In this document: in pieces, positions 1 through 48,632 of the stretch | How the letters are laid out: each line of letters begins with the position of its first letter | Position numbering within the stretch: position 1 is the stretch's first letter | Assembly (NCBI GenBank): GCA_026419575.1 | Contig: JANZZC010000060.1 | Span: 1 to 48,632, forward strand | DNA length: 48,632 nt | From: Thermomicrobium sp. | Lineage (GTDB): Bacteria; Chloroflexota; Chloroflexia; Thermomicrobiales; Thermomicrobiaceae | Direction of reading: 5' to 3' | Program-made: the position numbers and the translations under genes | The notes under the pieces: model-generated | Databases searched by the model: none | Told to the model about the DNA's origin: nothing | The model's input: only the letters and a program-made list of their open reading frames with translations

Positions 1-2021
1 CCCTGGGCCAGACCGCCGTGGACTTGCCCTTCGACGAGGAGCGGGTTGATGCGCGGGCCGCAGTCGTCGACCGAGTAGTACTCGAGGATCTTGACCTCAC
101 CGGTGTCGGGGAAGACCTCGACGACCGCTACGTGCGTCCCGAAGGGGAAGAGGACGCCCGGCGGCGCGTAGTAGTCAGCGACGACCAGACCGGGCTCGAT
201 GTCGGCCGGGAGGCCCGGGCTGTAGGCGGCCTGGGCGATCTGCGCCAGCGTCACGGCGCGGTCCGGTGCGCCCTTGACGCGGTACTTGCCGTCGGCGAAC
301 TCGATGTCCTCGACCGCCGCCTCCAAGAGGTGCGCGGCGATGCGCATCGCCTTCTCGCGGATCCGGCGCGCGGCGACGAGCATCGCGCCACCGCCGACCG
401 CCAGGCTGCGGCTTCCCATCGTGCCGACGCCCTCCGGAACGCTTTGCGTGTCACCGTGGAGGACGACGATCTGATCGAAGTCGGCACCGATCTCGTCGGC
501 GATGATCTGCGCAAGCGCCGTCTCCAGTCCCTGGCCGTGGGGCGAGGTGCCGGTGTAGGCGATCACCGCGCCGGTTGGCTCGACCCGGATCGCAGCGCTC
601 TCGTAGGGACCGAAACCGCAGATCTCGGTATACGAAGCCAGGCCGATGCCGATGTAGCGACCCTGCTGGCGGAGCTCCTGCTGCTTCCGGCGCCACTCGT
701 GGTAGCGGGAGATCTCCAACGCCTTGTTCAGAGCCTTCTCGTGGTCGCCCGAGTCGTAGTGCGCGCCGGCCGGCGTCTGGTACGGGAACTTGTCGGGCGG
801 AATGTAGTTGATGCGTCGCACCTCGGCCGGGTCCTTGCCGATCCGGCGGGCGAGGAGATCCATCATCCGCTCGATGTAGTAGGCGGCCTCCGGACGGCCG
901 GCGCCGCGGTAGGCACCGATCGGTGTCTTGTTGGTGCAGACGCTGTAGGTCTCGATCGAGACGTTCGGGATGTCGTAGACGCCGACCGACATCATCGCGG
1001 TCAGCGGTGCGAGCAGCATCACCTTCGGGTAGCCGCCGAGGTCCTGGATCACCTTGAGGCGCAGGCCGAGGACTCGTCCCTCCTTCGTGGCGGCGAGTTC
1101 GTAGTAGGCTACCTGCCCGCGTCCCTGGTTGGTCGCGATGAAGTGCTCGGAGCGGGTTTCGTACCACTTGACCGGACGATGGGTGTGGAGCGCGATCGCC
1201 GCGAGGATGATGTCCTCTGGATAAGCGCCGATCTTGGCGCCGAAACCGCCGCCGACCTCGGGCGCGATGACCCGTACCTGACCGTGGCTGAGCCCGAGCG
1301 CTTGGGCCAGCGTGTTGCGGTTGTTGTGCGGTGCCTGCGTCGAGGACCAGACGGTGACGCCGCGGGTCAGCGGATCGGGGGCAGCGGCGACGGCCCGGGG
1401 CTCCATCGGAACGGAAACGAGCCGCTGCTGGTAAAAGCGCTGCTTGATGACGATATCCGCCTCGGCGAACGCCTTCTCGATGTCACCGTGCTGGTGGCTC
1501 GTGTGCATGGCGATGTTGTTCTTGAGCGTCGCGTGGATTTGCGGCGCGCCGTCCTGCATCGCTTCCTCGGGGTCGATGACCGCGGGGAGCGGCTCGTACT
1601 CGACCCGCACGGCCTCGGCGGCGTCGTAGGCGCGATAGCGTTCGGTGGCCAGCACGACCGCGATCGGTTGGCCGACGTAGCGGACGCGGTCGACAGCCAG
1701 GAGCTCGTGCTGCGGCGGACCGGCCTGCCCCTCCTGCTGGGCCGGGGCCTCGCCTTCTCCCTCGCCACCGCCGAGTTGGACCGCCCCCTTCAGCCACTGG
1801 CCGAGTTCCTTGTGGGTGATCACCGCGACGACGCCCGGCAGAGCGAGCGCCGGCGAGGGGTCAATGCTCTTGATGACCGCGTGCGGGTAGGTGCTGCGGA
1901 CGAACGCGGCGTAGAGCATGCCGCCGAGCTGGAGGTCATCGACGTACTGGGACGATCCGGTGATGAGACGCGGGTCTTCCTTGCGACGGACGCGAGCCCC
2001 GACCATCCGACTGAGTACCAT
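1..2021 (-). CDS. Xanthine dehydrogenase/CoxL-family molybdopterin subunit, 3'-truncated
   Basis: Large molybdopterin-binding subunit of a xanthine oxidase/CO dehydrogenase-type hydroxylase, which would work with FAD and 2Fe-2S subunits, probably beyond the left edge. The ORF track shows only its shadow (18..2207 +). The minus-strand reading from ATG 2021 is open to the window edge (about 673 residues). Seen: the N-terminal VGARVRRKEDPRLITG type opening, QPIAVVLA near residue 120, GGGFGAK near 257, GVGTMGSRS near 530 and DDCGPRINPLLVEGQ near the end. Near residue 367 it has AYRGAGRPE, the form II type, rather than AYRCSFR of genuine form I CO dehydrogenase, so CO is an unlikely substrate. The C-terminus carrying the usual catalytic Glu is missing. 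A purine-rich RBS (GGGAAGGGG) precedes the ATG and a good promoter lies upstream. Substrate cannot be assigned. Confidence 0.9.
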   Translation of the reverse strand, partial: MVLSRMVGARVRRKEDPRLITGSSQYVDDLQLGGMLYAAFVRSTYPHAVIKSIDPSPALALPGVVAVITHKELGQWLKGAVQLGGGEGEGEAPAQQEGQAGPPQHELLAVDRVRYVGQPIAVVLATERYRAYDAAEAVRVEYEPLPAVIDPEEAMQDGAPQIHATLKNNIAMHTSHQHGDIEKAFAEADIVIKQRFYQQRLVSVPMEPRAVAAAPDPLTRGVTVWSSTQAPHNNRNTLAQALGLSHGQVRVIAPEVGGGFGAKIGAYPEDIILAAIALHTHRPVKWYETRSEHFIATNQGRGQVAYYELAATKEGRVLGLRLKVIQDLGGYPKVMLLAPLTAMMSVGVYDIPNVSIETYSVCTNKTPIGAYRGAGRPEAAYYIERMMDLLARRIGKDPAEVRRINYIPPDKFPYQTPAGAHYDSGDHEKALNKALEISRYHEWRRKQQELRQQGRYIGIGLASYTEICGFGPYESAAIRVEPTGAVIAYTGTSPHGQGLETALAQIIADEIGADFDQIVVLHGDTQSVPEGVGTMGSRSLAVGGGAMLVAARRIREKAMRIAAHLLEAAVEDIEFADGKYRVKGAPDRAVTLAQIAQAAYSPGLPADIEPGLVVADYYAPPGVLFPFGTHVAVVEVFPDTGEVKILEYYSVDDCGPRINPLLVEGQVHGGLAQ

Positions 2022-2063
2022 CGCCGAACCCCTTCCCTACCGGTGCCGTTCCGCTTCGACACC

Positions 2064-2092
2064 AGTATAGCGGAGATTCGCCTCATTGTCAG
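2064..2092 (-). promoter_or_regulatory. Sigma-70-type promoter for the CoxL-family gene
   Basis: Reading the minus strand, CTGACA (2092-2087) and TATACT (2069-2064) are separated by exactly 17 bp. The predicted start lies about 35 bases before the ATG at 2021. The -10 is preceded by GC, giving GCTATACT, a form that recurs in this window. Confidence 0.7.
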
Positions 2093-2299
2093 GAATGAAC
2101 TGTCTCGCGCGGCCCTCGCCGGACTGATGCACCGTCCGTTCAACCGGATCGAGAGGTCGATAGTTGATCGCTCAAGATTGTATTCGTCGACAAAAGACGG
2201 TCCGTAAAATTGTAATCGGCAACCTTGACGTGCCTAGAGCGTCGCAGCAAATTGTTTCATGAGGAGATTCGTTTCGTTTTCGGCGACTGGAGGGTGGGC

Positions 2300-2482
2300 A
2301 TGGAGTATCTCCTGCAGCCTGAGGTGCGGGCGGAGCTCGAAGAGCGGATTCGTCGCATCGAGGAAGGAGAGCGGCCGGAGCCCTTCACCACTCTCGACTG
2401 GGTCTACATGTGGGTGGTGACTGCGGTCGTCTTGTTCCTCTTCGTGGCACTCGTGATCAATCTTCTGCTGCATCGTTCGTGA
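2300..2482 (+). CDS. Single-TM mini-protein upstream of NCS1 transporter
   Basis: A 60-residue protein with a charged N-terminal half (ELEERIRRIEEGERPEP) and one C-terminal membrane segment (WVVTAVVLFLFVALVINLLL). The ORF track begins at 2225, but ATG 2300 is preferred because GGAGGGTGGGC lies directly upstream and the extra N-terminal residues look noncoding. It ends 13 bases before the transporter start, so the two are almost certainly co-transcribed. Family not recognised. By position it could be an accessory subunit, like the small proteins that accompany some secondary transporters, but that is inference only. Confidence 0.7.
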   Translation: MEYLLQPEVRAELEERIRRIEEGERPEPFTTLDWVYMWVVTAVVLFLFVALVINLLLHRS

Positions 2483-2495
2483 GAGGGGTGGGGAC

Positions 2496-3914
2496 GTGAG
2501 CGCGTCGCGTGAGCAGTCCGTCCAGCGGGAAGTCTTCTTCGGCATCCTCCCGGTACTGCGAGGGGAGCGTCAGTTCGGCCTGCTCGATTTCCTCCTCGTA
2601 CAAGTCGGGTTCGGCATCGCGGCCTGGAGTTTCCTCGTCGGCGGCTATACGGGGTCGGTGCTTCCAGCAGGCCCAGCGATCGCCGCGATCCTCTTCGGGA
2701 ACGCGATCCCGGTCTTTCTGATCAGCGTGTTGGCGGTGCTCTACGCTCGCTACGGTGTCGATACGTTCATCGGTGCCCGCGCGATCTTGGGGCCACGTGG
2801 GTCCAACATCTTCCTGATCATCTTCGCGGTTCTCAATCTGGGCTGGATCACCATCGCCTGCTTCATGCTCGGCGAGTCGGTGATTCGCGTCGTGGCGGCT
2901 TTCGGCGGTCCAGAGTGGCTGGCTAGCCGAACGGTCGGTGCACCGATCTTCGCGCTCGTCGCCTTTGCCATTGCTTGGTGGTTGGCTCTGCAGGGGCCCA
3001 TCGCTATCCGGCTGTTCATTCGGGTCGGTGTGCCGGCGATGGTGCTCATCATCCTCGGCTTGATTTTCTACATCTTCGTTCACAACGGTGTCTCTGCGGT
3101 GTGGAATGCGCAGCCGCCGAGCCCGTACGACTCCCCGGTGCGCGGGCTTGCGTCCGCGATCGAGTGGAACGTTGGCCTCGGCTTCTCCTGGCTACCCTAT
3201 ATCGGGCAGTGGAACCGGCTTGCGAGGGACGAGCGCACCGCGCTGATCGGGACCTATCTCGGCTGGGGCGTTCTACTCAACGTCGCGGCGATCCTCGGGG
3301 CACTGACGGCCTTGCTCGTCGGGACTTATGAGCCGACCGAGTGGATGATCCAAGCTGGTGGGCCGCTCTTCGGATTGTTCGGTCTCTTCATGCTGATCCT
3401 GGCGAACCTCACATCGGCGACGGTGCTCATCTACTCGCAGAGCTTGAGCATCAAGACCCTGTTCCCGAACTGGAAGTGGACTACAGCACTCCTGACGACG
3501 GTTCCCGCTGCTCTCCTCATGCTCACTCCGGCGGTCTACGACCGGTATACCGCGTTCCTGTCGTACATCTCGTTCATCATGGCCGCCTATGGTGGCGTAA
3601 TGGTGGCGGACTACGTCTTCATCCAGCGGTTCCATATCTCGCTCCGTGACCTTTATCGGCAGCATGCCGGACGCTACCAGTACCTCGCTGGCCTCAACTG
3701 GGAGGCCTATGTCGCGATCGTCCTCGGTGGTGTCTTCTACTTCTGGACCTACGATCCGGCGAACGATCGTGCTGGTCCGCTGTTCACCTACCTGACGGCG
3801 GGCATCCCCACTTTCTTCTTGACTGCGGTTGTCTATCTGGCCCTCACCTACGTGACGCGGCGGCTATCGGTACCGCAAGCGCGGGAGAAGGTCACGCTCG
3901 AGCGTGGCACGTGA
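2496..3914 (+). CDS. NCS1-family permease (nucleobase/hydantoin/allantoin type)
   Basis: A 472-residue integral membrane protein with about 12 hydrophobic segments. The N-terminal FGLLDFLLVQVGFGIAAWSF and GARAILGPRGSN regions and the later WLPYIGQWNRLARDE and ATVLIYSQSLSIK match the layout of NCS1 cation/nucleobase symporters, which import cytosine, purines, allantoin, hydantoins or thiamine. Length is usual for the family. The GTG start at 2496 follows GAGGGGTGGGGAC. It lies between a TM mini-protein and an Fe-S/FAD oxidase pair on one strand, so it probably imports the substrate those enzymes oxidise. The neighbouring xanthine-dehydrogenase-family gene makes an N-heterocycle attractive, but the sequence alone does not set specificity. 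Confidence 0.85.
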   Translation: MSASREQSVQREVFFGILPVLRGERQFGLLDFLLVQVGFGIAAWSFLVGGYTGSVLPAGPAIAAILFGNAIPVFLISVLAVLYARYGVDTFIGARAILGPRGSNIFLIIFAVLNLGWITIACFMLGESVIRVVAAFGGPEWLASRTVGAPIFALVAFAIAWWLALQGPIAIRLFIRVGVPAMVLIILGLIFYIFVHNGVSAVWNAQPPSPYDSPVRGLASAIEWNVGLGFSWLPYIGQWNRLARDERTALIGTYLGWGVLLNVAAILGALTALLVGTYEPTEWMIQAGGPLFGLFGLFMLILANLTSATVLIYSQSLSIKTLFPNWKWTTALLTTVPAALLMLTPAVYDRYTAFLSYISFIMAAYGGVMVADYVFIQRFHISLRDLYRQHAGRYQYLAGLNWEAYVAIVLGGVFYFWTYDPANDRAGPLFTYLTAGIPTFFLTAVVYLALTYVTRRLSVPQAREKVTLERGT

Positions 3915-3954
3915 GACTCGGCATGGGATGGCTTCGTAAGAAGGGAGTGCGGCG

Positions 3955-5223
3955 ATGAGCGATGAAGCCCGTGTCACGGCGCCGGAAACAGCAGGAGGGA
4001 ACGGTCATCGACCGGTACGGGAGGTCGAGCAGGAGTTCGTGCGCGGCCACCTGCTGCAGGCCTACGGGTGCTTCAGTTCCGGACACAAGTTCTGCCGGGA
4101 GGTCTGCCCCGTCTATCAGGTGACACGGAACGAGCAGCATACGCCGACCGCGTTTCACGCGAACGTTGTCGCGATCGAGAAGGGTGCCGCGCATCTCGAA
4201 GACGTCGCCGAGAACTACAGCTACTGCACCCTCTGCGGAGGGTGCGAGTTGCGGTGCCCCAACACCTTGTTCGTCGGCGACTTCTATCGCAATCGCACGC
4301 GGACGGTGAAGCTCGTCCAGGACATGCGTGCCGCCGCGAACCAGGCTGGGTTGGGACTCTGGCCGCGGTGGCAACGTTGGGTCGAGGCGACCATGGTCGG
4401 CAAGAACGAGCCGGTGCTCGACTACGAGAATATCCAACCGGTCGACCCGAACCGGGTCGCTGACTGGGCGAAGGATCTGCCCTTCGAGATCCCGCGGGGC
4501 GGCGAGAACATTCTCTTTGTCGACTGCGAGGCGGCCTATTATCGGACGAGCTTGCCGAAAGCGGTGGCGAAAATACTCCATGCCGCGGGCGTGCCGTTCG
4601 GTCTCATGTACGAGCAGTGGTGCTGCGGCGGCCCTTCGCTCGAAATGGGCTATCCCGACCATGCTCGCTACCTCGCCGAGCACAACGTCGCTGACTGGAA
4701 GAAGGCCGGTGCCAAGCGCGTCTTCGTGCTCGATCCACACGACTACATCAGTTTCGTCGACATGTATCCCCAGTTCTTCCCGGAGGAGGAACTCCCGGAA
4801 TTCGTCTTCATGATCGATTTCGTTGCCGAATTGCTCGATCAAGGCAAGATCCGCTTCGTCAAGCCGATCGAGAAGACGGTCACCTACCATGATCCATGCC
4901 GAATGAACAAGCGGCTCGGCAAGTGGGAGGCGCCGCGGAAGATCCTGCGGGCGATCCCTGGCTTGACGTTCATCGACGTCGATCACGTGACGCAATGGGC
5001 ATACTGTTCGGGCGCCGGTGGCGGCTTCGCCGTGGAGCATCCCGATTTGGCCAAGAAGATCGCTGACCTGCGCATCGCTCGGGCGAAGGAACTCAACGTC
5101 GAAGCGCTGGTGAGCGCCTGTCCATGGTCGGAGCGACCGCTCACGTCCTCGGGACGCGAGCAACAGCTCGAGGTTCTCGACTTGCTCGAACTCGTCGCCG
5201 AGGCGATGGGGTTGAACGACTGA
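3955..5223 (+). CDS. CCG-domain Fe-S oxidoreductase subunit (GlcF/LutA-like)
   Basis: A 422-residue Fe-S protein of the glycolate oxidase GlcF / LutA / heterodisulfide-reductase HdrD superfamily, which passes electrons from a flavin partner. The second N-terminal ferredoxin motif is intact (CTLCGGCELRCPN, near residue 91). The first is unusual: CFSSGHKFCREVCP keeps three Cys, but the two middle positions of the canonical CxxCxxCxxxCP spacing are Ser and His. Two CCG-type modules follow: WCCGGPSLEMG near residue 222 and YHDPCRMNKR with CSGAGGGF near residues 310-355, the latter having CS in place of CC. The ATG at 3955 has AAGGGAGTGCGG upstream. The next gene is the FAD partner. Confidence 0.85.
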   Translation: MSDEARVTAPETAGGNGHRPVREVEQEFVRGHLLQAYGCFSSGHKFCREVCPVYQVTRNEQHTPTAFHANVVAIEKGAAHLEDVAENYSYCTLCGGCELRCPNTLFVGDFYRNRTRTVKLVQDMRAAANQAGLGLWPRWQRWVEATMVGKNEPVLDYENIQPVDPNRVADWAKDLPFEIPRGGENILFVDCEAAYYRTSLPKAVAKILHAAGVPFGLMYEQWCCGGPSLEMGYPDHARYLAEHNVADWKKAGAKRVFVLDPHDYISFVDMYPQFFPEEELPEFVFMIDFVAELLDQGKIRFVKPIEKTVTYHDPCRMNKRLGKWEAPRKILRAIPGLTFIDVDHVTQWAYCSGAGGGFAVEHPDLAKKIADLRIARAKELNVEALVSACPWSERPLTSSGREQQLEVLDLLELVAEAMGLND

Positions 5224-5240
5224 GGGGCGGAGGCGCAGAG

Positions 5241-6776
5241 ATGGCAACCTTGACTCTCCCGAATCCGGTCACCGACAAGGTGATCGCTGAGCTGGAAGCA
5301 GCGCTCGGCAAGGACAAGGTACGCACCGATCTCGGCGCACGCATCGCCCGCACGCGGGTCCCCGCGCCGTTTCCGGTGCATCGTTTCGCCGAGTACATGC
5401 CGGATGTCGTGGTCCTTCCGGAGACGGCTGAGGAGGTTTCGGCGATCCTGCGCATCGCGAATCAGTACCGGGTTCCGGTCGTTCCGCGCGCCGGCGGCAC
5501 TGGATTGGCCGATGGGGCAGTGCCTCTGCACAAGGGGATCCTGCTCGACATCAAGAAAATGAACAAGATCATCGAGCTCGACCTCATCAATCGCACGGTC
5601 ACCGTCCAGCCGGGCCTCAATATGTTGAAACTCAACGAGTTTCTTGCACCGTACGGGGTGTTCTATCCGGACGACCCTGCGTCGTATCCGGTTTCGATCA
5701 TCGGTGGTCGTATCGGCACCAGCGGCTGGTCGCTGATCGGATCACGCTACGGACATACCCGAGACCTGGTCATCAGCCTGCAGGTCGTCCTGCCGACCGG
5801 CGAGATCGTCCGCTTGAGCGACGGCGGCGGGGCCCCGAAGGTACGGAAGGCATCAACCGGGTATAACCTCAAACAGCTGTTCATCGGTACCCAGGGCACG
5901 CTGGGAGTGGTCACCGAGGCGACGCTCGAGCTGTTCCCGAAGCCCGAAGCCGAGCTCGCCGCCTTCTTCGGATACGAGTCGTTCGACGAAGCCTACCGGA
6001 GCACGGGAGCGCTCTCGACGTCTGGACTGGGCACGCTCGCCGCGGTCATTCTGTTCGACGAACGGAAAGTCGAGTATCTTCGCCGGGACGACGAGGCCTA
6101 CATCCCGCTCCCGGAGCGTATCAAGGCGGTCGTCGCTACCGCTCTGTACGGCGTGGAGGAGGAGGTTCGGGCTGCAGCGAATCGCCTCTTCCGTATTGCC
6201 AAGGAGACCGGTGGAGAGTACCTCGGGGACGAGCTCTCGGCCGGGGACTGGGCTTCGCGGCATGATCGCTATGCCACCCCGTTGCATGGGCGCTTGCCCG
6301 ACGGCACGGTCGTGCCGATGAGCTGGCACTGCGAAGATGCCGCGATCATCTATTCGGAGCTGCCGGCGATCAAGCAAAAGTGGCACGAGATTACGGATCG
6401 ATATATCCGGCAGTACGGAATCTTCGATAACTGGGGCATGTTCTTCTACAGTAACAATCCGTACAAGGGTTGGGGCGATTATCTCGTGGAAATCGATATC
6501 GGTATCTGGGAGCAGGCGCTGAACGAAGAGACGTGGCAGGCCTGGGTGAATCTCAAACGGGAAATTACCCGTGCGACGCTCGAGCATCAGGGGTCGATCA
6601 GTGCGTGCCATGGTGCCTGCCGTGAGGGCGACGCCGAGTTCATTCCGGTAGAGATGCATGAAGGCGGCTTCGAGTTGATGAAGAAGATCAAGCGCTTGCT
6701 CGATCCGAACAATATCCTCAATCCGAGCAAGAACTACCTGCACCTAGCATACGTCGACGAGGAGGGTGCGCCATGA
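5241..6776 (+). CDS. FAD-linked oxidase (GlcD/VAO family)
   Basis: A 511-residue flavoprotein of the vanillyl-alcohol oxidase/GlcD fold. The PP-loop VPRAGGTGLADGAVP (near residue 87), GGRIGTSGWSLIGSRYGHTRD and FIGTQGTLGVVTEATLELFP mark the FAD-binding domain; the C-terminus ends in LDPNNILNPSKNYL, the usual VAO-family finish. The track start (5124) overlaps the Fe-S gene; ATG 5241, after GGGGCGGAGGCGCAGAG, is chosen. Family members oxidise 2-hydroxy acids (lactate, glycolate) or aldehydes and aryl alcohols. The paired Fe-S protein points to electrons going to quinone or another carrier rather than to O2. The catalytic region reads SISACHGACREGD, not the GHGIGxxK typical of GlcD/LDH, so the substrate may be unusual. 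Confidence 0.85.
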   Translation: MATLTLPNPVTDKVIAELEAALGKDKVRTDLGARIARTRVPAPFPVHRFAEYMPDVVVLPETAEEVSAILRIANQYRVPVVPRAGGTGLADGAVPLHKGILLDIKKMNKIIELDLINRTVTVQPGLNMLKLNEFLAPYGVFYPDDPASYPVSIIGGRIGTSGWSLIGSRYGHTRDLVISLQVVLPTGEIVRLSDGGGAPKVRKASTGYNLKQLFIGTQGTLGVVTEATLELFPKPEAELAAFFGYESFDEAYRSTGALSTSGLGTLAAVILFDERKVEYLRRDDEAYIPLPERIKAVVATALYGVEEEVRAAANRLFRIAKETGGEYLGDELSAGDWASRHDRYATPLHGRLPDGTVVPMSWHCEDAAIIYSELPAIKQKWHEITDRYIRQYGIFDNWGMFFYSNNPYKGWGDYLVEIDIGIWEQALNEETWQAWVNLKREITRATLEHQGSISACHGACREGDAEFIPVEMHEGGFELMKKIKRLLDPNNILNPSKNYLHLAYVDEEGAP

Positions 6777-7009
6777 AGCAGGTCCGCAAGGGGGTAGTTC
6801 TTCGGCGGGAGGATCTCCATGTGTTCGAGGTCGATCCGGCGTTGATGTCTCGCGTCCCGCAGGACGTGACTGACATCGAGCAAGCGAGGATCGTGAAGAA
6901 CCGCTGGGAGTATCTCGACTGGATGCACCGTCACTTCGCACACAAGACCGTGCTGCTCAGTGAAGTGACGGCTGCACCGAGCCAGGGACCGGGGCAGGCC
7001 GGACACTGA
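6773..7009 (+). CDS. Unknown 78-residue protein, last gene of the NCS1/Fe-S/FAD cassette
   Basis: Starts at an ATGA overlap with the FAD oxidase stop, so it is translationally coupled to it. The protein is basic and soluble, with no cysteines, signal peptide or membrane segment; it has KGVVLRREDLHVFEVDP near the start and NRWEYLDWMHRHFAHKT in the second half, with a low-complexity tail. I do not recognise the family. The coupling and coding-type composition make it real; it may be a small subunit or chaperone of the oxidase. A strong hairpin follows. Confidence 0.7.
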   Translation: MKQVRKGVVLRREDLHVFEVDPALMSRVPQDVTDIEQARIVKNRWEYLDWMHRHFAHKTVLLSEVTAAPSQGPGQAGH

Positions 7010-7033
7010 GCAGATCCTCTCTCCTCACCTTCA

Positions 7034-7065
7034 GCGAAGGGGCGCCGACGTCGGCGCCCCTTCGC
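7034..7065. terminator. Perfect 32-nt palindrome between convergent genes, bidirectional terminator
   Basis: A perfect self-complementary sequence with 16-bp arms centred at 7049/7050, flanks GCGAAGGGGCGCC and its complement. It sits between the end of the oxidase cassette (7009) and the end of the convergent methyltransferase (7072). There is no clean U-tract, so it may act by stalling or transcript-end protection. Confidence 0.7.
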
Positions 7066-7071
7066 CCCGTC

Positions 7072-7863
7072 CTACCGGCGAGTGGCTACCACCACGAGGT
7101 CGATCGCGCGGGCTAGGTCGCCCGGCCCGATGGTGAAGTCGTCGACGCCGATCGCTTCGACCAGGCGGCGCTGGCGTGCGTTCACCCAGCGCCGGACGGC
7201 GAGCGTGCCGATCGCGTGCAGGGACGCGCGCAGCTCTACCGGGAGCCGCCGGACGAGGCCGAATCGGTCCCAGCGCAGCAGGCGCTCGACGAGCCGCCGG
7301 TTGGCTGCCCGGTAACGCGCGACGCGCTCGCTCGGGAAGACTCCGAGGAGTTCGACGTCCTGGAAGAAGGGACTGCAGAGCCGTCGCAAACCCTCCGCGT
7401 CGTATTCCCGCACGTGATGCGGGTTGAGCCCAGCGAGGACGGCCGACCGGTTCGGCGTGGTCATGAGGAGGATACCCTCGGGGACGAGGACGCGGCGTGC
7501 CTCGGCCAGGAACCGTTCCGGTTCGCGGAGATGCTCGAGAACTTGGAAACAGCACACGACGTCCAGGCTCTCGTCGCGGAACGGCAGGCGATCGGCGCGC
7601 GCCCGAACCCAGGCGAGGCGCGGCGCACCGTACCGCCGACGGGCCTCGCGCAGGACGTTCCCGTCGTCGTCCAGGCCGACGGCGTACCGTGCGCGGGCAG
7701 CGAGTTCGGCGGTCCCGTACCCATCACCACAGCCCATGTCCAGGACCCGCTTGCCGCGCACGTGGTCGCTCGCCCAGCGATAGGCGGCGAGACTCTGCCA
7801 GTAGGTCACGCGGAGCGCCCAGCTCTCCGGCGCGACACGTTCGGTTGTCGGCCATTTCGGCAT
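7072..7863 (-). CDS. Class I SAM-dependent methyltransferase
   Basis: About 263 residues with a Rossmann SAM-binding core. Motif I is RVLDMGCGDGYG (near residue 39), an acidic residue follows in AVGLDDDG (motif II), and VVCCFQVLEHLREPERFL plus VPEGILLMTTPN give motifs IV and VI of the UbiE/Methyltransf_11 type. The C-terminal third is Arg-rich without recognised motifs. Two ATGs are adjacent; the second (7863) has the better spacing from GGAGG, the first would be 7866. Ends after the 7034-7065 palindrome in its own direction. Substrate not deducible; small molecules or a lipid/sugar are all possible. Confidence 0.85.
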   Translation of the reverse strand: MPKWPTTERVAPESWALRVTYWQSLAAYRWASDHVRGKRVLDMGCGDGYGTAELAARARYAVGLDDDGNVLREARRRYGAPRLAWVRARADRLPFRDESLDVVCCFQVLEHLREPERFLAEARRVLVPEGILLMTTPNRSAVLAGLNPHHVREYDAEGLRRLCSPFFQDVELLGVFPSERVARYRAANRRLVERLLRWDRFGLVRRLPVELRASLHAIGTLAVRRWVNARQRRLVEAIGVDDFTIGPGDLARAIDLVVVATRR

Positions 7864-7939
7864 CATGATCCTCCGGAGCGCCTGGATCGACTTCGGCTAT
7901 GCTTGCAGGAGGCGACCCACGACGGAGGGGAGTTTCCGC

Positions 7940-8827
7940 ATGCCCGCCGCGACGCTTCCGCCCGCTACCTGGCTCGGCCCGGTGACGTTGCGCATCGCCG
8001 ACGAGCAGCTGATCCGCCTCTTCTACCACGGTGTGCTCCGCTACGACCTGCGCGTGCGATCCGACGGCTGCCTGGCTGCGCTTCCGCCCGGTTCGACGGT
8101 GCCGCACTTCCTCTTCGAGTGGAGCCCGACAGCGCCGCCGCGCCCAGCGAACGCGCCCGGCCTCTACCATACGGCGATCGTGCTCCCACATCGTGCCGAA
8201 CTCGCCCGCGTCCTCGCGCAGCTCGTCGAACGGCGCTGGCCGCTCGCCGGGGCTTCCGACCATGGGGTGAGCGAGGCACTGTACCTCGCCGACCCGGAAG
8301 GCAACGGTCTCGAGCTCTACGTCGACCGGCCACGCGAGCGTTGGCCACGTGCCTCGCGCGACGCTCTCGCCATGGTCACCGAGCCGCTCGACGTGCGCGA
8401 CCTGCTGCGCGAGCTCGAGAGGCATCCTGGCCTCTGGACTCGGATGCCGGCCGAGGCTCGCGTCGGTCACGTCCACTTGCAGGTCTCCAGCCTGCATCTG
8501 GCCGAACGCTTCTACGTCGAACTCCTCGGCTTCGAGGTGACGCAGCGTTCCTATCCGGGGGCCCTGTTCGTGTCGGTCGGCGGTTACCACCATCACCTCG
8601 GCTTCAACGTCTGGCACAGCCGCCGAGCCGATCCGGCACCGCCGGGAAGCCGCGGGCTCGCGCGCTTCGCGCTCGTCGTCCCGGAACGCCCCGCTTGGGA
8701 GGCTGCGCTCGAGCGGCTGGAGCGCGCCGGTCGTCCCGTCGAGCGGGGGCTGCGCGGCGAGTTCGGCGACGGTGCGCGAACCCGCGACTACGACGAAATC
8801 GAAGTCGAACTCTGGACTCCCGCCTGA
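7940..8827 (+). CDS. Two-domain VOC (glyoxalase/catechol 2,3-dioxygenase-like) protein
   Basis: A 295-residue tandem vicinal-oxygen-chelate protein. The first half ends each module with GLYHTAIVLP and LADPEGNGLELYVD; the second has VGHVHLQVSSLHLAERFYVELLGF, GGYHHHLGFNVW and IEVELWTP. The His in VGHVHL, the His cluster and the terminal Glu are the expected metal ligands of the second module. The layout resembles Bacillus CatE/YfiE-type extradiol dioxygenase homologues. ATG 7940 with GGAGGGGAG upstream is preferred over the track start at 7865. Substrate unknown. The stop lies 6 bases from the convergent M42 peptidase stop. Confidence 0.8.
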   Translation: MPAATLPPATWLGPVTLRIADEQLIRLFYHGVLRYDLRVRSDGCLAALPPGSTVPHFLFEWSPTAPPRPANAPGLYHTAIVLPHRAELARVLAQLVERRWPLAGASDHGVSEALYLADPEGNGLELYVDRPRERWPRASRDALAMVTEPLDVRDLLRELERHPGLWTRMPAEARVGHVHLQVSSLHLAERFYVELLGFEVTQRSYPGALFVSVGGYHHHLGFNVWHSRRADPAPPGSRGLARFALVVPERPAWEAALERLERAGRPVERGLRGEFGDGARTRDYDEIEVELWTPA

Positions 8828-8833
8828 ACGCCG

Positions 8834-9895
8834 TCATGTCCGACGGAAGTCCGGGCTCGGCCCGAGGTCGCGGACGAACCGCGCGATCAGCCGGATCGCC
8901 GCGTCGAGATCCTCCAGGCTCACCAGCTCGTTCGGCGAGTGCATGTACCGGTTCGGTACGGAGACGAGCCCGCAGGGTATCCCGGCTCGCGCCGGTGCGA
9001 TGGCATCGGCATCGGTGCCGGTGCGGATCGGCGCCGCCGAGACGGTAACCGGGATCCCCTCGGCCTCCGCCGCTGCCAGGAGGCGCTCGAAGATGAGCGG
9101 GTGCACCATCGAGCCGCGATCGAGCACCGGTCCGCCGCCGATACGGACGTCGCCGCCGCCTCGCTTGTCGGCCTCCGGGTGATCGGTCGCATGCGTCACG
9201 TCGATCACGATCGCTACGGTCGGCTCCAGTGCGAACGCAGCGGCTCGGGCACCGAGGAAGCTGATCTCCTCCTGCGTCGCTGCGAGTGCGACGACGTCGA
9301 GCGGCGGGCGTGCGCTCGCCAGCTGGCGGAGCACCTCGAGCGCGACGAAGGCCCCCATGCGGTTGTCCAGACCACGGGCGACCAGCCGACCGTTGCGGAG
9401 TTCGACCGGCGGCTGTTCGATGACGACCGGGTCGCCGACGCGCACGAGCTCGCGGGCCTCGTTCCCGTCCCGGGCGCCGATATCGATCCAGAGTTCCTTG
9501 ATCCGGCTCGCCTTCCCCTTCTCTTCCTCGGTCAGGAGGTGCGCCGGCTTGCGACCGATCACGCCGAGCACCGGGCCGTTCCGGGTCAGGATGCGGACGC
9601 GCTGGCCGGTCAGGATCTGGTCGTCCCACCCGCCGATACCGCGGAACCAGAGGAATCCCTGGTCGTCGATGTGCGTGACCATGAGGCCGATCTCGTCGAT
9701 GTGTCCCTCGATGAGGACGGTCGGCCCGTCGCCGCGTAGCCGAGCGAAGCTGTTCCCGTTGTGATCGACCCAGACCTCGTCGGCGAACCGACTCGCCTCG
9801 GCACGCCAGACGCGCGCGGCCGCTTCCTCGAAACCCGAGGGACTCGGTGCGTCCAGCAGGCGCAACAGGAACGCTTTCTGTTCTGCTCCGAGCAT
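8834..9895 (-). CDS. M42 family metallopeptidase (aminopeptidase)
   Basis: A 353-residue dizinc peptidase of the M42 (glutamyl aminopeptidase/'FrvX-YsdC') family, which trims peptides in the cytosol as large tetrahedral assemblies. Visible motifs: EGHIDEIGLMV near residue 64 (metal His/Asp), ARGLDNRMGAF (bridging Asp), ATQEEISFLGA (catalytic and metal Glu), VIDVTHATDHP and the final YMHSPNELV (metal His). All catalytic elements are present. The start lies 9 bases after the D-2-hydroxyacid dehydrogenase stop, so the two probably form an operon. Often misannotated as endoglucanase. Confidence 0.9.
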   Translation of the reverse strand: MLGAEQKAFLLRLLDAPSPSGFEEAAARVWRAEASRFADEVWVDHNGNSFARLRGDGPTVLIEGHIDEIGLMVTHIDDQGFLWFRGIGGWDDQILTGQRVRILTRNGPVLGVIGRKPAHLLTEEEKGKASRIKELWIDIGARDGNEARELVRVGDPVVIEQPPVELRNGRLVARGLDNRMGAFVALEVLRQLASARPPLDVVALAATQEEISFLGARAAAFALEPTVAIVIDVTHATDHPEADKRGGGDVRIGGGPVLDRGSMVHPLIFERLLAAAEAEGIPVTVSAAPIRTGTDADAIAPARAGIPCGLVSVPNRYMHSPNELVSLEDLDAAIRLIARFVRDLGPSPDFRRT

Positions 9896-9904
9896 GGGAC
9901 CCCC

Positions 9905-10879
9905 TCACGCGCCGACGCGGACCTCGGGATTGACCTGGTTGTGCGGTGGGCGACCGTTGAGGACGTTGCAGACGTTGGTCAATGCCAGGTAGAGCGTCCG
10001 CTCGCGTGCTTCGCGCGTCGAACCGCCGAGGTGGGGCGTCATCACGACGTTGTCGAACTCGACGAACGGATTGTCGCGGATCGGTTCGACCTCGAAGACG
10101 TCGAGGCCAGCACCGGCGATCTGGCCGCGGCGGAGCGCTTCCACCAGCGCCGACTGCTTGACGACAGGACCGCGGGCGAGGTTGATCAAGAAGGCGGTCG
10201 GCTTCATGAGCGACAGCGCGCGCTCGTCGATCAGGTAGCGCGTGTCCGGAGTGAGCGGGACGTGCAGCGAGACGAAGTCGGATTCGCGCAGGAGCTTCTC
10301 GAGCGGTACGTAACTGATCTCGTGCGCGTTGGCGAACGTCGTGTCCCACACGATGTCGTGCGCGAGGACGCGCATACCCAAGCCGCGGCCGAGCAGCGCG
10401 ACGGCCCGCCCCGTTCTCCCCAGTCCGACGACACCGAGCGTCTTGCTCCAGAGCTCGACGCCGAAGTACGGTTCCCAGCGCCCCTCGCGCATCGCCCGGT
10501 CCGACATGTGAATGCGACGCGCGAGCGTCAGCATCATGCCAAGCGCGAGTTCGGCGACCGAGTGCTCGTTGGCGCCGTGGCAGTTGGCGACGACGATGCC
10601 ACGGCGGGTCGCTTCGGCGACGTCGATGTTGTCGAAACCGACGCCGCTCGAGCTGATCACCTTGAGTCGTTCGGCGCAGGAGAGCACGCGCGCGGTCACC
10701 GGCTCCAGTCCGACGACGAGTCCATCGACGTCGCGGACGAGTTCGCACAGTTGCTCTTCGTCGACCGGATAGCGGATCTCCTTTTCGACGAAGCGGCAAC
10801 CGCGCTCTTCGAGGAACCGCTTGATCTCGTCGCGGGCCGAGAAGTACTTCCAGGTCAAGACCAGCACGTCCTTGCCCAT
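9905..10879 (-). CDS. D-2-hydroxyacid dehydrogenase (SerA-like catalytic core)
   Basis: A 324-residue NAD-dependent D-2-hydroxyacid dehydrogenase. The nucleotide fold is GVVGLGRTGRAVALLG near residue 150; the catalytic triad is visible as Arg in NLARGPVV, Glu in DVFEVEPI and His in TPHLGG. HSVAELALGMML is typical of phosphoglycerate dehydrogenases, but there is no C-terminal ACT or ASB domain, so either a short-form SerA or another hydroxyacid dehydrogenase is possible. ATG 10879 has GGAAGGGAGCG upstream. Precedes the M42 peptidase on the same strand. Confidence 0.85.
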   Translation of the reverse strand: MGKDVLVLTWKYFSARDEIKRFLEERGCRFVEKEIRYPVDEEQLCELVRDVDGLVVGLEPVTARVLSCAERLKVISSSGVGFDNIDVAEATRRGIVVANCHGANEHSVAELALGMMLTLARRIHMSDRAMREGRWEPYFGVELWSKTLGVVGLGRTGRAVALLGRGLGMRVLAHDIVWDTTFANAHEISYVPLEKLLRESDFVSLHVPLTPDTRYLIDERALSLMKPTAFLINLARGPVVKQSALVEALRRGQIAGAGLDVFEVEPIRDNPFVEFDNVVMTPHLGGSTREARERTLYLALTNVCNVLNGRPPHNQVNPEVRVGA

Positions 10880-11011
10880 CGCTCGCTCTCGCTCCCTTCC
10901 GCTCCTCGCACTGCCCGTGGCACAGCCGGAGCCATTCTACGCGAAGCGTGAGGAGATGCTTCGAGTCCCTGCGAGAACGCGAGGGCGGCTGACCTGCGAA
11001 AGGGATATCGC

Positions 11012-11041
11012 TTGGCGCTCGGCCGCGTACCGGGGTACCAT
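11012..11041 (+). promoter_or_regulatory. Promoter of the YggT gene
   Basis: TTGGCG (11012-11017) and TACCAT (11036-11041) are 18 bp apart. The predicted start is about 25 bases before the GTG at 11073. Confidence 0.6.
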
Positions 11042-11072
11042 TCTGGAAGTATCGAACAGGAGGACAGGCTCC

Positions 11073-11327
11073 GTGGAACTGGTTCTCAACATCTTGCTGA
11101 CCTTCCTCTGGATCATGCAGCTGGCGATCATCGCGCGCGCGATCCTCTCGTGGTTCGATCCGGGAGCTCGCTGGCCGGTTTCGCAGATCCTTGTGCAGAT
11201 CACCGAACCGATCATCGCGCCGATCCGGCAAGTGATGCCGCGGACAGGTTTCATCGATTTCTCGCCGCTCGTGGCGTTGCTGCTCATCTACCTCTTGCGC
11301 GTGATACTCCTCAACGCCGTATCGTGA
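11073..11327 (+). CDS. YggT family membrane protein
   Basis: An 84-residue YggT (YlmG/Ycf19) protein: two membrane segments around the signature ARAILSWFDPG and a central TEPIIAPIRQVMPRTGFIDFSPLVA, followed by LLLIYLLRVIL. Family members help cell division, osmotic tolerance or thylakoid biogenesis in other groups. The track ORF begins at 10821; GTG 11073 is chosen because AGGAGG lies nearby, a promoter ends just upstream and the family's usual N-terminus begins here. Stands alone between two minus-strand genes. Confidence 0.85.
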   Translation: MELVLNILLTFLWIMQLAIIARAILSWFDPGARWPVSQILVQITEPIIAPIRQVMPRTGFIDFSPLVALLLIYLLRVILLNAVS

Positions 11328-11370
11328 GGGCACGCGGTCTCGCCGGTGCCGGCAGGGTGCTCGCTCGGCG

Positions 11371-12510
11371 CTAGCTTCGGTTTCTCTCGCTGGAAGCGGC
11401 GCGCTGAGCCGCGATGCGGTCGCCGCCGTAGATGCCGGGGAGCGGCCGGTACTCGACGTCGGGGTAGCCGAACGCGGCCGGACCGACGACGGCCAGCGCC
11501 TCGGGCGTTCGCAGCATCGCCGGCGCAGGAATGCCGAGGACGGCGACGCGCAGACCGTAACGGACCACCTCGGTCGTCACCGGCTCTGCGGTCTCCTGGT
11601 CGACGAGGCAGATGAGATCCGGGACGACGGCGACGACCTCACGGTCGCGCCGGGCGATCAAGTTCTCGTTCTGGAAGTCGATCCGGAGCTCGCTCCCGCG
11701 GTCCTCGCCGATCCCCTCGAGGCGTACCACCCCCCGCGCGAAACCGGCGGCGAGGCGTCGCTCGACATCGACGATCTTGCCGCGGAAGAGGACGGAACCG
11801 CCGGTCACGGCGAGCGCTGCGGCGACCGGGTCGGCGTGCCGCCGTCGCGCGTCGAGGATCGCTGCACCGAGTTCGACGGCGAGCGTGACCGTGTACGGGA
11901 TGACGACGCGGCGGAGTTCCGCGCCGCTCATCGCGGGGAACGCGAACCCAGCAGCCCCGCCCATCTGCACGGTCACGGCGCGCGCGTACCGTTCCAAGGT
12001 CACGGCGTCGCGCAGCGCGGGGAACAGCACGACGTTGTGGTAGATATCGGCCAGCGCGGCCGGTGTGGCCGGAACGCCGTAGATGGCGAACGTGTCCATC
12101 TGGAGCTCCGGGAACGCGCGGCCCATGCCGTCGCCGTCGACGACCGGGAGGTCGGCCAGGGCCGCCACGGCCAGCGGCCGCAGCGCATTGGCGCCGCCGA
12201 TCTCGCCCGGTACGAGGTGCGTCGCCGGCCGACCGAGGTGTCGCTCCAGGGCGCGCAGCGCCACCAACGGCTCGTCGCCCCGGTGGATCCGTTCGATGCC
12301 GATGGTCGGCGCACCCATCCCGCCGACCGAGACGACGAGCGCCTCGTCGGGGACGTCCTCAGGCGCGACGATCCGTACCCGACGGCCTTCGCGCAAGAGG
12401 CGGCGGACGTAGAGTTTGCCGTAGTAGGGGTTGCCGCCCCCGCCGGTTCCCAGGATGCCGGCTCCGATCGCGAGCGCCTCGAGCGTGGCTTCGTCCAGTT
12501 CCCGCGTCAT
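11371..12510 (-). CDS. DUF917 family protein
   Basis: A 379-residue DUF917 protein, opening with ALAIGAGILGTGGGGNPYYGK and containing VVSVGGMGAPTIGIE, ATHLVPGEIGGANALRPL and VVDGDGMGRAFPE, all usual for the family. DUF917 proteins occur next to hydantoinase/oxoprolinase (HyuA-type) subunits, and here the start overlaps the HyuA stop by 4 bases (ATGA). A function in ATP-dependent ring or amide chemistry with HyuA is inferred from this coupling. No biochemical role is established that I can name with confidence. Confidence 0.85.
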   Translation of the reverse strand: MTRELDEATLEALAIGAGILGTGGGGNPYYGKLYVRRLLREGRRVRIVAPEDVPDEALVVSVGGMGAPTIGIERIHRGDEPLVALRALERHLGRPATHLVPGEIGGANALRPLAVAALADLPVVDGDGMGRAFPELQMDTFAIYGVPATPAALADIYHNVVLFPALRDAVTLERYARAVTVQMGGAAGFAFPAMSGAELRRVVIPYTVTLAVELGAAILDARRRHADPVAAALAVTGGSVLFRGKIVDVERRLAAGFARGVVRLEGIGEDRGSELRIDFQNENLIARRDREVVAVVPDLICLVDQETAEPVTTEVVRYGLRVAVLGIPAPAMLRTPEALAVVGPAAFGYPDVEYRPLPGIYGGDRIAAQRAASSERNRS

Positions 12511-14066
12511 GCTCGTCCCTCCCGCAGGTTCCCCACCGCCTTCACGCGGAGGCGTACGGCGTTCGAGGGGAGGTAGGCGAGCGGAATCTCCTCGATCTCG
12601 ACGATCTCTATGCTCGCCGGATGGGCTCCGGCTGCGACGGCCGCTCGACGTGCGTCAGCCTCCGCCGCAGCGAGCGCGCTCTCCCTGGTCTGTGCCTCGA
12701 GCGAGACGATCCGATCGATTTCGCCGCTCACTTGGGCGATCGCTGCCCCGATCGCGTTGGCGACGGCAGCCGAGGGCGGTCGGATCACCTCGCTCGCTCC
12801 CTCCAGCTGGTCGGGAACGAGGATATGACCGCCCCCGACGACCACCACGGGCACCGCTGCCGCCGTCGTCTTGAGGCTGTCGACCAGTTCGCTCAGCCGC
12901 CGGTCGATCGTCGCCAGGGCACGTCGCACCAGTTCGCGGGGAAGGCTCGCGACGCGTCTCGGATCGCCCAGTCGGGCTCGCCCGGCCGCGACCGCGATAT
13001 CCGTCGCGGTCAGCGTCGAGCCGCCGAAGACGAACGCTTCCTCGGTGAGCCGATAACCGACGCTCTCCGGGCCGACCGCTGCCCCGTCCGCACGGACAAG
13101 ACTGCCGCCGCCGAGTCCGATCGAGACGACATCGGGCATACGGAAGTTGGTGCGGACTCCGCCGACGCTCACCGCGAACGACGCTTCGCGCGGGAAGCCG
13201 TGGACGAGCGCTCCGGCGTCGGTCGTCGTGCCACCGACGTCGAGCACGATCGCGTCGCGCAGCCCGCTCAGAAAGGCCGCGCCGCGCATCGAGTTGGTCG
13301 GGCCGGAGGAGAAGGTGAGCACCGGATACCGCGCTGCGAACTCGGCGGTCATGAGCGTCCCGTCGTTCTGGGTCAGGTAGAGCGGTGCTTCCAGTCCGAG
13401 TTCGGCCAGAGCGCTCTCGATCGCGCGCACGGTGCGCTCGGCGAGCGGCACCAGGCAGGCATTGAGTGCAGCGGCGTTCTCGCGCTCGAGGAGGCCGATC
13501 CGACCGATCTCGTGCGAGCGCGTGATGCGGAGCCCCGGCATTCGCTCGGCGAGGAAGCGGGTCACGGTCTCTTCGTGGTCTGGTATCGCCGGAGAGAAGA
13601 CGGCGCTGACGGCGACCGTCTCGATCCCTTCCTGGACGATCCGGTTCGCGGCACGGGCGAGCGCTTCCCGGTCGAGCGGGCTGATCTCCCGACCGTCGAA
13701 CTGGTGGCCGCCGGGAAGGATCTCGAGGTATCCAGCGACAGCTTCCCGCAACTCGTCGGGCCAGTCTTCCAACGGGGGGATCGAGGTCGTGGCCGGCAAG
13801 GCGAGCCGCAGGACGCCGATGCGCGCGAGTTCGCGTCGTTGCACGACCGCGTTCGTGAAGTGCGTCGTCCCGAGCATGACCGCGCCGACGTCGGCAGGAG
13901 CGACCCGCGCTCGCGCGAGGACGGCGCGGACTGCGCCGACGATGCCGCTGCTCACGTCCGGGGTCGTCGGATGCTTGGCCCAGGCGAGGAGCTCAGCGCG
14001 ATCCAGAAGCACCGCGTCCGTATTCGTTCCACCGACGTCGATCCCGAGTCGAACCACCGCCACCAC
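12507..14066 (-). CDS. Hydantoinase/oxoprolinase (HyuA) family subunit
   Basis: A 519-residue ASKHA-fold protein of the HyuA/oxoprolinase A family, which uses ATP to open lactam or hydantoin rings or to carboxylate ketones. [16 protein letters not shown] at the N-terminus and [14 protein letters not shown] in the middle are the two phosphate-binding signatures; [16 protein letters not shown] is also typical. At this length it has the HyuA portion without the HyuB portion, and DUF917 follows in place of HyuB. The GTG at 14066 is taken from the track; a GTG 12 bases on is also possible. Its first 74 bases overlap the 3' end of the upstream membrane-protein gene. Confidence 0.85.
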
Positions 14067-14643
14067 CTTCGTCCACTCGGACCGGGGCGAACCACGTCAG
14101 CGCGAGCAGCTCGACGAACAACGCGATCAGGGCGAGGAGTCCAGCGTTGAGAAGCGTCAACGCTTCCAGCGATTGGAGGAGCAGGCAGCCGACCGTGAAC
14201 AGGCCGAACACGTAGCCGCGCCGCCGAGCGGTGAGCGGGTCCGGCGGTCGCTGGTGGCGTGCCGCCAGCCTGCGGTCGATGAGCGCCGCGATCGTGGTGT
14301 ACAGCGAGGACACCGCGACGAGGAGCGGGAGGAGAATCACCAGCATCGCGACAGCGCTGCTCACCCGGTTCGGGTCGACGAACGTCCCGACGTAGAGGGT
14401 CGTCGACCACCCCGCGATCGCTTCGACCTCGAGGAACGGAACACGGGCCAGACGTGCGGGGGGCAGCAAGGTGATCGCCGGGGCGGCGATGAAGAGGACG
14501 TACGCCAGCAGCCGCTCCAGCGTCCAGAAATCGGCGATCGCGCCGACGTCGCGCTCGACGATGAGCCAGAAGGCGAGTCGCCAGCTGGCGAGCACCCCGG
14601 CCAACCAAGCGACGAGAAGAGCGCTTCGCAGGAGCACGCGCAT
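13993..14643 (-). CDS. Polytopic membrane protein, unknown family
   Basis: A 216-residue protein with about five to six membrane segments, for example [58 protein letters not shown] and [17 protein letters not shown]. Starts MRVLLRS at ATG 14643, nine bases from GGGGG; an upstream ATG at 14652 has no room for an RBS. The C-terminal tail (Gly- and Arg-rich) is read in another frame across the beginning of hyuA. The co-directional overlap suggests an operon with hyuA and DUF917, perhaps as transporter, though no transporter signature is visible. Confidence 0.7.
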
Positions 14644-14662
14644 CGGTGCCATCCCCCGTGGC

Positions 14663-14671
14663 AGTGTAGCA
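14663..14671 (-). promoter_or_regulatory. Extended -10 element for the membrane protein-HyuA-DUF917 unit
   Basis: On the minus strand TGCTACACT precedes ATG 14643 by about 19 bases. No matching -35 is seen at 17 bp. The predicted transcript would have a very short leader. Confidence 0.45.
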
Positions 14672-14695
14672 TCCGCGTCCGTCGCGAGGTGTCCA

Positions 14696-14703
14696 GCTAT
14701 ACT
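14696..14703 (+). promoter_or_regulatory. -10 element for DUF951-MFS pair
   Basis: GCTATACT ends 18 bases before the DUF951 ATG. No convincing -35 is seen. It faces the opposite-strand element at 14663-14671, giving a compact divergent promoter region. Confidence 0.45.
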
Positions 14704-14721
14704 CGCTCGCGGGAGGCGAGG

Positions 14722-14952
14722 ATGACGCTGGATATCCGCGTCGACGATGTCGTACGCCTGCGCAAGCCGCACCCGTGCGGCTCGACCGATTGGGTCGTGG
14801 TGCGCGTCGGGGCCGATATCGGACTCCGCTGTCTCGGGTGCGGCCGTCGGGTGCTCCTCCCGCGGCACGAGTTCCGCCGGCGACTGAAAGCGATCGTCGC
14901 TCGCTCGGAGAAGCCGCCGTCGCTTTTCCCGCCGAGGACGAGCGATGCCTAG
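14722..14952 (+). CDS. DUF951 family zinc-binding-like small protein
   Basis: A 76-residue protein with the DUF951 signature: [20 protein letters not shown], then [19 protein letters not shown]. One Cys in PHPCG and a CxxC in CLGCGR could bind metal. The family is widespread in Firmicutes and Chloroflexota and its role is unknown. ATG 14722 follows GGGAGGCGAGG. The C-terminus extends a little beyond the usual core and overlaps the MFS start by 8 bases. Confidence 0.88.
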
Positions 14953-16315
14953 CCTCGAGACCGCCGAGCCGAAGCCGGACGTGTCGCTGTCGCCTGGGCC
15001 GCTGCTCGGGCATCGGCCGTTCCTCGTCCTCTGGCTCGTCCAGACGTTGTCCCAAACCTCGCAGAACGCGGTCAACTTCGGCTTGCTCGTGCTCGTCCAA
15101 GGAGTGATCGAGCGTGCCGGCACGTTTCCGGTCAACACGGCGGTCGGTCTCGCGGTGTTGAGCTTTTCCGTGCCGGCGGTGCTGGTCAGTCCCCTCTCGG
15201 GGGTCGTCGCGGACCGCTTCGATCGCCGGACGCTGTTGATCCTGACCAATTTCCTGCGCGGGGCGGCAGTCATCGGGCTCCTCTTCGTCGAGGCGCGCTG
15301 GAATCCGCTCGTCGCGCTGGCCGTGATCTACCTGCTGGCGTTCGCATCCGGCACGGTCGGACAGTTCTTCGGACCGGCGCTCTGGTCGATGCTTCCGAAC
15401 GTCGTGCCGAACGGTCGGCTCGTACAAGCGAACGCGCTGTTCAACTTGACGTTCACGGCCTCCCAGCTCGCTGGTTTCGCGGTCGTCGGGCCGTTGCTGG
15501 TCAAGTTGGTCGGCGTCCAGTCGGTGCTCGCCGGGACCGTCGTCCTCTTCGCGCTCGGTGGCCTCCTGAGCGTCGCGCTGCCTCGTGCCCAGCGGAACGG
15601 GCACGACGGTTCGGCCGGCGCTCGCGACGTCGCCCGGCAGGTCCTGCGGGAAATGCTGGATGGGCTGAGGCTGGCCGGCGGGCAACGCCTCCTGCGCAAG
15701 GCGATCGCCTATCTCGCGGTGGCGACGGCGACCTATCTCGTCATCGCCGCTCTCGGCCCGGGCTACGTGACGCAGGTGCTCGACCTGGCGAAGGAAGACA
15801 TCGCCTACCTCGTGCTTCCGGCCGGTATCGGCGTCGTCCTGGGGACACTGACGGTCGATCCGATCACGCGGCGAGTGGGGATCGAGCGGACCGCGGATCT
15901 CGCGCTCGCCGTGGGTGGGGTGCTGCTCGTCGCACTGGCCGGGTTACCGGAACTCTTCGGCACGAGCCGGAGCGAGCTCGCTGCGGCCGTCGTGCTCGCT
16001 GCGCTCTTGGGCATGGCGGACGGTCTCGTCCGGGCACCGGCCCAAGCGTTGCTCCAGCAGGAGGCTCCGGAAGAGGCGCGCGGGCGCGTGTTCGCCGTGT
16101 TCTTCACCGTGTCGAACAGCGTCGCCTTCCTGCCCGTTTTCGGTGCCGGAGCGCTGGCCGATGCCTTCGGTGTCACCACGGTGCTGTTCGGGCTCGGTGC
16201 GCTGCTCGCGGTTGCCGGGATCTGGCAGATCAGCGCGCGCCGGCGGCGCGCTCGACCCGCTGGTGCAGGTGGTCGAGCACCGGACGGAGCCGTGCCGCCA
16301 CGGTCGCGAGATTGA
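14945..16315 (+). CDS. MFS transporter (drug-efflux/enterobactin-exporter-like)
   Basis: A 456-residue major facilitator with about 12 membrane segments. [17 protein letters not shown] is the loop 2-3 motif A, and [20 protein letters not shown] at the start plus [16 protein letters not shown] between helices 10 and 11 resemble the MFS_3/EntS-like efflux group. Overlaps DUF951 by 8 bases. Its last 86 bases overlap, on the opposite strand, the end of the DUF5808-like gene; the tail beyond residue about 425 is Arg/Ala/Gly-rich and looks non-structural. Substrate unknown. Confidence 0.85.
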
Positions 16316-16541
16316 CCGACCAGCCGATCCCCCACACCGTCGGCGTGCAGAGCGCGGGATCGTCCGGATTCCACAGTCGCTCCCGCAAGCGGGCGAGCGT
16401 GGGCGGGCGGAAGTCGTACGGAACAGGGCCGACATGTCCCGTCCAGCTGCGCTCGTGCGCTGGTCGGCGCAGCTGATCGTAGAGCGCTGCGCCGACCAGA
16501 CCGAGAGCGATCCAACGGACCAACCGGGCCGGACGCTTCAT
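16230..16541 (-). CDS. Small DUF5808-like protein
   Basis: A 103-residue protein from ATG 16541 with an excellent GGAAGGGAGGAG upstream. One N-terminal hydrophobic segment (LVRWIALGLVGAALYDQL) precedes PYDFRPPTLARLRERLWNPDDPALCTP and FGIGW-like [15 protein letters not shown]; the 'DDP...P...G.GW..N.A' pattern resembles DUF5808. Family call is from memory and moderate. The 3' part overlaps the end of the MFS gene in antisense. Confidence 0.6.
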   Translation of the reverse strand: MKRPARLVRWIALGLVGAALYDQLRRPAHERSWTGHVGPVPYDFRPPTLARLRERLWNPDDPALCTPTVWGIGWSVNLATVAARLRPVLDHLHQRVERAAGAR

Positions 16542-16756
16542 CCGACTCCTCCCTTCCCGAGGGTCGACGTCGAGACAGATCTTGACACACGCGCGCCGGC
16601 CGGACAGCAGCGGTGGCCGGCGCGTCGAGGTACCGGTAAGAGGCTCACGCCGGAAACGTCCGTCGGTGCCGACGATCCTCAGTCGTGGCCCCGCCGCTCG
16701 GAGGGAACGTCGTCCCCGTACATCGACGCGTCGATGACGTCCGGCGAGTTCCCGGT

Positions 16757-16785
16757 TTGGCGTCCTCTCTGCGCCGGGGTATCCT
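16757..16785 (+). promoter_or_regulatory. Promoter of rny
   Basis: TTGGCG (16757-16762) and TATCCT (16780-16785) with a 17-bp spacer. The predicted leader before ATG 16882 is about 90 bases, which leaves room for autoregulation. Confidence 0.6.
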
Positions 16786-16881
16786 TGAATGCGGGCAATC
16801 CCCGACCTGGTGGTGGTCGACCGCTCGGTAGGGTGGCGACCTCGCACATTACCAAACGAAGAACCGAGGAGAGGCGCGGAG

Positions 16882-18414
16882 ATGGAAACGTTGTTGATCG
16901 TCGCCGCGGCTGTCGTCGTTACGGCGATCGCCGCGGTCGCTGGGACGTACGTGTACTTGCAGCGGGCGGCACGCTCGCGCCTGCGCGCGACCGGGGACGA
17001 GGTCCGACGGCTCCTGGAGGAAGCGGAAGCGCGGCAGCGGGAGATCCTTCTCGAAGCGAAGGACGCTGCGCTCAAGCTCCGGGAGGAACTCGAGCAGGAG
17101 TACCAGCAACGGCGGCAACAGGTCGAACGGCTCGAGCGACGTCTCCAGGCCAAGGAGGAACAACTCGATCGCCGCCTGGAGAACCTGGAGAAGCGCGAGC
17201 GCAAGATTCAGGCCCGCGAGAAGGAAATCGAGGACCGTCTGGAGGAGATCGCGCGGCTCGAGCAGGAACGCCAGGCCGAGCTGCAGCGGGTCGCGCAGAT
17301 GACGTTGGAGGAGGCTCGTCAGCTCGTGATCCAGCAGGCAGCCGAAGAGGTGCGCGAGATTCTCAACCGTCAGGTCCGAGAGCTCGAGCAACAGGTGCGC
17401 GAGGAAGCGCAGCAGCGTGCCCGGATGATCCTCGCGACCGCGATCCAGCGTATCGCGTCCGAGTACGTCGCGGAAGCGACGGTGACCGTCGTTCCGTTGC
17501 CGAGCGACGACATGAAGGGACGCATCATCGGGCGCGAAGGTCGCAATATCCGGGCACTCGAGCAAGCGACGGGCGTCGATCTCATCGTCGACGATACGCC
17601 GGAGGCGGTCACGCTCTCGTCGTTCGATCCGGTACGCCGCGAGATCGCGCGGCGGGCGCTCCTCAAGCTGATCCAGGACGGCCGGATCCATCCAGCTCGC
17701 ATCGAGGAAGTCGTCGAAAAGACGCGGCAGGAGGTCGAACAGATCATCTGGGAAGAGGGGGAGCGGGCGGCGCTGGAAGCTGGAGTGCAGGGGCTGCATC
17801 CCGATTTGATCCGTCTGCTCGGGCGACTCCGCTTCCGGACGAGCTATGGTCAGAATGTCCTCCAGCACTCGATCGAAGTCGCCCTGATCGCCGGAGCGCT
17901 GGCGGCCGAACTCGGAGCCGACGTCAATGTCGCGAAGACGGCTGGGCTGCTCCACGACATCGGTAAGGCTGTGGACCACGAGGTCGAAGGCCCGCACGCC
18001 CTCATCGGTGCCGATATCGCGCGACGCCTCGGCCGCTCGGCCAAGATCGTCCATGCGATCGCCGCGCACCACGGGGAGGAAGAGCCGCGGACCGTCGAAG
18101 CCTTCATCGTGGCGGCTGCCGACGCGATCAGCGGAGCTCGGCCGGGAGCGCGGCGGGAAATGCTCGAGGCGTACATCAAGCGTCTGGAAGCGCTCGAGAG
18201 CGTCGCGACGTCGTTCCCCGGTGTCCAGAAGGCGTACGCGATCCAGGCCGGGCGCGAGGTACGGATCCTGGTCAAGCCGGATCAGATCGACGACTACGGA
18301 GCGTTGCGGCTCGCCCGCGACGTAGTGAAGAAGATCCAGGACACGCTCGATTATCCCGGGCAGATCAAGGTAACCGTCATACGCGAGACGCGCGCGATCG
18401 ACTACGCACGCTGA
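16882..18414 (+). CDS. rny: Ribonuclease Y
   Basis: A 510-residue membrane-anchored endoribonuclease that starts mRNA decay. Order: N-terminal membrane segment ([22 protein letters not shown]), long Glu/Arg/Gln coiled coil (residues about 30-190), KH domain ([21 protein letters not shown] near 212) and HD domain ([10 protein letters not shown] near 330; [13 protein letters not shown] near 355; [10 protein letters not shown]). The HD metal residues are intact and the length is typical. The track start at 16789 is rejected; ATG 16882 follows GAGGAGAGGCGCGGAG. It has its own promoter and a textbook terminator, so it is monocistronic. Confidence 0.95.
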
Positions 18415-18415
18415 C

Positions 18416-18458
18416 GAGACAGCCGGTGACCAGATGGTCACCGGCTGTCTCCTTTTTC
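18416..18458 (+). terminator. Rho-independent terminator after rny
   Basis: A perfect 16-bp stem (arm GAGACAGCCGGTGACC, 18416-18431), AGAT loop and complementary arm ending at 18451, followed directly by CTTTTTCT. Confidence 0.92.
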
Positions 18459-18773
18459 TGCAGCTCGGCAGCTGCCGGGGCGCGAGCGATCGCGGTCGCG
18501 CTCGGTCGAAGACTGGCTGCGAACGTGCCGGTACCGAACGGAAGTCGAAAAGGCAGGAAGGTATTGACGACTCGTGAGCGCTATGGTACGCCTACAAACG
18601 GCTGCAGCCCTCGGCTCGGCCGTCGCGACGGGTATCGCGTGTCGATTCGGTGAGCGGATCCAACGAAGCGAGAGGAGTGGGGGACAGCGCAGAGCATCGG
18701 ACACGCTGCTCGGATTCGGTTCAGGCTCGGCAACAAGCGTGGCAGTGACCCACATCCGTCGGAGGAGTTCAGC
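18459..18773. other. 315-nt gap between rny terminator and spoVS
   Basis: No convincing gene. It holds a possible promoter at 18564-18592, which would give spoVS a leader of about 175 nt. The small ORFs here are Arg/Ala/Gly-rich and look noncoding. Confidence 0.6.
18564..18592 (+). promoter_or_regulatory. Possible spoVS promoter
   Basis: TTGACG (18564-18569), 17-bp spacer, TACGCC (18587-18592). The -35 is good and the -10 weak. Confidence 0.4.
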
Positions 18774-19166
18774 ATGGAGCGCTTCTTCAGCAAGTTGGAT
18801 TTGCGCGAGATCAAGATCGGAACCGAGGCGAGTTTCCCGCCCGAGGAGGAGGCCTATCAGGGGCAGGAGCGCTCGGCGAGCCAGGCGGGCGGCCAGCGGC
18901 GCCGGAGCGAGGTACTGAAGGTTTCGGCTCGGTCGCGACCGAGCGCGGTCGCGGGAGCGATCGCGGGGGTCGTGCGCGAGGTCGGCCGCGCCGAAGTGCA
19001 GGCGATCGGCGCTGGAGCCGCCAACCAGGCGATCAAGGCCGTAGCGATCGCCCGCGACTATCTCGCCGAATCCGGGATCGATGCCGTCTGCTTGCCCTCT
19101 TTCATCACCGTGACGATCGGCAACGAGGATCGCACCGCGATTCGCTTGATCGTCGAGCCGCGCTGA
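18774..19166 (+). CDS. spoVS: SpoVS-family protein with N-terminal extension
   Basis: A 130-residue protein whose last ~85 residues are a full SpoVS domain (VLKVSARSRPSAVAGAIAG, VQAIGAGAANQAIKAVAIA, FITVTIGNEDRTAIRLIVEP), an Alba-like fold needed for coat and septum steps in Bacillus sporulation but also present in non-sporeformers. The first ~45 residues (FFSKLDLREIKIGTEASFP, then a Gln/Ser/Gly linker) are absent from the ~86-residue Bacillus protein. ATG 18774 has GGAGGAG upstream; an internal Val start giving a normal-length protein is possible but less well supported. It has its own terminator. Confidence 0.85.
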   Translation: MERFFSKLDLREIKIGTEASFPPEEEAYQGQERSASQAGGQRRRSEVLKVSARSRPSAVAGAIAGVVREVGRAEVQAIGAGAANQAIKAVAIARDYLAESGIDAVCLPSFITVTIGNEDRTAIRLIVEPR

Positions 19167-19171
19167 GGTCG

Positions 19172-19204
19172 AGCCCCCGGTCGATCGACCGGGGGCTTTC
19201 TTTG
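19172..19204 (+). terminator. Rho-independent terminator after spoVS
   Basis: A perfectly symmetrical 26-nt inverted repeat (arm AGCCCCCGGTCGA, 19172-19197) followed by TTCTTTG. The PHP gene starts 15 bases beyond. Confidence 0.88.
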
Positions 19205-19218
19205 TCCCGAACGGGCCG

Positions 19219-20076
19219 ATGGCGACGATCGACCTCCATACCCATACGACGGCGTCCGACGGCGTGCTCCCCCCGCGCGAACTCATCCGGCTGGCTGCCC
19301 AGCGCGGGATCCGCGTGCTCGGTATCACCGATCACGATACGGTCGCAGGCATCCCCGAAGCGCGCGCGGCTGCAGCGACCCACGGCGTCGTCCTGGTCCC
19401 GGGGATCGAGCTGAGCACGGCGGTCGAGCGCGGGGAAGTCCATATCCTCGGATACTTCGTCGACCCGGACGACCCGGTACTCCGCGCTCATCTGGATCGC
19501 CTGGTCGCTGCGCGACGGGAACGCGCCGCCCGCATGGTCGACCAGCTCCGCGCGCTCGGTTTTCCCGTCTCGCTGGCGGAGCTCGAGGGGATCGCCCAGG
19601 GTGGGACCATCACTCGTGCTCATGCCGCGCGGCTGCTCGTCGCCAAGGGATTCGCGTCCTCGATCGACGAGGCGTTCGACCGATACCTCGGTCGCAATCG
19701 GCCGGGGTACGTGCCGCGAACGTTTCCGACTCCTCGCGAGGCGGTGCAGCTCGTCGTCGACGCCGGTGGTGTCGCTGTCCTCGCCCATCCGCTGAGCGTC
19801 GACGACCTCGAGAGGACGCTCGCCGAGCTGATACCGGTCGGCTTGGCCGGGTTGGAAGCGTGGTACGGGGAGTACACGGTGGAGCAGCAGCGCGACCTGG
19901 CTGCCCTCGCCGATCGACTCGGGCTCATCGCGACCGGCGGCAGCGACTACCATGGGCCGGGGTTCCGGGAGGGGCGCGAGGTGGGCTGCGTGGAACTGCC
20001 GTCCGGCGTCGTCGAGGCGCTGGCGGCACGCGCTCGCCGGGATCGCGGCGATCCTGCTACACTGCCTGGGCAGTGA
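19219..20076 (+). CDS. PHP-domain phosphoesterase (RNase AM/TrpH-like)
   Basis: A 285-residue PHP protein. Metal-binding motifs run in order: IDLHTHTTASDG at residue 4, GITDHDTV near 35, VPGIELS near 62, ILGYF, VLAHPLSV near 192 and the final TGGSDYHGP near 240. This arrangement matches YciV/RnmAM-type enzymes that hydrolyse 3',5'-bisphosphonucleotides and trim 5' ends of RNA. ATG 19219 lies right after the spoVS terminator and has no strong RBS, so its transcript start is uncertain. The 36-base gap to the next gene carries a -10-like TGCTACACT (20055-20063), which lies within the last codons. Confidence 0.85.
   Translation: MATIDLHTHTTASDGVLPPRELIRLAAQRGIRVLGITDHDTVAGIPEARAAAATHGVVLVPGIELSTAVERGEVHILGYFVDPDDPVLRAHLDRLVAARRERAARMVDQLRALGFPVSLAELEGIAQGGTITRAHAARLLVAKGFASSIDEAFDRYLGRNRPGYVPRTFPTPREAVQLVVDAGGVAVLAHPLSVDDLERTLAELIPVGLAGLEAWYGEYTVEQQRDLAALADRLGLIATGGSDYHGPGFREGREVGCVELPSGVVEALAARARRDRGDPATLPGQ
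20055..20063 (+). promoter_or_regulatory. Extended -10 for the yacL-like/isp run
   Basis: TGCTACACT, 49 bases before ATG 20113. No clear -35. It is the same motif as at 22938 and 14663. Confidence 0.4.
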
Positions 20077-20112
20077 GGAACCGTCGCGCGCATCAGCGAG
20101 TGGCTCAGCGAG

Positions 20113-21249
20113 ATGCCGGTCGTGGATTCTTCCCGCGGAACAGCCCGAGCGGTCGACAGCGAGGAGGTGCCGTCGCCGCCGGCGGGCACGCGGCGGCGAC
20201 AACGTGCCGAGCGTGCGAGTTCGCCGCTCGGCCGTGTGCTGCGCTATGCCGGTCTCTCGATCGGTGCGCTCGTCGGCTGGTCCTTCGGGTATGCGCTGGC
20301 GACAGGCCCCGAGGTGACGGTGGCTTCCCGGTTCTTCCTCGCAGCGATCCTGGCAAGCTTGGGGTTCCTCGCGACGCCGTACATCGTCTTCGACCTCGTC
20401 GACGCGATCGTCGTGCGCTTACGGCGCCTCACCCTGGAGACGCTGCTCGTCAGCGCGCTCGGCGCGTTCATCGGGGCGCTCTTCGGCCTCCTGTTCGCCT
20501 GGCCGCTCGCGCTTCTGCCGCGGCCGGCCGGGCAGCTCGTCCCGACGATCTTCGCGGTGCTCGCGACGGCGATCGGTGCGCTGGTCGCGCAGAGCAAGCA
20601 TGACGAACTGCTCGCGCTGATCGGCCGAAGGCCGCTCGCCGGCACGTCCGTGCTGGTGCTGGACACGAGTGCTCTCATCGACGGTCGGGTGCGCGCCGTG
20701 CTGCGTCTCGGCTTCCTCGAGGGGCGAGTGCTGGTGCCGGAGGAAGTCCTACGGGAGCTGCATGTCCTGGCCGAGGCCGACGAGCCGACGCGTCGCGCGC
20801 GCGGGCGGCGTGGGTTGGAGTGCTTGCGGCGACTGCGCGAGGAGCTCGGTGACGGCCTCGAGGTGGCGCCGGCACTCGTGCCGGTACGGAGCGCCGACGA
20901 GGCCGTCGTGCTCCGTGCCGACGAAGCTGGCGGCAAGGTCGTCACCTGCGACCAGCAGCTCGCCGAGCTAGCTCGGGTCCGCGGAATCGCGGTGCTCAAC
21001 CCGAACCAGCTGGCCGAGGCGCTGCGCAGTCCGGTGCATGTCGGCGATCGCTTGACACTCCAGCTGGTCGGAGAGGGACGCGAGGCCGGACAGGCGATCG
21101 GGTATCTCGACGACGGTACGCTCGTCGTGGTGGAGCGAGCCCGGGAGTTCATCGGCCAGGAAGTGACGGTCGAGGTGACACGAACGCTCCAGACGAGCGG
21201 CGGACGACTCGTCTTCGCCCAGCTTGTCGAACAGGACGTCGCGCGATGA
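20113..21249 (+). CDS. PIN/TRAM-domain membrane protein (YacL type)
   Basis: A 378-residue protein with a basic N-terminus, four membrane segments (residues about 45-160), a PIN nuclease domain (VLVLDTSALIDGRV near 180; LVPEEVLRELHVLAE; SADEAVVLRADEAGGKVVTCDQQLA) and a C-terminal TRAM domain (REAGQAIGYLDDGTLVVVERAREFIGQEVTVEVTR). The acidic PIN residues are present. The same architecture (YacL) precedes ispD-ispF in many Gram-positive genomes, as here, with a 4-base overlap (GATGA) into ispD. Probable RNA-directed nuclease at the membrane. Confidence 0.9.
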   Translation: MPVVDSSRGTARAVDSEEVPSPPAGTRRRQRAERASSPLGRVLRYAGLSIGALVGWSFGYALATGPEVTVASRFFLAAILASLGFLATPYIVFDLVDAIVVRLRRLTLETLLVSALGAFIGALFGLLFAWPLALLPRPAGQLVPTIFAVLATAIGALVAQSKHDELLALIGRRPLAGTSVLVLDTSALIDGRVRAVLRLGFLEGRVLVPEEVLRELHVLAEADEPTRRARGRRGLECLRRLREELGDGLEVAPALVPVRSADEAVVLRADEAGGKVVTCDQQLAELARVRGIAVLNPNQLAEALRSPVHVGDRLTLQLVGEGREAGQAIGYLDDGTLVVVERAREFIGQEVTVEVTRTLQTSGGRLVFAQLVEQDVAR

Positions 21250-21935
21250 AGGTCGGGGCGATCGTGCCGGCTGCCGGGCGCGGCGAGCGTCTCGGCGGGC
21301 GGGACAAGGTGCTGGCACCCCTGGGGGGGCGTCCCGCACTCGCCTGGGTACTCGATGCGCTCGTCCGATCGGAGGTCGTCGAAGCGATCGTCGTCGTCGC
21401 GAGCGAAGCGAACCGGACGGCGATCGAGTCGTTGTGCCGCTCGCTCCCCACCACGGTACCGGTAGCGGTGACGCGCGGTGGAGCGGAGCGGGCGCTTTCG
21501 GTGCGTGCGGGTGCGGAAACGCTCGGTGCAGCGACGAAGTTCGTCCTGGTTCACGACGCTGCCCGACCGCTCGTAACTCCCGAGCTGATCCGGCGCGCGG
21601 TGGACGCGGTGCAGCGGCATGGGGCCGTCGTGGCGGCAGTACCCGTGGTGGACACGATCAAGCAGGTCGCGCTCGATGGGCGTGTCGTCACTACCCCCGA
21701 TCGTCGGAGCCTCGTCGCCGTGCAGACGCCGCAAGTCTTCCGCTTCGATTGGCTATGGGAAGCCTACCGGCGTGCCGGAGCGAGCCTGGTCACGGCGACC
21801 GACGAAGCGATGCTGCTCGAGCGAGCGGGATTTCCGGTCTACGTCTTCCCGGGCGATCCGGAGAACCTGAAGATCACGACGCCGCTCGACCTCGCGGTCG
21901 CGGAGTTCCTGCTCGCCCGGAGGAGGAGCGCATGA
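21246..21935 (+). CDS. ispD: 2-C-methyl-D-erythritol 4-phosphate cytidylyltransferase
   Basis: A 229-residue IspD, third step of the MEP isoprenoid pathway (MEP + CTP to CDP-ME). GAIVPAAGRGERLGGRDKVLAPLGGRP at the start is the nucleotide-binding loop; VHDAARPLVTPELI near residue 102 and TPQVFRFDWL near 160 are family signatures. Overlaps the YacL-like gene (ATGA) and ispF (ATGA), so all three are translationally coupled. Confidence 0.95.
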   Translation: MKVGAIVPAAGRGERLGGRDKVLAPLGGRPALAWVLDALVRSEVVEAIVVVASEANRTAIESLCRSLPTTVPVAVTRGGAERALSVRAGAETLGAATKFVLVHDAARPLVTPELIRRAVDAVQRHGAVVAAVPVVDTIKQVALDGRVVTTPDRRSLVAVQTPQVFRFDWLWEAYRRAGASLVTATDEAMLLERAGFPVYVFPGDPENLKITTPLDLAVAEFLLARRRSA

Positions 21936-22426
21936 TCCGAGTCGGTTTGGGGTACGATGTCCACCCGCTCGTGCCGGGGCGGCGGCTCGTCCTCGGCGGT
22001 GTGGAAATTCCTGGCACGCTCGGCCTGGCCGGACATTCCGACGCGGACGTCCTCCTGCACGCGATCGGCGATGCCTTGCTCGGTGCGGCCGGTCTCGGTG
22101 ATCTCGGCGTGCATTTCCCACCGGACGACGAGCGCTGGCGCGACCGCTCGAGCGTCGAGTTACTGCGCATCGTCCGCGAGCTCGTTCGCAACGCAGGCTG
22201 GCGTATCGTGTACGTCGACGCCACGCTGGTAGCGGAGATCCCGCGCATCGCGCCGTTCCGCGAGCGGATGCGGGAGCGTATCGCGGCGACGCTCGCGGTG
22301 CCTGTCGGTACGGTGAGCGTGAAGGCGACGACGAACGAGCGCCTCGGTTTCGTCGGACGAGGTGAGGGGATCGCAGCGCTCGCCGTCGCGACGGTCGAAG
22401 CGGTGACGGAGGCGGGGCGGAGCTGA
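21932..22426 (+). CDS. ispF: 2-C-methyl-D-erythritol 2,4-cyclodiphosphate synthase
   Basis: A 164-residue IspF, which cyclises CDP-ME-2P with loss of [20 protein letters not shown] carries the metal Asp and His, [26 protein letters not shown] the third ligand and the substrate loop, and [17 protein letters not shown] the CMP-side signature. RBS AGGAGGAGCG lies inside the ispD end. Normal length. Confidence 0.95.
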
Positions 22427-22440
22427 GGGAGAGGTGCAGC

Positions 22441-22905
22441 GTGCGGGTTCTCGTCCAGCGGGTCAGCCGGGCGAGCGTGTCGGTCGATGGCCGGATCGTC
22501 AGTGCGATCGGCCCCGGTCTCCTGCTCCTGGTCGGTGTCCGCCGAGGAGACGACCCTGCGATCGCGGCCTGGATGGCGCAGAAGGTCGCCAATCTCCGCA
22601 TCTTCGAGGACGACGCGGGGAAGATGAACCGCTCGGTTCTCGAGGTCGGCGGAAGCACGCTCGTCGTATCCCAGTTCACGCTCTATGCCGACGTGCGCAA
22701 GGGACGGCGGCCGAGTTTCGTCGAGGCAGCACCGCCGGAGGAGGCGCGTCCGCTCGTGGACGCCTTCGCTGACGCGCTGCGCCGACTCGGCCTCGCGGTG
22801 GAGACCGGAGTCTTCGGCGCGCACATGCAGGTCGAACTCGTGAACGATGGCCCGGTGACGATCTGGCTCGACAGCGCCGAGCTGCGCGGAACGCCGGAAG
22901 ACTAG
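22441..22905 (+). CDS. dtd: D-aminoacyl-tRNA deacylase
   Basis: A 154-residue DTD, which removes D-amino acids and glycine from mischarged t[22 protein letters not shown] has the catalytic SQFTL motif and [12 protein letters not shown] the (G/N)xxPVT motif with its cis Gly-Pro. GTG start at 22441, 14 bases after ispF, preceded by GAGAGGTGCA. Confidence 0.93.
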
Positions 22906-22937
22906 GACTTTTGGGTGCTCTCCCGCACGCTGGCGAG

Positions 22938-22946
22938 TGCTACACT
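22938..22946 (+). promoter_or_regulatory. Extended -10 for the zinc-ribbon/MutL-like unit
   Basis: TGCTACACT, 34 bases before the GTG at 22981. No -35 at the usual spacing, so the extended -10 would carry recognition. Confidence 0.5.
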
Positions 22947-22980
22947 GGCGCTCGGAGCGTCGCGTCTAGCGGGGGAGCGC

Positions 22981-23598
22981 GTGTACTGCCCGCAGTGTGG
23001 TCAGCGGATCGGTGACGAGCAGCGTACCTGCCCGTTCTGCGGGACGACTGTGCCGGACGAGGCCTCGGGGACGGGTACCTGCCCGGAATGCGGGGCTCCG
23101 CGAGCTCCCGAGGATACCTATTGCCGCCGGTGCGGCGTGGTGCTGCCGCTCGACTTGGCGGCACTCGGGCTGGATGAAAGCCTAGCGGGCCGTGAGACCG
23201 GCTCGTCCGCGCTGGAACTCCCCGAGTGGCTGCAGCCTGCGGACATCGGAGCAGGGGGTAGCGCGTTCCCGAGCGATCTGGATCTCCCGGACTGGTTGCG
23301 CGAACCGGAGTCCACGAGCGTCGGTTCGGTGGAGTCGCCGGTGCCGAGCGTGGAATTCGCGGTGCCGCGCGTCCCCGCTGTCTGGGGTCGGTCGGCGGCA
23401 CAAGAGGCCGGTGCGGAGCGTCTCTTCGAGCCGTTGCCCTTGCTCCTCGTGCCGGAGGTGCGGCCGGCGCAGGCGATGCCGACTGGTGCCGAGGCGAACC
23501 TACAAGCAGGGGGCCACAACCTCGCCCGCGTGGCGCTCATCCTCGCGCTGGCCGTCTTGATCGGCGTGACCATCTACATCGTCTGGCTGAACCGGTGA
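22981..23598 (+). CDS. Double zinc-ribbon protein with C-terminal membrane anchor
   Basis: A 205-residue protein with two zinc ribbons at the N-terminus (CPQCGQRIGDEQRTCPFCG and CPECGAPRAPEDTYCRRCG), a low-complexity acidic middle with two similar short motifs (LELPEWLQP and LDLPDWLREPE), and a final membrane segment (VALILALAVLIGVTIYIVWL). Topology would put the ribbons in the cytoplasm. GTG 22981 follows GGGGGAGCGC; the track start at 22915 lies upstream of the predicted promoter and is rejected. It stands 34 bases before the MutL-like gene. Function unknown. Confidence 0.75.
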   Translation: MYCPQCGQRIGDEQRTCPFCGTTVPDEASGTGTCPECGAPRAPEDTYCRRCGVVLPLDLAALGLDESLAGRETGSSALELPEWLQPADIGAGGSAFPSDLDLPDWLREPESTSVGSVESPVPSVEFAVPRVPAVWGRSAAQEAGAERLFEPLPLLLVPEVRPAQAMPTGAEANLQAGGHNLARVALILALAVLIGVTIYIVWLNR

Positions 23599-23632
23599 CA
23601 GGCGGAGGTCGACCGGTGACGAGGGAGGGCCG

Positions 23633-25285
23633 ATGCACAGCGCGGTAGTCCTTTCGCTCGGGCGGTCGCATTCCCGCGTCGTTCTCGTCGATCGAGCCGA
23701 GGGGCAACCGCGGCTCCTCGGGAGCGTCCCGATTTCTGGCCGCCGACCGCGCGAGGCGCTCCAGGAGGCCGAACGACGCCTCGGACGCGCGTTGCTCGGG
23801 GACGGGCAGCCGATCCGCCCGCGCCGGCCGACCGGTGATGGTGCCGACGCCTGGGTCGTCGTCGGAGCGCCGCTGGTACTGCCGACCCTCGTGCTCGTCG
23901 CGGTGGACGGCGCGCATCCGATCGTCGATGTCGCGGTCCGGGCAGCACAGGCCTCGCTCGTTCGAGTCCACCGCCTCGATACGGACCCGTCGACCAGTCC
24001 GATGTGGCTGGCCCAGCGGCTGGAGAGTCTGCAACCAGCGTTCCTGCTCCTCGCGGGCACGGAAGATCCCGCTCGTTGGGAGCCGGTACTGGCTGGCATC
24101 GCGAGTGCGCTCGGGGAAACGGTGCGTCCGGAACTCGGCATCGTCGTCGCTGCGGAGGGGGTTCAGCAGCGTGTCGCCGAAGCGCTCGGCGAGCACCTCG
24201 ATCTCATGGGAGTCGATCCGGACGCGTTCGTTCCGGCCGAAGTCATCAGTGCGATCGTCGGCGAGTTCCGTACCCGGGCAGCGACGCGGTTGCACGACGA
24301 GCTCGGGGCCGGGTGGGGCGAGCGCGTCGTCGATCGGCTGACCGCTCTGGAGCGAGCGGCGGCCTTCCTCGTCCGTCGAGCCGAGCAGCGGATCGTCCTG
24401 GTCGACCTCGAGCAGGGTACGTTGACGCTCTGGGCTCGCCCGGACGGCATGGTGACGTTGTACCAGGCGGACCGCGAGTTCGGGCCCGATGCGCTGTCGC
24501 TCGCTGACACCGACAGCGAGGCGATCCGTCGCTGGATACCGTGGTCGATGAGCGACGACGACATCGTCGACTGGCTCGCCAATCGAACGCTGCGGGCTCC
24601 GAGCGTCGAGGTCGACGCTGCCGACCAGGTGATCCTCTCGGCGGTGTTTCGTGCGTTGCTCGAACGGAGCGCTGCGCTCGTCGCCGGTGGGATCGCGCGC
24701 GAGGACGTCACGCTCGTCGCGCTCGGGCCGGCGTTCGCGGCCTTGCCACCGGCGCTCGCGACGCTCTGCGTGCTCGACGGCCTGCAGCCGTTGCCGGCGA
24801 ACGGGATCGTCAGTATCGCGCTGGACGAAGCGGATCTGCTCGCGGCCGGTGGTGCGTTGGCCGAGGAGCGGAGCGGCTTCGCGGCGGCGGTTCTCGAACG
24901 CGATGCGTTGCTTCCGCTCGCCCACGCCATCGTGCTCACGGGAGAGAGTCTCGAGGGAGCCATCGCGGTACGTGGAGAAGTCCGGATCGGCGAGACGCTT
25001 CGGCGTTTCTCGGTCCCGTGGGGGAGCCTCCACACGCTCGCGATCCCCTTCGGCGCGACGGTCGAGCTTACCCTCGAGCCGGAGGGCGGCGTACGGATCG
25101 GCCAGCTCGATCCTGGGGTGGCGCTTCGCTTCGCCGGAGAGGCTGCGCTCGGGTGGACGCGACTCGGGATCGTGATCGACGCGCGAGGTCGGCCGGTTCC
25201 CCTGCCGGCCGATCCGGGCGCCCGCGAGCGGCGCCTGCGCTCGTGGCTCGCTGATCTCGGTCATGCGGGAGGAGGCCTTCCGTGA
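23633..25285 (+). CDS. MutL/GlmL-like ASKHA protein
   Basis: A 550-residue protein with the outline of the glutamate mutase L (GlmL/MutL) family, named for the gene beside methylaspartate mutase and having an actin-like ATPase fold. The N-terminus (AVVLSLGRSHSRVVLVD) matches in position the first phosphate loop but lacks the usual DxGST. Later VLVDLEQGTLTLW and, near residue 365, LVALGPAFAALPPALATLCVLDGLQPLP followed by SIALDEADLLAAGGAL fit the family's C-terminal half. No mutase subunits are nearby. ATG 23633 has GAGGGAGGGCCG upstream. Couples by a 4-base overlap to the next gene. The family call is from pattern memory. Confidence 0.6.
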   Translation: MHSAVVLSLGRSHSRVVLVDRAEGQPRLLGSVPISGRRPREALQEAERRLGRALLGDGQPIRPRRPTGDGADAWVVVGAPLVLPTLVLVAVDGAHPIVDVAVRAAQASLVRVHRLDTDPSTSPMWLAQRLESLQPAFLLLAGTEDPARWEPVLAGIASALGETVRPELGIVVAAEGVQQRVAEALGEHLDLMGVDPDAFVPAEVISAIVGEFRTRAATRLHDELGAGWGERVVDRLTALERAAAFLVRRAEQRIVLVDLEQGTLTLWARPDGMVTLYQADREFGPDALSLADTDSEAIRRWIPWSMSDDDIVDWLANRTLRAPSVEVDAADQVILSAVFRALLERSAALVAGGIAREDVTLVALGPAFAALPPALATLCVLDGLQPLPANGIVSIALDEADLLAAGGALAEERSGFAAAVLERDALLPLAHAIVLTGESLEGAIAVRGEVRIGETLRRFSVPWGSLHTLAIPFGATVELTLEPEGGVRIGQLDPGVALRFAGEAALGWTRLGIVIDARGRPVPLPADPGARERRLRSWLADLGHAGGGLP

Positions 25286-26394
25286 GCGTCATGGCCCGTC
25301 TGCCGCTGCTCGCGCTCGACGTCGAGCGTACGGTCCGCCGTCGGTTGATCGCTCCCGAGTTCCGGGTCGCTGTTCCGCAGCTGGTCGAACCCGAGACGGT
25401 CGTCGCGGTCGCTGCGGCCGGTCAGGGAAAGACCGCTCGCGTCGCGATCGCCGTGGAACTCGGTGTCCCCCCGCAGGAGGCTGGGCGCTGTCTCGTCCGA
25501 GCGCTGGGTGACCGTATCGAGGCCGGGGAAGTCATCGCCGCGCGACGGCGCGGTTTGCGCACCGTGCAGGTCACGAGCCCGATCGCCGGGCGACTCCACT
25601 CGTTCGACGAGCGAACAGGGATGCTGGTCATCGAGGCGGAGGCTCCTCGCCAACCGGTACCAGCCTTGGTCGCTGGCGAGGTCACCGGCCTCTCCGACGA
25701 CGCGATCGAGATCCGCGCCATCGGCGATCTCGCCCACGGTGCCGTCTTGCTCGGACCGGAGTGCTCCGGGCCGCTCGTCGTCCTCTCCGATCGGCCGGAT
25801 CGCGAACTCCCACTCGAGGAATTCGACGAGCGGTGCCGAGGGGCAGTCGTCCTCGCCGGGATGACGATGAGTACCGCGGTGCTTCGCCGTCTTCAGGAAC
25901 TCGGTGCTGCGGGGGCGATCGTAGGCGGGCTCTCGGTCAGCGCGCTCGAGCCGTTCCTCGGGGGGAACATGGGCGAACGACTCCGCCAGCTCCTCTCCAC
26001 CGGTACGGTCGGCTGGCCGTTCTCCTTCGGTCTCCTCCTGCTGGAGGGCTTCGGGCGGTTACCAATCGCGCGCCCCGTCTTCGAGCTCTTGCAGGAACGG
26101 CGCGGGCGCTCGGTCGCGCTGCTGCGCGGCGACACGCTGGGACTCGATCGCCCGGCCTGTTTCGTGTCGTCGCGGGGCTTCCACGGCAAGTCGCTCGAGC
26201 CGCTCCCTCTCGAGACCGGGGTACCGGTCCACGTCGGGGTGCCGGCCCGACCAGGAGTGGGCGTGCTCCGCAGCGCTCCGTTCCTCTCCCGTGCGTTCGA
26301 GGGGTGCCCCTTCACCGCGGTGCTCGTCGAGCGTGACGGGCGAGTGGAGCCGTTGCCGGTCGAAGTCGTGACGCCGCTCGGCCTCACTCCGTGA
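25282..26394 (+). CDS. Unknown protein with barrel-sandwich-like N-terminal region
   Basis: A 370-residue soluble protein of no family I recognise. Residues about 75-115 (LGDRIEAGEVIAARRRGLRTVQVTSPIAG) read like a barrel-sandwich hybrid of the lipoyl/RnfC/efflux-adaptor kind. The middle (VVLAGMTMSTAVLRRLQELGAAGAIVGGLS) resembles a Rossmann-like or PTS-like alpha/beta repeat. Start is GTG 25282 inside the MutL-like stop, or ATG 25291. Its coupling to the MutL-like gene suggests a shared process. The last 11 bases overlap the convergent protease gene. Confidence 0.65.
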   Translation: MSVMARLPLLALDVERTVRRRLIAPEFRVAVPQLVEPETVVAVAAAGQGKTARVAIAVELGVPPQEAGRCLVRALGDRIEAGEVIAARRRGLRTVQVTSPIAGRLHSFDERTGMLVIEAEAPRQPVPALVAGEVTGLSDDAIEIRAIGDLAHGAVLLGPECSGPLVVLSDRPDRELPLEEFDERCRGAVVLAGMTMSTAVLRRLQELGAAGAIVGGLSVSALEPFLGGNMGERLRQLLSTGTVGWPFSFGLLLLEGFGRLPIARPVFELLQERRGRSVALLRGDTLGLDRPACFVSSRGFHGKSLEPLPLETGVPVHVGVPARPGVGVLRSAPFLSRAFEGCPFTAVLVERDGRVEPLPVEVVTPLGLTP

Positions 26395-27565
26395 AACGCG
26401 GCGTTCGTTGTCCCCGCCGCCGCTGCTCGTAGATCGCTGCTACTTCGTCCGGCGTGCGCGCGAGTTCCTGCCGCAGCTGCAGGAAGCGCAGGAGCGCGTT
26501 CCGCGTGAGCAACCCGAGGAGTCGACTGTCGTCGACGACCGGGATCTGGTGGATCTCGTGCGCGGCCATGAGCCGGAGGACCCTTTCCAGGTCGTCGTTC
26601 GGCGAGGCGGTGATCAGGCGTTCCCGAGGTGTCATGAGGTCGCGAACGCGTCGGATCGGCCATTCGCTGCGCGGGCTGTGACGGACATCGGTCAGCGTCA
26701 CGATCCCGACGAGACGCCCGTCCTCGACGACCGGAAAGCTCCGGACGTTGTACGCCAGGAGAGCGTCGACCAGTTCGTCGATCGTCAGGTCGGGGGAGAT
26801 CGTCGGTGGCTCAGGATCCATCAGCTGGCCGACCCGAACGCCCTCGAAGAAGCGCCGGATGACGAGCTGCTGGTACGACTGTTGCGCGGCGTTCTGCAGG
26901 AACCAGCCGAGGGCGATGAGCCAGATGCCGGAGAGCGGCGAACGGAAGACGAGGAAGAGCCCCCCGGCCATGAAGAGGAACCCGATCGCGACGCCGATAC
27001 CGGCAGCGATCCGCGTCGCGCGCAGGACGTTCCGCATCGCTCCCCAGAGGAGCGCCCGTAGCACTCGTCCACCGTCGAGCGGATACGCCGGAATCGAATT
27101 GAAGGCGACGAGGATCAGGTTGGCCCAGCCGAGATACTCGAGCACGGCTCCGAGCTGCTGGTTGAAGTCCTCGACGATCGGCCAGAGCAGGATCGAAGTC
27201 GCGCCGATGACGAGGCTGACGAGCGGTCCCGCGACGGCGATCAGGAACTCGTCCCGCGCTCGGCGAGCTTCGTCGGCGAGCTGGGCCACACCGCCGAAGA
27301 TGAAGAGGACGATGCTGATGACCGGGACACCGCGGGACTGCGCCACCAACGAGTGGCCGAGTTCGTGCGCGAGCACCGAGGCGAAGAGCAGGAGGCTGGA
27401 GAGCGCTGCGACGGCCCAGTACGTCCCCGGACCCCAGTTCGGGTACCACGCGGGAAAGACGCCGACGGCGAGCGAATAGGTGAGCAGCGCGAAAACGAGG
27501 AGCCAGCTGTAGTGCAAGCCGATCTCGATACCGCGGATCCGCCCCAAACGAATCGATGCTTCCAT
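26384..27565 (-). CDS. Site-2 protease family M50 peptidase with two CBS domains
   Basis: A 393-residue intramembrane zinc protease. LAHELGHSLVAQSRG (HExxH, near residue 65) and NSIPAYPLDGGRVLRALLWG supply the three metal ligands; about six membrane segments surround them. Two CBS domains form the C-terminal third (LMDPEPPTISPDLTIDELVDALL and LMTPRERLITASPNDDLERVLRLM), usually binding adenosine nucleotides and gating activity. This is the group typified by Methanocaldococcus S2P-CBS. ATG 27565 follows GGGGGGAGCG; the track's start at 28015 would run through the coaE gene. Confidence 0.9.
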   Translation of the reverse strand: MEASIRLGRIRGIEIGLHYSWLLVFALLTYSLAVGVFPAWYPNWGPGTYWAVAALSSLLLFASVLAHELGHSLVAQSRGVPVISIVLFIFGGVAQLADEARRARDEFLIAVAGPLVSLVIGATSILLWPIVEDFNQQLGAVLEYLGWANLILVAFNSIPAYPLDGGRVLRALLWGAMRNVLRATRIAAGIGVAIGFLFMAGGLFLVFRSPLSGIWLIALGWFLQNAAQQSYQQLVIRRFFEGVRVGQLMDPEPPTISPDLTIDELVDALLAYNVRSFPVVEDGRLVGIVTLTDVRHSPRSEWPIRRVRDLMTPRERLITASPNDDLERVLRLMAAHEIHQIPVVDDSRLLGLLTRNALLRFLQLRQELARTPDEVAAIYEQRRRGQRTPRFTE

Positions 27566-27896
27566 CGCTCCCCCCGGGGAATACGCTCGGTTGCCGGGGA
27601 AGCCGCTCCTCGGCGCACCGTCCGATCCCGATCCGGTGCAATCGTAGCACCGCTCCTCTAGGTACCGATGCGCACCCAGCGGCCGGCCGTCGCTGCAGGG
27701 AGAGAGCGGATGTTGGCCGGGAGGCAGGCCGAGGGTGTGCTCCCGTGCAGAGCCGCGATGCCGACACCGCCTCGCGACCGAGGGGCACGTTCGCGGAACG
27801 ATGGACGGCATCTCGCCGGGGTGCACGGCGCCTGCTCGGGCTGGCGTTTCCGACGACGGCTGGCGCGGTTCCGTGGCTCCGCCCTCGGGCATCCGG
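27566..27896. other. 331-nt gap between coaE end and protease start
   Basis: No gene supported. On the minus strand TGCTACGAT (27641-27649) is a possible extended -10 for the protease, leaving a leader of about 70 nt. The rest shows nothing I can name. Confidence 0.5.
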
Positions 27897-28541
27897 TCAT
27901 TCGGCGACGGGATCGGTCGCTGCGTCGGGAGCGAGGCGTCCGATCTTGGCGAGGATTTCCCGCCAGAGCGCGTGCACCTGCCGCTGGGTTTCCTCGAGCG
28001 AGCCGCTGTTGTCAATGACCCGATCGGCGCGGGCTACCTTCTCCTCTTGCGGCGGTTGGGCGCGGATCCGGGCGAGGGCTTCCTCCTCGCTCAGCCCGTT
28101 TCGGGCCATCAGCCGAGCTAGTTGCTGCTCGGGACGACAGGTCACGACCCACACCTCGTCGCAGTCGCGCGCGAGACTCGCCTCGAACAGCTTGATCGCA
28201 TCGATGACGACGACCGGACGGTCGCTCCGCGCGACCCGACGGCGGATTTCGGCGACGATCGCCGGATGGGTGATCGCTTCCAGACGACGCAGCGCTACGG
28301 GATCGCGGAAGACGATCGCCCCGAGCGCACGCCGATCGAGCGAGCCGTCGGGACGCAGCACGGCGGGACCGAACTCCCGTGCGATCTCCTCCAGGATCGG
28401 GCTTCCGGGCTCGGTGAGTTCGCGGGCGACCTGGTCGGCATCGATCGTTTCGGCCCCCAGCGCGGCGAGTTCCCGCAACACCGATGACTTCCCGCAGGCG
28501 ATGTTACCGGTCAAGCCGATGATGTACGGACGACGTCTCAC
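27897..28541 (-). CDS. coaE: Dephospho-CoA kinase
   Basis: A 214-residue CoaE, last step of coenzyme A synthesis. IIGLTGNIACGKSSVLREL is the P-loop; IDADQVARELTEPG, THPAIVAEIRRR and VVVIDAIKLFEASL are family motifs, the last replacing the usual VPLLFE by IKLFE. GTG start at 28541 overlaps the ABC-F stop by 4 bases, so it is translated with it. Confidence 0.92.
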   Translation of the reverse strand: MRRRPYIIGLTGNIACGKSSVLRELAALGAETIDADQVARELTEPGSPILEEIAREFGPAVLRPDGSLDRRALGAIVFRDPVALRRLEAITHPAIVAEIRRRVARSDRPVVVIDAIKLFEASLARDCDEVWVVTCRPEQQLARLMARNGLSEEEALARIRAQPPQEEKVARADRVIDNSGSLEETQRQVHALWREILAKIGRLAPDAATDPVAE

Positions 28542-30448
28542 CCGCCGCTCCCTCCTCGCAAGCCAGCGAGTTCCTCCGCCAAGCGCTCCCAGTGGGCATA
28601 AGCGCGTTCGAGTTCGGCGTTGACCGCTTCGTAGGCGGCGCCGAGTTCCGCGATCGCCTCGATGTCCTGGCGCGCGGTCGCTTGTTCGAGGTCCTCGGCG
28701 AGCTGCTGGGCACGCGCTTCGAGTTCTTCGATCTTCCGTTCGACCTGCGCGAACTCGCGCTCGATCTGGCGTGGCGAACGCCCTCTGGGCGGAGGCGGAA
28801 CGGTCGCCGGGCTGGAGTGGCTGCTCGCCGCGGGTTTCTCGCTCTCGACGCGTTGCCGGGAACGCTGGTAGTCGCTGTAGTTGCCGAGCGAGACGGTCAA
28901 TCGACCGTCCTCGATTACCCAGACGCTCGTCGCCAGGCGATCGATGAAGTACCGGTCGTGCGAGACGAAGAGGATCGTTCCCGCGAACTCGGCGAGCACC
29001 GTCTCGAGCGCCTCGCGGCTCGGCAGGTCGAGGTGGTTAGTCGGCTCGTCGAGGAGGAGCAGGTTGGGACGTTCCAGCGCCAGGAGAGCGAGCGCCAGCC
29101 GGCGCCGCTCTCCGCCGCTCAGCGCGCCGATGAGTTTGAAGACGTCGTCTCCGCGGAAGAGGAAGCGCGCGGCGAAGTGCCGTGCCTCGCTCTCGCTGAG
29201 CGCGTGGCGACGCACCAACGTCTCGAGGATCGTACAGTCCTCGTCGAGTCGAGGGTCCTGGGCGAGAAAGGCCGGGTTGACGCCGTTGCCGAAGCGGATC
29301 GTCCCCTCGAGCGGGGCCAGCTCCCCGATGAGGGTGCGCAGGAAGGTGCTCTTTCCCGTCCCGTTCGCGCCGAGGATCGCGATGCGCTCGCCGCGCTGGA
29401 CGACGAGCTCGGGCGTGCGGAAGAGCGGGCGTCCCGGGAAACCGATCGTGAGCGCCGTGGTGGAGAGGACGTCGCGACCGCTGGCCCCGCCGGCTCGGAG
29501 CGAGAGGTGCACTCGCTCGAGTTCGCGCGGCCGTTCGAGGCGCTCGAGGCGCGCGAGCTTGGTCGCTCGACCGCGTGCTTCGCGCGCACGCTGGCCGGCT
29601 CGATAGCGCTGGATGAAGGCTTCCTCCTTGCGGATATAGGCTTGCTGCGTCTCGTAGGCCGCGAGACGTTCGGCGAACCGTTTGGCGCGCAGTTCGACGT
29701 ACCGGGAGTAGTTGCCGGGATATTCCTCGACTCGGCCGAACGTCAATTCGAGCGTCCGCCGCGTGACCTGATCGAGGAAGTAGCGGTCGTGCGCGACGAC
29801 GAGGACGGCTCCGCGCCAGCGCTGGAGGAAGGTCTCCAGCCAGCCGAGCGCTGCGACGTCGAGGTGATTGGTCGGCTCGTCGAGGAGGAGCAGGTCGGGA
29901 TCGGCGAGCAGTGCACGGGCGAGCGCCAAGCGGGTGCGCTGCCCGCCGCTCAGGTGTTCGACCGGCCAGGCGAGCTGAGAGTCGCGGAACCCGAGTCCGG
30001 CCAGAACCTGCCGTGCGCGTACCTCCATCTCGTAGCCGCCGGCGGCCTCGAAGCGGGTGCTGAGCCGCTCGTAGGCGACGAGCAAGCGTGCCTGCGCTTC
30101 GGGATCGCGTTCGTGGGCGATGCGTCCTGCGAGTTCCGAGAGCTCCGCCTCCAGACGTCGGAGATGCGCGAAGGCTTCCTGGGCGGCCTCGAGAACGGTG
30201 CAACCGAGCGGGACAGCGGCGTCCTGCGGCACGTAGCCGATCCGCAAACCCCGCTGGGTGACGATGCGGCCGCTGTCCGGTCGATCTAGGCCGGCGACGA
30301 TCCGGAGGAGCGTGCTCTTCCCTGCGCCGTTCGGCCCGACCAGGCCGACACGGTCGCTTTCCAGGATCTGGAACGTGACCTCGCGCAAGAGTTCGTCCGA
30401 ACCGTAGCGCTTGCTGACGCGGTCGACCGTCAGGATCGTCTCGGGCAT
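28538..30448 (-). CDS. ABC-F family ATPase
   Basis: A 636-residue protein with two ABC cassettes and no membrane domain, the ABC-F pattern of ribosome-associated factors. First cassette: GPNGAGKSTLLRIVAG, LSGGQRTRLALARALL and LLLDEPTNHLD. Second: GANGTGKSTFLRTLIG, LSGGERRRLALALLALE and LLLDEPTNHLDLPS. The linker (KRFAERLAAYETQQAYIRKEE) is the P-site tRNA interaction motif region. A C-terminal coiled coil (REFAQVERKIEELEARAQQL) is Uup/YdiF-like. ATG 30448 lacks a strong RBS. The track ORF to 31924 is antisense to lysA and wrong. Confidence 0.9.
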   Translation of the reverse strand: MPETILTVDRVSKRYGSDELLREVTFQILESDRVGLVGPNGAGKSTLLRIVAGLDRPDSGRIVTQRGLRIGYVPQDAAVPLGCTVLEAAQEAFAHLRRLEAELSELAGRIAHERDPEAQARLLVAYERLSTRFEAAGGYEMEVRARQVLAGLGFRDSQLAWPVEHLSGGQRTRLALARALLADPDLLLLDEPTNHLDVAALGWLETFLQRWRGAVLVVAHDRYFLDQVTRRTLELTFGRVEEYPGNYSRYVELRAKRFAERLAAYETQQAYIRKEEAFIQRYRAGQRAREARGRATKLARLERLERPRELERVHLSLRAGGASGRDVLSTTALTIGFPGRPLFRTPELVVQRGERIAILGANGTGKSTFLRTLIGELAPLEGTIRFGNGVNPAFLAQDPRLDEDCTILETLVRRHALSESEARHFAARFLFRGDDVFKLIGALSGGERRRLALALLALERPNLLLLDEPTNHLDLPSREALETVLAEFAGTILFVSHDRYFIDRLATSVWVIEDGRLTVSLGNYSDYQRSRQRVESEKPAASSHSSPATVPPPPRGRSPRQIEREFAQVERKIEELEARAQQLAEDLEQATARQDIEAIAELGAAYEAVNAELERAYAHWERLAEELAGLRGGSGG

Positions 30449-30483
30449 GCGGCGCGGTCCTCGACTCCATCGTGGGGCGCCGT

Positions 30484-30513
30484 TTGGCGCGCTCCCGAAT
30501 CGCCAACTATACT
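30484..30513 (+). promoter_or_regulatory. Promoter of lysA
   Basis: TTGGCG (30484-30489) and TATACT (30508-30513), 18-bp spacer, with about 28 bases of leader. It lies in the 99-base divergent gap to the ABC-F gene. Confidence 0.7.
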
Positions 30514-30547
30514 CTCGCCGTGCCCAGCTCGGCGCGAAGGGCGAAAG

Positions 30548-31918
30548 ATGCACGGATCGTACGGGGATATCGAAAGTCTCTTGCCGGATACGGCAACCTG
30601 GGAGGCGGACGGTTGCCTCTCCCTGGCGGGACGTTCGGTCGCCGGTCTCGCCGAGGCGTTCGGGACACCGCTGTACGTGTACGACGTCGCAACCATCCGT
30701 GGCTGCTGTGCAGCGTACCGGGCGGGATGCGCCGGTTATCCGGGAGAGGCGCAGCTCGTCTACGCCGCGAAAGCCTTCGCGGCCGTCGGATTGCTCCGGC
30801 TCCTCGCCGCCGAGGGGCTGGGTGTCGACTGCGTCTCCGGTGGCGAGCTGTTCCTCGCGTGGTGCGCTGGCGTGCCTCCCGAGTGTCTGGTGTTCCACGG
30901 GAACAACAAGTCGGAGGAAGAACTCGCGCTCGCGCTGCGCCTCGGCGTCGGCCGGATCGTCGTGGACAGCCTCGACGAGCTCGAACTGCTCGCTCGGCTC
31001 GTCACTGACCCGTCCGAGCCGGTGCGTGTCCTGCTGCGGCTCAACCCGGGCGTCGAGCCGCACGATACCCATGCCTACCGGCGGACGGGTCAACTGGATT
31101 CGAAGTTCGGCCTCCCGATCGCGACCGGCGACGCGGCGCGAGCGGTCGCGCGCTGCCTGGAGCTCTGGCCAGCGATCGCGTTGCTCGGATACCATATCCA
31201 CATCGGATCGCAGATCTTCGATCTCGCGCCGTACCGGTCGGCGATCGAGCGGGCGTACGACTTCGCGGCCGAGATGGCTCGCATTCACGGCGCGATCCCT
31301 CAGGAGTTCTCGCCGGGCGGTGGATTCGGGGTCGCGTACACGGTCGAGGATCGGCCCGTGGAGGTCGCCGCCGCCGCGGCGACCGTGGCGGGGTGGGTAG
31401 CCGACGCCGCGCGGGCTCGTGGGCTGCCCTTGCCGCGGCTGGTGCTCGAGCCTGGTCGGTCGCTCGTCGCGCGGGCCGGGGTCGCGGTGTACCGGGTCGG
31501 GACAGTCAAGCGGATTCCTGGGGTGCGCACCTACGTCGCGGTCGACGGTGGAATGGCGGACAATATCCGGCCGGCGCTCTACGGTGCACGGTACCAGGTG
31601 GTCCCAGCGTGCTGGAGCGATCGTCCGCCCGAGCGAGTGCGTCTCGTGGGAAAGTACTGCGAGTCCGGCGACGTCCTGATCGACGAGGCGGAGCTCCCGA
31701 GTCCGCAGCGGGGCGATCTCCTGGTGATCCCGGTCGCTGGGGCGTACTGCCTGGCGATGGCGAGCAACTACAACGCGGCCTTGCGCCCCACGGTCGTGGC
31801 GGTCGAGGACGGGGATGTCATGGTCTGGCAGCGGCGGGAGAGGCTGGATGACCTTCTGGCGCGGGAAGTCTCCGGCTGTTTTTCGGGGCGAGACGTTGAA
31901 TTTCGGCGATTTTCGTAG
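30548..31918 (+). CDS. lysA: Diaminopimelate decarboxylase
   Basis: A 456-residue fold III PLP enzyme that makes L-lysine from meso-DAP. LVYAAKAFAA (PLP Lys, near residue 76), YHIHIGSQIFD, EFSPGGGFGVAY, LEPGRSLVARAG and KYCESGDVLIDEAELP (catalytic Cys-Glu-Ser) are all intact. Length slightly longer than the 420-residue average because of the N-terminal segment. It ends 62 bases before the sigma factor gene. Confidence 0.93.
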   Translation: MHGSYGDIESLLPDTATWEADGCLSLAGRSVAGLAEAFGTPLYVYDVATIRGCCAAYRAGCAGYPGEAQLVYAAKAFAAVGLLRLLAAEGLGVDCVSGGELFLAWCAGVPPECLVFHGNNKSEEELALALRLGVGRIVVDSLDELELLARLVTDPSEPVRVLLRLNPGVEPHDTHAYRRTGQLDSKFGLPIATGDAARAVARCLELWPAIALLGYHIHIGSQIFDLAPYRSAIERAYDFAAEMARIHGAIPQEFSPGGGFGVAYTVEDRPVEVAAAAATVAGWVADAARARGLPLPRLVLEPGRSLVARAGVAVYRVGTVKRIPGVRTYVAVDGGMADNIRPALYGARYQVVPACWSDRPPERVRLVGKYCESGDVLIDEAELPSPQRGDLLVIPVAGAYCLAMASNYNAALRPTVVAVEDGDVMVWQRRERLDDLLAREVSGCFSGRDVEFRRFS

Positions 31919-31924
31919 TATCAC
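31896..31924 (+). promoter_or_regulatory. Possible promoter of the sigma factor gene
   Basis: TTGAAT (31896-31901) and TATCAC (31919-31924) with 17 bp between them. It overlaps the lysA stop. Confidence 0.5.
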
Positions 31925-31980
31925 TCAGCTGCCGCACGAAGTCGGTTCGGGTTCCGTGTAGGCCGTGAGGAGTGCGCACG

Positions 31981-33510
31981 GTGACCAAGGCGGAACGGCG
32001 CGGGAGACCCAAGCGGTCACGCGATGCGATGACCAAGGGGAACGGGTCGTACGATCTTCCCGTCCCGGCTGACGCTGCGGCGATCCTCGCCGCGGCGCGA
32101 GTGCACGGGCGGTTGTCGCGCGAGCAACTCGGGCGCTTGCTCGATCTGCTGGGGCCCGATACCGTCGAGACGGTGCTGGCTGAGTTGCTGGCCGAGGGGA
32201 TCGTCATCCCGAGCGATGACGGCCACGCGATCGAGGGTGCGCTCGCTCCCCTCGAGAGCGAGGACGAAGCCGACCCGGATCTGCTGGTGAACGATCCGGT
32301 ACGGCTCTACTTGGCCGAGATCGGACGGGTGCCGCTGCTCACCGCCGAACAGGAGGTGCAGCTCGGGCGCGCGGTGGAACTCGGCGAGTATCTCGGGGAG
32401 TGCACCCGCCAGGTCGGCGACGATCCGGTCGCGCTTCTCCAGGTGATCTGGGAGCGGTTCCGCGACGGGTGGCCGCGCGTCCGAGAGTTCGCGGAAACGG
32501 TCGGCCTGTCCCAGTCGTATCGCAGCGCGATCCTCGAGCGGATCCTGCCCCTGAGCGCACTGCAGCCGGCCGCCTTGCGCATCGCGCTCGCGCGTCTCGG
32601 GGAGAGCGTGGAGACGCTGGAGGAGGCGCTCCGGCGCCGGCGCCTAGAATTCGCCCTCTTCCCACCCGAACTCCGTACGTGGGCCGACCCGTGCGACCGT
32701 GCGCTCCCCGTGACCCCGCCCCTCGCGGAGTGCGGACTGTCTCCTGACGCGCTCGCCGCGCACTGGCGGTCGCTCCAGAAGAACGGCGAGGAGGCGCGAC
32801 GGGAGCTGACCGAAGCGAATCTCCGCCTGGTCGTGAGCATCGCCAAGCGGTACGTCGGCCGCGGCCTGACGTTGCTCGATCTCATCCAGGAGGGGAACCT
32901 CGGGCTCATCCGCGCGGTGGAAAAGTTCCAGACGCACAAGGGGTTCAAGTTCTCGACGTACGCCACCTGGTGGATCCGTCAGTCAATCACCCGGGCGCTG
33001 GCCGATCAGGCGCGGACGATCCGGCTTCCGGTGCATCTCGTCGATACGCTCAACCGCCTGAGCCGGATCGCTCGCCAGCTGACGCAAGAGCTCGGTCGCG
33101 AACCGACGACTGCCGAGCTGGCGGCGGCGGCGAACCTGCCGATCGAGCGTGTGCGCGAACTCCTGCAGGCGGCCCAGGAGCCGGTCTCGCTGGAGATGCC
33201 GGTAGGCCAGGAGGAGGAGAGTACGCTCGGCGAGTTCCTCGAAGACGAGCGGGCGGTCGCACCGCTCGATGCGGCGGCGATGTCGCTCCTGCGCGAGCAG
33301 GTGCAGGCGCTGCTGGCGACCTTGAGCGAGCGGGAGCGACGGGTGCTCGCGATGCGCTTCGGCCTCGAAGACGGGCAAACGTATACACTGGAAGAAGTCG
33401 GGCGGGCCTTCGGCGTCACGCGCGAGCGGGTGCGTCAGATCGAGGCCAAAGCGCTGCGGAAGCTGCGGCACCCGCTGCGGGCGCGGGCGCTCCGCGATTT
33501 CCTCGAATGA
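31981..33510 (+). CDS. rpoD: RNA polymerase sigma factor, RpoD/SigA group
   Basis: A 509-residue group 1-like sigma-70. Seen: a region 1.1-like helical segment (residues about 15-70), region 1.2 ([25 protein letters not shown]), a non-conserved region, region 2 ([22 protein letters not shown] and [14 protein letters not shown]), region 3 and region 4 ([17 protein letters not shown] with the [19 protein letters not shown] helix-turn-helix). The extension 1.1 and length favour the primary sigma factor, which fits the TTGACA/TATAAT-like promoters seen here. GTG 31981, nine bases from AGGAG, is preferred to GTG 31972, which abuts it. The obgE gene follows 55 bases on. Confidence 0.9.
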
Positions 33511-33565
33511 CCATCGACCGGAAGCGAAGCGCTGCGGCACCTGGCTCGCCCAGGTGGAGGACGCA

Positions 33566-34972
33566 ATGTTCTACGATCAGGCGAAGATCTACGTCAAGGC
33601 GGGGAACGGCGGCGACGGGGCCGTCAGTTTCCACCGGGAGAAGTACGTGCCCCGCGGTGGGCCCGACGGTGGCGACGGCGGTCGGGGCGGCAACGTCTAC
33701 CTGCGGGTCGATCCCTCCCTGAACACGCTCCTGCCCTTCAGCTACCAGCAGCAGTTCCGCGCCGAGAACGGCCATCCGGGGCAAGGGGACAACAAGAGCG
33801 GGCGAGACGGTGCCGATCTCTACATCGACGTGCCGCCGGGAACCGTCGTCATCGACGAGGCGACCGGCGAGGTCCTCGGTGACCTCGTCGAACCGGGGGA
33901 GGTGCTCCTCGTCGCGCGCGGTGGCCTCGGTGGACGCGGGAACCAGCACTTCGCGACGCCGAGCCGGCAAACGCCGCGCTTCGCTGAGAAGGGAGAGCCC
34001 GGGGAAGAGCGCTGGCTCCGCTTGGAACTCAAGCTGCTCGCTGACGTCGGCCTGGTGGGGCTGCCGAACGCCGGCAAGTCGACGCTGCTCGCGACGGTCA
34101 GTGCAGCACGGCCCAAGATCGCCGACTACCCATTCACGACGCTCGAACCGATGCTCGGGGTCGTGAGCGTCCCCGGTCGGGAGGGGGGATCGTTCGTTCT
34201 GGCCGATCTGCCCGGGCTCATCGCGGGAGCGTCGCGCGGCGCCGGTTTGGGACACGAGTTCCTGCGTCACGTCGAGCGGACGCGGTTGCTCATCCATGTG
34301 CTCGACGGTTCCGGTGGACTCGAGGGACGGGATCCGCTGGACGATTTCCATACGATCAATGCCGAGCTCGCGGCGTATTCGGCCGCTCTGGCCGGGAAGC
34401 CGCAGATCGTTGCCGTGAACAAGATGGATCTTCCGGAGGCGCAGGCCAACTGGCCGCGACTGGCCGAGATGCTGCGCGCGCTCGGCTACGAGGTCTATCC
34501 GATCTCCGCGGCGACCGGACAGGGAGTGGGAGAGCTGGTGCTCGCGACGTGGGAGCGGCTGCAGCGGATTCCGAAGCCCGAGCGGATCGCACCGCCGGTA
34601 CGGACGCACCGGCTCTACACCTTGGATCGTTCGCAGGAGCGGTGGGAAGCGGTTCGCGTCGCGCCGCATCGGTTCGTGCTCCGGGGACCGAAGATCGAGC
34701 GGCTGACGCTGATGACCGATTTCTCCAATCCCGAGGCGGCCGAGCGTTACCAGCGCCTGCTGGCCCGCTGGGGGATCTCGCGGCGACTCACGGCGCTCGG
34801 AATTCAACCGGGTGACATCGTCGAGGTGGCTGGTCGCGAGTTGGTCTGGGAGCCGGAGCTCGCCGAGTCCGAACGCACGCCACCGCGGCGGCGACGCCTC
34901 ACCAAGCGGGAGCGCTTGCTCAAGCGGGCAGGCCTGCTGGAAGAGCCGGAAGAGGAACTCGGCGAACAGTGA
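33566..34972 (+). CDS. obgE: GTPase Obg/CgtA
   Basis: A 468-residue ribosome-assembly and stringent-response GTPase. The glycine-rich Obg fold is [21 protein letters not shown] to [16 protein letters not shown]. The G domain has [16 protein letters not shown] (G1), DYPFTTLEP (G2), LADLPGLI (G3), NKMDLPEA (G4) and ISAATGQG (G5). A C-terminal OCT domain lies about residues 340-425, followed by a basic tail ([14 protein letters not shown]). ATG 33566 after GGTGGAGG is chosen over the track's GTG 33554. Its stop is 6 bases from the convergent rel stop. Confidence 0.95.
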
Positions 34973-34978
34973 GGGCGG

Positions 34979-37237
34979 TCACTGGAGCGCCGGCGCCGCT
35001 TGCCCGGGAGTGACGCGGCGGACGTCGTACACGTCCTTGACCTGCTCGAGCTTCTGCAGGACGCGGCTGAGCTGCTGGACGCTGGCGACTTCCAAGGTCA
35101 TCACGATGGTCACCGTCCGGTCGTCGTGCACGTTGGTCAGGACCGAGAGGGCGTTCAGTCCCTCGTCGGCGACCAGTGCGGTGATGTCGCGGAGGAGGCC
35201 GACGCGGTCCCAGGCTTCGATCCGGATCGTCACGGGATGTTGCTGCGGCGTCTCCCCCCAGCTGACCGGGATGATCCGTTCCGGCTCGCTGGCGTGCAGG
35301 ATGTTCGGGCAGTCCGCCCGATGGACCGTGATCCCGCGCCCGCGCGTGATGAAGCCGACGATCGGGTCGCCGTAGACCGGCTTGCAACAGTTGGCGAGCC
35401 GGGTGAGGAGATCGCGCAGACCGGTGACCTGCAGCGGTGGCGGGACGGTCGCGGCCGGTGAACCGGTGATGGTGCGCGTCTTCTGATCCTCGTGCTCGGC
35501 GATGCGGGCCGCGAGCTGCTGCGGCGTGATCGCGCCGTAGCCGATCGCCGCGAGGAAGTCCTCCAGCTTCTGGTACCGTGGGAACAGCTTGAGGACTTCC
35601 TCGGGCTTCATCTCGATGCCCAGTCGGCGCAGTTCTTGGTCGAGCAGATGCCGGCCGTGGGCGATGTTCTCCTCGCGTTCCTGCTTGCGGAACCACTGGC
35701 GGATCTTCTCGCGTGCCGAGGCGGTCGTCACGTAGCCGTTGCTCGGGATGAGCCAGTCGCGGCTCGGGCCGGTGCGCGACTTGGAGGTGATGATCTGCAC
35801 GACCTGCCCGTTCTGGAGCTTGTAGTTGAGCGGGACGATCTGCCCGTTGACCTTGGCGCCGACGCACTGGTGCCCGACTTCGGTATGGATGCGGTAGGCG
35901 AAGTCGATCGGCGTCGCGCCGGCCGGCAACTCGATCACGTCCCCCTTCGGGGTGAAGACGTAGATCATCTCCGGCAGGAGATCCTGCTTGACCGAGTCGA
36001 CGAATTCCTGGGCGTCGAGCAGCTCGTCGCGCCACTCGAGGATCTGCCGGAACCAGGCGATCTTCGCCTCGATCGAGCGGTCGCCGCTGTCGGGGCGCAG
36101 CTGCTCCTTGTACCGCCAGTGCGCAGCGATGCCGTACTCGGCCTCGCGGTGCATCTCGTGAGTACGGATCTGCACCTCCAGTGGGATACCGTTCGGTCCG
36201 ATGACGGCGGTGTGGAGCGAACGGTACAGGTTCTCCTTGGGCGTCGCGATGTAGTCGTCGAACTCACCGGGAATGGGGTGCCACATCCCGTGGATGATGC
36301 CGAGCGCCGCGTAGCAGTCGCGCTGCTCGTCGACGATCACCCGGATCCCGAGGACGTCGTAGATTTCGTCGAAGCTGCGCTGCTTCTGACGCATCTTGCG
36401 CGCGATGGACGCGATGTGCTTCTCCCGCCCGGTCACGACCGCGCGGATGCCCGCTTCGGCGAGGGCTCGTTTGACCTGCTCGATGACCTCCTGGAGATAG
36501 CGTTCCCGGTCGTGACCGCGCGATTCGAGCGCCTTGGCGATCGTCTCGTAGGTCTGTGGCTCGAGGTACTTGAAAGCGAGGTCCTCGAGTTCGGCCTTGA
36601 GCTGGCCGATGCCCAAGCGATTGGCCAGCGGCGCGTAGATCTCCATCGTTTCGCGCGCGATCCGCCGCTGCTTCTCCGGCGGCAGGTGCTCCAAGGTGCG
36701 CATGTTGTGCAGACGATCGGCCAGCTTGATCAGGACGACGCCCACGTCTTCGGCCATCGCCAGGAGCATCTTGCGGAGACTCTCGGCCTGGCGAGCCTTT
36801 TCCCGTTCGAGGCTCACCGGCTCGTTGTCCGGGCTCCAGCGGATCTTGCCGAGCTTGGTCACACCGTCGACCAGCCGGGCGATACGCGGGCCGAACGTCT
36901 CCTGGAGCTGCTCCAACGTGACGTCGGTGTCTTCCAGCACGTCGTGGAGCAGCCCAGCGGCCACCGTCTCTTGATCGAGCTGCATGTCGGCCAAGATGAG
37001 CGCGACGGCGAGCGGATGGCACAGGTACGGCTCGCCCGAACGCCGACGAGTTCCGGCGTGCGCTGCTCGGGCGAACTCGTAGGCACGCTGGATCAAGGCG
37101 AGGTCGGCTCCCGGCAAGCGCTTCTCGAACTCGGGGGCGATCGCCTCCCACGCCGGTGCCTCTTGGCTCGCCGAGACACCCGCTGCGCCGATCTTTTCGG
37201 GCTGGTGACCGCTCTCGCGGGGTACAGGAGTGGCCAT
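34979..37237 (-). CDS. rel: Bifunctional (p)ppGpp synthetase/hydrolase (Rel/SpoT type)
   Basis: A 752-residue alarmone enzyme. Order: HD hydrolase (AAHAGTRRRSGEPYLCHP, GLLHDVLEDTDVT near residue 95), synthetase (GREKHIASIARKM, YDVLGIRVIV, EVQIRTHEMHREAEYGIAAHWRYK), TGS (VFTPKGDVIELPAGATPIDFAYRIHTEVGHQ), zinc-finger-like region (LANCCKPVYGDPIVGFITRGRGITVHRADCPN) and C-terminal ACT. The HD residues are intact, so hydrolase activity is expected. ATG 37237 has CGAGGGAG upstream; the track start at 37384 is rejected. Neighbouring Obg also binds ppGpp. Confidence 0.94.
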   Translation of the reverse strand: MATPVPRESGHQPEKIGAAGVSASQEAPAWEAIAPEFEKRLPGADLALIQRAYEFARAAHAGTRRRSGEPYLCHPLAVALILADMQLDQETVAAGLLHDVLEDTDVTLEQLQETFGPRIARLVDGVTKLGKIRWSPDNEPVSLEREKARQAESLRKMLLAMAEDVGVVLIKLADRLHNMRTLEHLPPEKQRRIARETMEIYAPLANRLGIGQLKAELEDLAFKYLEPQTYETIAKALESRGHDRERYLQEVIEQVKRALAEAGIRAVVTGREKHIASIARKMRQKQRSFDEIYDVLGIRVIVDEQRDCYAALGIIHGMWHPIPGEFDDYIATPKENLYRSLHTAVIGPNGIPLEVQIRTHEMHREAEYGIAAHWRYKEQLRPDSGDRSIEAKIAWFRQILEWRDELLDAQEFVDSVKQDLLPEMIYVFTPKGDVIELPAGATPIDFAYRIHTEVGHQCVGAKVNGQIVPLNYKLQNGQVVQIITSKSRTGPSRDWLIPSNGYVTTASAREKIRQWFRKQEREENIAHGRHLLDQELRRLGIEMKPEEVLKLFPRYQKLEDFLAAIGYGAITPQQLAARIAEHEDQKTRTITGSPAATVPPPLQVTGLRDLLTRLANCCKPVYGDPIVGFITRGRGITVHRADCPNILHASEPERIIPVSWGETPQQHPVTIRIEAWDRVGLLRDITALVADEGLNALSVLTNVHDDRTVTIVMTLEVASVQQLSRVLQKLEQVKDVYDVRRVTPGQAAPALQ

Positions 37238-37286
37238 GCTCCCTCGTTCGCGAGGATGTGTCGTGAGGGTTCGGTTTCTCCCTAAT

Positions 37287-37316
37287 ATGATACGAGGCAC
37301 CGCTGCCGCCACGCAA
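37287..37316 (-). promoter_or_regulatory. Promoter of rel
   Basis: On the minus strand TTGCGT (37316-37311), 18-bp spacer, TATCAT (37292-37287). Leader about 45 nt. Confidence 0.55.
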
Positions 37317-37381
37317 TCGGGAAAATTCCGGCCGCTCGCAACGGCCGATCCGGGCAACGACCTCCACGCGCTTGGCCGCAC

Positions 37382-37395
37382 CACACTGCAGTGTG
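37382..37395. promoter_or_regulatory. 14-bp perfect palindrome in the rel-moeA gap
   Basis: CACACTGCAGTGTG is a perfect inverted repeat about 65 bp upstream of the rel -35 and 113 bp before moeA. It could be an operator for either gene. Chance occurrence cannot be excluded. Confidence 0.35.
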
Positions 37396-37507
37396 CCGAA
37401 TCGGCAGATGCGATGGTGTCGCGCGGGACGCGGCGCGCTGTCCCGAGGTGGGTGGTGGTACGATTGTCTCGCTTTCATTCGGATAGCGAGCGGACGGAGC
37501 GCAGGCG

Positions 37508-38740
37508 ATGCAGCAGACCAAGCGGATGTTCACGCCGTGGGAAGCGTTGGACGTCATCCTGGCCCATGTCAGGCGGCTTCCGAGCGAGGAGGTGAGCCTG
37601 CTCGAGGCGGTCGGTCGGGTGCTCGCCGAGCCGATCGTGGCGCCGGAGGATCATCCGCCGTTCCCGGCTGCGACGATGGACGGGTACGCCGTCATCCATG
37701 ACGATACCTCGCCCTGGCGCGAGATCATCGGCGAGCAGTTCGCGGGCCATGTCACCGAGGTGACCGTGACGCCGGGAACCGCCGTGCGGATCACGACCGG
37801 AGCGCCCCTTCCGCCGGGAGCCGATGCCATCGTGCCGGTCGAAGAGGTGGAGGTCGTCGACGACCATATCGTGATCCGGCGCGATGACGTACGCCCGGGC
37901 GAGAACGTGCGGCCGGTGGGGGTCGACATCCGGCGCGGCGAGCTGGTGCTTCCCGAGGGAACGTTGCTCGGGGCAGCCGAGATCGGCCTCTTGGCGAGCC
38001 TCGGGGTCAGTCGCGTGTCCGTCTCGCGACGGCCGCGCGTGTCGATCCTGAGTACCGGGGACGAGCTCGTCGATCCGGATGCTCCGCTCGGGCCGGGCCA
38101 GATCCGCGACTCCAACCGCTTCATGCTGGTCGCCGCCGCGCGGCAGGCAGGGGCCGAAGTCGTCTGGGCTGGACGCGGTCCGGACGACGTCGAGCGCTTG
38201 ACCGCGCTCCTCCGCGAGCGGGTCACGGAGAGCGACGTCGTCGTCTCCTCGGGCGGGGTGTCGGTCGGCGAGCGGGATCTCATCAGCGCGGCCTTGCGGA
38301 CGCTCGGCACCGTGCACATCGAGCGCCTCTTCATGAAGCCCGGCAAACCGTTCCACTTCGTGACGGCCGGTACGACGCTGCTTTTCGGCTTGCCGGGGAA
38401 CCCGGTCTCGGCGCTCGTCGGTTTCGAGATCTTCGTCGCGACCGCGTTACGGGCGATGACGGGGCAGCGCCCGGTCGAACCGGAGACTGTCACCGTCGTC
38501 CTGGAGCACGAGGTCCAGCCAGCCGATCGCATCGAGTATCAGCGGGCGATCGTGCGCTGCGATGCGGACGGGGTGCTCCGGGTGCGCACGACCGGCCCGC
38601 AGGGATCGGCTCGTCTGCTCTCGGCGGTCGGTGCCAACGCGTACCTCGTGGTTCCGCCGCGGGCCGAACCGTACCGGGTCGGGGAGCAGCTCTCGGCGAT
38701 CCTCCGCGGTCCGGTGCGCGGCTCGGCGCCGCAGCCCTGA
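37508..38740 (+). CDS. moeA: Molybdopterin molybdenumtransferase
   Basis: A 410-residue MoeA, which inserts molybdate into adenylylated molybdopterin. PPFPAATMDGYAVIHDD (near residue 56), RITTGAPLPPGADAIVPVEEV, VSILSTGDELVDPDAPLGPGQIRDSN, SSGGVSVGERDLI and FGLPGNPVSALVGFEIFV are the family motifs, with the C-terminal beta domain following. GLPGNPVS is the substrate loop. Its cofactor serves enzymes such as the CoxL-family protein at 1-2021. The stop abuts the convergent MoaDE stop with no gap. Confidence 0.94.
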   Translation: MQQTKRMFTPWEALDVILAHVRRLPSEEVSLLEAVGRVLAEPIVAPEDHPPFPAATMDGYAVIHDDTSPWREIIGEQFAGHVTEVTVTPGTAVRITTGAPLPPGADAIVPVEEVEVVDDHIVIRRDDVRPGENVRPVGVDIRRGELVLPEGTLLGAAEIGLLASLGVSRVSVSRRPRVSILSTGDELVDPDAPLGPGQIRDSNRFMLVAAARQAGAEVVWAGRGPDDVERLTALLRERVTESDVVVSSGGVSVGERDLISAALRTLGTVHIERLFMKPGKPFHFVTAGTTLLFGLPGNPVSALVGFEIFVATALRAMTGQRPVEPETVTVVLEHEVQPADRIEYQRAIVRCDADGVLRVRTTGPQGSARLLSAVGANAYLVVPPRAEPYRVGEQLSAILRGPVRGSAPQP

Positions 38741-39454
38741 TCACGCGCTCGCCGGTGGCAGCTCCGCGGAGGGTCGGGCGAAGAGTTCCTGGTAGAGCGC
38801 CTCGCTCCCGATCCACACCTCGCCGTCCTCGTACACTTCCTTTTTCCAGATCGGGGCGACCTGCTTGAGGCGCTCGATCGCGTACCGGCACGCCTCGAAC
38901 GCTTCGGCCCGGTGCGCACTGGCCACTGCGATGACGACGCTCGCCTCGCCGATCGCCAGGCGACCGGTGCGGTGGTGGATGGCGACACCGAGGATCGGCC
39001 AGCGTCCGGCGATCTCGCTGGCGATCTGGGCGAACGCTTCCTCGGCGGCCTCGGCATAGGCTTCGTACTCGAGGTACCGGACACGCTTGCCGCGTGCCTG
39101 CTCGCGGACCGTGCCGACGAAGGTGACGATCGTGCCGGCACCGGGATGCGCGACCAGGCGCTCGACGGCCGCCGGGTCGAGCGGATCCGGTCCCACGCGG
39201 AAGCGCTCGCTCCCACCGGAAACCGGCGGGATCAGCGCGACCTCGTCTCCCTCCGAGAGCCGCTGATCCGGCCGAGCGTACCGCCGGTTGACCATCACGA
39301 GCATCGAGCGGCGCAGGCGATCGAGGATCGGCTGGTCAGCGATGAGCCGTTCCAGGAGTTCGCCGACCGTCGTCCCTTCCGGGAGTTCGTGTTCGTCCCT
39401 CTCCCGACCGAGCAGTTCGCGGACGACCGCGAAGTAACGCACCGTGACGCGCAT
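38741..39454 (-). CDS. MoaD-MoaE fusion (molybdopterin synthase)
   Basis: A 237-residue fusion of both molybdopterin synthase subunits. Residues about 1-82 are MoaD (VTVRYFAVVRELLGRERDE ... ALIPPVSGG), whose Gly-Gly must become the C-terminal thiocarboxylate. Here it is internal, and MoaE follows directly (DPAAVERLVAHPGAGTIVTFVGTVRE, IHHRTGRLAIGEASVVIAV, APIWKKEVYEDGEVWIGSE). Similar MoaX-type fusions in mycobacteria are processed to release MoaD; processing here is inferred. ATG 39454 is listed; a GTG at 39466 overlapping the upstream stop (GTGA) is also possible. Confidence 0.9.
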   Translation of the reverse strand: MRVTVRYFAVVRELLGRERDEHELPEGTTVGELLERLIADQPILDRLRRSMLVMVNRRYARPDQRLSEGDEVALIPPVSGGSERFRVGPDPLDPAAVERLVAHPGAGTIVTFVGTVREQARGKRVRYLEYEAYAEAAEEAFAQIASEIAGRWPILGVAIHHRTGRLAIGEASVVIAVASAHRAEAFEACRYAIERLKQVAPIWKKEVYEDGEVWIGSEALYQELFARPSAELPPASA

Positions 39455-39462
39455 GGACTCGC

Positions 39463-39675
39463 TCACCCTTCCGTGTCGCGACGGCGTCGGCGCGGTCGCG
39501 GCAGTTGCGTGAGGAGGCTGAGGAGAAGGAGGACGATCCCAAGCCCGCCGACGACGCTGCTCGCGAACTCGCTGAGGACCAGACCGAACACGCGCGTGAG
39601 GACGAAATGACCGACGATGAGGAGAGCGCCGGGCAGAAAGAAAACCAACCAGAGTTGGTTCGCGCGCTTCCGCAT
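39463..39675 (-). CDS. Small two-TM membrane protein upstream of moaDE
   Basis: A 70-residue protein with two membrane segments (LWLVFFLPGALLIVGHFVL and SSVVGGLGIVLLLLSLL) and basic ends (MRKRAN, PRPRRRRRD). Starts at ATG 39675 in the same frame as the longer track ORF. Its stop touches the possible moaDE GTG start, so the two are probably cotranscribed. Family not recognised. A link to molybdate uptake is not supported by any motif. Confidence 0.6.
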   Translation of the reverse strand: MRKRANQLWLVFFLPGALLIVGHFVLTRVFGLVLSEFASSVVGGLGIVLLLLSLLTQLPRPRRRRRDTEG

Positions 39676-39788
39676 GCTGCACCCCGGGAGTCGCGCTCGG
39701 GTCGCGACGACGGTCCTCGAACGCCGCACGGCGCAGGGGCGAGCGCGAGCCACCCTCGACCCGAGCGGTGACGCGACGAGCGAACCGG

Positions 39789-39861
39789 CACCCCCGGCAG
39801 GATTCGAACCTGCGACATGCGGCTTAGAAGGCCGCCGTTCTGTCCGCTGAACTACGGGGGC
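39789..39861 (-). tRNA. tRNA-Arg (anticodon TCT)
   Basis: A full cloverleaf on the minus strand: acceptor GCCCCCG with CGGGGGT (a terminal G-U pair), D-arm GTTC/GAAC, anticodon stem GCGGC/GCCGC with loop CTTCTAA (anticodon TCT), variable loop ATGTC, T-arm GCAGG TTCGAAT CCTGC, discriminator G. The CCA tail is not encoded. It reads AGA codons, rare in a genome this GC-rich. Confidence 0.95.
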
Positions 39862-40011
39862 ATGGCACGCCATCGCACTCCACACGATGGTACCGCAGGC
39901 CGTGTCGGCGCGGCAAATCGGCGCGCCACGGCCGAATCCCGGCTGGCCGACGTGCCCACCGGAACCCGAACTGCCGCAGCGCTGAGCGTCGCGCCCCCGG
40001 CTGCCAGCCGG

Positions 40012-40863
40012 TCATGCCGAGGGCATCGGTGCTTGGCGACCGAAACGCAGGGCGGCGATGGTGCCACCATCGACCAGGATGTCGCTTCCGGTGATGAACG
40101 ACGCGGCCGGGCTGACGAGGAATTCGACGACCGCCGCGATGTCGTCGGGCGTCCCGATCCGCCCGGCCGGTGAGGCGGCGATCATCGCCCGCATCGTCTC
40201 GCCGTGTGGGCTGGCCAGCTCCTGCTGGGCCATCGGCGTGGAGATGATTCCCGGGCTGACCGAAACGACCCGCGCTCCCCGGGCGCCCCAGGCGAGCGCC
40301 GCGGCAGCGACGCGAACCTGGTTGGCCCGCTTGGCGATCGCGTAGGCGGCCTCCGGTCGGAGTTGCGCTGGATCGAAGATCGGCAGGTGTGCGAGTCGGT
40401 CCGTCGGTACGGTCGCCAGGAGATGCTCGACATCCGGCGGAAGATTCGCCATGGCGCCCGCCATGCTGGCGATGCAGACGGCGACGCAGCCCGGTGCAGC
40501 GTAGGGGAGGAACGCGTCGAGGACGAGCGCGGTGCCGACGACATCGACGCGGACGATACGCTCCGGTGGTGCTTGGACAGGCGAGAGACCGGCCGTATGG
40601 ATCAAGAAGCGGAAACGGCCGAGTCGCTGGACAGTCTCGGCGAGCGCTCGCACCGCGTCGCTGTCGGCGACATCGACGCGCATCGTCGTGACATCGTGTC
40701 CCTCGTCGCGGAGTTGCGCGGAAACGCGCTCGAGCGTCGCCTCGCTGATGTCGGCCAGCAGCAGTCGCCGCCCCGGACCCAAGCGACGGGCGATCGCGGT
40801 TCCCATGCCGCCGGCACCGGTGACGACGACGACGTCCCGTTCGAGGGTGCGTTCCGTGGTCAT
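40012..40863 (-). CDS. Short-chain dehydrogenase/reductase with 3alpha-HSD-like insertion
   Basis: A 283-residue NAD(P)-dependent SDR. VVVVTGAGGMGTAIARRL (cofactor loop, near residue 11), NADH-type Asp in LLADISEA, catalytic Ser in CIASMAG and Tyr/Lys in AYAIAKRAN, then VVSVSPGIISTPM and TGSDILVDGGT. Ser and Tyr are 41 residues apart, rather than the usual 12-13, as in the 3alpha-hydroxysteroid dehydrogenase/carbonyl reductase group. ATG 40863 has GGGAGGAG upstream. It has its own TTGACG promoter. Substrate unknown. Confidence 0.88.
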   Translation of the reverse strand: MTTERTLERDVVVVTGAGGMGTAIARRLGPGRRLLLADISEATLERVSAQLRDEGHDVTTMRVDVADSDAVRALAETVQRLGRFRFLIHTAGLSPVQAPPERIVRVDVVGTALVLDAFLPYAAPGCVAVCIASMAGAMANLPPDVEHLLATVPTDRLAHLPIFDPAQLRPEAAYAIAKRANQVRVAAAALAWGARGARVVSVSPGIISTPMAQQELASPHGETMRAMIAASPAGRIGTPDDIAAVVEFLVSPAASFITGSDILVDGGTIAALRFGRQAPMPSA

Positions 40864-40893
40864 CGGACTCCTCCCTTCCCCGGCTTCTCGCTC

Positions 40894-40922
40894 ACGGTAC
40901 AGCCCCGTGGGAGAGTCGTCAA
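40894..40922 (-). promoter_or_regulatory. Promoter of the SDR gene
   Basis: Minus strand: TTGACG (40922-40917), 17 bp, TACCGT (40899-40894). Leader about 25 nt. Confidence 0.65.
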
Positions 40923-41228
40923 GATGGCCCGGGTCGCGCTGTCGCGCGGTGCGGTCACCTGCGGGCCCGGCGAAGCCGTCCGGCGTCCCTGCTCCGCGAA
41001 CCCAGCGCGTTCGCGTCGTCGAGACGCGCCTCCCAGGATCGGCGGGGTCCGTGCGTTCGACGCGGGGGTACCGGGGCCGGTCGCCTCTCGCTTCGCACGA
41101 CAGGAGACGCCCGCACGCAGTGCTCGACCGCTGCCGCTGTGCCGGCGCTGCGTCCCCTCCCTGGAGCGCACGAACCAGCCGCCGGAGTTCCCTGGAGCGA
41201 TGCGGCGTGGAGTTCGCGACGAGCGACA
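40923..41228. other. 306-nt gap upstream of the SDR promoter
   Basis: No gene supported. It contains an 11-base direct repeat (TCCCTGGAGCG at 41158 and 41189) of unknown meaning. The ORFs across it are Arg/Ser/Pro-rich shadows. Confidence 0.5.
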
Positions 41229-41254
41229 CCCCGGGAGCGGACGAGCTCCCGGGG
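41229..41254 (-). terminator. Hairpin after the MarR gene
   Basis: A 10-bp perfect stem (CCCCGGGAGC, 41229-41238, with 41245-41254) and 6-base loop, 18 bases past the MarR stop in its own direction. There is no real U-tract. Confidence 0.55.
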
Positions 41255-41272
41255 CGAATCGCCGGCTCGCTG

Positions 41273-41917
41273 TCACTCGGCTGCGATCGGCAACAGACCG
41301 TGCGGGTTCTCCGGAGCGTAGTCGGGGCACGCTAGCTTGGCGTCCTGCTCGCTGAGGAAACGTTCGATCAGCTCGCAACGGTGCGGTTCGCTCGAGCCGG
41401 GTGCCACGTTCTCACGGAAGTAGACGCAGCCGCGGCAGGCCTCGGCGACCTGCAGTAAGCCACCGGCGTGGAGACTCCAGACGATGGCGCCGAGGCCGCG
41501 CTCGAGCGCCGCGAGTTCGTGATCGTTCAGCGTGTCGAGGGCGGTCTCGAGCGTCTGACCGAACGACTCCAGCCGCTGGACGACCTCTTCCCCGGCTGGC
41601 GTCAGCCGCAGCAACGTCACGCGCCGGTCGAACGGGCTCACTTGCCGCGCGACGAGACCGTCGCGCTCGAGGGCGTCGATGACCCCGATCGCGGTCACGT
41701 GCGTCACACCGAGCGCTTGGGCGAGTCTCCCGACGGAGGAGAGGAACGGTTTCGTGAAGCGGATCCAGAGCAGGGTCTGCGCCTGCATCGGCGTCAGACC
41801 CAGCCCCTTGACTTCTTCGGACGAGATCGCCTTGATAGCGTGACTCAACCGCAGCAGCGCCATCGCGATCCGCGCTGCCCGGGAACGTTGCCGGAGTTCT
41901 GGATCGAATACGGTCAT
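41273..41917 (-). CDS. MarR-family regulator with Cys-rich C-terminal tail
   Basis: A 214-residue MarR/winged-helix protein. The DNA-binding core spans LGLTPMQAQTLLWIRFTK, VGRLAQALGVTHVTAIGVIDALERDGLV and the wing SPFDRRVTLLRLTPAGEE. After the dimerisation helices, about 60 extra residues carry four cysteines, spaced C-x2-C-x16-C-x15-C (CRGCVYF, HRCELIERF, LACPDYAPEN). Such a set could hold zinc or an Fe-S cluster and so sense redox or gases. ATG 41917 is used; the longer track start at 41977 overlaps the promoter-like element. It lies downstream of protoglobin on the same strand. Confidence 0.85.
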   Translation of the reverse strand: MTVFDPELRQRSRAARIAMALLRLSHAIKAISSEEVKGLGLTPMQAQTLLWIRFTKPFLSSVGRLAQALGVTHVTAIGVIDALERDGLVARQVSPFDRRVTLLRLTPAGEEVVQRLESFGQTLETALDTLNDHELAALERGLGAIVWSLHAGGLLQVAEACRGCVYFRENVAPGSSEPHRCELIERFLSEQDAKLACPDYAPENPHGLLPIAAE

Positions 41918-41967
41918 GAGCGGATACTCGTCCCTTCCGCTCGATGGTTCTCTCGTCGTACGCGGCA

Positions 41968-41976
41968 AGTATAGCA
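41968..41976 (-). promoter_or_regulatory. Extended -10 for the MarR gene
   Basis: Minus strand TGCTATACT, about 50 bases before ATG 41917. No convincing -35. It lies in the 85-base gap after protoglobin, so MarR may have its own start as well as readthrough. Confidence 0.5.
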
Positions 41977-42002
41977 CTCGTTCCGTCGCGAACCGACGCG
42001 CT

Positions 42003-42590
42003 TCAGAAGACGCCCCCCTTCACGTACGGATACGTCCAGAGGATGGCCTGCAGGAGCACCGCCTTGAGCCAGGCCTGGTGCATTCGCTCGACCATGGCGG
42101 GGTCGCGCTCGCCGCGTTCGAGGAAGGGGCGGACGGTCGCGTAGATCGGGTAGACGAGCGCGATCATGTAGCGGTAGTGGACGAAGGGGGGCGCTCCCTC
42201 GACACCGTCGGTCTGGTTCTTGCGGTCGAAGTGCCGGCGCCCGATCTCGTAGGCGTAGTCCAGCCAGCGCTGGTCGAACTCGGCGCGGCAGGTGTCCAGC
42301 ACCCACTGGCCGAAGCGCCGACGGACGCGCGCCAGGTACTCCTGGTGCGGTCCCTCCGGGGTGGAGAAGTAATGGAGGAGAAAGTCGTGACTGCCGACGA
42401 AACCGTACCAGACGTCGAGCAGTTCCTCCACGTGCGGAGCCAGGAGCTCGCCGGCGCGGCGCAACGCGACGACGTCTTCCTCAGTGAAGAGCAGCGCCTG
42501 CTGGAGCGTGGCGAGGTCGGCTTCGGTGTACGGCGCCCGTGGCAACGTCGGATCACCATAACGATAACCGGGAATCGCCGGGGCAGTCAT
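42003..42590 (-). CDS. Protoglobin
   Basis: A 195-residue single-domain haem protein of the protoglobin family, homologous to the sensor part of globin-coupled sensors. PGYRYGDPTLPRAPYTEADL at the N-terminus and LLHYFSTPEGPHQEYLARVRRRFGQWVLDTCRAEFDQRWLDYAYEIGRRHF are characteristic; the His in RRHFDRKNQ is the likely proximal ligand. No sensor output domain is attached. Protoglobins bind O2, CO or NO. ATG 42590 follows GGAAGGAGCG. It has a strong promoter and a MarR gene downstream. Confidence 0.9.
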   Translation of the reverse strand: MTAPAIPGYRYGDPTLPRAPYTEADLATLQQALLFTEEDVVALRRAGELLAPHVEELLDVWYGFVGSHDFLLHYFSTPEGPHQEYLARVRRRFGQWVLDTCRAEFDQRWLDYAYEIGRRHFDRKNQTDGVEGAPPFVHYRYMIALVYPIYATVRPFLERGERDPAMVERMHQAWLKAVLLQAILWTYPYVKGGVF

Positions 42591-42635
42591 GGCGGTCGCT
42601 CCTTCCACTGAACACAGAATACGTCGGATACCTAC

Positions 42636-42664
42636 ATGATAGCGGTGCGCGCGCTGCCTGTCAA
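42636..42664 (-). promoter_or_regulatory. Strong promoter of protoglobin
   Basis: Minus strand: consensus TTGACA (42664-42659), exactly 17 bp, TATCAT (42641-42636). One of the two best promoters in the window. The leader of about 40 nt is AT-richer than its surroundings. Confidence 0.8.
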
Positions 42665-43311
42665 GCCCCGCGCGAGCGAAGCGGCCGGACTGCGCTGGCG
42701 AGCGCCGGCGCAGCGGTGCTGGGGCCGCGCCCTGGCGAGCGGACCGCAGTGCGAGCGGATCAGGGCTGCGCAGGATGGAGCAAGCAGCTGCCCCGCGGCT
42801 TCCCGGAGCACGTTCGGCCGCTGGACGGGCACGGGAGCGCAGTCCTGACGGCTCCGGATGACGGCAGCGGGCGCTGGCGGCATCCCTCGTTCCGGACAGG
42901 AGGTCTCTGGGAACGCGCGAAGCGGTCCGCGGGATGGTCCGCCACGGCCTGCCCAGTATCCCTGCCCGCGCGGCCGGCGGTGCGGGGTGGGGCAGCGGCG
43001 AGACCGGCAGCGATCCGCCAGACGGCCGCGCTCCGGCACCCACGGAGGTATCGGGAAGCCGCTGGCGAGCCCAGCGCCGCGGACCGTCTCGTGGACGGCG
43101 GTCGGGCATGCGTCGAGAGCGGCGGCAGCCGGGGTGCGGAGGCCAGACCGGCCGTGGCGGGACCCGCGGTGCGTCGCTCGTGCCTGGGCAGGCTGGGCGC
43201 GATGACGGACACGCCGGTCTGCTCGTGTCGCATCGCCCGGGTTCCCGGTCGACCGCTGGTCGAGATGGGAGAGCGCCGGTCGATCGCTCGCCGGGCCGGT
43301 GCACGAGGGTC
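42665..43311. other. 647-nt gene-free stretch
   Basis: The stretch lies between the protoglobin promoter and the RNA promoter. Every ORF across it is Arg/Pro/Ala/Gly-rich without family motifs, and no good RBS-start pair is seen. It is the longest unexplained stretch in the window. Nothing else recognised. Confidence 0.6.
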
Positions 43312-43340
43312 TTGACAACGGGGCACCACTGTGCTATCCT
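43312..43340 (+). promoter_or_regulatory. Strong promoter of the structured RNA
   Basis: Consensus TTGACA (43312-43317), 17-bp spacer, TATCCT (43335-43340), with TGC directly before the -10 (extended form). Predicted transcription start near 43347. Confidence 0.82.
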
Positions 43341-43346
43341 CAAGAT

Positions 43347-43562
43347 GCGATCCCGACGAGTTGTCGTCGGACCGTCGCAGGGAAGCCCGGGGTACCGGGC
43401 GACCCGATCCGGTCTCGGTAGCCACCTACCGGGACTACCGCTCGTGAGGGCGGTGCCAGGATCGATCGCCAACCGGACCGGCGCGAGCCGGGAAGGGGGT
43501 GAGTCCGAGACTGGCGGAGCGCGCCGGGACGCGAGAGGCTCGTCGGGGTCGCGTTCTTTTTT
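43347..43562 (+). ncRNA. Unidentified structured RNA or leader, about 216 nt
   Basis: Between a near-consensus promoter and a T-rich run lies a sequence able to fold strongly. Its ends pair: 43347-43360 (GCGATCCCGACGAG) with 43539-43552, 14 bp with one G-U. Internal hairpins: GCCCGG/CCGGGC with GGTA loop (43385-43400), a 10-bp stem with CCAC loop (43412-43435), and CCGGC/GCCGG with a GCGA tetraloop (43478-43491). The 5' arm can instead form its own hairpin (43353-43370). ACGCGA/TCGCGT (43529-43534, 43549-43554) followed by TTCTTTTTT resembles a terminator. It does not show the signatures of tmRNA, RNase P, SRP or T-box RNAs. Could be a 6S-like regulator or a riboswitch for the next gene. Confidence 0.6.
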
Positions 43563-43650
43563 CTCGTGCGTCGATCCCGTTGCTCGCGCCTCCGGACCGT
43601 TGTCCGCGTCGAGCGTTCGTCGCTCCGCTCTGCTGCCCTCGTTCGCCCCA

Positions 43651-43659
43651 TGCTATGCT
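43651..43659 (+). promoter_or_regulatory. Extended -10 for the coiled-coil protein gene
   Basis: TGCTATGCT, about 31 bases before ATG 43691, so this gene need not depend on readthrough from the RNA locus. No clear -35. Confidence 0.45.
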
Positions 43660-43690
43660 TCGCGCCGTATCGTCGGAAGCGAGGGAGCCG

Positions 43691-44500
43691 ATGCAGCCAA
43701 ATCACCAGTCTCCGATCGACGTGATCCAGCACGCGATGCGGGAAATCGTCTCCTTGCACCGGATCACCGTGCAGCAGCTCGGGGAGCTGATCCGCGTCCA
43801 GAGCGAGACGACGGGCCAGCTCCACGGGGTCACCGATGCGATGCGGGAGATCGGCGCGCTGTTCCGGGAAATGACGGGCGCGCAGGGGCGGGTCAACGAG
43901 TTCATGACGGTACTCGCCGACCAGTTGCAGAAGATGGCCGAAATCGACGGGACCATGCGTCAGGCCGTCGTCGCGCTGGTCGACCAGTTCGAGCAGGTCG
44001 CCGGGCAGCTCGCCGGCGTGCACGTGCTGCTGCGCCAGGTGTTGCGCGATCAGGAACGGCTCTCGCTCGCGGTACTCGGTCAGGAGATCGAACAGCGCGC
44101 GCCTTCCCTCTTCTGTCGGTACCTGACCCGGATGCGCTGGGGCGTTCCGGGGACGTTCTACGACGAGGTCGAGCCGGCCTTGTCGGACGCCGGCCTCGAT
44201 CTCTGGCTGGAGGCCCGGCTGGTCGTGCACGGCTCGGTGCGTCGCGAGCGACCGGGGGAACCGCTCTGGGTCGTCCTGTGGATCGTCCCGGAGCTGGACG
44301 AGTCGGTCGTCTCGCGCGTCGCCGAACAGGCCGGACAGCTGCGGCGCGAGCTCGGTCGTGTCGTTCCGGCGGTCGCGCCGCTCCGCAGCGAATACCCGAC
44401 CGACGCCGCAGTCGCCCGCGGTGTCCTCGTCGTGACCGAGACTGGGATCGCTGACTGGGATCGGGTGCTCGGGTACTGGCAGGGTAGCGGAGCGTCCTGA
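43691..44500 (+). CDS. Coiled-coil protein of unknown function
   Basis: A 269-residue soluble protein. The first ~140 residues are long amphipathic helices (REIVSLHRITVQQLGELIRVQSE; QMAEIDGTMRQ-type repeats) suggesting a rod. The second half is a compact alpha/beta region (ARLVVHGSVRRERPGEPLWVVLWIVPELDESVVSRV) ending in GVLVVTETGIADWDRVL. The arrangement recalls the coiled coil plus PD-(D/E)XK-like DUF3782 type proteins, but I cannot point to a catalytic set. ATG 43691 with GCGAGGGAGCC upstream is used; the track start (43499) runs back into the RNA terminator. Confidence 0.65.
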   Translation: MQPNHQSPIDVIQHAMREIVSLHRITVQQLGELIRVQSETTGQLHGVTDAMREIGALFREMTGAQGRVNEFMTVLADQLQKMAEIDGTMRQAVVALVDQFEQVAGQLAGVHVLLRQVLRDQERLSLAVLGQEIEQRAPSLFCRYLTRMRWGVPGTFYDEVEPALSDAGLDLWLEARLVVHGSVRRERPGEPLWVVLWIVPELDESVVSRVAEQAGQLRRELGRVVPAVAPLRSEYPTDAAVARGVLVVTETGIADWDRVLGYWQGSGAS

Positions 44501-44535
44501 CGGTCGGTTCCCTCCGCGGGGAAGGCGTGCCGGCG

Positions 44536-45426
44536 ATGATCGACCGTCTCCTCGACCGCTCGGCGTCGCTCATTGAACCGACGATCGCCTCCCTCGTCGT
44601 CCTCCTCCTGGTCTGGCTCGTCCTCCGGTTCGCGCGCGCAGCCGTTCGCCGCTTCTTCGGACGACTTCTCCAGGCCGATCGCCTCGCGGCGCGCGACGTC
44701 GCGGCCCGGGTACGCACGCTGACGACGTTGGGCGAGTCAGCGGTCCGGCTGTCCGTCCTCCTGCTCGCGGCGCTGACGATCCTCGCGCTCTACGGGGTGC
44801 CGATCGGCCCCCTGCTCGCCAGCGCCGGCGTCGTCGGGCTGGCGATCGGTCTAGGGGCACAGACGCTCATCCGCGACGTCATCGCGGGAATCTTCATCGT
44901 ACTGGAGGACCAGTTTCACGTCGGCGACGTCGTCAGTATCGTGAACCTCGGCGGCAACGTGAGCGGGACGGTGGAGGCGCTGACGCTGCGCTACACGGCG
45001 CTCCGCGCGCTCGACGGCGCCTATGTCATCGTTCCCAATGGGGAGATCAGGGTGGTGCAGAATCTCTCCCGGGACTGGGCGCGGGCGATCGTCGACATCC
45101 CGCTGGTTCCGGAAGAGGACGTGGATCGAGTGATCGATGTCCTGCAGCCGCTCCTCGCTTCGCTCCCTGACGATCCGGAACTCGGTCCGCTCGTGCTCGA
45201 GCCCGGCGAGGTCTTCGGCGTCGAGGCGCTCGGACAGCAGCAGGCGACCGTGCGTCTCGCGGTGAAGACGCGTCCCTCGCAGCAGTGGCGGGTCGCGCGC
45301 GAGCTCCGCCGGCGCATCTTGCACGTCCTGCGCGAGGCTGGCGTGAGCGCTCCGTACCCGCGCACGGTCACCATCTTCCAGCCGTCGCCCCCGGAGCGAG
45401 CGACTCCTTCCGGAGGGGCGTGCTAG
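44536..45426 (+). CDS. MscS-family mechanosensitive channel
   Basis: About 296 residues with three N-terminal membrane segments. The pore helix and beta-domain signature is clear: LLASAGVVGLAIGLGAQTLIRDVIAGIFIVLEDQFHVGDVV, followed by GTVEALTLRYTALRALDGAYVIVPNGEI. It relieves osmotic pressure by passing small solutes. ATG 44536, about ten bases from GGGGAAGG, is chosen over GTG 44527. The C-terminal domain is short but normal. The next gene starts 45 bases on. Confidence 0.9.
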   Translation: MIDRLLDRSASLIEPTIASLVVLLLVWLVLRFARAAVRRFFGRLLQADRLAARDVAARVRTLTTLGESAVRLSVLLLAALTILALYGVPIGPLLASAGVVGLAIGLGAQTLIRDVIAGIFIVLEDQFHVGDVVSIVNLGGNVSGTVEALTLRYTALRALDGAYVIVPNGEIRVVQNLSRDWARAIVDIPLVPEEDVDRVIDVLQPLLASLPDDPELGPLVLEPGEVFGVEALGQQQATVRLAVKTRPSQQWRVARELRRRILHVLREAGVSAPYPRTVTIFQPSPPERATPSGGAC

Positions 45427-45429
45427 ACT
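45421..45429 (+). promoter_or_regulatory. Extended -10 for the NERD-like/holB run
   Basis: TGCTAGACT, 42 bases before ATG 45472 and overlapping the mscS stop. Confidence 0.4.
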
Positions 45430-45471
45430 CAGCGGAGGAGACGGCCGGCGGGTGATGCGGGAGGCGGCTCG

Positions 45472-46230
45472 ATGCGCGTCGTACGGAACGTTGGATATCT
45501 CAAACGACGGCAACGCGCCTCCCGCCTCATGATCGCCGTCGGCCTGACCGGGTTGTTCGGGTCAATCGCGCTCACGTTCTTCCAGCAGGTCCTGTACATC
45601 TACCTCGCGTACGCAGCACTGATCACCGGGTTCCTCTTCTTCAATGCCGGTATGCAGCAGTGGGCGAAGTGGAACCGCCGGCCACGCCCCGACGAACTCC
45701 TGGACTCGACGCTCCGGCGTCTGAACGATCGCTACACGCTCGTCCACTACCCGGAGATCCCGGAAGGCTGGCGGCCGGAGCACGTGCTCGTCTGGCCCGG
45801 CGGGATCCTGAACATCACGACGCGGGAACTCGCCGGGCGAATCGTCGTCCGCGGAACCCGCTGGCGCCGCTTGGATCGCTTCTTCCTGCGCTTGCTGACC
45901 TTCGGCGGGCCACCGCTCGGCAACCCCACGGTGGAATGCCAGCGGCAGATGGAGGCGCTGCGGACGTTCCTCCAGCGACGCGATCTCCCGGGCGCGGAGC
46001 TCGTCGATGGGTTGATCGTCTTCCTGAACGACCAGGTCCAGCTGGAAGTGGTTGAGACCCCGATCACGGTCGTGACGCGCAAGGAACTGCTCGACGCGAT
46101 CCGCGCCTACGGGACGGAGCGGCGGCTCAGCCAGGGGGAGATCGACGAGATCGTCTCGGCGCTGGCCCAAGGAGAGCAGGTCGAGGGGCCGCGCTCGTTG
46201 CCGACCCGCGAACCGGTCAAGACGAAGTGA
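45472..46230 (+). CDS. NERD-like membrane protein
   Basis: A 252-residue protein with two membrane segments (residues about 20-62: LMIAVGLTGLFGSIALTFF, LYIYLAYAALITGFLFF) followed by a cytosolic nuclease-related (NERD-like) region: PEHVLVWPGGILNITTRELAGRIVVRG, then GNPTVECQRQMEALRTFLQRR and VDGLIVFLNDQVQLEV. The usual pattern has a Lys after an acidic residue where this has TRE, so catalysis is doubtful. The stop overlaps the holB GTG (GTGA), indicating coupling. Family call moderate. Confidence 0.65.
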   Translation: MRVVRNVGYLKRRQRASRLMIAVGLTGLFGSIALTFFQQVLYIYLAYAALITGFLFFNAGMQQWAKWNRRPRPDELLDSTLRRLNDRYTLVHYPEIPEGWRPEHVLVWPGGILNITTRELAGRIVVRGTRWRRLDRFFLRLLTFGGPPLGNPTVECQRQMEALRTFLQRRDLPGAELVDGLIVFLNDQVQLEVVETPITVVTRKELLDAIRAYGTERRLSQGEIDEIVSALAQGEQVEGPRSLPTREPVKTK

Positions 46231-47273
46231 GCGAGTTCACGCACGACATCCCGACCGAACCGACGCCACGGTGGCCGGTGCTCGGTCACGAGCCGATCGT
46301 CGCCGAGCTCGCCCGGTCGTTGCGCACCGGGCACGTCCACCACGCGTACCTGTTCGCTGGCCCGGCCGGTATCGGGCGCACCACGCTCGCCTACGCCTTC
46401 GCTGCGGCCTTGCTCTGCGAGGCTCCGGTGGAGGCTCGGCCGTGCGGGCAGTGCCGGGCCTGCCAGCGCGTCGCTCGACGGGTCCACCCGGACGTGACGC
46501 GGGTGAGCCTCGAGCAGGAGCGCGAGGACGCGAAGCTCGTCTCGATCGATCGGATCCGCGAACTCCGTGCGAACCTCTCCTTGCGCCCCTTGGAGGGGGC
46601 CTGGCGGGTGGCGATCGTCGACGACGCGGAGCGGTTGTCGCGCGACGCCGCCGATGCGCTGCTCAAGACGCTCGAAGAACCACCACCGTACGCGGTGCTC
46701 GTGCTGATCGCCGAGGACGCGAACGCCGTTCCCGAAACGATCCGCTCGCGCTGCCGGACGTACCAGTTGCGTCCGTTGCCGCCGGCCGTGGTCGAGGCGG
46801 CGCTGGTGGCGCGCGGCGCGAGTCCGGATCGTGCGGCGCGCCTTGCCAAGCTCGCTCGTGGCCGCATCGCGGAGGCGCTGCGGCTCGCCGAGGACGCGGA
46901 CGCGCTGGATCGATACGAACGGCAGGTCGCCGAGGTGGTCGCCGCGATGAGCGAACCGCTCGCGGCGATCGGTTTCGCGCGGCGCGCGACCGACCGCTAC
47001 CGGCGTGGCCAGCGGGTCGCCGTGCAGCAACTCTTGCGGCTGGCGGCCGAACTGTGGCGTGACGCTGTGTGGCTGGCGGCCGATCCGGCGGCATCGATCG
47101 TCCACGAGGAGGCGCGGGGGGCTTTGCTGGAACTCGCGCGCCGCCGTGGCCTCGCCGGGACGGTGGCTGGGCTCGCCGCGACGCTCCAGTGCCTCGCCGA
47201 CCTCGAGGCGAACGTGCAGGCGCGTCTCGCACTGGACGCGGTCGCTGTCGTCTGGACGGAGACGGCCGGATGA
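46227..47273 (+). CDS. holB: DNA polymerase III subunit delta'
   Basis: A 348-residue clamp-loader subunit. GHVHHAYLFAGPAGIGRTTLAYAFAA (near residue 35) replaces the P-loop Lys by Arg (GPAGIGRTT), consistent with the non-hydrolysing stator role. A Cys4 zinc module is seen (LLCEAPVEARPCGQCRACQRV), and DDAERLSRDAADALLKTLEEPP and the SRC-motif arginine finger (IRSRCRTYQL) are present. GTG start overlaps the upstream stop, and the next gene starts at the holB stop (ATGA), so the three are coupled. Confidence 0.9.
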   Translation: MSEFTHDIPTEPTPRWPVLGHEPIVAELARSLRTGHVHHAYLFAGPAGIGRTTLAYAFAAALLCEAPVEARPCGQCRACQRVARRVHPDVTRVSLEQEREDAKLVSIDRIRELRANLSLRPLEGAWRVAIVDDAERLSRDAADALLKTLEEPPPYAVLVLIAEDANAVPETIRSRCRTYQLRPLPPAVVEAALVARGASPDRAARLAKLARGRIAEALRLAEDADALDRYERQVAEVVAAMSEPLAAIGFARRATDRYRRGQRVAVQQLLRLAAELWRDAVWLAADPAASIVHEEARGALLELARRRGLAGTVAGLAATLQCLADLEANVQARLALDAVAVVWTETAG

Positions 47274-47917
47274 AGGGAGCCGTGCGACGACTCGGCTCGG
47301 CGCGCCTGGAATGGGCGGAACTTCCCGAGTCGACCCGTTGGGTCGCCGTGCCGGGGCCGCTCGGGGACGAGGTGGCGCTGGTCGTCGCGGCGGGGCCGGT
47401 GTTCGGCGACGACGCGACGAGCGAGCCGATCCCGGCTCGACTGCTCGCGCCGGACGAGGTCGACCGGCTCCCGGCGTTGCTCGAGCGCGCGCTCGCGGTC
47501 GCGGCGACGCTCGATCCTGCATCGGCGCCGAAGGTCCGGGGCGTTCGCCCAGTTCTGGCGGGCGGATTCGTGCTCGAGTTCGCTGCCGAGGCGGCGGAGG
47601 TGGAGCGTGCCGTACGCGACCTCGCTCCGCGACTCGGTGTACCCGTGCGGGGCGTCGCGGTCGGAACAGGGCGGGCGCTCTCCGGTGGCCTGGGACGACT
47701 TGCGGTGTTCGGCGATCCGCTCCAGGCGGCGGTGGACCGACTCGCGACCGGTGAGCCGGATCGGCCGGGCGGCTTTCCGCGGATCGGTGCGGTCGTCGCC
47801 ACGCCGCGGGGCGAGGGGATCGTTTGGGCGGTCCGAACGCGCGACCGCACCGTCCTCGTCCGGATCGGCGAGGAAACGGTGCGGTTCTCCGTCGATGAGG
47901 TGCGCACTCTCCGCTGA
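47270..47917 (+). CDS. Degenerate RicT/PSP1-like protein
   Basis: A 215-residue protein placed like ricT (yaaT) after holB in Bacillus. The C-terminus (FPRIGAVVATPRGEGIVWAVRTRDRTVLVRIGEE) fits the last beta segment of PSP1-domain proteins, and FVLEFAAEAAEVERAVRDLAPRLGVPVRG resembles the 'DFR.LvrdLa' region. The conserved cysteines of the RicT core (CGRxLCC) are absent; at that place it reads GGLGRLAVFGDPLQAAVDRL, shorter than normal. So either the family has lost its 4Fe-4S site here or it is only a distant relative. Start ATG 47270 overlaps holB; the track start (47069) is out of place. Confidence 0.55.
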   Translation: MKGAVRRLGSARLEWAELPESTRWVAVPGPLGDEVALVVAAGPVFGDDATSEPIPARLLAPDEVDRLPALLERALAVAATLDPASAPKVRGVRPVLAGGFVLEFAAEAAEVERAVRDLAPRLGVPVRGVAVGTGRALSGGLGRLAVFGDPLQAAVDRLATGEPDRPGGFPRIGAVVATPRGEGIVWAVRTRDRTVLVRIGEETVRFSVDEVRTLR

Positions 47918-47932
47918 AGCGCCGGGATGCGC

Positions 47933-48613
47933 TCAGGAACCGGCCGGCGGTGCCGGTAGCCGTACGAGGAAGAGGCCTCGTTCGGTCAGGACGTAGGCCA
48001 AGCCCTGCACGTCGTCCACGGCGAGATCGAGGAGCCCGTCGAGCGACGGTGCGCCCGCCCCGCTGATGACCTGCTGGACGAGCGTCCCATCGGTGCGGAG
48101 CCGCACGATGCGCCCGCTGCGCGTCCCGACATAGCGGAAGGGTCGATCCGGTTGTTGCGCGAGCGCAACCGCGTCGGTGACCGGTGGGTCGATGCGGGCG
48201 GTCGCGGTCGCCTCCAGGGCTCCGCGGTAGAAGGTGAGGACGGTCCCGTCGGTGAGCAGCACGTGGATACGCCCGTCGATCTCGAAGTCGACTGCTGCGC
48301 GCAGCTGATCCGCTGCTTGACCACCGGTCCAGTCCTCCGGGAGGTTCTGGTACGCGCCGGCGAGAAAACGGAGGATCTGGCCGCTCTGCGGCTGGAGCAC
48401 GTAGAGGTTACCGGTGAAGGCGCCGACCACTGCGATGTTCTGATAGGGAGCGCCGAACGTCCCGACCCGGAACGCGTGCCAGCGCGCGGTCGTCGGATCG
48501 AAACGGTAGGCGACGCTTCCGTCGAAGGCGACCGGGACTCCATCGTCCCAAGCGGCACCGAGGAGAGTGCCGACCTGCACCCCGTCGACCGTGTCGCCGG
48601 GCCCGAGCAAGCG
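47933..48613 (-). CDS. 5'-truncated propeller-like protein (C-terminal part)
   Basis: The C-terminal ~225 residues of a larger minus-strand protein; its start lies beyond the contig end. Repeated strand-turn units (GSVAYRFDPTTARWHAF, GNLYVLQPQSGQILRFL, GRIHVLLTDGTVLTFY, YVGTRSGRIVRLRTDG and GLAYVLTERGLFLVRLP) read as blades of a beta-propeller. No catalytic motif is seen. The track's first residues (MYKRQ, or MCIRDS in another frame) come from adapter sequence and are not part of the gene. Confidence 0.6.
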   Translation of the reverse strand, partial: RLLGPGDTVDGVQVGTLLGAAWDDGVPVAFDGSVAYRFDPTTARWHAFRVGTFGAPYQNIAVVGAFTGNLYVLQPQSGQILRFLAGAYQNLPEDWTGGQAADQLRAAVDFEIDGRIHVLLTDGTVLTFYRGALEATATARIDPPVTDAVALAQQPDRPFRYVGTRSGRIVRLRTDGTLVQQVISGAGAPSLDGLLDLAVDDVQGLAYVLTERGLFLVRLPAPPAGS

Positions 48614-48632
48614 CTGTCTCTTATACACATCT
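48614..48632. other. Nextera/Tn5 mosaic-end adapter remnant
   Basis: The last 19 bases, CTGTCTCTTATACACATCT, are identical to the Tn5 mosaic end used in tagmentation libraries. This is untrimmed library sequence at a contig end, not a transposon in the genome. Confidence 0.97.

Follow-up and report, generated by a model that had tools for sequence, protein, structure and literature searches.

A GlmL-related ASKHA protein in a conserved Thermomicrobium gene trio and its relation to a six-gene membrane cluster of Chloroflexota

What might a relative of the B12 mutase-linked protein GlmL do where no mutase gene lies beside it? The question was raised by three adjacent plus-strand genes on contig JANZZC010000060.1 of the thermophilic bacterium Thermomicrobium sp., the whole of which (48,632 nucleotides) is called the window here. 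An earlier note, made from the sequence alone, had proposed that these genes, designated A, B, and C, form an undescribed module. Their coordinates and strand agreed with that description, as did the 4-base overlap of the last two, with GTGA at positions 25282 to 25285 shared by the stop of gene B and the start of gene C.

22981..23598, plus strand: gene A, a cytoplasmic part with a double zinc ribbon and two PxWL motifs, followed by a single C-terminal transmembrane helix (tail-anchor-like)
23633..25285, plus strand: gene B, MutL/GlmL-family protein with an ASKHA fold and an extension at its C terminus; a pseudo-ATPase as judged from its motifs
25282..26394, plus strand: gene C, 370 amino acids, with a barrel-sandwich-hybrid-like N terminus, an alpha/beta PA-like middle, and a KOW/SH3-like C terminus

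Conservation of the gene trio

A homolog of gene A was found upstream of gene B in the genomes of family f1 that have the locus, and relatives from the window's family with all three genes on one contig showed the same A-B-C order with open frames. Purifying selection acts on A, B, and C alike, each having a dN/dS value of approximately 0.17 to 0.22 (window versus genome G001), and pseudogene status was rejected on these values. Across Chloroflexota, B and C were found together in 143 of 301 genomes, B only in 29, C only in 14, and neither in 115. The two genes were adjacent in 89 of the 116 genomes checked. All 27 exceptions belonged to the related families f6 to f9, and outside these families adjacency was complete (89/89). 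Chance neighbors were therefore rejected, and the neighborhood comparison across the phylum, which the earlier note had named as able to refute its proposal, favors a module, given the widespread B-C adjacency and the A-B-C order kept in the window's family.

The six-gene cluster

Across most of the phylum, the cluster was found to be larger, with the order X-Y-A-D-B-C. Genes X, Y, A, and D all adjoined B in 44 of 48 well-flanked loci, and all six genes were present in 39. Gene X encodes DUF6754 (PF20539, 9.7e-46), while Y and D each contain approximately 5 to 6 hydrophobic segments in one Chloroflexota member; the domains of X and A matched no enzyme or binding family. X-Y-A-D cassettes also occur in Bacillota, with B-C beside some of them. 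DUF6754 was present in 27, 10, and 9 copies in Bacillota genomes, and B gave 7 matches in the 27-copy genome. The Chloroflexota clusters were mostly single-copy, and their neighbors varied.

DUF6754 was absent from all 61 genomes searched from the window's order, the same search being positive in 24 of 61 other genomes, and neither Y nor D was found beside the trio in this order. Because the module is larger than the trio in most of the phylum, the gene content indicates that the trio most probably arose from the six-gene cluster by loss of genes. A-B-C without X, Y, or D was also observed at two ktedonobacterial loci (L221 and L230), and therefore the trio can stand alone. A literature search found no paper describing the cluster, DUF6754, PF13941, or PF20539, and none that linked “glutamate mutase L” to Chloroflexi. 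The proposal of an undescribed module thus stood as to a real conserved unit for which no paper was found; its extent had been drawn too small for most of the phylum.

Gene B

Gene B encodes 550 amino acids. On its own, the window protein matched no Pfam or NCBIfam model (Pfam at E≤1) and lay below the PF13941 gathering cutoff. PF13941 (MutL) was, however, matched by 12 of 25 close homologs (best, 3e-17), and more distant homologs scored 200+ bits across the full profile. The relatedness to MutL/GlmL therefore runs through a chain of homology. The AlphaFold2 model of the window protein (pLDDT 93.0) matched ASKHA structures of the Hsp70/PilM/Ppx-GppA type (Foldseek, E 3e-7 to 3e-5; PilM, 2.8e-5), and as modeled, B has the ASKHA fold. 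The C-terminal extension was strand rich in the model, and no J-protein or GrpE partners were recognized in the cluster. Profile searches against PDB sequences gave SRP and H-protein matches only at E>0.04. A PF13941 search of the window's genome returned, as its sole match, an unrelated hydantoinase-like ASKHA protein on another contig (C154).

23645..23680, plus strand: phosphate-1 motif site of gene B, degenerate, SLGRSHSR replacing DxGSxxT (motif table of 49 homologs)
24386..24430, plus strand: phosphate-2 motif site of gene B, degenerate, DLEQGT replacing DxGGxxT (motif table)
25160..25204, plus strand: C-terminal motif G(I/L)xIDARGRP of gene B, a hallmark of module B proteins, in the extension past the Pfam MutL profile

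In the motif table of 49 homologs, the phosphate motifs were retained across most of the phylum and eroded throughout the window's order, suggesting that ATP binding has been lost in the window protein. Asp516 and Arg518 of the IDARGRP motif were invariant in the 49 homologs, and a scan with this stretch of the alignment as the query gave 482 loci. The earlier view of B as a divergent GlmL/MutL-like ATPase fold lacking DxGST was borne out by the PF13941 matches of its homologs, the ASKHA model, and the sequence SLGRSHSR.

Gene A

Translation of gene A starts at GTG (position 22981), giving (V/M)YCPQCGQ..., a start common to many homologs, and ends with the stop at 23598.

22987..23133, plus strand: double zinc ribbon of gene A, four CxxC pairs (PF13240, 3e-11; PF12773, 2.2e-8)
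23218..23235, plus strand: first PxWL motif of gene A, LPEWLQ; P, W, and L unchanged across 15 homologs
23284..23301, plus strand: second PxWL motif of gene A, LPDWLR; P, W, and L unchanged across 15 homologs
23530..23586, plus strand: C-terminal transmembrane helix of gene A, a 19-residue stretch with a hydropathy of 2.74

The PF12773 match exceeded its cutoff, the four CxxC pairs make up two ribbons, and all eight of their Cys residues were invariant in the homolog alignment. Together with the one C-terminal hydrophobic helix, this matches the tail-anchored double zinc ribbon first described. Larger homologs carried 4 to 44 PxWL copies, far exceeding the expectation from composition (e.g., 44 versus 1.1). 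The protein of the window's order is a short form; a long form has two transmembrane helices flanking a domain, and the A proteins of Chloroflexia are long scaffolds built of low-complexity repeats. Both the zinc ribbon and the PxWL motifs were absent from the Bacillota A proteins (L303), so docking through PxWL cannot be universal. Likewise, no transmembrane helix was predicted for ktedonobacterial A, so membrane tethering is not universal.

Gene C

Three parts were distinguished in gene C.

25309..25662, plus strand: barrel-sandwich-hybrid-like part of gene C, residues 10 to 127 with a helical insertion (RnfC_N/Biotin_lipoyl matches in homologs; strand-rich model)
25837..26169, plus strand: alpha/beta part of gene C, with an EGFG motif and weak likeness to protease-associated domains
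26224..26376, plus strand: KOW/SH3-like C-terminal barrel of gene C (KOW, 1.8e-4, in homolog L144; strands in the model)

The window protein matched no Pfam or NCBIfam family (Pfam at E≤1), and its homologs matched RnfC_N weakly (3.1e-6), one of them exceeding the curated cutoff (27.6 versus 25.6 bits), in keeping with the original account of a 370-residue protein of no known family with an RnfC-like segment. RnfC identity was rejected since the five cysteines of the window protein are all isolated, with no CxxC and hence no iron-sulfur cysteine motif. A lipoyl or biotin carrier was rejected because the barrel-sandwich region had no conserved lysine among the aligned homologs, and resemblances to the PA domain, NusG, and H-protein span pieces only and were not taken as signs of family. 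The model had no structural match in the PDB at E≤0.001 and none over its full length, and a single-sequence scan of the genome contigs with C found no relative. In the class relatives of families f6 to f9, C was located at a separate locus beside a histidine kinase/response regulator, with a second receiver-domain protein also nearby in several genomes. This relocation could mean a separate role for C.

Relation to B12 mutases

Neither a methylmalonyl-CoA mutase nor a B12-binding domain was found on the window's contig; both are present elsewhere in its genome (contigs C170 and C159). The claim of a mutase-free setting thus held for the neighborhood and the contig and failed for the genome. 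Since the genome does carry a mutase, the argument for a role outside mutase upkeep rests on three other lines. In the tree, the GlmL_mutase clade and the clade of trio B proteins were separate, each at 100/100, with true GlmL loci (L300 and L301) lying beside methylaspartate mutase S and E. The linkage of B to membrane genes was constant. Lastly, genomes G124 and G226 carry B without methylmalonyl-CoA mutase; of the 30 B-carrying genomes tested, 28 had the mutase and a B12-binding subunit. On this evidence, the suggestion that this GlmL relative has another job was supported.

Proposed role and alternatives

Our preferred reading, offered tentatively and at somewhat less than even odds, is that A-B-C is the core that has been kept from a membrane complex spread across the phylum, with B-C as an ASKHA switch or adaptor that would here be a pseudo-ATPase scaffold tethered by A. 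In the full complex, X and A would provide soluble domains on anchors, and Y and D would be multihelix membrane proteins; B would be an ATP-binding, Hsp70-like ASKHA switch, and C a partner that may clamp B onto the complex. The cytoplasmic part of A, with its zinc ribbon and PxWL repeats, may form a flexible arm recruiting B and/or C, or clients, to the membrane, by analogy with PilM, an ASKHA protein whose docking site is a short PilN peptide. The window's order has lost X and the nucleotide motifs of B and has neither Y nor D next to the trio; given the losses of X and of these motifs, the trio would serve as a scaffold held constitutively at the membrane. An ASKHA domain that works independently of ATP has a precedent in GspL.

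X-Y-A-D might instead be a membrane importer or processor of peptide-like substrates, with B-C as a shared ATP-driven energizer and the window's trio as a repurposed leftover. The many copies of X and fewer of B in Bacillota are as expected of a shared energizer; among the genes around the cassettes are those for peptidases (M20, M23, M24, M28, M50, and S9), amidohydrolases, beta-lactamase-type hydrolases, and an oligopeptide ABC ATPase, and other B-C pairs adjoin FtsX-like permease and ABC ATPase genes. However, the Bacillota neighbors were hand-picked with no background rate, and the peptidase excess is therefore a lead rather than a test. The mostly single-copy Chloroflexota clusters with their varied neighbors, and the domains of X and A without an enzyme or binding family, also speak against this reading, and we know of no transporter that uses an ASKHA ATPase as it requires. 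It is considered unlikely. We are similarly doubtful of the wider proposal that X-Y-A-D-B-C represents a membrane machine of a new class, with transport or peptide processing as its probable task, in which a GlmL-related ASKHA ATPase would energize via C, one B-C would serve many Bacillota cassettes, and the window's order would keep only a nucleotide-independent scaffold.

An envelope or signaling scaffold (sensor-relay) with C as its output piece would fit the position of C beside signaling genes in several class relatives and the long repeat form of A in Chloroflexia. Neither the window nor most of the phylum showed such genes next to the trio, however, and their proximity to C may be a chance feature of the region passed down in a single class, leaving this a minor possibility.

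Still less probable is that B, helped by A and C, reactivates B12 mutases and does so in trans for the methylmalonyl-CoA mutase encoded elsewhere in the genome. The membership of B in the MutL/GlmL family and the presence of the mutase and a B12-binding subunit, as in most B-carrying genomes, are consistent with such a role. They are opposed by the separate clade of mutase-linked GlmL, by the two genomes with B and no such mutase, by the membrane-gene linkage with no mutase beside B in the module loci examined, and by the loss from the window protein of motifs needed by a reactivating ATPase. The usual chaperone of methylmalonyl-CoA mutase is the G-protein MeaB/MMAA (PMC10481361), which also counts against action in trans. 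That the trio is a decaying remnant without function, as losses of X and the ATP motifs might suggest, was already disfavored and is very improbable in view of the dN/dS values and the open frames in relatives.

The B-C pair, present in about half of the sampled Chloroflexota genomes and usually within a six-gene membrane cluster, is unnamed, and no literature on it was found. The scoring of B as MutL/GlmL (“glutamate mutase L”) steers annotators to the wrong pathway, and the evidence splits the mutase-linked GlmL clade from the membrane-linked B proteins. The window's order offers a natural experiment: DUF6754 and the ATP motifs are gone from it, yet A, B, and C remain and are still under selection. 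Concrete tests are thereby opened for a family that reaches 27 copies in some Bacillota.

Comparison with known systems

DUF6754 (PF20539) corresponds to gene X of the full cluster and is missing from those genomes of the window's order that were searched. The RnfC/NqrA barrel-sandwich proteins (PF13375 and PF05896) may resemble C, as judged from the RnfC_N matches of its homologs, but C has no iron-sulfur cysteine motif, flavin/NADH domain match, or full-length structural match. PilM of the type IV pilus and GspL of type II secretion are ASKHA proteins within a membrane complex, and PilM matches B at the level of the predicted structure. No PilN/O/P or Gsp genes were recognized in the cluster, however, and the analogy draws on the fold match and on the background to these systems, not on shared sequence. 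GlmL/MutL (PF13941, NF040745, and TIGR01319), the methylaspartate mutase accessory protein, shares the ASKHA fold, and B homologs align with its whole profile at 200+ bits. B differs from it in the lost nucleotide motifs of the window protein, in approximately 100 extra C-terminal residues with IDARGRP, and in its separate clade; GlmL is partnered by mutase S/E, whereas B is partnered by C and membrane genes.

The trio in the window

On reading the window, three adjacent plus-strand genes, designated A, B and C, were found where the earlier note had placed them:

22981-23598, plus strand, gene A (zinc-ribbon protein), GTG start at 22981
23633-25285, plus strand, gene B (ASKHA-fold protein related to MutL/GlmL)
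25282-26394, plus strand, gene C (barrel-sandwich-like protein, 370 residues)

Starting A at this GTG yields the N-terminus (M/V)YCPQCG, common to many homologues. B and C overlap by GTGA, and a purine-rich stretch lies upstream of each start (GGGGGAG, AGGGAGGG and GGAGGAGG). Judging from the translations, the trio is flanked on one side by a D-tyrosyl-tRNA deacylase-like gene (22441-22905) and on the other by a convergent M50/CBS-domain metalloprotease-like gene (26384-28015, minus strand).

The window A protein carries a double zinc ribbon, two copies of the short motif PxWL (P, W and L invariant in 15 homologues) and one C-terminal membrane helix. Outside the trio form, A is much larger (roughly 440-1550 residues); most of the large proteins combine zinc ribbons with as many as 44 PxWL repeats and have a domain flanked by a membrane helix on either side. 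Large homologues at L168:1094-5734, L166:9126-12194 and L170:1943-5626 contain a low-complexity region and 23-44 PxWL(R) repeats, probably a short-linear-motif array. The one A protein examined from Bacillota is short, with neither zinc ribbon nor PxWL motifs; these features are therefore either a Chloroflexota elaboration or were lost.

Window B alone matched nothing in Pfam or NCBIfam. PF13941 (MutL) was matched by 12 of 25 close homologues, and more distant homologues from the phylum scored 200+ bits across its whole length. The B model (pLDDT 93.0, pTM 0.92) matched Hsp70, Ppx/GppA and PilM structurally. B belongs, as a derived member, to a family of known fold, and tests for the features that define a mutase accessory protein showed that it lacks them. 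The C model, of high confidence (pLDDT 94.5, pTM 0.88), matched no PDB structure at E<=0.001; judging from weak domain matches in homologues, its N-terminus may be a barrel sandwich and its C-terminus KOW-like. In C of L295 and L303, the barrel-sandwich region is apparently duplicated.

Conservation and the larger cluster

The trio is a real unit. Searches of 61 relatives recovered C from 26 and B from 25, with the gene order A-B-C. Across 301 Chloroflexota genomes, 143 had both B and C, 29 B only, 14 C only and 115 neither (Fisher p 2e-38, a statistic that ignores shared ancestry). B and C adjoin in 89 of the 116 genomes with both positions listed, and all 27 non-adjacent cases come from families in the window's own class, where A-D-B is intact and C has relocated. 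Downstream of the displaced C in three Chloroflexia loci (L161, L163 and L165), a histidine kinase/response regulator and/or a receiver-domain protein was seen.

Neighbour clustering detected extra elements around B, in the order X-Y-A-D-B-C. X is DUF6754 (9.7e-46), and Y and D are multi-helix membrane proteins of no family. Among 48 sufficiently flanked loci from named records, 44 had X, Y, A and D beside B, and 39 had all six genes. Because a locus from the window's class (L172) has the full set, the trio is best read, from this distribution, as a reduced state of the larger cluster. The ktedonobacterial loci L221 and L230 have A-B-C without X, Y or D. At L150:8519-9076, L159:8981-9628 and L152:9367-10101, C is followed by a gene for a single-helix protein, whose end in L150 and L159 (LPNTG, then a helix and arginines) is reminiscent of a sortase signal.

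An alignment of 49 B proteins showed the motifs for phosphate-1, phosphate-2 and adenosine to be intact in most of the phylum and degraded in the window's order. DUF6754 was detected in 0 of the 61 relatives searched, the identical search being positive elsewhere, and Y and D were absent from the trio's immediate neighbourhood. Despite these motif and DUF6754 losses, dN/dS between the window and genome G001 was low (A about 0.22, B 0.20, C 0.17) and the trio B proteins formed one clade (100/100, unrooted tree); the trio is therefore kept for something, a role that need not involve ATP.

Relation to B12 mutases

GlmL proteins verified beside methylaspartate mutase genes grouped in a separate clade (100/100) that excluded the window's group. 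A helper role for B at mutases is disfavored by this separation and by two nearly complete B-carrying genomes (G124 and G226) in which no methylmalonyl-CoA mutase was found. The description "mutase-free" in the earlier note holds for the trio's locality only, since the window's genome has methylmalonyl-CoA mutase on another contig. All 30 genomes tested keep at least one B12-binding protein, so B may still be linked to B12 as such. In this tree, which has no root, the B proteins closest to GlmL are those from Bacillota, so no direction of change is claimed.

Cassettes in Bacillota

The Clostridiales record L265 contains X-Y-A-D-B-C plus a second B-C. In its class, DUF6754 occurred in 24 of 61 genomes, with up to 27 copies per genome; nearly all fetched copies lay in X-Y-A-D cassettes, a few of them followed by B-C. 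Such cassettes, in which DUF6754 is accompanied by three unnamed membrane genes, were seen in many copies (L303-L322; Bacillota genomes G356, G363, G385, G388, G405 and others). Their hand-picked neighbours include many peptidases and amidohydrolases, and also beta-lactamase-type hydrolases, while other B-C pairs adjoin FtsX/ABC transporter genes; as a hint of role, these neighbours are suggestive only. No X-Y-A-D genes accompany B-C at L295:5674-11893 and L297:3895-12991, where its neighbours are an ABC ATPase and an FtsX-like permease. Bacillota B-C pairs are also adjoined by a small conserved protein of ~130 residues with no Pfam family (L294:13081-13494, L321:13471-13875, L296:4196-4594 and L315:8368-9093), and a ribonucleotide reductase large subunit with a LAGLIDADG intein adjoins a cassette at L308:2302-6132.

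Possible mechanism

Beyond the gene unit, folds, motif erosion, selection and cluster composition demonstrated by computation, adjacency, translational overlap and co-occurrence suggest that B binds C. The PxWL arm of A may serve as a docking site for B, C or clients. ATP binding by B would switch the membrane complex of the full cluster; the form found in the window's order would be a static scaffold. Live options for the module's task are import or peptide processing, organisation of the envelope, and signalling. A literature search, with most subscription journals outside its coverage, found no paper describing the module, which as a whole may merit its own category once its function is established. 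By analogy, B may be likened to PilM and GspL.

Follow-up and report, generated by a model that had tools for sequence, protein, structure and literature searches.

The closest described counterpart of the contig end analysed here is the Illumina Nextera read-through adapter, composed of the Tn5 mosaic end followed by an i5 or i7 tail. The oligonucleotides Tn5MErev, Tn5ME-A, and Tn5ME-B have been published, Tn5MErev being CTGTCTCTTATACACATCT (PMC4248319); read-through has been described for Nextera libraries with short inserts (PMC3906532), and Tn5 target sites follow the consensus GNTYWRANC (PMC3046479). Public records of genomes, viruses, and phages also hold the same 19-mer, which, among the matches listed, lies nearly always at contig ends and is mostly followed by the same tails. 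Contig C89 (48,632 nucleotides), which our window covers in full, belongs to a draft assembly of 174 contigs and 2.70 Mb. Its final 19 bases are identical to the Tn5 mosaic end, with 0 mismatches, so that the window end reads ...GGGCCCGAGCAAGCG and then CTGTCTCTTATACACATCT (table 1). This is the single match at three mismatches or fewer in the window, none being expected in shuffled sequence. We see no substantial difference between the Nextera adapter and this end, which keeps only the 19 bp common to both adapters. Like the other copies in the assembly, some of which carry the identical i5 and i7 tails, it faces outward at its contig end, and the genomic bases next to these copies, taken together, show the Tn5 target preference. 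The final 19 bases are thus almost certainly synthetic Nextera adapter, that is, untrimmed read-through carried into the assembly, and the gene that they interrupt goes on in another contig, C84. Such a feature is an ordinary, well-known type of artefact arising in the laboratory and in assembly, without biological content or novelty, and it matters solely as data hygiene.

Table 1. Features at the end of contig C89 (positions are those of the window)
Feature	Position	Strand	Basis or remark
ORF MYKRQ..., GTG start; real gene frame plus adapter-coded residues	47933..48628	-	ORF list
Genuine coding sequence: C-terminal 226 codons of a gene that the contig end interrupts	47936..48613	-	Stop codon 47933-47935
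ORF MCIRDS..., ATG start; spurious, out of the real frame	47986..48630	-	5-6 stops in congeners
ORF ending ...LSLIHI in the adapter; spurious, 3'-open, antisense to the real gene	48152..48632	+	ORF list
First nine genomic bases by the adapter, Tn5 cut site of the library molecule	48605..48613	-	CGCTTGCTC
Non-genomic: Nextera transposon end (Tn5 mosaic end) in read-through orientation	48614..48632	+	19/19 match to Tn5MErev

By searching all contigs of the assembly, we found 59 copies of the 19-mer (the window end being entered once among them), compared with approximately 8e-7 expected from base composition. All point outward and are no more than 18 bp from the end of their contig, and no internal copy was detected. 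At 43 ends, including that of C89, no base follows the mosaic end, and the other 16 extend 2–18 bases past it. Fifteen of these extensions correspond exactly to GACGCTGCCGACGAGC or CCGAGCCCACGAGACCAG, or to a prefix of either (some of only 2–5 bases), and the remaining one, GACGA, shows a single mismatch at its fifth base; GACGCTGCCGACGAGC and CCGAGCCCACGAGACCAG are complementary to the tails of Tn5ME-A and Tn5ME-B and include a few index bases (oligonucleotides in PMC4248319). Cut-off mosaic ends, retaining at least the first 14 bases and located 1–4 bases from the very end, were present at seven further contig ends, which brings full and cut-off forms together to 66 of 348 contig ends, or about one in five. 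The exact match to Tn5MErev and the 59 contig-end copies bear out the sequence-only reading of this 19-mer as the Tn5 mosaic end of a Nextera adapter.

Two other origins were considered. That the 19 bases are native sequence resembling the mosaic end by chance has a vanishingly small probability, given the number of copies expected in the genome, the G+C content of the 19-mer (37%, vs. 68% for the contig), and the normal coding sequence carried by congeners at this site. Alternatively, the organism might carry a genuine inserted Tn5/IS50-type element, or an engineered mini-Tn5, whose end these 19 bases represent, as the mosaic end does work as a transposon end and one contig end by itself could not exclude an insertion. 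However, mosaic ends replace the natural IS50 ends in vitro (PMC4248319), and a natural end should have yielded internal copies flanking the element, whereas all copies found in the assembly's contigs are terminal and some run on into Illumina primer tails. Moreover, the genomes of 60 relatives contain 0 copies of the 19-mer, and the interrupted gene picks up again on C84 after a gap of about 5 bp (see below), all of which makes a genuine element highly improbable. Our sequence-level analysis found no evidence against the adapter explanation.

The genomic bases next to the adapter bear on how the two were joined. At the end of C89, they agree with four of the seven specified positions of GNTYWRANC, a single site being uninformative alone. 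Over the 59 ends, the first nine genomic bases matched the consensus at a mean of 3.56 of the seven positions, vs. 2.32 at other offsets further in (maximum 2.68), and a similar pattern held for 249 adapter ends in public contigs, genomic and viral, among the matches listed (3.43 vs. 2.51). The genomic bases beside the adapter therefore show that a transposase joined it to this DNA, as in Nextera library making. The sequence identity, the distribution of copies, the tails, this site signature, and the split gene are direct observations; at the level of reads, some fragments of the Nextera (Tn5 tagmentation) library would have been shorter than the read length, sequencing would have continued past the insert and into the transposon end, the reads would have been incompletely trimmed, and the assembler would have extended the contig into the adapter where genomic reads ended. 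Directly after the mosaic end, the Nextera tails (GACGCT... and CCGAGC...) diverge, and there the assembly graph probably branches and the contig stops, which would explain why most adapter contigs end exactly there. We are inclined to regard a remnant of exactly 19 bp as a predictable mark of the artefact, since contigs stop where the two adapters diverge.

The gene cut by the adapter provides a separate view of the same site. Its 226 residues in C89 aligned over their full length, with 82–87% identity, within intact open frames of 809–816 amino acids in four congeners. The complete protein has approximately 770 residues, of which C89 holds the C-terminal part; the N-terminal 540 residues (congener count from MSYVV) were found in the same assembly, on the minus strand of C84 at positions 2–1624, with 78% identity. 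C84 ends with ...YRLEAGGTR plus one base, the gene part in C89 begins with RLLGPGD..., and congeners read ...DAGGTRLVRLLGPG across the junction (in a longer stretch, ...YRLDAGGTRLVRLLGPGD). Comparison with the congeners places a gap of about 5 bp between the two contigs, an exact overlap of which was searched for and not found. Such a short gap makes a real insertion of 19 bp or more at this site very unlikely, and the two gene parts argue that the genomic sequence of this organism continues without the 19 bases. The intact congener frames and the N-terminal part on C84 also agree with the earlier claim that the true gene is truncated at 48613. The cut gene encodes an uncharacterised protein, conserved through the organism's family and much of its order, with open frames of approximately 790–890 residues (loci L010–L023).

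The reverse complement of the adapter, AGATGTGTATAAGAGACAG, has two open frames, DVYKRQ and MCIRDS (with an ATG), the third being closed by TAA. The form MYKRQ appears only if the gene caller demands a start codon, an open-ended caller giving DVYKRQ. The MCIRDS frame stays open over 214 codons in C89, in which G+C content is 68%, and in the corresponding stretch of three congeners this frame contains 5, 6, and 6 stops. Pfam searches identified no family for the shortened protein, for one full-length congener copy, or for the MCIRDS ORF. Because of these stops and this lack of Pfam match, the MCIRDS ORF is judged a chance ORF, false over its entire length and not just at its start. The proposal that both terminal ORFs receive spurious N-termini holds, with the refinement that only MYKRQ/DVYKRQ continues a real gene and MCIRDS has no genuine portion. 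At 51 of the 59 full-length adapter ends, the DVYKRQ and/or MCIRDS frame stays open from the adapter into the contig for 60 residues or more, and gene calls at these ends can therefore have false N-termini or be wholly false. In C89, positions 48614–48632 should be trimmed, the minus-strand gene treated as 5'-partial, and the MCIRDS and LSLIHI ORFs discarded; with adapter at such a proportion of contig ends, the entire assembly needs adapter trimming.

Deposited records already contain adapter peptides, which could mislead analyses of start sites, signal peptides, or families. The GenBank phage proteins VUF53723.1 and VUF54202.1 start within the adapter, with VYKRQ (GTG start) and MCIRD, respectively, in agreement with the sequence-only reading, according to which artefact peptides of this kind get into databases. 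A third phage protein that is partly adapter, VUF54222.1, reads VSYTHLRAHETVLD..., and another in RefSeq, YP_009909638.1, ends with ...VSYTHLTLPTICSV. No paper containing the peptide MCIRDS turned up in the literature searched, and a search on adapter-derived proteins returned general contamination papers only; "known" here refers to deposited records, not to a citation. In the phage genomes MK327945, MK327946, LR595870, and MH973725, the mosaic end and a tail lie inside annotated genes, for example, those of a baseplate hub subunit and a terminase.

Among public contigs, at least 119 stretches from GTDB genomes and at least 120 from IMG/VR contained the exact 19-mer. Among the matches listed, 123 of 133 copies in GTDB and 126 of 127 in IMG/VR were located within 200 bases of an end; most of these were followed by an i5 or i7 tail, and most of the rest adjoined N runs. 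Unlike the copy in C89, some public copies are internal and lie beside N runs in scaffolds: in L083, L115, L136, L152, L168, L181, and L192, an internal mosaic end (plus 1–4 bases) directly adjoins such a run. These copies are adapter sealed in at gaps. One internal mosaic end, in a MAG contig (L145:3073-3091), adjoins neither a Nextera tail nor an N run, and may reflect a chimeric join at the adapter.
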